Shown: positions 1 through 33,506, counted from the stretch's first letter. The stretch is 33,506 nt of DNA from Polyangiaceae bacterium (GCA_009781005.1 WQYX01000045.1:1-33506), one strand, 5' to 3'. The notes: generated by a model not told the origin, from the sequence alone. Program-made: numbers and translations.

Positions 1-1
1 G

Positions 2-973
2 CGGTTGGGGAACTTCTCGGAGGGCGAAGTTCGCCGGCTCTACGAGCAGCACACCACCGAGACGGGGCAGGTCTTCGAAGAGTCGATCTACCCGAAGGTG
101 ATGGCGCTCACAGGCGGGCAGCCATGGCTTGTCAACGCGTTGGCGCGAGAGCTCACCGAGAAGATGCCGGCGCTCCAAGATCGCTCGCGATCGATCACTC
201 TCGATGACGTGGATGAAGCCAAGGAGCGACTCATCCTCCGGCGCGACACCCATCTCGACCAGCTTGTGGACAAGCTCAAGGAAGACCGAGTCCGGAACGT
301 GATCGCGCCTATGCTCCAAGGCGAGGAAGCTGCGGGGCGCGCCACACAGGAGGACCTCGCGTATGTCGCCGATCTCGGTCTCATCAAGCTGAGTGGCCCC
401 GGAAAGGGAGAGATCGCCAACGAGATCTACCGGGAGATCATTCCCAGAACGCTCACCTTCGTCACCCAACTCGACCTGCACGGCCGCCTCTCTGACACGG
501 CCTTCCTTCTACCCGACGGCCGGCTCGACTTTCGCGGGATGCTCGCAGGCTTCCAGCAATTCTATCGAGAGAACTCCGAGGTTTGGAACAAGCGAGCGGT
601 CTACGAGGAGGCGGCTCCACAGCTTCTCCTGCAAGCCTGGCTGCAGCGCGTGGTCAACGGCGGCGGGCGGATCGAACGCGAGTATGCGCTTGGAGCAGGG
701 CGCGCGGATATCTTCATGCGCTTCTTTCGGCAGTTGAATGGAAAGAGAGCCGAGCAGCGGTTCGTGATCGAGATGAAAGTGGTGCGCGAGCGCCGCTCGG
801 TGGAAACGACGATCGCCGAGGGATTGACCCAAACGGCGAAGTACGCCGATAAGTGCCATCCCGATGAAACTCACTTGATCATCGTCGATCCGAGCGAGCG
901 AAGTTGGGACGAGAAAGTCTTCGTGCAAGAGCGCAGCGCCGATGGTCGCTCGGTTACGGTGTGGGGCATGTGA
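2..973 (+). CDS. AAA-like ATPase with C-terminal PD-(D/E)XK nuclease-like domain (5' truncated by window)
   Basis: The frame is open to the left edge, so the gene starts outside the window; the TTG at 5 is probably an internal Leu codon. The first ~75 residues resemble the lid/helical end of an AAA-like NTPase (a GGQPWLVNALAREL helix, as in ATPases of the AAA_35 / archaeal-type group). After a linker, residues ~195-295 carry a PD-(D/E)XK-like core: an Asp in GRADIF (residue 235 counted from base 5) and the E-x-K pair in FVIEMK (256/258). The fold assignment rests on these motifs and is an inference. Proteins of this layout are widespread in cyanobacteria and myxobacteria, and their role is unclear; defence or DNA processing is possible. 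It ends in TGA at 971-973. Confidence 0.7.
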   Translation, partial: RLGNFSEGEVRRLYEQHTTETGQVFEESIYPKVMALTGGQPWLVNALARELTEKMPALQDRSRSITLDDVDEAKERLILRRDTHLDQLVDKLKEDRVRNVIAPMLQGEEAAGRATQEDLAYVADLGLIKLSGPGKGEIANEIYREIIPRTLTFVTQLDLHGRLSDTAFLLPDGRLDFRGMLAGFQQFYRENSEVWNKRAVYEEAAPQLLLQAWLQRVVNGGGRIEREYALGAGRADIFMRFFRQLNGKRAEQRFVIEMKVVRERRSVETTIAEGLTQTAKYADKCHPDETHLIIVDPSERSWDEKVFVQERSADGRSVTVWGM

Positions 974-1314
974 CGAAGAGGTGAACCAGCGCCGAGCATG
1001 TTTGCCTCGGCGGGGAACGAAGCCGCTGCGCGGCGGTTGTTGTTCTCAGCGGACGTTAAGGCGTAGCCTTCAAGGGTCAGCCACTGCGAACGAGCCGGCG
1101 CTCATCCGACCTTCTCGTGCTGCTGGCTCCGAGAAGACCTTCCCAATTGGGAACCTCCATGGAGGTTGGACATCAGGTCCACCGAGCAGGTGTCGTGTCC
1201 CATTGGGCGCCTCCTGGCTCGCCGCTCCGGGCTTCATTCCGCCGCGTTTCGTCGGTGGCCCATGCAAACCTGTCAGCGTCCACGCACCGACGAAACGCTC
1301 ACAACATGTTTGAA
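974..1314. other. Gene-free stretch holding eight palindromes
   Basis: I see no convincing coding frame here. The stretch holds a run of inverted repeats: 990-996/1006-1012 (CGCCGAG arms), 1022-1034 (GCCGC-tgc-GCGGC), 1058-1070 (AAGGC-gta-GCCTT), 1111-1117/1130-1136 (CTTCTCG arms), 1140-1153 (TTCCCAATTGGGAA, perfect), 1152-1167 (AACCTCCATGGAGGTT, perfect), 1167-1181 (TGGAC-atcag-GTCCA), and 14-bp arms at 1244-1257/1285-1298 (GCGTTTCGTCGGTG and its complement). The first could terminate the upstream ATPase gene and the last the minus-strand operon that stops at 1315. None has a clear T-run. The back-to-back perfect palindromes look like protein-binding or cruciform DNA rather than simple terminators. 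Confidence 0.6.
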
Positions 1315-1650
1315 CTATTCGTCTGTCGGGTCCGTCGGGTCCGTTGGTGTGGGCGGCGTCACCGGAGGCGAGACGTCCGCTGCGGGTGGCGGCGGCGTGG
1401 GCGCTGGCGGTGTGGCAGCGGCATTGGGCCGTATTTGCGATCCTTGCCATTCGACGATCGGACGCAAAAGGCGCTCGACGAGCGCATGGTCGTCGGGGTT
1501 TTCATCCATGTGCGCCGCGGTAACGAGAACGAAGCTGCGAAGCGCAGCGCGCGCGGCAAGAAGCGGCTCGCGAACGAGGACGGGGTCGGCCATCTGCCCC
1601 GCCTCCGTGATGCTGAGGACTTCGCCATAGGCTTTGTGATCCTTGATCAA
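1315..1650 (-). CDS. Small hypothetical protein with Pro/Thr-rich C-terminus
   Basis: I do not recognise the family. The frame has strong high-GC third-position bias, so it is likely coding. The product is helical at first (FLERLIKDHKAYGEV if read from further upstream, through VLVTAAHMDEN) and ends in a disordered Pro/Thr/Asp tail (PTPTDPTDPTDE) encoded by a 9-bp tandem repeat near 1324-1345. The start is uncertain: TTG at 1648-1650 is the first standard start codon, but the frame stays open and protein-like back to 1689. An ATG at 1691-1693, five bases after the upstream gene's stop, is out of frame by a single base. It lies last in the minus-strand radical SAM operon. Confidence 0.5.
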   Translation of the reverse strand: MIKDHKAYGEVLSITEAGQMADPVLVREPLLAARAALRSFVLVTAAHMDENPDDHALVERLLRPIVEWQGSQIRPNAAATPPAPTPPPPAADVSPPVTPPTPTDPTDPTDE

Positions 1651-1698
1651 ACGCTCGAGAAAGCTCTGTCCGCCCAGCTTCGCGAAGTGTCATCACCG

Positions 1699-2016
1699 TC
1701 AAGGCACCAAGACACTCTGCGCGAGCGCGATCGCCGCGGTGACGATCACGCCTCCCGCGAGGACGCGCGCGACGCGTGCGGCGTTCGCTTGTGACCAAAC
1801 CCAGACGCAGAAGCCCGCCATCACGCCGAGGTACGCCGCTGTCCACGCGCGCCAGAAATATCCCGCGTGCGGGCTGTAGAAAATGAGCGCCGGATCGGCT
1901 TCGCGAAAGACGAGCGCCTGGCCAATCCGCAAGATCGCGTAGAGCGCGCCAGCGGCTGTCAGTGCCGCGATCGTGACAAGAGCGAGCCGTATGCGGGTGG
2001 GCTGTTGGTCACTCAT
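1699..2016 (-). CDS. Small three-helix membrane protein of the radical SAM operon
   Basis: A 105-residue protein with three hydrophobic segments: about residues 9-37 (LALVTIAALTAAGALYAIL), 57-78 (AAYLGVMAGFCVWVW) and 83-105. It has no enzymatic motif. The ATG at 2014-2016 overlaps the stop of the radical SAM gene (2009-2011) by 8 bases, so it is probably translationally coupled to it and expressed from the same mRNA. No family is recognised. By context it could anchor, export or protect against the product of the operon, but nothing in the sequence decides between these. The stop is TGA at 1699-1701. Confidence 0.7.
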   Translation of the reverse strand: MSDQQPTRIRLALVTIAALTAAGALYAILRIGQALVFREADPALIFYSPHAGYFWRAWTAAYLGVMAGFCVWVWSQANAARVARVLAGGVIVTAAIALAQSVLVP

Positions 2017-3112
2017 GGGTCGAGGCGATACGAGGGCATTCGGGATCCGAATTCAAATTACCGGTAACGAACTCCGAGACGATCTTGCATCCGCCGCGAC
2101 ATACACGAGAAAGCGTGCATGATGCACATGCGTGATCGCGGAAGCGTCGCAAGCCTGGCTCGTCTGCCCAGCCGCGGCGCAGATCGCGGACGTGAAGCGC
2201 AGTAGGGGGTGCGAAGCTGCACGGGGCAACGTGCCCGTCGATGCCTACGGCGCCGAGCGCAGCACCGGCTTGGCAGCCGAAGATGCCCCAGCGCATGAGC
2301 GTCTCGGGATGTTCGTAGAGATCCGCATCTGCCGATAAAAACGGCACGAGCGCGCAGTCGATGCGAAGCCTGAGACGTGCTCCGTGCTCCGCGGTGAGCT
2401 CGCGAAGCAGGCTCCCGAGGCTGCGTGCTTGCGAGAGGGAGAGGCGCTGTGCGAGGTAGTCGAGCGATCGCGCGCGCCCCTGCGGCTTGTACCGAAGCAG
2501 TTGCACTTCGCGCGCGCCGAGCGCGGCTGCGCGTCGGATGGTTTCGCGCACGCGTTCGAACGACGTGCGGGTGAGAACGATGTTGACTCCAACGTTCACG
2601 CCCGATGCCCCGAGCTTCGCGATCACGGATTCGGGCGCGTATGTCTCGCCGATGCCATCATAACTTACGTTGACTTGCGCGAACGCTTTGAGCTGTTCGA
2701 GTTTGCGATCGCCGATGCCGAGTCCGCTCGTTGTCACGACCGGAGTGATGCCGCGATCGTGCGCGGCCTTTGCGAGCATGGCGAGATCGTCGCGCAACGT
2801 TGGCTCGCCACCGCCGAATGCCACGGTGAAGACGCCCGCGTCGCGCAAGGCATCGAGCGCGGCTTCGATCTCGGCGCGCGGAGGTTCGATACCGTCCGGA
2901 CGCGCGTCGATGTAGCAGCCCGCACATCCCGCGGCGCAGCGCGACGTCACGGCGAGGTGAACCTCGATGGGCATGCTCAGATGCCCGTCGTCCGACCAGA
3001 TCGCGCCGCCGTCGAGACCGAGTGTGCGCACGCCGTCGCGATCGAGCGCAACGATCGCCGCCGTGTGTTCGAGCTTCACCCATGCGCCGAACGGCTCGTA
3101 GCGGACGATCAC
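2009..3112 (-). CDS. Radical SAM/SPASM enzyme (putative peptide or small-protein maturase)
   Basis: A 367-residue radical SAM enzyme. Residues 59-66 give CAAGCAGC, a CX3CX2C motif for the SAM-binding [4Fe-4S] cluster, and GGEP is at 101-104. The C-terminus matches the SPASM auxiliary-cluster pattern: C280-X12-G-X4-C298, then C329-X2-C332-X5-C338-X3-C342 and C359. SPASM enzymes commonly modify ribosomally made peptides or enzyme subunits by forming Cys, C-C or thioether links; the substrate here is inferred. The short N-terminal segment (RYEPFGAWVKLEHTAAIV) precedes the barrel and is not an obvious full RRE. The GTG start at 3110-3112 has a GAGGAG ribosome site five bases upstream and overlaps the stop of the small gene (GTGA). 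Classification as radical SAM/SPASM is firm; the substrate is not. Confidence 0.93.
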   Translation of the reverse strand: MIVRYEPFGAWVKLEHTAAIVALDRDGVRTLGLDGGAIWSDDGHLSMPIEVHLAVTSRCAAGCAGCYIDARPDGIEPPRAEIEAALDALRDAGVFTVAFGGGEPTLRDDLAMLAKAAHDRGITPVVTTSGLGIGDRKLEQLKAFAQVNVSYDGIGETYAPESVIAKLGASGVNVGVNIVLTRTSFERVRETIRRAAALGAREVQLLRYKPQGRARSLDYLAQRLSLSQARSLGSLLRELTAEHGARLRLRIDCALVPFLSADADLYEHPETLMRWGIFGCQAGAALGAVGIDGHVAPCSFAPPTALHVRDLRRGWADEPGLRRFRDHACASCTLSRVCRGGCKIVSEFVTGNLNSDPECPRIASTHE

Positions 3113-3357
3113 GGTGCTCCTCGAGGATCGTCAGGAGTCTCGTCGTCGTCGGTCGCAGCGCGATGTTCGTCGTTCCCGACGATGCGCACGGGTTCGTCGC
3201 GCATGGCCGCGCACACGGCCGCGAACACGGCGCCGCCGATCGCCGCGCTCACGAACAGAGTGTCGATGACGCTGCCGACGCTCGAACAGTTCGCGCCGTG
3301 ACCGAGCCGCACCGCAATGACGTGCTCCGGCAAAGGTGTACTCTGTACGTTGCTCAC
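3109..3357 (-). CDS. 82-residue small protein, candidate substrate of the radical SAM enzyme
   Basis: A GTG-started frame that overlaps both neighbours by four bases (GTGA at each end), so all three genes should be co-translated. Visible parts: residues 1-16 form a Pro-containing leader-like stretch (STPLPEHVIAV), 17-35 hold a compact Gly/Ser/Cys block (RLGHGANCSSVGSVIDTLF) with Cys24, 36-52 are a hydrophobic helix (SAAIGGAVFAAVCAA) with Cys49, and 53-82 are a charged acidic, Pro-rich tail. There is no cleavable signal peptide. I do not recognise the family. Its place directly before a SPASM enzyme makes it a plausible modification target, but it could equally be a small membrane partner. Confidence 0.72.
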   Translation of the reverse strand: MSNVQSTPLPEHVIAVRLGHGANCSSVGSVIDTLFVSAAIGGAVFAAVCAAMRDEPVRIVGNDEHRAATDDDETPDDPRGAP

Positions 3358-4367
3358 AGGCCCAGCCCTTCGAGGTACGTCACGTCAACGTGTTCGAGCA
3401 CGAGGAACGCGGCTCCGATGGTTGCGCCTGCGCACACGACGGCGCGCGCCGCACGCGCAGGCATTCGCGGCGATCCGGCGGCGGCCCACACGCGTGCGAC
3501 GAAGAGCACGGCCGCGAGCGCGACACCGAACAAGAGGAAAGGGGTTGCGTTCCCCGTCTCGCTAGTCTCGTAACGCGACGCGAGGAGTCCTCCGGCGATT
3601 CCAACGAACGCGGCGTAGCCAAGGATGAGCGGCGTTGTTTTGCCGAGTGCACACGCGATTGACCGACCGGGCCGCGCGGCCGTCGCGATCGCCCCGATGG
3701 CGAACACGACCATCGCCGCGATCGTCGCGAGGGACGCACGATGGATCAGTAGGCGGCGTCTGAGGCGCGTCAGATCCCGCAGAAGGTTTGGATCCGCGCG
3801 ATCCCCGGCTCGCCGTGCTTCGTCGACCGCTGCACTCATCTCCCCACGCGCAGTGAGCAGCGCCGTGAGATTGCGCGCAGCGGTTTGCGTAGCGAGACGA
3901 GGCGCCATGGGATCTTCGAGGATGCGCCGATCGAGTTTCATCGCGTCGTCGGGGCGGTCGAACCTCTGAGCGTACGCCTCGGCAGCGAGCAACCAGACTT
4001 CGACGCGCACGAGGCCCGGCGGATATGTCTCGGCGCGGGCGACCAATCGATCGAGTTGCGAGAGCTTCGGATCGCGACGCACGCGCTCGAGCTCTTTGAA
4101 TGGCCCGAAGTCGCCTTCAGCATGATCACGAAGCACCGCCGCGCGCGCCTCTGCGAGAGGAGCGCGATCGCTGCTCGGATTGCGCGTGCACACTTCGTCG
4201 TACGCGGTGAGCGCTCGTGCGAAGTCGAACGCAGCGTCGGCGCGCTCGGCTTCTTCATAGAGCGCATCTGCGCTTGCTTCGCCGGCGTCGTTCTCGGCAG
4301 CGCGTGCTCTCGGCACGATGACTATGAACACGACGACGACCAAGATGCATTCGAGCGCGCGCTTCAT
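3354..4367 (-). CDS. Exported TPR-like protein with C-terminal membrane domain
   Basis: I chose the ATG at 4365-4367 because the product then begins with a good signal peptide (MKRALECILVVVVFIVIVPRARA, cleavage near AENDAG); the frame is also open from 4433. The next ~150 residues are helical with TPR-like pairs (ADALYEEAERADAAFDFARA, LLAAEAYAQRFDRPDDAM), probably outside the cytoplasm. About four transmembrane helices follow (LATIAAMVVFAIGAIATAA, LILGYAAFVGIAGGLLA, FLLFGVALAAVLFVARVW, AVVCAGATIGAAFLVLE). Its stop overlaps the start of the small gene by four bases, so it heads the radical SAM operon. The combined TPR and membrane layout would suit a scaffold or export partner; this is inference. 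Confidence 0.75.
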   Translation of the reverse strand: MKRALECILVVVVFIVIVPRARAAENDAGEASADALYEEAERADAAFDFARALTAYDEVCTRNPSSDRAPLAEARAAVLRDHAEGDFGPFKELERVRRDPKLSQLDRLVARAETYPPGLVRVEVWLLAAEAYAQRFDRPDDAMKLDRRILEDPMAPRLATQTAARNLTALLTARGEMSAAVDEARRAGDRADPNLLRDLTRLRRRLLIHRASLATIAAMVVFAIGAIATAARPGRSIACALGKTTPLILGYAAFVGIAGGLLASRYETSETGNATPFLLFGVALAAVLFVARVWAAAGSPRMPARAARAVVCAGATIGAAFLVLEHVDVTYLEGLGL

Positions 4368-4442
4368 ATGCACTCTGCACGTGTTTTCACCGGCACGCGC
4401 GGAAAGGTCACACGCCGCATCGGCGTTGTCCATGGTAGACCG

Positions 4443-4469
4443 CGACCTCGCGTCAACTTCAAAGCGGTC
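4443..4469 (-). repeat. Solo end of palindromic repeat family B
   Basis: These 27 bases, read on the minus strand, match the left end of the complete family B element at 21199-21225 with one mismatch (GACCGCTTTG versus GACCGCTTTC, followed by AAGTTGACGCGAGGTCG in both). The second arm is not present here. The match sits between the divergently transcribed radical SAM operon and the lipoprotein gene at 4484. It may be a decayed or partial copy, and it contains a TTGACG hexamer that could serve as a -35 box. Confidence 0.6.
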
Positions 4470-4483
4470 CAGCGGTTTTCGTC

Positions 4484-6319
4484 ATGTCAAAGGGTGCGTT
4501 GAAAAAAGGGGTTGTGATTGCGGCTCTCGCAGCGCTCACGGGCTGCGGGCGCTCGTGCAAAAACGATCGTCCGTATGTTCCGTACACGGTCGACGACGCA
4601 GCACCTTCCGGTGTAACGCCTGCGGCGAGCGCGCAGCCGTTGCCCGCGGACGCAGGCTCCGCGATCGAATTTTCAACGGTGCTGCCTCCGGCAACGATCA
4701 CGTTCAACGCGGGCAACGTCACGCTGCGCGCACCCGCGGGCAGGGAGCTCGCGCTCGTTCTCGTGGTCGATGTCGATGAAGATGGAAAGTCAGACGCGCT
4801 CGCGGTGCTCCGTCCGTCGGCCGACGTGAAGGCGGGGGATGCGCCGCCGAGCGAGCTTGCCTTTTACTCCGGCGCATCGGCACCCGATACGCCACCAACG
4901 ATTCTCGCTTCTGCGCCGCCGTTGCCGATCGGTGCATCATGCACGCCTGTCTTGCGTCTCGAACGCGTCGGGCCGAAATCGGCGGCTGCCGAACTCGGTG
5001 CCGCGTGTCCGACCGCGAGTGCTCAGCGCGGCATCTTCGTGGTGCGCCTCTCGCAAAATCCGGGTGTCGCGTTCGACATGCTCGTGCGCGATCCCGTTTC
5101 TGCACCGAAGCTCGCGATCGATGTCGACGGCGCCGATCGCGATCACGACGGTATCGACGACGTCACGCTGCTCGTCACCATCGACGGCGGCGGCCCGCCT
5201 TTCGAACCCGGACCAAAGCTCACGGCGAAGGTTGCATTTTTCGATCGGAGCGCGGGACTTAGCCGCGATCCGGGCGAGCCCGAGGCATCGCTCAAAGCCA
5301 TTGCCGCGCAAGCCACCGCACGTGCGCAGAGGAGCAAAGACGCTGCGTCGGTGCCCGTGCTCGTGCAGCAGATGCGCGCGCTCTATCGGGCCATTTGTGA
5401 TGAGGGTGGCGCGCCGCGTTTCGTGAAGGCACCCGGCGGTGGAGGCGCCGTCGCGTGCGGCACGAGCAAACCCCTCGAAGATGCGGGCGTCGCCGAGGTT
5501 CGCGCGTACGTCGCGTTGGGCAACGCACTTGCCGCGGTGACCGCGGCGGAGGTGGCGCAGCTTCCACCCGCGACGAAAACCGCGGCAAAGACGACGGAGC
5601 TCTCGCAGCTTCTCGAGCAGATTGCGCCCGTCTCGCAGGCCACGAGCGTGCGCACGCTGACGGCGACCGTCGCGAAGACGCGTGCGGCGCATCCGGCGTG
5701 GGGACCGCTCGCGTTCGAGGCGAGCGGCAAGCTGCTCGTTCGTGGCGGCACGAACGTCGTGCGCGTCGATCCCGAGTCGGGCGAAGAGACGATCGCGGAC
5801 GTCGCTCCGTGGCCTTCGCAGGTCCTCTCGCCCGACGGCAAGAGCCGCTGGCTCGAGGCGTATCACGCGTGCGAGGGCGTTGCGCTCCGCACCACCTTCG
5901 TGAACGACACAGATGGCGACTTGAAAGACGTGCTTTTGCCCATCGCGCCGGTGCTCGGCGCGCGCTGCTCTGGGGCACGCGGAGAAGCCGCTGTCGCGGT
6001 GCCGCTCGCGTGGACTTCGCGCGGGCTCGAAGCCGTTGTCGCGGGCGAGCTGCTCCTGATCCGTCCCGAATCGGCGCGGGCAACGATCCTCGCCTCCACT
6101 CTCGATGAGCCTCCGCCTCTTGGATCAGCGCGCTCGCCAAACGGCAAAATGTTCGCGGTGCCAGTTCGCGACAGCGTTCTCGTTCGCGGCGCGCGCTCAT
6201 GGCGCGCTCGCGCTCCCGAGCTCGAGCCCTACACGGCTCTTCGCGGCTGCACGGTGAGCGACGACGGCACCCACCTCGCCTGCGAGTCGCGCGGCAAAGT
6301 TTTGGTTGCAACCTTTTAG
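4484..6319 (+). CDS. Large lipoprotein with Asp-rich calcium-type repeats
   Basis: A 611-residue protein with a lipoprotein signal peptide (IAALAALTGC, lipidated Cys21) and then a Pro/Ala-rich linker. Three Asp-rich loops resemble FG-GAP or dockerin-type calcium sites: DVDEDGKSDALAV (near 90-102), DVDGADRDHDGIDDV (near 213-227) and VNDTDGDLKDVLL (near 475). The C-terminal 220 residues contain short strands of the type seen in beta-propellers (LLVRGGTNVVRVDPESGEE, SQVLSPDGKSRW), so a secreted, membrane-anchored propeller is plausible. No catalytic motif or named family is recognised. It is convergent with the next gene, and the two stops are only 26 bases apart. Confidence 0.8.
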   Translation: MSKGALKKGVVIAALAALTGCGRSCKNDRPYVPYTVDDAAPSGVTPAASAQPLPADAGSAIEFSTVLPPATITFNAGNVTLRAPAGRELALVLVVDVDEDGKSDALAVLRPSADVKAGDAPPSELAFYSGASAPDTPPTILASAPPLPIGASCTPVLRLERVGPKSAAAELGAACPTASAQRGIFVVRLSQNPGVAFDMLVRDPVSAPKLAIDVDGADRDHDGIDDVTLLVTIDGGGPPFEPGPKLTAKVAFFDRSAGLSRDPGEPEASLKAIAAQATARAQRSKDAASVPVLVQQMRALYRAICDEGGAPRFVKAPGGGGAVACGTSKPLEDAGVAEVRAYVALGNALAAVTAAEVAQLPPATKTAAKTTELSQLLEQIAPVSQATSVRTLTATVAKTRAAHPAWGPLAFEASGKLLVRGGTNVVRVDPESGEETIADVAPWPSQVLSPDGKSRWLEAYHACEGVALRTTFVNDTDGDLKDVLLPIAPVLGARCSGARGEAAVAVPLAWTSRGLEAVVAGELLLIRPESARATILASTLDEPPPLGSARSPNGKMFAVPVRDSVLVRGARSWRARAPELEPYTALRGCTVSDDGTHLACESRGKVLVATF

Positions 6320-6345
6320 TTGCACCGCTCTCTTGTCTTCGTGTC

Positions 6346-8076
6346 TCACTTCACGAGGACGTTGTTGATCGGCTTCACGCTCATGCCACCCGGGTACGCG
6401 TAGCTCACGGCCGAATCCCAGCCCCAAATCGTGATGCCGAACGGCGCATCGCTCTTTATTTCGTGTCGACCATTATCGCACTTGCCTTGGGGCTCGAAGT
6501 TGCCTGTCACGAGATCCGTGCGCGTGTATTCATAATCGCCGCTGCTGCCAACAGGCATCCACCCGGCCAGCGGGCCGTCGGCGCAATCGAGCATGACGTC
6601 ATGAAAGACGCCGTCGTCGCCCTTGGCACGAACGAGCACGAGGTTCGTTTCAGGATACGTTGGATCGGTGAAGAAGATATACGAGCTCTGAAATTCCTTT
6701 GCGGGCACGACGTTCACGAATTCCGGGTCGCCGGTACAGCCTAGAGGGGTGGATGTATCCAAAAGATGGCAGCCCGTCATGTGAGCGGAAACATAAATGG
6801 GGTGATCGGCGTCCTGAGATTTGACGACGTAGGGCCCTGCGCCGTCGAACTGGGCGAGCTGGCCTTTGCTCAGCGTGGTCGGCGCGCCATCAGGGACTGC
6901 GGGCTCCCAGGTCAGCACCGTGCCGTCCACCAACCCCATGATGCGCCACGGCGGAGTCTCCTCCGCCGTCCCCGGAATTCGATTGCGATAACGGACGAGT
7001 GCATATTCGCTTCCCAGTACCTTGACGGGCGGAATCTGTTGATGTGCGGAATCGCAGGTCCCAACGTTGCTTGGAATGTCGACGCACGTCATGCTCGACC
7101 ACATGCCAATAGGCTTGTTCGATTGAATCGCGCTCCCATCGAGCGAATACTCGTTCGGTTGTTCGAACAAAATCATCTGCCCTCGATCGAGGTTGTAGGT
7201 GGTCGGCGTGCCTGCGGTTGCAGCACTTACGCCGGGTCCACCCAAAATGTCTTTCGCCGGCAAAATCGTGATCTGCGTTCCATCTTGCGCGGCGACGAAG
7301 TGAGTTACTCCAGGCGATACGTTCACTTCGAACGGGCTTATCGCAACGTAATTCGTATCCCAAGATGCCGTGGGAAGAAGCAGTGTGGCGCTCGTGAAGG
7401 CGGCTGATTCGCCGCCGTAAGGATAAATGTCATAGGCCGCAACGGGACGGTCCGTGGCCAGACGATCGCCGTACGAAAGGCGGGTGCCGCTGCCTTGGTT
7501 GAGTCCGGCGCTCGCGGTGCCGGCCGGGCAATAGTTACCTGACAAGAAAACGATGGCAATACTACCTGCCGGGATCTGGTTGTCGGCGATTGGCGTGTAC
7601 GTGGTTGCCTGCCCGCTTCCTGACGGGATGAACGCAATCTTGGAGATGTCAAGCGGCTTTCCGTTGTAATCGCCGGAAAGCGTAACGGGCGAATTCCACG
7701 TATTCGCGATGAATGCCGCAAAGCAGTCGATGGAATTAGAGGAGACGGCATTATCGGGAGGAACGGCGTAGAACTCGCAGCCGACACTTCCACGGTCCGC
7801 CGCGGCGCTCGCACACGCATCTGTGCAAGCGGTCGTGCGTGTGTCGCAACCTTCCGAGTCTGCGCAGCTCTGAAGGAGATTGCCGTTGCAGTCGAGGACG
7901 GAATGGCGATCGGACGAGCAACGATTCTCACACTGCGGTGGGCTGAGAAAGCCGCCGTCGTTGGCAAAAGGATCCACCACGGCCGGATCCGTGTCATCAG
8001 TGCCCTTGCATCCGTGAAGGCCAATCAAGAGAAGGGATGAGGACATCAAAAGAGCGATGCTGGTCGGATGACGCAT
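6346..8076 (-). CDS. IgGFc-binding-like surface lipoprotein
   Basis: The start is the ATG at 8074-8076, preceded by AAAGGAGTG, a strong ribosome site; the frame upstream to 8133 is not needed. The 576-residue product has a lipoprotein signal (SLLLIGLHGC, Cys23) and then a Cys-rich module near 45-90 (CENRCSSDRHSVLDCNG, CDTRTTACTDAC). Most of the rest has the character of the IgGFc-binding N-terminal domain family seen in many myxobacterial secreted proteins (EFYAVPPDNA, DRPVAAYDIYPYGG, PVKVLGSEYALVRY). In this lineage the domain's ligand is unknown and immunoglobulin binding is only the family name. The protein is probably displayed at the cell surface. Family call moderate, lipoprotein call strong. 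Confidence 0.78.
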   Translation of the reverse strand: MRHPTSIALLMSSSLLLIGLHGCKGTDDTDPAVVDPFANDGGFLSPPQCENRCSSDRHSVLDCNGNLLQSCADSEGCDTRTTACTDACASAAADRGSVGCEFYAVPPDNAVSSNSIDCFAAFIANTWNSPVTLSGDYNGKPLDISKIAFIPSGSGQATTYTPIADNQIPAGSIAIVFLSGNYCPAGTASAGLNQGSGTRLSYGDRLATDRPVAAYDIYPYGGESAAFTSATLLLPTASWDTNYVAISPFEVNVSPGVTHFVAAQDGTQITILPAKDILGGPGVSAATAGTPTTYNLDRGQMILFEQPNEYSLDGSAIQSNKPIGMWSSMTCVDIPSNVGTCDSAHQQIPPVKVLGSEYALVRYRNRIPGTAEETPPWRIMGLVDGTVLTWEPAVPDGAPTTLSKGQLAQFDGAGPYVVKSQDADHPIYVSAHMTGCHLLDTSTPLGCTGDPEFVNVVPAKEFQSSYIFFTDPTYPETNLVLVRAKGDDGVFHDVMLDCADGPLAGWMPVGSSGDYEYTRTDLVTGNFEPQGKCDNGRHEIKSDAPFGITIWGWDSAVSYAYPGGMSVKPINNVLVK

Positions 8077-8282
8077 GAAAAGCACTCCTTTCAAGCGAGA
8101 TGGGCGCCTCGTCAGAGGCCTGCCGAATACCAACCAAGCATGTCGTGTACCGTACGCGCCCTTTCGTCGCCGACAACGATCAGGTCAACGTCAACGAAAC
8201 GTGAACGTGATCGTAGTCGTGGTCGTTGACCGCGACGGCGACGAACTGCTCGGGAGCGAGGCGTTGAGGCAGCCGTCCACCC

Positions 8283-8921
8283 TCACATGTGACGTGGAGC
8301 TGTCGTGCAGAGTACATCCGTTGGATCGCGTGTACTTTGCAGGCATTGGATTCGTTCGTCGTTGCAGCGCACCACGAGAACGCCATTCGCTAGGAGCGTG
8401 GCCAACGGAGTGCCTGCACGCTGGACAACCGCGTGTGTCGGGGTCTTGTCGTTGCATCCGCCAGACATGAGCAGATCGATCTGCCGGCCCGCCGCGATGA
8501 CTTCGACGCGGTTGAAGCGTGCCTTGTTGGCGCCCGTGTCGAGCGAAACGACGATGGGTTTGAGTTTGCTTGCGAGATCTCCGGCATACGTCGGATCGGC
8601 TTTCGCGTCGTCGGGATGCGGCGCGCGCATCGCAACCATGTACGCGATGGCTTTCTGCTGCACCTCCACGGGCATCCCCGCGCTCACCATTGTCTGAGGC
8701 TTTGGCACGGGTCGCACCGGCATGGCGGGTGTGCTCGCGTCGGGCGATGGAGTCGCCGCAGGCGACGGCGTTGCAACCGGACCCGATGCGATGGCCGGAG
8801 GTGTTTCGACGACCGACGCGGCAGCCGCTGCTGCATCGACCGCTGCGGGAGGCTCACGCTTTTCTTCGCATGCTGTGGAGGCAAAGAGCACCAACACGAG
8901 GGCGCTTTTTCTCAAATCCAT
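8283..8921 (-). CDS. Lipoprotein with Ala/Pro-rich linker, unknown function
   Basis: The ATG at 8919-8921 gives a 212-residue product with a lipobox (LVLFASTAC, Cys18). Residues ~25-80 are an Ala/Pro/Ser linker (AAAAAASVVETPPAIASGP, VATPSPAATPSPDASTP). Residues ~85-212 form a globular domain with MPVEVQQKAIAYMVAMRAPHPDDAKADPTYAGDL and four Cys (SGGCNDK, VVRCNDERIQCLQ, VLCTT) that could form disulfides. The hydrophilic domain would lie in the periplasm or at the surface. No family is recognised. It is divergent from the J-domain gene at 8989, with 67 bases between the two starts. The frame upstream of 8921 is a shadow of that gene. Confidence 0.75.
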   Translation of the reverse strand: MDLRKSALVLVLFASTACEEKREPPAAVDAAAAAASVVETPPAIASGPVATPSPAATPSPDASTPAMPVRPVPKPQTMVSAGMPVEVQQKAIAYMVAMRAPHPDDAKADPTYAGDLASKLKPIVVSLDTGANKARFNRVEVIAAGRQIDLLMSGGCNDKTPTHAVVQRAGTPLATLLANGVLVVRCNDERIQCLQSTRDPTDVLCTTAPRHM

Positions 8922-8988
8922 GGTGGCGCCTTTAGCACGTTCCTGCAGTTTTCTTGGCCACTCATCGCAGGGTTGATACGACCGCGAA

Positions 8989-9597
8989 ATGCAACTTCCT
9001 GGGCGCCTCAAGACGACGACGCTCGGTGATTTGCTCGGCGTGATCCATAGAAACGCGTCGACTGGAACCCTCGAACTCGCAGAGTCGAACGGGCGCATCC
9101 ACCGCGTCTTCCTTGCGCGCGGACTCATCACGGCCGTCGAACTCGATTGCGCCTCTCTTGCGGAGAGCCGCGAGATCGACGGTCGTGCGCTGCGCCGCCG
9201 AATCATGCAGAGGCTTGCCGTGCTCGAAGAACTCCGCGACGCCGTCATATGCTTTCGTGTTGCGGTGCGTTCCCCTCGATGTGCGCTCGTCAACGAACCC
9301 CTCAGCGCCGCCGAGTTTCTCTCCGGCCGAAAGCGCGCTCGCGATCGAATCGCAGACAACGCGTCGAATCGTAGGCCAGTGATCCCCGCCATCCAGTTCG
9401 ACAGAGGACGCATAGGCGCTTATCGCGCGCTCGGGTTGCCATTCGGCGCGTGCGAGAACGACGTGAAGTGCGCGTACCGGCGGCTCGTGCGCAACTACCA
9501 TCCCGATCTGCATCCAGGTGCAACGCATGACGAGCGCCGCACGCTCTCGCTACGATTCTCGGAAGTCACCGCCGCGTACAGAGCGCTGGTTGCATGA
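8989..9597 (+). CDS. DUF4388/PATAN-like and J-domain fusion protein
   Basis: A 202-residue protein with two parts. Residues 1-55 (LKTTTLGDLLGVIHRNASTGTLELAESNGRIHRVFLARG) match the DUF4388 pattern, a PATAN-like module common in delta-group bacteria and linked to two-component and gliding systems. Residues ~143-202 are a J domain with the HPD tripeptide at 171-173, which in DnaJ-family proteins stimulates the Hsp70 ATPase. The fusion suggests recruitment of DnaK to a DUF4388-marked partner; this is inference. No Gly/Phe or zinc-finger region follows, so it is not canonical DnaJ. Its TGA at 9595-9597 lies six bases before a family A repeat. Confidence 0.85.
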   Translation: MQLPGRLKTTTLGDLLGVIHRNASTGTLELAESNGRIHRVFLARGLITAVELDCASLAESREIDGRALRRRIMQRLAVLEELRDAVICFRVAVRSPRCALVNEPLSAAEFLSGRKRARDRIADNASNRRPVIPAIQFDRGRIGAYRALGLPFGACENDVKCAYRRLVRNYHPDLHPGATHDERRTLSLRFSEVTAAYRALVA

Positions 9598-9603
9598 CGC
9601 TCA

Positions 9604-9747
9604 GAGCGTGTTCGACAGCCTGCTGCGCGAAATCGATGCGTCGGTTGGGCGCTGCGGTGCCTGCGCACGTACGATAAGTACGCTTTCGCGGGCTCCTCGC
9701 GCTCCGCCCTAGCCTCGATTCGCTCGCGACGGCTGTCGAACACGCTC
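9604..9747. repeat. Family A palindromic repeat, copy 1 (complete)
   Basis: The element is bounded by perfect 17-bp terminal inverted repeats, GAGCGTGTTCGACAGCC at 9604-9620 and its complement at 9731-9747. The inner ~20 bases of each end also match imperfectly. A short inner hairpin, CGTAC-gataa-GTACG, lies near the middle. It fills nearly all the space between two convergent genes, whose stops are at 9597 and 9748. It is too small for a transposase, so a MITE-like or REP/BIME-like element is the best description. It may also act as a two-way terminator. Confidence 0.85.
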
Positions 9748-10611
9748 TCAGTGATTCACCTGTAGCTGCGCGAGCTGCATCTTTGCTTCCGCCGTAAAGC
9801 GTGACTCCGGGAAGCGCCGGATGAGCGTGCGCCATGTGTTCTTTGCGTCGTTCCAGGCTTGCGTGTCCATCTGGCACCACGCGAGCAGATCGAGCGCGTC
9901 GTCGTGAACTTCCTTGTCCACCGGATTGTCTGCGAGTGCGGTGAGGATCGGAATGGCGTCTTTCTGCCGATTGAGATGCCGGTACGCTTCCGCGAGACCG
10001 AGGCGCACCGAGGGCCCGATGGCCGAATCTTCCTTGCGCCGGATCGATTCTTCGAATGCGCTCGCGGCTTCTTGCCAGCGCTGCGCGCGCAGCTTGTCCA
10101 TGCCCTGCTGATAGAGCTGGGCGGAGAGTTCATTGTTCGCGCGCTCGACGGCATCCGCAAAGACCGCCATCTCGGCTTTGCTGAGCGGCTCCTTCTTCAT
10201 CGCCTCCCACTGGTCGATGAGATCGGCACGCTTGCCCTGCCGAGCGAGATCATAAAATTGTGCCGCGCGTGCTTCCGCGCGTGCTCTGTCTTCATCCCGC
10301 TTCTGCACGTCGCGCAGCTCTTTGCGCAGGCGCTCGTTGTCGACGGCGCGCTGATCGGTCTCGGCCTTGATCTGCTCGACGCGTGCATCCCATGCGAGCT
10401 TGAGCGCGGCGAACGCAACGACGACGAAAACGAGGTACGCCGTGGCGCTGTTCCAAGCCAGGCGGCCTTCGTAGGATTGCTGGCGCTTCGCGATCGATTT
10501 GATGTCGGCGCTGAGCGCATTCGTTAGGTTGTTCGTCTTGATGATGAGCCCGCGCGATTCGATGATCTCCCTCTTGATCTCGCGGAGCTCCTCGTCGACT
10601 TCGTGCACCAT
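9748..10611 (-). CDS. Membrane-anchored coiled-coil/TPR protein
   Basis: A 287-residue protein. Residues 1-50 are a charged coiled coil (EELREIKREIIESRGL), residues ~55-75 a single transmembrane helix (ATAYLVFVVVAFAALKLAW), residues 76-120 a second coiled coil, and residues ~145-287 TPR repeats (ELSAQLYQQGMDKLRAQRW, IGPSVRLGLAEAYRHLN, AWNDAKNTWRTLIRRFPESR). The last repeats resemble the YbgF/CpoB and outer-membrane-lipoprotein TPRs, but there is no signal peptide or lipobox. It is a likely scaffold protein. The stop codon TGA (9750-9748) abuts the family A terminal repeat. It is divergent from the TetR gene. Confidence 0.8.
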   Translation of the reverse strand: MVHEVDEELREIKREIIESRGLIIKTNNLTNALSADIKSIAKRQQSYEGRLAWNSATAYLVFVVVAFAALKLAWDARVEQIKAETDQRAVDNERLRKELRDVQKRDEDRARAEARAAQFYDLARQGKRADLIDQWEAMKKEPLSKAEMAVFADAVERANNELSAQLYQQGMDKLRAQRWQEAASAFEESIRRKEDSAIGPSVRLGLAEAYRHLNRQKDAIPILTALADNPVDKEVHDDALDLLAWCQMDTQAWNDAKNTWRTLIRRFPESRFTAEAKMQLAQLQVNH

Positions 10612-10656
10612 CGGTTCGGCCGCTTAGCACGCGATCACAGGCACGTACACGATGTC

Positions 10657-10686
10657 TTGCCGCGATTCGAAAGGGCGATCTACGCT
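10657..10686 (+). promoter_or_regulatory. Candidate sigma70-type promoter of the TetR gene
   Basis: TTGCCG at 10657-10662, an 18-base spacer, and TACGCT at 10681-10686, ending 21 bases before the ATG of the regulator. It lies in the 96-base gap between two divergent genes, so repression here would fit TetR autoregulation. I saw no clear operator palindrome. Confidence 0.4.
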
Positions 10687-10707
10687 GGCAGTTTCTGGTT
10701 TCTGCCC

Positions 10708-11400
10708 ATGCCTCGTAAGACCGCCAAAACCGCTCGAAAGCCGCCGCTTCAGGCGCGCTCCGTCGCAACGGTGACGGCCATCCTCGACGCCACGGTGCGC
10801 GTCCTCGAGAAGGAAGGCCCGGACGCGGCCACCACGACGCGCATCGCGGCCGTGGCGGGCGTGAGCGTCGGCACGCTCTACCAGTACTTCTCGCATCTCG
10901 ACGCGATCGTCGACGCGCTGCTCGATCGCGAGTTCGATCGAGCCATCGCGATGATGAGCGAAGTGCTCTCGGAGGGAAATCTCGCGCGGTCGCCGCGCGA
11001 AAGCGTGACGGCGGTCATGCGCGGACTCATGTCGATCTACCTGGCTCACCCGGGGCTGCATCGCGTGCTCGCCATGGAGGCCTTGCGGATCGCCGAAGCC
11101 GATCGCGTGCGCGCCTTCGATCTTCGCGTCATCGCCATCGCGAGTCACTTCCTCGCCGCAACGGGCACCGCCGTCCGGCGGCTCGACGTCAACTCCGCGG
11201 CGTTCGTCGTGTTTCAATCGGTGCGCGCCACCATGCTCGCGTATCTGCTCGAGCGGCCGCCGGGGATCTCCGAGGCGGCGCTCATCGACGAACTCGTCGA
11301 CATGCTCTTGCGCTACCTGATCGACGACGCGTGGCTCGCCAAGACCCCGCCCGTCACGCAACTGCCTTTTTTGCCGTCGAAAAAACGTGTGCGCAGCTGA
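10708..11400 (+). CDS. TetR-family transcriptional regulator
   Basis: The ATG at 10708 starts a 230-residue protein with a basic N-terminus (MPRKTAKTARKPP). The TetR helix-turn-helix is at residues ~41-61 (ATTTRIAAVAGVSVGTLYQY), followed by the usual helix 4 start FSHLDAIVDAL. Residues 70-215 are the helical ligand and dimer domain, with no motif that tells the ligand. TetR proteins normally repress themselves or a neighbour. The divergent TPR gene is the only close target here, since the next gene downstream (Fic) is convergent with its stop 23 bases away. Family call is firm, target unknown. Confidence 0.92.
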   Translation: MPRKTAKTARKPPLQARSVATVTAILDATVRVLEKEGPDAATTTRIAAVAGVSVGTLYQYFSHLDAIVDALLDREFDRAIAMMSEVLSEGNLARSPRESVTAVMRGLMSIYLAHPGLHRVLAMEALRIAEADRVRAFDLRVIAIASHFLAATGTAVRRLDVNSAAFVVFQSVRATMLAYLLERPPGISEAALIDELVDMLLRYLIDDAWLAKTPPVTQLPFLPSKKRVRS

Positions 11401-11423
11401 ATCGCCGCGAGTCCTCTCGTCTT

Positions 11424-12188
11424 TTAACCAGCAAAGGGATCCTCGAAATCGATCGGCGAAAGTTGCCTCTTGATCCAATGCTCAAGGTGCACGATCGTTT
11501 TATCGTGCCATTCGACTGATCTCGTGGATCCGCGATGAGCATATTCAAGCGATGAGATGTAGCGCCGCCGAGACTTGCCAGACGTGTCCCACCTCGCCAC
11601 GTAGAACCCATCACGTCGACAGATTTTTTGCACGATGAAGCGCCCAATACGACCGTTGCCATCCGAGAATGGGTGAACTCGAAAGAATTGAGCGAGGAAC
11701 GCGGCAGCTCGACGCGCGGGCGGTCCGTCCGCACGGTTTGCGAGTCGGAAGGATGCTTTTACGCCCTCCTCAATGGCATCATCTGGATATCCGTCACGTA
11801 TGTTCCGCCGGCTTGGACCTCCAAAAGTGACTTCGTCTGCGGGTCCCCGAAACTCGCCTGCGGTTTCTGGAAAGACATAGCGAAACAGGGTGGCGTGAGC
11901 GTCGCGAACCATCGCAACGAACGCGTTTCCGTCCTTGGGTAGCGGATCACGCTGCTTTGCTTCAAGGTCTCGAACTCCACGCAGAAGTTTGTTTTGAGCT
12001 TCGAGATATTCGTGCAGGGGATGACGGCCGTCGCCGAACGAGAGCAACAAGCCTGGGTCAACGAGATCGCACAATCTCTCGCGCTTGCATGCAGTATACA
12101 CAGGTACAACGAGCCGACATTTGCCCGGACATGTCGGCCCGCAAGGTTCCTTTCTAAGTCTCTTCCCCAAGGATCCGCGTGGTGGCAA
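11424..12188 (-). CDS. Fic-domain protein, probable toxin of a Panacea-Fic pair
   Basis: The Fic/Doc core motif is intact at residues 172-180 (HPFSDGNGR, continuing IGR), with His172 as the catalytic base and the anion loop after it. Fic enzymes transfer AMP or other phosphate-containing groups to target hydroxyls. A beta-hairpin flap region is likely near 112-125 (EFRGPADEVTFGG). No clear autoinhibitory S/TxxxE(G/N) helix is visible, which fits inhibition by a separate antitoxin. The start is uncertain: TTG at 12186-12188 overlaps the upstream gene by 35 bases, and GTG at 12099-12101 would drop a Cys-rich stretch (CGPTCPGKC). GC and codon bias look lower than in neighbours, suggesting acquisition by transfer. 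Confidence 0.85.
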   Translation of the reverse strand: MPPRGSLGKRLRKEPCGPTCPGKCRLVVPVYTACKRERLCDLVDPGLLLSFGDGRHPLHEYLEAQNKLLRGVRDLEAKQRDPLPKDGNAFVAMVRDAHATLFRYVFPETAGEFRGPADEVTFGGPSRRNIRDGYPDDAIEEGVKASFRLANRADGPPARRAAAFLAQFFRVHPFSDGNGRIGRFIVQKICRRDGFYVARWDTSGKSRRRYISSLEYAHRGSTRSVEWHDKTIVHLEHWIKRQLSPIDFEDPFAG

Positions 12189-12747
12189 TCGACATCTCCT
12201 CCAACGAGGAGAATGACGGAACCGGAATGCGATCGAGTATCAAGCTCGAAGAGCCAAAGAGGCGTTCAGGGAATCTCACAACAGGGCCGGCGAATTTGTC
12301 GCGAAAGAACGGAATGAGATCCGACTTAGGGATCGTCTTGTTGGGCGTACCATCGAAGGTCGAAGACCACGGGCGCGCTTCGTGCGACTCTTCGCGGAGC
12401 TGCCATCCAGTCAGGCGACCATACACGTTGAGCACGTGGCGCATGATCGTTTCGCTGCGCGTCTCGATCTCAGGCTTCGTGCTCGTGCGCGGAAGTGGCG
12501 AAGCTCTGAACCCGTGATAGCGTCCGAAGATGACAGGCGAAACGGGGCCATGTTTCCACGCCTCGAACTGCATGTCGCCAATCGAGTTTTCGAGCCCGAA
12601 AGCGAGCAGACCGCCGTAACAATAGAACGCGAGCTTTTGAAGTTTGAGATGCGTGAGCTGGTCTGGCTGGTCCGGCGCTGCTCCGCAGATCCAATCCGAC
12701 AGCACGAACGCGGGCTCATCACTGATGGAACTTTGGTGCAACATCAT
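12154..12747 (-). CDS. Panacea (SocA/GepA-like, DUF4065) domain protein, probable antitoxin
   Basis: I prefer the ATG at 12745-12747; GTG at 12760-12762 lies inside the apparent promoter. Residues ~30-80 carry the domain signature: LTHLKLQKLAFYCYGGLLAF, then FEAWKHGPVSPVIFGRYHGF. In the literature this domain is the SocA-type adaptor antitoxin and, under the name Panacea, a promiscuous antitoxin domain paired with unrelated toxins. The Fic gene follows in the same operon with overlap, so antitoxin-toxin order is the natural reading. The C-terminal part (FPERLFGSSSLILDRIPVP) may contact the partner; this is inference. Domain call firm, pairing strongly suggested. Confidence 0.85.
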   Translation of the reverse strand: MMLHQSSISDEPAFVLSDWICGAAPDQPDQLTHLKLQKLAFYCYGGLLAFGLENSIGDMQFEAWKHGPVSPVIFGRYHGFRASPLPRTSTKPEIETRSETIMRHVLNVYGRLTGWQLREESHEARPWSSTFDGTPNKTIPKSDLIPFFRDKFAGPVVRFPERLFGSSSLILDRIPVPSFSSLEEMSIATTRILGEET

Positions 12748-12760
12748 CGGGACACCACAC

Positions 12761-12790
12761 ACTATAGTCAGTGACTACTACCGTAGTCAG
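12761..12790 (-). promoter_or_regulatory. Promoter and inverted-repeat operator of the Panacea-Fic operon
   Basis: On the minus strand, CTGACT (plus 12785-12790), an 18-base spacer and TATAGT (plus 12761-12766) form a good sigma70-like promoter. Two inverted repeats overlap it: TAGTCA-g-TGACTA at 12765-12777 and GACTAC-tacc-GTAGTC at 12773-12788. Such repeats over the core promoter are typical of autoregulated toxin-antitoxin operons. Transcription would begin about 8 bases before the ATG at 12747, giving a nearly leaderless mRNA. Confidence 0.55.
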
Positions 12791-12848
12791 CTATCCGGTT
12801 GGGTTCATCTTCTCGGCGCTGCCGGGTAACGACGGCTCAACCTGAGCA

Positions 12849-15313
12849 TTACGTTAGCCACACGATGGTTACGCCGTCGCCGCCTTCGCTCGAAGTGCCG
12901 GCGCGGAAGTAACGCACGTACGGGCTCGACGACAGCTCGCGGCGGACGGCTTCGCGGAGCGCGCCCGTGCCGTGCCCGTGGACGAGAAAGCACACGCTGC
13001 GGCTCTCGCTCATCGAGCGATCGAGAAACGTGATGGCGAGCGAGAGCGCGTCGTCGGTTCGAAGGCCGCGCAGATCGCACGTGTTGTCGCTCGTCTGGAT
13101 AGCCACCGAAAGACCTTTAGGATCCGCGACGTTCGTGTGCTTCTCGGCGGACGCCGGACGCTTGTTGCCCTTGTCTTCGTCGTCTCGAAGGCCGACTTTT
13201 TGCAACTCAGTTGCAGTTACGACGAGCTTCATGGCGCCCACTTGCACGCGCACCTCATGGTTGGGTAAGACGTCGAGCACTTCGGCCTCAGCGCGCACTC
13301 GCGGCACCCACACACGAACGCCCTTTTTGAGCGAGGCGATGTCAATCGGTCCTTGTGTGACAGTTTCGGGTGTCGCGCCAAGAGATAGCGCCGTTGGTTC
13401 GAGATCGCCGCCCACGGCTACGCGCGCAGCAATGCGATCGAGTGATTTCTCGGCGGCCTTCGCGCCCGCGAGATCGAGCTTCTTCTGTCGGAGCTGCGCT
13501 TGCACCTCGCGCAGCTCCTCGCGCGCACGGCGCACGGACATGAGAAGTGCCTCGGCTTCTTTCGAGACCTTTCTGTTCTCTCGGTCGCGCGCTGCGCGAA
13601 GCTCGATCTCGAGTTCGTGCTTTCTCTGATTCGCTTCCTCTTCGCGGCGCACGGCGTTCGTGCGTGCCATCTCGAGGGCCGCACGCTCGTCGTTCAGCTT
13701 TCGCACCACGGTTTCGAAGTGCACGTCCTGCCGCGAGAGAAACTTCTCGGCGCGCTCGATGACGGTGCTTGGCAGGCCGAATTTTCGCGCAACGGCGAGC
13801 GCGCTCGAACTTCCGGGAACGCCCTGCGCGAGACGAAACGTCGGACTCATCTGCCCGAGATCGAACCCCATGCTCGCGTTGTCGAACCGATCGTCGGCGA
13901 GCGCCAAGGCCTTGAGTCCTTCGTAATGCGTCGTGATGATGACGGCGCCGCCGCGCGCCGTGAGCGAGTCGAGCATGCCCGCCGCGAGTGCTTCGCCTTC
14001 GCGAGGATCGGTGCCGCCGGCGAGCTCGTCGAGGAGCACGAGCGCGCCCGGCTGCGTGTCGTCCAGGATGCGGGCGAGGTTTCGTACGTGCGCGCTAAAG
14101 GTCGAGAGGCTCTTGGCGAGACTCTGATCGTCGCCGACATCCGACAGAACGATCTCGAAGATGCCGACGACGGAACCCTCGGCACACGCAACGGGCAGGC
14201 CTGCGCGAACCATGAGCGCGGCGAGGCCCATGCTCTTCAATGCGACGGTCTTGCCTCCGGCGTTGGGGCCGCTGACGACCATCGCGCGACGCGCGGCGAT
14301 GCTGAGATCGCTCGGCACGACCTCGTCGAAGCGGACGGTGCCGCGTTCGGCGACGCTGTCGAGCAAGAGGAGAGGGTGGCGTGCCGAGCGCAGATCGAGG
14401 CGCGCCTCGTCGGTGACCGTGGGGAAGGTGAGCTCGAGATCACGGGCGAGGACGGCGGTGGCGGCGCGAACGTCGGCGCGCGCGAGCGCGTCCGCGGCAC
14501 CGATGACGCTGGGAAGCAGCTCACCGATGCGGCTCGACAAACGCGTGTAAATTGCAATCTCTTCGCGCTCGACGTCAGCCTCGAGCACCTTCAAGCGATT
14601 GCCCATGGGGATGACGGCGCGCGGTTCGACGAAGAGAGTTGCGCCGCTAGCGCTCGTTGCGTGCACGATCCCTGGAAATCGCTCGTGCGCATCGGAGCGT
14701 ACGGGCACGACGTAACGACCTTCGCGCTCGGTCACGAAGCGATCTTGCAAGACGGCTTCGTACTTGTTCATCAAATCGTCGAGACGCGAGAGCATGCGCG
14801 AGCGCGCCGTCTGGTACTCGGCGCGCAGTTCGCGAAGACGCACGCTCGCGCGATCCGACAGGGTGCCGTCCGCGTCGAAGGCGGCGAGGAGTTCGTCGGC
14901 GAGCGCGTCGAGCGTCGGATCGGTCGCGCACGATGCGAAAAGGGCTGCAGCACGCGAACGGCGTGCGCCAAGGAAGCGACGGAGCGTGCGCGCGGCTCCG
15001 AGCGCCTTGGCGAGCTCGCGGATCTCGTGCGGCGCGAGAACGCCGGATGCTGAAACGCGCCCGATCGCCTCCGTCAGATCCTCGAGCGGGCACGTTGGCA
15101 ACGCTTCGCCGTCCGCGAGCAGATCGGCAGCTTGCTTCGCTTCGTCTTGCAGGCGCCCTACTTCGTCGCGCGTCTCTGCAAAAGGAAGATCATGCGCGAG
15201 CGTCTTGCCCATCGCGGAGACGCATCGAGCGCGGAGCGCGTCGAGCAAACGATCCCACTCGAGATCGCTCCTCGTCTTGGCGGGGCAGGGATCGCGTAGC
15301 GTCGCGTCCGTCA

Positions 15314-15314
<1 letters not shown>
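12849..15314 (-). CDS. mutS2: MutS2 family ATPase with Smr domain
   Basis: 821 residues from the ATG at 15312-15314. The MutS-like clamp and lever region (to ~330) leads into the ATPase domain, with Walker A GPNAGGKT at 349-356, Walker B LVLLDE ending near 430 followed by LAGGTDPREGEA, and TTHYEGLKALAL. A long coiled coil (~510-600) is followed by a KOW-like part and a C-terminal Smr domain with DLRG and HGHGTG. MutS2 is not a mismatch-repair protein; it has been linked to suppression of recombination and, in Bacillus, to splitting collided ribosomes. Its start overlaps the upstream activator's stop by one base (TGATG), so the two are co-translated. Length and motifs are normal for the family. 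Confidence 0.95.
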
Positions 15315-17119
<1,805 letters not shown>

Positions 17120-17221
17120 GAGCGAAATCTCGGCCCAAGACGGGTAACGACAGCGGCAAGGATCGCATTAAGTAGCCCCAGCCGCCATGGACAGAGGATC
17201 CCCCACCGTCGACGCCCCTTA

Positions 17222-17364
17222 GAGCGAGTTCGACAGCCGTCGCGAGCGAATCGAGGCTAGGGCGGAGCGCGAGGAGCCCACGAAAGCGTACTTATCGTAC
17301 GTGCGCAGGCACCGCAGCGCCCAACCGACGTATCGATTCGCGCAGCAGGCTGTAGAACACGCTC
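17222..17364. repeat. Family A palindromic repeat, copy 2 (complete, inverted)
   Basis: Inverted with respect to copy 1; by eye it differs from copy 1 by four substitutions and one single-base gap. Terminal arms are at 17222-17238 (GAGCGAGTTCGACAGCC) and 17348-17364, matching at 15 of 17 positions. The right end touches the TGA stop (17367-17365) of the next gene. The element lies 3' of that gene and about 100 bases upstream of the sigma-54 activator start. Confidence 0.85.
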
Positions 17365-18450
17365 TCAGAACGTTCCGAAGCCCGTGAGAACGGCGCCTTG
17401 CGGAATATCGCCAACGGGACCACTGCCCGACATCCCGAGCTGCGATGCATCCAGACGCGGTGGGGGAAGCACGGCGATGTTGAATGGTGGTGTCCAGCTC
17501 GCTTGCCCCGCGTCCTTCAGGTGCCACGTGAGCGCGCCCGCGATCGAAGCGCCTGCGAGGCCACCGAAAGCTGGCCCGAAGAAGCCGCCTTTCGCATCCG
17601 AGTTGCCGAAGAGATACGCGAGAAAGACCACGCTGCCTACGAGTGTGCCGCCCGCATAGCCGGCCCACATGTACTTTTGCGATTCCCACGAAGGCGTGTG
17701 AACGATGCTGATCGCGCCTGCGGCAAGGAGGCCCACGTTGTATCCGACGAGGCCGCCAACGCTCGCGCCGTCTTTCCAATCTTTGCCGCTCGCGGCAATG
17801 CCGAGGAACGAGGCGCTGATCGCGCCCCAAGCGGTCCCACTTGCAATGAAGGTGATGGCGCGCGGATCAGGACGGTAATACTCGCCAAAGGCCCACCCTC
17901 CAATGCCGCCTGCCGTGGCTAAGACCCACGTCAACGTCGTCTGGGTCTTGAACGACCAGTCCTTGTCGTCGGCGTGCGCGTACTGAAATTGCGTGGCCGC
18001 AATGCCGAGTCCTTCGACAGCACCGAGCATGAGGCCCGCCGAGATGGATGAGGGCACCCCGCGGTGAAGCGGGCCAGCACGAAAGTCCCAGAAATAAGCC
18101 CCGATGGGCGCGGCGGCACCGAGGATGATCGGCATGACGACCGCAGGGCCCGGGTTTTTGATCGTAAAGAGTGAGTCGAGCCAGATGCCCGTACCAACGC
18201 CGTAGATCGTGCTCGTGACGTAGAGCGCGCCCATCTCACCTTGGGAACGGATACCGTCTTGCGGACGCACATAGGCTTGCGGAGGTGAGTAGCTCTGTGG
18301 AGGTGGATAGCTTTGCGGCGGTGGGTAGCTTTGTGGAAGCGGATAGCTTTGTGGAGGGTAGGGCTGCTGCGCATTCGCGCGCTCGGAGATCAGCATGGCG
18401 GACGCCGCTATGGCCAGCGCGCCTGCACGACGATTAAGGTGATTGCTCAT
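17365..18450 (-). CDS. Exported glycine-rich multi-helix protein with Pro-Gln-Ser-Tyr repeats
   Basis: I chose the ATG at 18448-18450 (GAGGA ribosome site four bases upstream on the minus strand); ATG at 18451-18453 is also possible. A signal peptide (MSNHLNRRAGALAIAASAM..ANA) is followed by Q and five repeats of about six residues (PPQSYP) encoded by an 18-bp tandem repeat. The rest is Gly/Ala-rich with many hydrophobic stretches (VVMPIILGAAAPIGAYFW, GGWAFGEYYRP, VGGLVGYNVGLLAAGAISI, GSVVFLAYLFG), suggesting an envelope protein with several membrane helices. I do not recognise the family. Its start is back to back with that of the lipoprotein gene at 18452. Confidence 0.75.
   Translation of the reverse strand: MSNHLNRRAGALAIAASAMLISERANAQQPYPPQSYPLPQSYPPPQSYPPPQSYSPPQAYVRPQDGIRSQGEMGALYVTSTIYGVGTGIWLDSLFTIKNPGPAVVMPIILGAAAPIGAYFWDFRAGPLHRGVPSSISAGLMLGAVEGLGIAATQFQYAHADDKDWSFKTQTTLTWVLATAGGIGGWAFGEYYRPDPRAITFIASGTAWGAISASFLGIAASGKDWKDGASVGGLVGYNVGLLAAGAISIVHTPSWESQKYMWAGYAGGTLVGSVVFLAYLFGNSDAKGGFFGPAFGGLAGASIAGALTWHLKDAGQASWTPPFNIAVLPPPRLDASQLGMSGSGPVGDIPQGAVLTGFGTF
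18271..18360 (-). repeat. Five-unit 18-bp tandem repeat inside a surface-protein gene
   Basis: Five 18-bp units (18271-18288, 18289-18306, 18307-18324, 18325-18342, 18343-18360), each close to GTAGCTTTGTGGAGGTGG on the plus strand. They encode Pro/Gln/Ser/Tyr hexapeptides just after the signal peptide. The period is a multiple of three, so copy-number change would keep the frame. Confidence 0.75.
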
Positions 18451-18451
18451 C

Positions 18452-19507
18452 ATGTCCTCGCGATACTACCCGTCACCGCTGCAGCTCGCATTCGCCATCG
18501 TTTGCGTCGCACTCGCTTCCGCGGTCGTCGGTTGCGGTCCGAAGGAGTGCGTGTTTCGCGGCACGCTCAACGATCCGGCGAATCGATCCATGCGTCAGGC
18601 GTTGCTCCGGCAGGGCATGGGCGACTTCTGCAAGCAAATGCTCGAACGAAACGCTCCTCTGCGCCTCTCGCCGGACTCACCCATCATCGGGCGCTTTTAC
18701 CCCACGCACTGCGTTGCCCCGGAGTCCGAGGATCTCTTCGTCCGCTTCGACGGCTTCGGCTACGCGTACACGAACGTCACGAAGAAGATGACGTTCAACA
18801 TGTCGGCGACCGTGCATTACCGGTACGACTTCCTTCTCACGGAAGGTGATCGATGTGACGTCTACGCGTACTTCCGACCAAACCGAATCGAGGCGAGCGA
18901 CTTTCGCACCCATGTCATCGAGGCTCCTGCAGCGTCCCTGCTAAACGGGCTCACGTCCATGGGCGACACGTTTGGCAACCAATTGGTTGCATCCAAACTG
19001 CGCGGCGGTTTCACCGTTATCCGCACCACGGCAACGAACACGAACGAGTTCGGCCTCGGCATCGTGCCCATCGGCCAGAAGTCCTTTCATCCGTATCAGG
19101 TCCACGGCAAAGATCGCGTGACGTACGAGAACGAGCGCGTCGAGGTACATCAGAACGAGCGCGACTTCGTCGGACCCATCGTCGTGGATTCTGGTCGCGC
19201 GCTCTTCGTGACCGCGTCGCTCGATGGCGCACCGGCCGCCCGCGTCATGATTATGCGCAAAGCCGAGGCTGAGGCTTCGCTCAACCTCTACTACGCTTCC
19301 CCGCAAGCTGGCCCGCTTGCCGCATCCCCGCTCACGAGCGACATCCTGCAAGCAGGCGTTCCGTTCATGCGCGCGATTTCCGTCCCGCCCGGGATGTACT
19401 ACGTCGTCTTCGACAATTCGCTGGGGCAAGTTTCGCCCCCAGCGGGCGTCCTCGATGATCGCGCGGCGGTCATCAATTACCTCATTCAGATCGGCGATGG
19501 CTCGTGA
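18452..19507 (+). CDS. Lipoprotein of unknown function upstream of lepB
   Basis: 351 residues from the ATG at 18452-18454, with AAGGTG about ten bases upstream (inside the divergent gene). The lipobox is SAVVGC (Cys28). The mature protein is mixed alpha/beta with segments such as RFDGFGYAYTNVTKKMTFNMSA and VRVMIM-like strands, and ends in PPGMYYVVFDNSLGQVSPP, a C-terminal hairpin. No catalytic motif is seen and no family is recognised. Its stop overlaps the lepB start by four bases (GTGA), so it is co-expressed with the signal peptidase. Its promoter must lie within the divergent gene's 5' end or overlap it, because no intergenic space exists. Confidence 0.75.
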   Translation: MSSRYYPSPLQLAFAIVCVALASAVVGCGPKECVFRGTLNDPANRSMRQALLRQGMGDFCKQMLERNAPLRLSPDSPIIGRFYPTHCVAPESEDLFVRFDGFGYAYTNVTKKMTFNMSATVHYRYDFLLTEGDRCDVYAYFRPNRIEASDFRTHVIEAPAASLLNGLTSMGDTFGNQLVASKLRGGFTVIRTTATNTNEFGLGIVPIGQKSFHPYQVHGKDRVTYENERVEVHQNERDFVGPIVVDSGRALFVTASLDGAPAARVMIMRKAEAEASLNLYYASPQAGPLAASPLTSDILQAGVPFMRAISVPPGMYYVVFDNSLGQVSPPAGVLDDRAAVINYLIQIGDGS

Positions 19508-20967
19508 GCAAGGAAGAAACGGGTAGTACGGAGAACGCGCAAAAGGCGCCGTTCGTAGACAGCGGTGTCGCCGATGCACGCGAGGTTGGGCATGCGCCCC
19601 GGCCGCGTCTGAAAGCTCACGTCGGCAGAGGCAGCGAGGAAGACCGAAAACCGAAGAGCATTCTTCGGGCGATTTATTGGGTGCTCTGGTTTCTGATTCT
19701 GCCTTTCGTGCTTGCGTGCGTGCTCGTCTGGGCACTGACACCGCCGAGCGGCGTCGAGCACGGCGGCATCGTCGGATGGATGCAAGGCTGGGTTCGCGAG
19801 CAACCGGTCCCCATGGGCATCATCTCGTTCACGCTCTTCGAGATGGCGCTCTGGGCCGTGCGCCACCGTCTGCCGCTCAGCTTCCACGCGAATCCGCCGC
19901 TTCGTGCAGATCTGCCGCGCAGCGTGCGCCGGCCGTTCGAGAGCGCGCGTGCGTTGCTCGAGGAGGCCGATGCGATTCTCGAGAAGCATCGCGATGCCAT
20001 CGTTCGCGATTTCCCTTTGCGCGAGCGTGACAAACTGCGCGCCGATCTCGACGCACTCGCGCGAGCCATGGAGGCGGAGCCCTTTGATGAGGACGCCTTC
20101 GTCGACGCGCTCGTTGCTGCGGAAGGCGAGGTCGACGTGCGTCTCGGTCGCTTCCGCAAGAGCGAGGTTCGCGAATACGCCGAGTCGATCTTCATCGCGA
20201 TCGCGGTCGCGCTGGCGCTTCGTGCGTTCGTCGTCGAGGCCTTCAAGATCCCGAGCGGCTCGATGATTCCGACCTTGCAGGTGGGCGATCACATCTTCGT
20301 GAACAAGTTCACCTACGGCTTGGCGATCCCGTGGACGCACGAGCGCCTCTGGTCGCGCATGCCGCCCGAGCGCGGTGACGTGATCGTCTTTGCGTACCCG
20401 GAGCACCCGGAACAGGACTTCATCAAACGCGTCATCGCGGTCCCCGGCGACAAGCTCGAGGCGCGCGGCGGTCATCCCGTCATCAATGGCTGGGAAGTTC
20501 CGAGCTGCAACGCCGGCACGTATTCGTACTTCGAGTCGCAGGACGGCATGCGCCACGAAGGCACGCTCTTCGTCGAGTTCCTCGAGGACGAGGCGTACCT
20601 CACGCTCTACGATCACTCCCCGAGCAGCAGCGACTACCAAGGTCCGTTCTACGTGAAGCCCGGCGAGGTTTACGTCATGGGCGACAACCGAAACAACAGC
20701 CATGACTCGCGCATGTGGTGGGGCGGGCAGGGTGGCGGCGTGCCGTTCGACAACATCAGAGGTCGCGCGCTCTTCGTCTGGCTCAGCGTGGGCAGTCAGT
20801 TTGATTGGTCGCGCATCTTCGCGCCGGTCATGGGTCGCCCGCCGGCGCACGGGCCTTTCGGTGCCATGCCGGACGCGATGCACGCGGCGGAGCCCGCCAT
20901 CGAGCAATGCCTGCGCAATCGACCGCCGCTCGATCGAACGCGTCCAGCAGGGCAGCGCGCGCCATGA
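19504..20967 (+). CDS. lepB: Signal peptidase I with long N-terminal extension
   Basis: Type I signal peptidase removes signal peptides from exported proteins at the outer face of the inner membrane. Catalytic Ser253 is in PSGSMIPTL and Lys308 in DFIKRVIAVPGD; the conserved GDNRNNSHDSR box is at ~393-403. The usual membrane anchor is at ~228-247 (IFIAIAVALALRAFVVEAF). At 487 residues it is longer than most family members: residues 1-225 form an extra part with two hydrophobic segments (YWVLWFLILPFVLACVLVW, IISFTLFEMALWAV) and a helical, acidic linker. The GTG start at 19504 overlaps the upstream stop. The C-terminal ~40 residues (AMPDAMHAAEPAIEQ) are an unusual tail. Confidence 0.95.
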   Translation: MSKEETGSTENAQKAPFVDSGVADAREVGHAPRPRLKAHVGRGSEEDRKPKSILRAIYWVLWFLILPFVLACVLVWALTPPSGVEHGGIVGWMQGWVREQPVPMGIISFTLFEMALWAVRHRLPLSFHANPPLRADLPRSVRRPFESARALLEEADAILEKHRDAIVRDFPLRERDKLRADLDALARAMEAEPFDEDAFVDALVAAEGEVDVRLGRFRKSEVREYAESIFIAIAVALALRAFVVEAFKIPSGSMIPTLQVGDHIFVNKFTYGLAIPWTHERLWSRMPPERGDVIVFAYPEHPEQDFIKRVIAVPGDKLEARGGHPVINGWEVPSCNAGTYSYFESQDGMRHEGTLFVEFLEDEAYLTLYDHSPSSSDYQGPFYVKPGEVYVMGDNRNNSHDSRMWWGGQGGGVPFDNIRGRALFVWLSVGSQFDWSRIFAPVMGRPPAHGPFGAMPDAMHAAEPAIEQCLRNRPPLDRTRPAGQRAP

Positions 20968-21200
20968 TCAAGGCATGTCTGCAAAGCGTCGTGAGCGCGG
21001 TACTTGCCATGGCGTTGCTCGGCGCGTGCGCGTCGGTCAACAGGGCCGTGCATGACGATCCCATGCGATGCGAGCGCGATCCGAAATGCGAGAAGAAACG
21101 CAGTGAGGTCGTGGACTGCTCGCAGCAGTGCAACGACGATCCGGCGTGCATGGATCGCTGCGAGACGATCCAGGTGCCCAATTCAGGCCTCGGACATTGA
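20964..21200 (+). CDS. Small Cys-rich lipoprotein coupled to lepB
   Basis: 78 residues. The ATG at 20964-20966 overlaps the lepB stop (ATGA). The signal peptide ends in LLGAC (Cys22). The mature part has six more Cys: C36, C41, C52, C56, C62 and C66, with CX3C pairs CSQQC and CMDRC, suggesting two or three disulfides or a metal site. It is probably anchored in the outer or inner membrane, and its coupling to the signal peptidase suggests an envelope role. I do not recognise the family. Its TGA (21198-21200) is the first part of the family B repeat. Confidence 0.72.
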   Translation: MIKACLQSVVSAVLAMALLGACASVNRAVHDDPMRCERDPKCEKKRSEVVDCSQQCNDDPACMDRCETIQVPNSGLGH

Positions 21201-21320
21201 CCGCTTTCAAGTTGACGCGAGGTCGAGGCGGGGCCGAGCAGCGGACCGGAACAGCCTTGAAGGCTTTGAGGACCGCAGCGCAGGCCCCAACGATGAGATC
21301 GCGTCAAATCGAAAGCGGTC
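21199..21320. repeat. Family B palindromic element (complete)
   Basis: The 22-bp ends at 21199-21220 (starting GACCGCTTTC) and 21299-21320 match as an inverted repeat at 20 of 22 positions. Inside are nested complementary blocks: GGGGCC near 21230 with GGCCCC near 21282, GCGGACC near 21241 with GGACCGC near 21270, and AGCCTT-g-AAGGCT at the centre (about 21252-21264). The whole 122 bases can thus fold into one long stem. It lies exactly between two convergent genes, and its two ends contain part of both stop codons. Confidence 0.85.
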
Positions 21321-22468
21321 TAAAAGGCGCCGTCGATCATCAAACCGTTCATGCCGGCGCCGACCGCGGGGATCACGCGGGGATGCGTGGCCGTTGTTGA
21401 TGGCGGCGTCGCGCTGCTCGAGTTGTCGCCCGTGAGAAGAAAGTAGAGACCTGCACCCACGCCAACGACACCGAGTGCGCCGGTGACGATCGCGATGGCC
21501 GACGCCTGCTTCGAGCGATTGTCAATCGTGCATAACTCGGGAAGGCCGCCGCCTGACTGGCGGCACCACGGCTTGAGGTCCTGGGTATCTGTGGGATTGT
21601 TCGCGAAGTGCGTAGCGACAGCGTCCTTTCCGCGATTCTGCAACGTCCCGTAGAAGAGCGCTTGCTGAACGGCGACGGCGCCAAGGACGACGCCAGCGCC
21701 AAGAGCAACGCCGCCAATCACCTTGCGCGACACGAGCGGCGGTGGGGGCGGCCCAGCACGCACCAGCGCGATCTCGACGGGGGTCTCTTTGCCCGCGGTG
21801 ACGAGCACGTTGCGCTTCGTCGTCACGAAACCGGGAGCGATGATCTCGATCGAGTGGCTGCCATCTGCGAGAACGGCGGTCGCCGTGCCGCCTTTCATCG
21901 GGACGCGTACGTCGCCGTCCAGGACGATCTCGCCGTCGGCCTGCCCGGCATGCACGACGACCGTGCCCACAGCGGAGGCACCCAGGCGCTCGATGATGCT
22001 CGCTGCAATTTTGCGCAGCGTGTCGTCGTTGGAGTCTCTGAGGTTGTCGGTGTAGGTCTCCTTGATGATCGTCTCCGGCTTGTTCTTCTGAAAGAAATGA
22101 ATTTGCGCCGTGACCTGCCCGGGCAAAGGGCCCTTGCCAACGACGCCCCAGATGTAGCGATCCGCTTTGACGTGTTCGGCAATTCTCTGCTGGCATTCTG
22201 GCGGTGGATTCGGCGGGCAATTCAATGCGGCGGTAAGCATGCCGAGCGACTGCGTCGTTTCGAGAAGTGACCATCCGGCAGCGGTGCGGATGCGTGATCG
22301 CAGTGCGCCAGAGAGCGCGTCGGCTTGCTCCGCGGCGTTTTGCGAGTCAAACACGAGGACGGCCACGGGCACCGTGTGCGGCGCCGGCTGTTCCGCAAAA
22401 GCTTGGCGCGGCAGACCGAGCGTGGCGAACAGAGTGACGAGCACGAACGCAAGCCAGAACCGAAACAT
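21320..22468 (-). CDS. PEGA-domain exported protein
   Basis: 382 residues with a signal peptide (MFRFWLAFVLVTLFATLGL..AFA). Residues ~30-150 (VAVLVFDSQNAAEQADALSGAL, IWGVVGKGPLPGQ) resemble the surface-protein module that binds and sums signals in myxobacterial lipoprotein regulators. A PEGA domain follows at ~165-238 (GEIVLDGDVRVPMKGGTATAV, HSIEIIAPGFVTTKRNVLV), usually a surface beta-sandwich. Two transmembrane helices (KVIGGVALGAGVVLGAVAV and SAIAIVTGALGVVGVGAGLYF) come near the end. PEGA proteins of this plan are numerous in myxobacteria. Its TAG stop is shared with the family B element; its promoter lies back to back with that of rsmD. Confidence 0.85.
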   Translation of the reverse strand: MFRFWLAFVLVTLFATLGLPRQAFAEQPAPHTVPVAVLVFDSQNAAEQADALSGALRSRIRTAAGWSLLETTQSLGMLTAALNCPPNPPPECQQRIAEHVKADRYIWGVVGKGPLPGQVTAQIHFFQKNKPETIIKETYTDNLRDSNDDTLRKIAASIIERLGASAVGTVVVHAGQADGEIVLDGDVRVPMKGGTATAVLADGSHSIEIIAPGFVTTKRNVLVTAGKETPVEIALVRAGPPPPPLVSRKVIGGVALGAGVVLGAVAVQQALFYGTLQNRGKDAVATHFANNPTDTQDLKPWCRQSGGGLPELCTIDNRSKQASAIAIVTGALGVVGVGAGLYFLLTGDNSSSATPPSTTATHPRVIPAVGAGMNGLMIDGAF

Positions 22469-22475
22469 CGGCGTC

Positions 22476-22505
22476 AGCGTATCCTGGTTTCGCCTGCTGG
22501 ATCAA
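22476..22505 (-). promoter_or_regulatory. Candidate promoter of the PEGA-protein gene
   Basis: On the minus strand, TTGATC (plus 22500-22505), an 18-base spacer and TACGCT (plus 22476-22481), only seven bases before the ATG at 22466-22468, which suggests a leaderless or near-leaderless transcript. On the plus strand TAGCCT at 22512-22517, seven bases before the GTG of rsmD, is the matching candidate -10 box of the divergent operon; its -35 is weak. Confidence 0.45.
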
Positions 22506-22524
22506 AGGGGCTAGCCTGGATCTC

Positions 22525-23082
22525 GTGCGTATCACCGGCGGAACTTGGCGTTCCCGGCCTATCAAGACTCCGAAGGGGACGGCCACTCGGCCGACGTCGG
22601 ACCGCGTGCGAGAGGCTCTTTTTTCGATCCTCCAGGCAAGAGGTTGCCTCGGCGAAGGCAAGCGCATCCTCGATCTTTACGCTGGAAGCGGAGCATTGGC
22701 CTTCGAGGCTCTATCGCGCGGAGCTTCGTCGGCGGTCGTGGTTGAGCAGGCTCGCGATCCCGTCACCGTCATCCGAGAGAACGCGCACGCGTTTGGAGCA
22801 AGCGAGCGGGTGACGATCGTGCCCTTTCGCGTGGAGCAGGCATTTGCGCGCCTGATGGGACCCTTCGACGTGGTGTTCGCGGATCCCCCCTACGCGCATG
22901 TCTCAAAGGATGCGTTCGGCGCCGTTCTCGGGCGGATCGCCGCGCTCGTTGCGCCGTCGGGAATGTTCGTCCTCGAGCACGCGTCGGAGGATGACGCTCC
23001 CGCCGTTGCCGCGCTCACGTTGGAGAGCAGCCGGCACTACGGTGATACGATGCTTTCTTTCTATTGCCACGACGACCGATGA
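22525..23082 (+). CDS. rsmD: 16S rRNA (guanine-966-N2)-methyltransferase
   Basis: 185 residues from a GTG start. The N-terminus MRITGGTWRSRPIKTPKGTATRP-type sequence and RPTSDRVREALFSIL are hallmark RsmD features. SAM-binding motif I is DLYAGSGALAFEALSRG (~50-66) and the catalytic DPPY is at 120-123. RsmD methylates G966 of 16S rRNA in the small subunit. Its TGA overlaps the truA ATG by four bases (ATGA), so the two RNA-modification genes are coupled. Length is typical. Confidence 0.95.
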   Translation: MRITGGTWRSRPIKTPKGTATRPTSDRVREALFSILQARGCLGEGKRILDLYAGSGALAFEALSRGASSAVVVEQARDPVTVIRENAHAFGASERVTIVPFRVEQAFARLMGPFDVVFADPPYAHVSKDAFGAVLGRIAALVAPSGMFVLEHASEDDAPAVAALTLESSRHYGDTMLSFYCHDDR

Positions 23083-23873
23083 TTCTCTCCACTCCGTATG
23101 GCGTGCTGCTCACCGTTGCCTACGACGGGACGGACTTTGCGGGTTGGGCTTCGCAGAAGAACGCGCGCACCGTCGAGGACGCGCTTCGCGGCGCGATCCG
23201 CGCGCTCGATCCGCGCGCCGACGGACCTCGCGGTGCAAGTCGAACCGACGCGGGTGTCCATGCGCACGGACAGCTCGCTGCGTTCGACACGACTCTCCGC
23301 ATACCGGCGCGCGGTTGGGTCCTCGCGCTGAACCAGCACATGCCCGACGACGCATGCGTGCGCTCTGCACGAATGATCCATGCAGGATACAATCCGCGCT
23401 TCTCGAGCCGCATGAAACGCTATCGCTACTCGCTCGTCTTCGACAAAGTGCGCGATCCCCATCTTCGACACAGCCACTGGCGCATCGGCTACGAGATGGA
23501 CATGGATGCGATGGCGCGTGAGGCGGAGGCGATCGTCGGCACGCATGATTTCGCCGCGTTTCGTGCGGCGGGCGATGATCGACACACCACGACGCGTACC
23601 TTGAGGAGCGTGACGGTTGCGCGATCGCCGACGGACCGGCGTATGTGGAGCGTCACGTTCGAGGGCACTGCGTTCCTCTACAACATGGTGCGCATTCTCA
23701 CGGGCACGCTCGTCGACGTTGGGCGCGGACGCCTGCCTGCAGGCACGATCGTGCGTGCTCTTGCTGGCAAGGATCGCGCGCTCGCCGGACAGACGGCACC
23801 CGCGCACGGTCTCGTTCTAGAGCACATCGACGTCGATCTTCCCGAGCAGGACGCAGAGTCATGGCCGCCGTGA
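23079..23873 (+). CDS. truA: tRNA pseudouridine(38-40) synthase
   Basis: 264 residues from the ATG at 23079. The catalytic Asp57 lies in the conserved SRTDAGVHA motif, and AYDGTDFAGWASQKNARTVE and GTAFLYNMVRILTGTLVDVG are other signature stretches. TruA converts uridines 38-40 in the anticodon arm to pseudouridine. The start follows the rsmD stop with a four-base overlap; the TTG at 23064 is not needed. The 3' end overlaps the GNAT gene by 13 bases. Confidence 0.95.
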   Translation: MILSTPYGVLLTVAYDGTDFAGWASQKNARTVEDALRGAIRALDPRADGPRGASRTDAGVHAHGQLAAFDTTLRIPARGWVLALNQHMPDDACVRSARMIHAGYNPRFSSRMKRYRYSLVFDKVRDPHLRHSHWRIGYEMDMDAMAREAEAIVGTHDFAAFRAAGDDRHTTTRTLRSVTVARSPTDRRMWSVTFEGTAFLYNMVRILTGTLVDVGRGRLPAGTIVRALAGKDRALAGQTAPAHGLVLEHIDVDLPEQDAESWPP

Positions 23874-24895
23874 GCAAGTTCGGAGACGTCGTCGTGCGCG
23901 CGGCCGATCCGAGCGAGGGGCGGGCCGTCGCGAGGCTGTGGCGCGAGCTGTGGGACGTGCACGAAGGTTGGGGCGGTTACGTCGGAACGCGCGATCCGCG
24001 CGTCTACGACGAGCTCGCCGAGCGCCTCTCGGCCGACGCACGCGTCCGCTCCGGGCGCCCCGTGCTCGGTCGTCACGTGCATCTCGTCGCAGAGACGGCG
24101 GGCTCGGTGACGGGGCAGGTCGAAGGGTGGTTCGACCGGCACGGTGTCGACGAGACCACGCCGTACACGTGCGAGGTCCGCTCGCTCATCGTCTCGTCGC
24201 GGGCTCGCGCGCGCGGAGCTGGGCGCGCGTTGCTCCAAGAACTTGGCCGTATCGCTCGTCAGATGAGTCACGGCCATTCCGTGGTGATGGCCGCCGAGGT
24301 CCTCGAACGCAATCCGGCGCAAACCTTTTACGCGAAGGTTGGCTACGTACCCGTCTCGTGGACCGCGCGCATGGAGACCGGGGGTGCGTTCGAGTCGTTG
24401 CCCGGTCCGTACGTCGCACGTCGGGCCTTGCCCGCCGACGCGCTCGCGATCGCCATGCTCGATCCAACGCTCGCGGCCCGTCGCAGGGGGCAGGGTGACA
24501 TGCGTTTCGATCGCCCGCGCGCCGTCGATGCAACGTTCGTGGGCGCGCTTGCATCGCACATTGCTCGTCCGCACGGCGCGCACGACCAATTCGAAGTCGT
24601 CGTCGTGGACGCGAAAATGGTCGTGCGCGCCAACGCGAGTCTCGCGGTGATGACACTCGATCCGCCGTTCGTGGTGGCGCGGCGAGCCTTGCTCGGACGC
24701 TTCGCGCTCGATCCCGCGCTCAATCCCTTCTTGCTCGTTTTGCCTTTGGTGCGATTCGCGCAGCGCATGGCGTACGCAAGTGGAGCTGCGACGCTGGAGT
24801 TGACCGATCTCGATCCGCCGGGTGGTCCGTTGCATGAGGCCGTGCGTCTTGCCGGCGGTGCGCCGTGGTCTCGCATCGTCGAACGCTACCCGTGA
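23861..24895 (+). CDS. GNAT-family N-acetyltransferase
   Basis: 344 residues from the ATG at 23861, which overlaps truA. A GNAT domain spans ~10-170: VVVRAADPSEGRAVARLWREL begins it, then RSLIVSSRARARGAGRALLQELGRIAR, the R/Q-X2-G-X-G/A acetyl-CoA loop, and FYAKVGYVPVS, a typical beta-5/6 segment. Residues ~180-344 form a second part with no clear acetyl-CoA loop (MRFDRPRAVDATFVGALASH); it may be a degenerate domain or a partner. The substrate is unknown. It completes a three-gene overlapping operon with rsmD and truA, so an RNA- or ribosome-related target is possible but unproven. Confidence 0.85.
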   Translation: MAAVSKFGDVVVRAADPSEGRAVARLWRELWDVHEGWGGYVGTRDPRVYDELAERLSADARVRSGRPVLGRHVHLVAETAGSVTGQVEGWFDRHGVDETTPYTCEVRSLIVSSRARARGAGRALLQELGRIARQMSHGHSVVMAAEVLERNPAQTFYAKVGYVPVSWTARMETGGAFESLPGPYVARRALPADALAIAMLDPTLAARRRGQGDMRFDRPRAVDATFVGALASHIARPHGAHDQFEVVVVDAKMVVRANASLAVMTLDPPFVVARRALLGRFALDPALNPFLLVLPLVRFAQRMAYASGAATLELTDLDPPGGPLHEAVRLAGGAPWSRIVERYP

Positions 24896-24917
24896 CGGAC
24901 GGGAGACTGTCCGCAAC

Positions 24918-24947
24918 TTGGCAATGCGACGTAGAGCCGAGTAGGCT
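24918..24947 (+). promoter_or_regulatory. Candidate promoter of the HtrA gene
   Basis: TTGGCA at 24918-24923 (five of six consensus positions), an 18-base spacer and TAGGCT at 24942-24947, about 38 bases before the chosen ATG. It begins 23 bases after the GNAT stop, so htrA probably has its own start rather than read-through alone. Confidence 0.5.
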
Positions 24948-24984
24948 TTCCCGCAGTTTGTGTTTCATGTCTTTGGGAGGCGTC

Positions 24985-26415
24985 ATGGTTGGTCGCGTTT
25001 CGGCTGTCCGGTCCGCATTCGTCTTCGCGTTCGCGTTGTCGTCTGCCGTCGTAGCATCGGTACCATCCTCGGCGTTCGCCGAGCCATCTCCCGCCGCCGC
25101 TCCGGCGCCTGCGCCGCCGCAGCACGCGACCGTTGCTCCGGGCGCCGTTGCCGAAGCACGCAGGCTCTCGGATGCATTCGTTGCCGCTGCCGAGCGCGTG
25201 AGTCCGAGCGTCGTGCAGATCGACATCACCGCGCGCGATGAACAGGACCAGCTCCTTCGCTTGTTCGGCCGCAACCCAGATTCGCCCATCGCACGCGGCA
25301 CGGGCTCGGGCGTCGTCTTCTCGTCGGACGGCGCGATCCTTACGAACAACCACGTCATCGATCACTCGCTCACCATCAGCGTGCGCTTGCGTGACGGTCG
25401 CGTCTTTCCCGCCAAACTCCTCGGCCGCGATCCCGGCACGGATCTCGCCGTGATCAAGATCGACGCGACGGGTCTCGTTGCCGCAAAGTTTGCCGACTCC
25501 GACGGCGCGCGCGTCGGCGAGTGGACCGTCGCCATCGGCTCGCCCTTTGGTCTCGGTTACACGGTCACGACGGGCGTGCTCAGCGCAAAGGGTCGCGGCG
25601 CTCTCGGTATGAACTTGATTGAGGACTACCTCCAGACCGACGCGAGCATCAACCCCGGCAACTCCGGCGGCCCGCTCTGCGATCTCAATGGCAGCGTGAT
25701 CGGCATCAACACCATGATTGTCGGACACGGCACCGGCATCGGCTTCGCGGTTCCATCGAACCTCGCGCGCCGCGTGGCCGATCAACTCATCAAAACCGGA
25801 CGCGTGCAACGTGCATGGATCGGCGTGGGTGTGCAGGATCTGTCGCCGGAGCTCGCCGCAGCCTTGAAGGTCGACCCGCGTGTCGGCGTGCTCGTCAACT
25901 CGGTGGCCGATAACGGTCCTGCGAAAAAGGCGAACCTCAAGCCGGGAGACATCATTGCGAGCGTGGGCGGCAAAAAAGTGATCGACACGCGCGAACTCAT
26001 TCGCGAGACGATCGCCCACGAGGTTGGGCAGACCGTCGTTCTCGAGATCCTCCGCAACGGCAAGCGCTACGGAACGTCGGCGGTCCTCGGTGCGAAACCC
26101 GAACCCGCGGTGCCGCCGCTTCCCGTCCAACAGCAAGGCGTGCCACAAGCGGGCCTCGGTCTCAACGTTCGCGACCTCACCGCGGAGCAAGCCTCGCAGG
26201 TCGGGCTCACTGGCAAGACGTTGCCCGTCGTCACGACGATTAACCCTGGCTCACCGGCCGATCGTGCGGGCCTCAAGCCGGGTGACATCATCATCGAGGC
26301 CGACGGTATTTCGGAGCCGAACTCCGCGCAGCTCGTGAAGGCGGCAGAGGACGGACAACTCTTACTCTTGGTTCGCCGTCGCGATCAGAGCTTTTATGCG
26401 ACGATGAAAAAATAG
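24985..26415 (+). CDS. HtrA/DegP-type periplasmic serine protease with two PDZ domains
   Basis: The ATG at 24985-24987 follows a GGGAGG ribosome site; the ATG at 24967 is weaker. The 476-residue product has a signal peptide (VFAFALSSAVVASVPSSAFA) and then a Pro/Ala linker. The trypsin-like domain has the full triad: His123 (NNHVID), Asp153 (GTDLAVIKID) and Ser227 (PGNSGGP). PDZ1 is at ~275-370 and PDZ2 at ~380-470, the latter with SPADRAGLKPGDIIIEADG. HtrA proteases degrade or hold misfolded envelope proteins. Its TAG stop lies within the ribosome-site run of the next gene (TAGGAGACC). Confidence 0.94.
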   Translation: MVGRVSAVRSAFVFAFALSSAVVASVPSSAFAEPSPAAAPAPAPPQHATVAPGAVAEARRLSDAFVAAAERVSPSVVQIDITARDEQDQLLRLFGRNPDSPIARGTGSGVVFSSDGAILTNNHVIDHSLTISVRLRDGRVFPAKLLGRDPGTDLAVIKIDATGLVAAKFADSDGARVGEWTVAIGSPFGLGYTVTTGVLSAKGRGALGMNLIEDYLQTDASINPGNSGGPLCDLNGSVIGINTMIVGHGTGIGFAVPSNLARRVADQLIKTGRVQRAWIGVGVQDLSPELAAALKVDPRVGVLVNSVADNGPAKKANLKPGDIIASVGGKKVIDTRELIRETIAHEVGQTVVLEILRNGKRYGTSAVLGAKPEPAVPPLPVQQQGVPQAGLGLNVRDLTAEQASQVGLTGKTLPVVTTINPGSPADRAGLKPGDIIIEADGISEPNSAQLVKAAEDGQLLLLVRRRDQSFYATMKK

Positions 26416-26423
26416 GAGACCTT

Positions 26424-27560
26424 ATGATCGATATCCGACAGACGCCGATGGGTGGTGAACTCCGCGATTTTTTGAATGTCGTGGATCTGATTTATAAAGA
26501 CGATCCCCGTTACATCCGCCCGCTCGACATGGACGTTGGCGACCGGCTCAATCCAAAGAAAAATCCATTCTTCGAGCACGGTGAAGGCACCATCTTTACC
26601 GCGCACAAGGACGGCCGGTGCGTTGGGCGCGTCACGGCGCAGATCGACCGCGAGCATCAGGACAGATACAAGGACCACGCCGGTTTCTTCGGTTTTTTCG
26701 ACACCATCGACGATGAGCAGGTTGCCCGTGAGCTTCTCGAGGCGGCAGAAAACTGGCTTCGCGACCGTGGAAGGAAGCGCATTCGCGGCCCCATCTCACT
26801 CAATATCAACGAGGAACTTGGCTGTCTCGTGGAGGGCTTCGAATCGCCACCGGTTTTGATGAATCCGCATCACCGGCCTTATCAAGGTGGCCTGATTGAA
26901 AAGGCCGGTTATGGCAAAGCGAAGGATTTTTTTGGCTGGCGCTACGAGATTGGCGAGCCGAATGCCCGCGTGCGCAAGGCCATGCAAGAGATCGAGGCAA
27001 TGCCGGAGATCGTCGTGAGGCCGTTCTCGAAGAAAACGCTGGCGGGCGACGTAAAAATTGCCCTCGAAGTGTTCAATGATGCTTGGAACGAAAACTGGGG
27101 CTTCGTTCCCATGACGAAAAAGGAGGCAGACAAGATGGCCTCCGATCTCAAAATGTTTTTGGTGCCGGAAATCACGAAGATCGTGCTCATTGACGGCCAA
27201 CCCGCCGCGATTGCAATTGCGTTGCCGAATGTCAATGAACTCATTGGAGACTTGGGAGGCAAGCTCTTTCCATTCGGCATCGCGAAGCTCCTATGGCGTC
27301 TGAAGGTCGAGGGCGCAAAGAGCGGGCGACTCATCATTCTTGGCATCAAGAAAAAGTTTCGAACGCAGCGAAAATACGCCGGACTTTCGCTCTATTTGTA
27401 TGGCGCCATGAACAATGGCGGCAAAGCGGTCGGCATGACCTGGGGCGAACTTGGCTGGACGCTCGAGGACAACGCGGCGGTCAACACGGGTATCAAGATG
27501 GTGGGCGCGAAGAAGTACAAGACATACCGCGTCTACGAAAAAGCACTCATCAAGGAATGA
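26424..27560 (+). CDS. GNAT-fold acyltransferase, YghO-like
   Basis: 378 residues from an ATG with GGAGA seven to eight bases upstream, eight bases after the htrA stop. The sequence DDPRYIRPLDMDVGDRLNPKKNPFFEHGEG, GRCVGRVTAQIDREH and GPISLNINEELGCLVEGFESPPVLMNPHH belongs to a conserved family of GNAT-like proteins related to E. coli YghO, sometimes annotated as acyl-CoA N-acyltransferase or, misleadingly, dATP pyrophosphohydrolase. The fold is probably a tandem GNAT. The substrate is not established; lipid or cell-surface acylation has been suggested for such proteins. No membrane segment or signal peptide is present. It could share the htrA transcript. Confidence 0.75.
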   Translation: MIDIRQTPMGGELRDFLNVVDLIYKDDPRYIRPLDMDVGDRLNPKKNPFFEHGEGTIFTAHKDGRCVGRVTAQIDREHQDRYKDHAGFFGFFDTIDDEQVARELLEAAENWLRDRGRKRIRGPISLNINEELGCLVEGFESPPVLMNPHHRPYQGGLIEKAGYGKAKDFFGWRYEIGEPNARVRKAMQEIEAMPEIVVRPFSKKTLAGDVKIALEVFNDAWNENWGFVPMTKKEADKMASDLKMFLVPEITKIVLIDGQPAAIAIALPNVNELIGDLGGKLFPFGIAKLLWRLKVEGAKSGRLIILGIKKKFRTQRKYAGLSLYLYGAMNNGGKAVGMTWGELGWTLEDNAAVNTGIKMVGAKKYKTYRVYEKALIKE

Positions 27561-27601
27561 CACTTCAATTTGCGAGGTAATTCTGGCAATAGGCTGGCCG
27601 C

Positions 27602-28585
27602 ATGAAGGTCCTCGTTACTGGAGGCAGCGGTTTTCTGGGTAGCCACGTGGCCGAGCAACTCGTCCATGCTGGTCACACCGTGCGCGCGCTCGTCCGAAAG
27701 AGTTCGAATCGCAAGTTCCTCAACACTCTCTCGGGTGTCGAATTCGCAGAAGGGAGCGTCGAGAATCGAGCGAGCGTCGACGAAGCCATGAGGGGCGTCG
27801 ACGCCGTCGTGCACTCTGCCGGTCTCGTCAAGGCGCGCAACGCATCCGAGTTCTTCGAGTGCAATACGCAAGGCACGACGAACCTGCTCGAGGCGGCGAT
27901 CGCACATGCGCCGAACATGAAGCGCTTCGTTCATGTCTCGAGCCTCGAGGCGTGCGGCCCGTCGTTCGATGGATTGCCCGTTTCACGCGATCAAGAGCGA
28001 CCCGTCACGACGTACGGTCGCTCCAAGCTCGCCGCCGAGAAGGAATGCGCGCGCCGCAAGGACAAGCTCCCGGTCGTGATCGTCCGCCCTGCGGCCATCT
28101 ACGGTCCGCGAGACGTCGAGATCCTCGAGGCGTTCCGGGCGGTGCGCCGCCGTCAGTACCCGGTGATCGGCGACGGGAAGATGCTTGCATGTTACATATA
28201 TGGTCCCGACTGCGCGAGCGCGTGCATCAAGGCAATCGACGCCGACGTTGCGAGCGGGAGCATCTACTTCGCGGACGACGGACAGCCCGTGACGATGGCG
28301 CGCGCCATGGGTGAGATCCTGCCTGCCGCCCTCGGCAGAAAGCCGCTCTTGCGGTTCGGCGTTCCGCTCTCGGTGCTCAAGCTCGCGTCGCTCGGCGTCG
28401 AAGCGTACGGTAGGTTTGCCGGCAAGGCTGTGATGCTCACGCGGGAAAAAGTGGCGATGCTCAGCCACCATTGGGTGTGCGAGAGTGGCGTGACGCACGC
28501 CGATTTGAAGTGGAAGCCCGAAGTGACTTTTGAAGAAGGCGTGCGCTTAACCGCGAAGTGGTACGAAGACCACGGCTGGTTGTAG
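27602..28585 (+). CDS. NAD-dependent epimerase/dehydratase (extended SDR)
   Basis: 327 residues. The Rossmann glycine motif is TGGSGFLGSH at 6-15, and the catalytic Tyr138 and Lys142 lie in YGRSKLAAEK, with Ser113-114 nearby (HVSSLEAC). VVHSAGLV and PAAIYGPRD are also standard SDR features. It is thus an active-looking extended short-chain dehydrogenase acting on a nucleotide sugar, sterol-type or similar substrate; the sequence does not say which. A TAGGCT box six bases before the ATG may be its -10, suggesting a leaderless transcript, but no good -35 is in place. Confidence 0.88.
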   Translation: MKVLVTGGSGFLGSHVAEQLVHAGHTVRALVRKSSNRKFLNTLSGVEFAEGSVENRASVDEAMRGVDAVVHSAGLVKARNASEFFECNTQGTTNLLEAAIAHAPNMKRFVHVSSLEACGPSFDGLPVSRDQERPVTTYGRSKLAAEKECARRKDKLPVVIVRPAAIYGPRDVEILEAFRAVRRRQYPVIGDGKMLACYIYGPDCASACIKAIDADVASGSIYFADDGQPVTMARAMGEILPAALGRKPLLRFGVPLSVLKLASLGVEAYGRFAGKAVMLTREKVAMLSHHWVCESGVTHADLKWKPEVTFEEGVRLTAKWYEDHGWL

Positions 28586-28608
28586 GGGTCTGCGCTGCGG
28601 ATGAGAGG

Positions 28609-28647
28609 TTCGTTTCGACCCCTCGCTTGTCGTAGGGTCGAAACGAA
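28609..28647 (+). terminator. Perfect 13-bp stem-loop between the epimerase gene and secA
   Basis: TTCGTTTCGACCC at 28609-28621 pairs perfectly with 28635-28647 across a 13-base loop. It starts 24 bases after the epimerase stop and ends 98 bases before the secA ATG. There is no T-run after it on either strand, so it is not a classical rho-independent terminator. It may stop or stabilise the upstream transcript, or shape the secA leader. Confidence 0.5.
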
Positions 28648-28745
28648 ACGGTCGACTCCACAGTGTCCGGGTACTAGGTTGACGGCCCCGAAGCTTTTGG
28701 GTTTTACGGCCGCCAGAAGGCCACGAAAGGTTCACTCGTTTCATC

Positions 28746-31700
28746 ATGCTGACGTGGGCACTCAAGAAGATCCTTGGCACTTCGCACGAGCGTGAGGTCA
28801 AGAAGCTCAAGCCGCTTGTCGACGAGATCAACAAACTTGAGCCGGCGATGCAAAAGCTCGACGCGCACGCGCTCAAAGCGAAGACCGCGGAGTTGAAACA
28901 GAAACTCGACAACGGCGCGTCGCTCGACGACATCCTTGTCGAGGCTTTCGCGGTGTGCCGTGAAGCCGGAAAACGTGCACTTCGCATGCGTCACTACGAC
29001 GTGCAGCTCATCGGCGGCATGGTTCTGCATAAAGGCATGATCGCCGAGATGCGCACGGGTGAGGGCAAGACGCTCGTGGCCACGCTCGCGTGCTACCTCA
29101 ACGCGCTCGAAGGCAAGGGCGTTCACGTCGTCACCGTGAACGATTACCTGGCGCGGCGCGATGCGGAGTGGATGGGCAAGCTTTACGGCTACCTCGGGCT
29201 CGAAACCGGCGTCGTCGTCAACCAGCAGGGTGACCGGGAAAAGCGCGAAGCCTACAAAGCCGACATCACCTACGGTCAGAACAACGAATTCGGATTCGAC
29301 TACCTGCGCGACAACATGAAATTCAGCGCGCTCGAGTACGCACAGCGGCCGCTGAATTATGCGATTGTCGACGAAGTCGACTCCATTCTCATCGACGAGG
29401 CGCGCACCCCGCTCATCATCAGCGGTCAGGCCGAAGCATCGAGCCAGAAGTACAAGACCATCGACGAGTGCATTCCGCGCCTCCGCAAAGACGAGCACTT
29501 CGTCGTCGATGAGAAAGCGCACTCCGTGTCGCTCACGGACGAAGGTGTCGAGACGGCCCAGAAGCTCCTCGGCATTTCGAATCTTTATGATCCCGTCAAT
29601 CTCGAATCGCTCCATATTCTCAATCAGTGTTTGAAAGCGCACACGCTCTTCAAGCGTGACGTCAATTACCTCGTTGCCGACGACGGCAAGGTTCTTATCG
29701 TCGACGAGTTTACCGGACGCGTTCTTCCGGGGCGGCGCTGGTCGGATGGCCTGCATCAGGCCGTGGAAGCCAAAGAGCACGTGCCCATTCAGGAAGAGAC
29801 TCGGACGATGGCGACCATCACGTTCCAGAATCTTTTCCGTCTTTATAAAAAGCTCGCGGGAATGACGGGAACGGCGGATACCGAAGCCGAAGAATTTCAC
29901 AAGACCTACAAGCTCACCGTCGTCCAAATCCCGACGAATCGACCTATTCAACGTACGGACCTCGAAGATCTCGTGTACAAAACCGAGCGCGAGAAGTTCA
30001 CGGCCGTCGTTGGCGAGATCCTCGAAGCGCACGAGCGAGGCCGCCCCGTTCTCGTCGGCACGACGAGCGTGGAGAAGAGCACCGCCATCGCGAAGATTCT
30101 AAAGAAGAAGGGCATTGCGCACGCCGTCCTCAATGCCAAGCAGCACGAAAAAGAGGCGTACGTCGTCGCGCAAGCGGGCCGTAAGGGCGCCATTACCGTG
30201 TCTACGAACATGGCCGGTCGCGGCACGGACATCATTCTTGGCGGGAATGCCGAAATGCTCGCGAAGCTCGAATTCAAAGAGCAAGGACGCGATTCCGATA
30301 GCGAAAAAGAGGATTTCGACGAGCTCGTATTGAAGTACGAAGAGACGTGCAGACGCGAGGGCGATGACGTACGCGAGGCCGGCGGCCTGCACATCGTTGG
30401 TACCGAACGCCACGAGTCACGCCGCATCGACAACCAGCTTCGCGGGCGCGCGGGGCGCCAGGGAGATCCTGGCTCGAGTCGCTTTTACCTGTCGCTCGAA
30501 GACGATCTCATGCGCATCTTCGGGGGCGATCGAGTGAAATCGCTCATGGAGCGTATGGGCTTGCCCGACGACGAGCCCATCGAGCACCCGTGGGTCACCA
30601 AAAGCATTCAAGACGCGCAGCGCAAGGTGGAAGCGCGCAACTTCGATATTCGCAAGAATCTGCTCGAGTATGACGACGTCATGAACGAGCAGCGCAAAAC
30701 GGTTTACAAAATCCGTCAGCAGCTTTTGCTCGGTATTTACACGCCGGAAATTCTTGACGAGGATGGCAAGCCGACAGGCACGATACGCAAGATCGCCGTG
30801 CTTCCACGTCTCTCTGACGAGGTCGTGCCGGGCGTTACCGACCTCGTGCTCCACTTTGGCACCCGCGATCGTGGCCGCCCGGACGCGAAGCGCCCCCTCA
30901 CGATTCTGGATGTCGAAGAGATCTTCGACATGGAGGCGCTGCGGAACGAGGTTTATAATATTTGGGGTGTTCGCTACGACTTCAAAGAAGGTGACCATAA
31001 GAAGCCCGGAGATGTCCTCCAGCATCTGGTCAAGATCGTGGCACTCGGACTCACCGAGCAGCGCGAGCGTTTGCTCGATCTCGTGGACCAAATCATCTCG
31101 GCCGTCGTTGAAGAGAGCTGTCCGCCGAACAAACAGCCCGATGATTGGGATTGGAAGGGAATTCGCTCGGCGTTCGTGGAGCACTTCGGCGAAAAACCCG
31201 TAGACTACGAGCAACTGCACGACGCGCAGGATCTCGCCCATACGCTTTATTCGCAGGCGTTCGCCATTGTCGAAGCAAAAGAGCAGGAGATGGGCGCGGA
31301 GCTGTGGCTCCGCATCTTCCGCCATTATTATCTCGAGGAAATCGACAAACAGTGGGTTGAGCACCTCACGAATATGGAGCACTTGCGCGACGGCATTGGC
31401 TTGCGCGGTTATGGCCAGCGCGATCCGAAGCAGGAGTACAAGAAAGAAGGTTATGACATTTTCGTGAATATGATGGCGACGACGAGCTCCAACGTGATCA
31501 CGAAACTCATGGCGGTGCGCGTCCAGAGGGAAGGGGACGTCGAACGACTCGAGCGCGAAGATGCGGCGCGGCACGAGGCCACTGCGCGATCGATGCAGCT
31601 TCGCCACGGCTCAGATGTCGCCGAGGGCGAAGAGCCGCAGGCGCCCGCGGGAACCGCGCGTCGTGCGCGGGCGGTTCAGCCCATACGTCGTGAGGCACCG

Positions 31701-31799
31701 AAGATTGGCCGCAATGATCTCTGTCCGTGTGGCAGCGGCGAGAAATTCAAGAAGTGCCATGGTGCGGCACTCGAGGACGAGGGCAGCAACCAAGCTTGA
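28746..31799 (+). CDS. secA: Preprotein translocase ATPase SecA
   Basis: SecA drives secretory proteins through SecYEG at the inner membrane. The 1017-residue product has Walker A GEGKT at 105-109, [15 protein letters not shown] in the first ATPase half, [12 protein letters not shown] in the second (NBD2), and the C-terminal SEC-C zinc motif [13 protein letters not shown] at 993-1005, used with SecB. It is about 100 residues longer than the E. coli protein; much of the extra length lies in the region ~665-790, where [18 protein letters not shown] and [19 protein letters not shown] interrupt the usual helical wing/scaffold region. A 13-bp fragment of repeat family B overlaps the TGA. The chromosomal copy appears functional. 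Confidence 0.97.
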
Positions 31800-31807
31800 A
31801 AGCGGTC
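31795..31807. repeat. Fragment of repeat family B at the secA stop codon
   Basis: CTTGAAAGCGGTC, 13 bases, is identical to the outer part of a family B arm (21199-21211, opposite strand). The TGA of secA lies inside it (31797-31799). A second arm is not visible downstream. With only 13 bases, chance is not excluded, but the position at a stop codon repeats the pattern seen at 21199 and 21320. Confidence 0.4.
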
Positions 31808-31850
31808 TAGCTTCGGTTCGCTCGCGGTGGCTTGTGAATGGCTGGCATTT

Positions 31851-31879
31851 TTGCCTTCGATCAGGCCTGGCGCTAGGGT
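31851..31879 (+). promoter_or_regulatory. Candidate promoter with leaderless start for the lipoprotein at 31886
   Basis: TTGCCT at 31851-31856, an exact 17-base spacer and TAGGGT at 31874-31879. The ATG follows after six bases, so the first transcribed base would be at or next to the start codon. The only Shine-Dalgarno-like bases upstream (AGGG) are part of the -10 box. Confidence 0.55.
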
Positions 31880-31885
31880 TGCCTG

Positions 31886-32485
31886 ATGCATCGTCGCGTT
31901 TTTGTTGTTGCCGCCGCCGGTGCGCTTGCTCTTGCCTGCTCGACCACTCCGGATCGGCCGCCGCCCGCGGGCGATGGTGAGGTGACGCCGGGATCGGCCG
32001 CTGGTTCCTCCCCTGGAAATTCTGGCTCGAGTACGTCACCCGGCACCGACGCCTGCAACGACTTGGCGGTTGCGGGTAATGTCGTTACCGCCGCCGAAAT
32101 TCCGGGAGATATGCCACCGAGTGCGGGCGGAACCATCGTGAGCGGCATTTATAATCTCACGGCCGTTGATATCTATGTGGGTGTGAGTGGTGGCGGATTC
32201 GCACCCCCAGATACACTGCAATCCACTATTTCTGTCTCCCAGGAGACTTCTGCACCCCAGGGAACGATCCAGCAGGTGCTCATCACCGGTGCCAATTCCG
32301 CCACTCCCTCGCAAACGCAGACCACGCTGGATTACACGATAGCGGCATCAGGCACGGCGATTTTCGTTACGGTGGCCTGCCCAGATGACGGCCAGACGTA
32401 CACGCAGGGATACACGGCAACGGAGACAACGCTGATGTTGAGTGATCCGACGACGAACGAAGTCTTCACTTACACACTGCAATGA
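31886..32485 (+). CDS. Lipoprotein of unknown function
   Basis: 199 residues with a lipobox (ALALAC, Cys18), then a disordered Pro/Gly/Ser linker to ~52 (GDGEVTPGSAAGSSPGNSG), and a beta-rich domain of ~145 residues (IVSGIYNLTAVDIYVG, TLQSTISVSQETSA, ATETTLMLSDPTTNE). The domain has two Cys (CNDL and VACP), possibly a disulfide. I do not recognise a named family, but the plan (lipid anchor, flexible linker, beta domain) is typical of surface lipoproteins in this group. It lies 86 bases after secA. Confidence 0.78.
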   Translation: MHRRVFVVAAAGALALACSTTPDRPPPAGDGEVTPGSAAGSSPGNSGSSTSPGTDACNDLAVAGNVVTAAEIPGDMPPSAGGTIVSGIYNLTAVDIYVGVSGGGFAPPDTLQSTISVSQETSAPQGTIQQVLITGANSATPSQTQTTLDYTIAASGTAIFVTVACPDDGQTYTQGYTATETTLMLSDPTTNEVFTYTLQ

Positions 32486-32499
32486 AGCAGGAGTATAGT
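32471..32499 (+). promoter_or_regulatory. Candidate promoter of the last lipoprotein gene
   Basis: TACACA at 32471-32476, a 17-base spacer and TATAGT at 32494-32499, ten bases before the ATG at 32510. It overlaps the end of the previous gene. If this promoter is used, the GTG at 32498 cannot be the start, and the ATG would have a leader of only a few bases. Confidence 0.4.
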
Positions 32500-32509
32500 G
32501 CGCACCGCT

Positions 32510-33025
32510 ATGAACTTTGCTCGCTCTTTCCGCGCCGTCGCCGTTTCTGTTGTTCTCGCGATCCCGGTCTTTACCGTTGCTGCGTGCGGTGACGGCACGG
32601 CCGCGAAGACCGCAAACGTCACTCCGGGGCCAATGCCCGCGGGCGAATCATGGACCGGCGTCTATTATCATCCCATTTACGGCTACCTTCATCTCGTTGA
32701 GCAGGGATCGAGCGTTGTCGGTCGCTGGAAGTCTGCGGATCAAAGCCGGTGGGGCGAACTCAGCGGAAGGCTGAGCGGCAACGTCCTCCACTACACGTGG
32801 AAAGAGCACAAGATCGGGATGGTCGGCGCAAGCGCCTCGACGCACGGCAAGGGCTATTTCATCTACACTCTGGACGCGGAAAAACGCCCGGTTCTCGAAG
32901 GCCAATTCGGTCTCAAGGACGAGGAAGCAGGGAGCGACTGGAGAAGCGTGAAGCAGGCGCGGATGCTGCCCGACCTCAAGTCGATTGGCGGTGACGCGGA
33001 GGGCGCTCCGCAGAACGGTTTTTAG
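32510..33025 (+). CDS. Small lipoprotein of unknown function
   Basis: 171 residues from the ATG at 32510. GTG at 32498 is possible because AGGAG lies four bases before it, but it would fall inside the apparent -10 box. The signal peptide ends in FTVAAC (Cys26). After a linker, residues ~45-165 form a beta-rich domain: GESWTGVYYHPIYGYLHLV, SVVGRWKSADQSRWGELSGRL, VLHYTWKEHK and GKGYFIYTLD. The alternating strands look like a lipocalin-like or small barrel fold; this is a guess from pattern. No family is recognised. Confidence 0.75.
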   Translation: MNFARSFRAVAVSVVLAIPVFTVAACGDGTAAKTANVTPGPMPAGESWTGVYYHPIYGYLHLVEQGSSVVGRWKSADQSRWGELSGRLSGNVLHYTWKEHKIGMVGASASTHGKGYFIYTLDAEKRPVLEGQFGLKDEEAGSDWRSVKQARMLPDLKSIGGDAEGAPQNGF

Positions 33026-33081
33026 AAGCTTTAGCCCGGATCATTCACGACGCGATTTCTGCAGACGGCCGAGGCTTTCGC

Positions 33082-33123
33082 GGCGCCTTCGGCGCTGTCG
33101 GCCCGCCTTCGGCGGGACCTCAG
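33082..33123 (+). repeat. 42-bp double-hairpin module, copy 1
   Basis: The module contains GGCGCCTTCGGCGC followed by CCGCCTTCGGCGG, two stem-loops with TTC loops, and ends in GACCTCAG. A second copy at 33275-33316 differs by one base. The two copies lie 193 bases apart in direct orientation. Confidence 0.75.
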
Positions 33124-33229
33124 GGCGAGAAGGGCGCACGCCGCACCGCAGGACCGAGGCGTACTGTATACGCCGCAGATCCGACAAAAAGCCGTACGCC
33201 CTTCGCAGCAAAGGGATCGGCTCGTCTGA

Positions 33230-33383
33230 GAGCGTGTTCGCCAGCCTGCTGCGCGAAATCGATTCGGTTTTGACGGCGCCTTCGGCGCTGTCGGCCCGCC
33301 TGCGGCGGGACCTCAGGTGGGCGTTGCGGTGCCTGCGCACGTACGAAAAGTATGCTTACGCGGGCTCCTCGCGCTCCGCCCTA
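33230..33383 (+). repeat. Family A palindromic repeat, copy 3 (interrupted and truncated)
   Basis: It begins with GAGCGTGTTCGCCAGCC (33230-33246, one base different from copy 1) directly after TGA at 33227-33229. After GCGCGAAATCGATTCGG it is interrupted by about 48 bases containing the 42-bp module, then resumes with GGGCGTTGCGGTGCCTGC and runs to CTCCGCCCTA (33383). The right inverted arm is missing. The module seems to have inserted into an older family A element. Confidence 0.7.
33275..33316 (+). repeat. 42-bp double-hairpin module, copy 2, inside family A copy 3
   Basis: Same module as at 33082-33123 with a single C/G-type difference in the second loop (CCTGCGG instead of CCTTCGG). Its boundaries match the interruption in the family A element, indicating that the module is separately mobile or was copied there. 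Confidence 0.75.
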
Positions 33384-33506
33384 TAGGGCCTGTCCCTGAA
33401 TTCGACTCCACGTCGGCGGACTCGGCGGGTTTTGGCGGTCTTCGTCGTTGCTCGTCGTCGACGTACTTCCGTACGCCTCCTCCTCGCGCCTCGAATCCCG
33501 CGCAAA

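Follow-up and report, generated by a model that had tools for sequence, protein, structure and literature searches.

Gene organization of the locus

Is a protein of 82 amino acids, encoded directly ahead of a radical SAM enzyme of the SPASM type, the substrate of that enzyme, or does it serve the enzyme in some other way? The question is raised by an operon in a 33,506-nucleotide stretch of Polyangiaceae bacterium DNA (GCA_009781005.1, WQYX01000045.1:1-33506), referred to here as the window. Gene calling placed four minus-strand genes in one operon, with overlaps of 4 (GTGA), 4 (GTGA), and 8 bases, exactly as described in an earlier reading of the DNA (the sequence-only reading). These genes encode a TPR/TM protein with a signal peptide, a TPR region, and several TM helices (3354..4367); the 82-amino acid small membrane protein, SM (3109..3357), whose gene has a GTG start and a GTGA overlap at each end and agrees with the protein sequence quoted earlier; the SPASM radical SAM enzyme of 367 amino acids (2009..3112); and TM3, a membrane protein of 105 amino acids with near-invariant Tyr, Arg, and Trp-Arg residues (1699..2016). 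The open frame of the TPR/TM gene covers 3354-4433, and the ATG at 4367 gives the start with the signal peptide. Both GTGA overlaps are of the stop/start type, which suggests translational coupling at the two 4-base junctions. With dN/dS values of ~0.16 for SM and ~0.19 for the SPASM enzyme relative to a same-genus relative, conservation of the two at the codon level exceeds chance.

Sequence features of the SPASM enzyme

The enzyme scored 55.2 bits against the Radical_SAM model PF04055 (cut-off of 29.5) and 31.4 bits against the SPASM domain model TIGR04085 (cut-off of 27), and it is therefore a SPASM member of the radical SAM superfamily. The radical SAM cluster motif CX3CX2C is formed by Cys59, Cys63, and Cys66 (2915..2938, minus strand; invariant in 74/74). 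The region at 2036..2275 (minus strand) reads C280-X12-G-X4-C298 ... C329-X2-C332-X5-C338-X3-C342 ... C359 and conforms to the described seven-Cys SPASM motif, CX9-15GX4C-gap-CX2CX5CX3C-gap-C (PMC6231123). A complete seven-Cys pattern had been proposed for the enzyme beforehand; all seven residues proved invariant in relatives, and an eighth invariant cysteine, Cys253, was found in the linker (codon at 2354..2356, minus strand); the window enzyme thus has 11 cysteines, none of which varies across an alignment of 74 sequences. In SuiB, Aux I takes its first ligand from a linker cysteine (PMC6231123), and Cys253 may by analogy fill this role, in which case Aux I would be fully ligated. A critical active-site Cys acts as the hydrogen donor in radical SAM epimerases of the EpeE type (PMC8326336), but an epimerase reading of Cys253 is not favoured because the SuiB linker Cys ligates Aux I.

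The nearest NCBIfam models were those for MftC (69.9 bits, cut-off of 265), GeoRSP (67.3, cut-off of 400), and PqqE (64.4, cut-off of 381), and none of these equivalog cut-offs was reached; PqqA and MftA are also unlike SM in sequence. The system thus belongs to no named family, and no clade whose substrate is known takes in the enzyme, in keeping with the earlier remark that the locus fitted no RiPP class that could be named. Two further assignments were considered and set aside: the radical SAM core showed generic viperin similarity only, which does not make this a defence system, and nothing convincing connected the locus to a phage family.

The window enzyme lacks ten residues at 2638/2639 (minus strand), where its nearest relative reads YA-KVRGFGGAAA-AES. 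The missing loop contains an Arg-Gly pair whose residues are retained in 72 and 70 of the 74 aligned sequences, respectively. This absence is either an in-frame loss or an assembly error, and without the conserved loop the window's own enzyme may be impaired, with selection on it still appearing purifying (dN/dS of ~0.19).

A conserved loop motif in SM

SM contains a near-invariant motif, GxxxN[C/S]S[S/A]xG, ahead of a hydrophobic helix. The helix (residues 27-52; 3202..3279, minus strand) has a mean hydropathy of 1.9-2.2 and is a probable membrane segment; the charge flanking it does not settle membrane topology. The tail that follows is variable across relatives and is acidic in the window. 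The conserved part of SM consists of residues 17-35, RLGHGANCSSVGSVIDTLF (3253..3309, minus strand), the same residues that the sequence-only reading had selected for an alignment. That reading had also singled out Cys24 and Cys49, whereas the residues found to be invariant among 83 aligned SM proteins were Asn23 and Ser25, with Gly19 and Gly28 nearly so. Position 24 is occupied by Cys in 68/83 and by Ser in 15/83, and only 9/83 have Cys at position 49. In two additional SM proteins (L175 and L194), the Asn is replaced by a different residue. The loop motif is thus as invariant as the cluster cysteines of the enzyme, whereas the tail varies.

SM matched no Pfam or NCBIfam family, either alone or as 25 aligned relatives, and among solved structures none resembled it by sequence. 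Literature searches yielded no match for the SM motif strings or for an SM-SPASM system.

Co-occurrence of SM and the enzyme

Among 379 Myxococcota genomes drawn evenly, 83 contained the enzyme family, with all scores at least 236 bits and the next-best SPASM protein at 184 bits, a clean separation. A first SM profile matched 71 of the 83 enzyme-bearing genomes and gave only six weak stray matches elsewhere. A second profile that included the Ser-type SM was run on the enzyme-bearing genomes without a first-profile match and added nine, bringing the total to 80 of 83. As for the other three genomes, the enzyme match starts at a contig edge in G145 and G201, and in G027 the enzyme is represented by no more than a fragment, at the end of a contig. 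SM without the enzyme was found in none of the 379 genomes, and the two occur at approximately 1:1. Separate searches for relatives with SM and with the enzyme repeatedly matched neighbouring coordinates. The sequence-only reading had supposed that SM would be conserved together with its SPASM clade, and these counts bear it out. Of the two outcomes that it gave as refuting its view, absence of SM beside the SPASM gene in relatives and a SPASM clade with a known, unrelated substrate, neither was encountered. Judged by their distribution, the small protein and its SPASM enzyme have been conserved together across Myxococcota as a pair not described before. Outside the sample, a plasmid search gave no SM match, with the best SPASM relatives being ~29% identical, and a genome-contig scan, which finds close relatives only, yielded two loci.

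The genome is high in GC and contains many spurious open reading frames, and SM might accordingly be a chance frame in a high-GC overlap region. The probability of this is negligible: the phylum-wide conservation, the dN/dS of ~0.16, the fusions described below, and the co-occurrence (Fisher p of ~1e-56 at the first pass, uncorrected for relatedness) refute it.

Separate and fused forms of SM

SM is fused to the enzyme as its NH2-terminal domain in 33 of 85 SM loci. In another 33 it is separate and lies directly upstream of the enzyme, with a gap of -8 to 65 bases between the SM stop codon and the enzyme match; several Ser-type SM genes are among those directly upstream. In the remaining 19, SM is farther off or on the other strand, or the enzyme is not in the stretch fetched. 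When the tree was computed from the enzyme portion only, fusion required four changes, at least three of which are forced by supported branches, whereas a single change explained the Cys/Ser exchange at position 24; as the tree is rooted in the drawing, the Ser type occupies the basal branches.

In family f14 (L174 3924-5173, L178 2933-4200, and L179 4022-6634), a Ser-type SM gene comes immediately after a gene for a TRAP-type DctP protein, TAtT or DctQ/DctM genes lie alongside, and the SPASM enzyme is encoded elsewhere in the genome. The SM-SPASM fusion of genome G112 (L188 3350-4393) loses its frame ahead of the last SPASM cysteines, and in a search of that genome the fusion match reads on through two stops; this fusion may be decaying.

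Structure models of SM-enzyme fusions

Structure models were obtained with AF2 for two natural fusions: L071, the one closest to the window (pLDDT of 92.5, pTM of 0.92), and L158, a distant one modeled with an alignment of fusions only (91.1 and 0.91). Both models show the same order of elements: a strand, the N-C-S loop, a short second strand or bridge, the hydrophobic helix, an RRE-like unit, the barrel, and the SPASM region. SM packs on the enzyme in both, with moderate confidence in the SM loop (60-70). The NH2-terminal unit of the enzyme (2993..3112 in the window, minus strand) is predicted to consist of three strands and, after them, one or two short helices, and we therefore call it RRE-like only. 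The earlier statement that the locus has no RRE protein thus needs qualification, in that the enzyme itself begins with an RRE-like, albeit truncated, beta-beta-beta-alpha unit. In the first model, the SM strand may be docked in a leader-like manner on the RRE-like sheet, as it was initially read, but the second model permits a hairpin within SM instead.

The best match among solved structures was the streptide maturase SuiB with SuiA (PDB code 5v1t; Z of 27.6 and 29.4, rmsd of 3.8 and 3.5, 374 residues), followed by the sporulation killing factor sactisynthase SkfB (PDB code 6efn; Z of 27.3 and 28.0), and both matches take in the NH2-terminal peptide-binding region of the known enzyme. Alignments with NifB start at SM residues 17 and 7 in the two models, on NifB residue 13 or 24, and those with HydE start at SM residues 32 and 22, on HydE residue 39; in each case the starts differ by exactly 10 residues, which equals the shift of the motif between the models. 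Alignments with PFL-AE start near the SM motif. Given that the NifB and HydE alignments begin at corresponding SM positions in both models, we infer from the alignment ranges that SM is probably placed against the barrel.

SuiB has a full SPASM domain in common with the window enzyme, and its Aux I-ligating linker Cys has a counterpart in the invariant Cys253 of the SM-linked family, but the two enzymes are only ~20% identical. SuiA, moreover, is the precursor of a secreted peptide with a Lys-Trp crosslink, whereas SM has no conserved Lys-Trp, contains a hydrophobic helix, and often forms a single polypeptide with its enzyme. SkfB differs in having a one-cluster Twitch domain and in forming a Cys thioether, in contrast to the full SPASM domain and Ser-replaceable Cys of the window family. 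The SPASM fold is also shared with the anaerobic sulfatase-maturating enzyme (anSME; PDB code 4k39, Z of ~24-25). Enzymes of the latter type act on Cys or Ser within a protein, and the exchange at SM position 24 would permit the same choice; the SM locus, however, has no sulfatase motif or sulfatase gene, and the partner protein is a different one. The separate and fused arrangements of SM resemble those of borosins, whose precursor is fused to, or encoded beside, the modifying enzyme (PMC8429565). Borosin enzymes are methyltransferases rather than radical SAM proteins, however, and act on a RiPP core peptide with no membrane helix or membrane partners.

Membrane partners

The TPR/TM gene lies directly upstream of SM in 60/64 loci and TM3 lies directly downstream in 56/58; conservation analysis revealed no catalytic-looking invariant residues in either protein. 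In many cassettes, TM3 is followed by a gene for a protein of ~150 amino acids with probably four TM helices (4TM); this protein was found in 36 loci in all, among them L150 1956-2408 and L192 5061-5507. In the genome of the window this gene is on another contig (L216 6160-6606; G000:C103, minus strand), unlinked to the cassette. The 4TM protein matched no Pfam family and is an undescribed membrane protein, with invariant His, Tyr, Arg, Lys, and Glu residues (HG...HP...Y..YR...K...FExKEH) that are possible metal or heme ligands.

Relatives at the class level hold SM and the enzyme only, sometimes together with the TPR gene, and lack TM3 and 4TM. SM and the enzyme are therefore the core of the system, and neither TM3 nor 4TM is a general substrate. 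Conversely, some loci in which no enzyme gene is adjacent (L095 and L190/L233) still keep TPR/TM, SM, TM3, and 4TM side by side. No recurrent peptidase or exporter family was seen among the genes linked to the cassettes.

Possible roles of SM

The invariant loop motif, strict co-occurrence, apparent coupling, and fusion lead us to conclude that SM works with the SPASM enzyme. Given that the relatives in fold are peptide modifiers and that the motif is target-like, a substrate role is the leading reading, and it is quite possible that SM remains in a membrane complex and has its N-[C/S]-S loop modified by the enzyme. The two proteins would then be a dedicated substrate-maturase pair at the membrane, with the NH2-terminal strand and N-[C/S]-S loop of SM presented to the radical SAM barrel either by a separate, coupled SM or in cis by a fused domain. 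The enzyme would act on the Asn-Cys/Ser-Ser loop, and both the modification and the modified atom are conjectural. The chemistry would have to suit Cys or Ser, as would a Cys thioether or Ser ether crosslink or an anSME-like oxidation of Cys or Ser. With either residue at position 24, thioether-only sactipeptide chemistry would not fit; a thioether on Cys24 was rejected as the general chemistry on account of the Ser-type SM proteins of the basal branches, the window SM itself having Cys. The modified SM would not be exported as a peptide but would probably be retained by its hydrophobic helix, as one component of an assembly in the membrane that includes TPR/TM, TM3, and often the His/Glu-containing 4TM protein. 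The retention of the SM cassette in loci without an adjacent enzyme is expected for a complex matured in trans. A difficulty arises from topology: if the helix spans the membrane in the fusions, the motif would lie opposite the cytosolic enzyme.

Our analysis suggests an unnamed and undescribed membrane-bound protein-modification system of Myxococcota. Such a SPASM system would extend across the phylum and would combine a small partner of its own, a candidate target motif in which Cys and Ser are interchangeable, and natural fusions in cis; SPASM enzymes of unknown substrate seldom come with so clear a candidate. If SM is both modified and retained, radical SAM maturation would reach small membrane subunits, beyond exported peptides and soluble enzymes.

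The main alternative, of which we are somewhat more doubtful, is that SM is an unmodified subunit or domain that anchors the enzyme to the membrane or activates it, with its loop docked on the barrel and the substrate being TM3, TPR/TM, 4TM, a lipid, or a cofactor. The hydrophobic helix, the packing of SM on the enzyme in both models, and the conserved membrane partners at hand are all consistent with such a role, and the 1:1 occurrence and repeated NH2-terminal fusion fit it as well, the fusions being explained at least as readily as by modification of SM. An anchor, however, would not need an invariant Asn-x-Ser loop; the pair persists in class-level relatives that lack TM3 and 4TM; and SM of the f14 genomes is encoded next to TRAP transporter genes, a long way from the enzyme. 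It is rather unlikely that the enzyme matures its own membrane-embedded NH2-terminal domain, or the split counterpart thereof, by converting the loop in cis to a crosslink or protein-derived cofactor for the assembly of TM3, TPR/TM, and the His/Glu-rich 4TM protein; if true, this would be a radical SAM counterpart of the fused and split borosins in which the product is retained and functional.

The sequence-only reading had recognized the usual layout of a RiPP maturation cassette. In a conventional RiPP pathway, SM would be the precursor of a small product, released by cleavage after modification and then exported, and the membrane proteins would have transporter or immunity functions. SM does have the hallmark of a small gene stacked on, and conserved with, that for a modifying enzyme, and three enzymes of related fold, SuiB, SkfB, and CteB, mature RiPPs. 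This assignment nevertheless appears weak and is improbable, given the 33 in-frame fusions, the 1:1 occurrence, the hydrophobic helix, the presence of Ser instead of Cys24 on basal branches, and the lack of a recurrent peptidase or exporter family nearby; a motif frozen across the phylum is also unlike a product under diversifying selection. Highly improbable, finally, is an adaptor function in which SM would bind an unlinked third partner, the actual substrate, and pass it on to the enzyme. The truncated RRE-like unit and the strand that SM adds beside this unit or the barrel would be in keeping with such a function, but a third small gene was not seen to recur beside the pair.

Other genes adjoining the cassettes

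In the window, a divergent gene at 4484-6319 (plus strand) encodes a lipoprotein-like protein of 611 amino acids with no Pfam match, homologues of which adjoin 14 cassettes, and the product of the gene at 6346-8133 (minus strand) matches the IgGFc_binding domain strongly (PF17517, E of 1e-89). Purple acid phosphatase-like genes adjoin 14 cassettes in distant families (for example, L168 6534-7796 and L154 5240-6496), and Porin_O_P-like genes adjoin nine, also across distant families; these phosphatase and porin neighbours possibly reflect a link to phosphate. At L222 5811-6620, the SPASM gene is followed by a gene for a PF03618 kinase/pyrophosphorylase of the PPDK/PEP synthase regulator type, and PF03618-like genes also follow the SPASM gene in four other loci of class-level relatives (L217, L218, L220, and L225).
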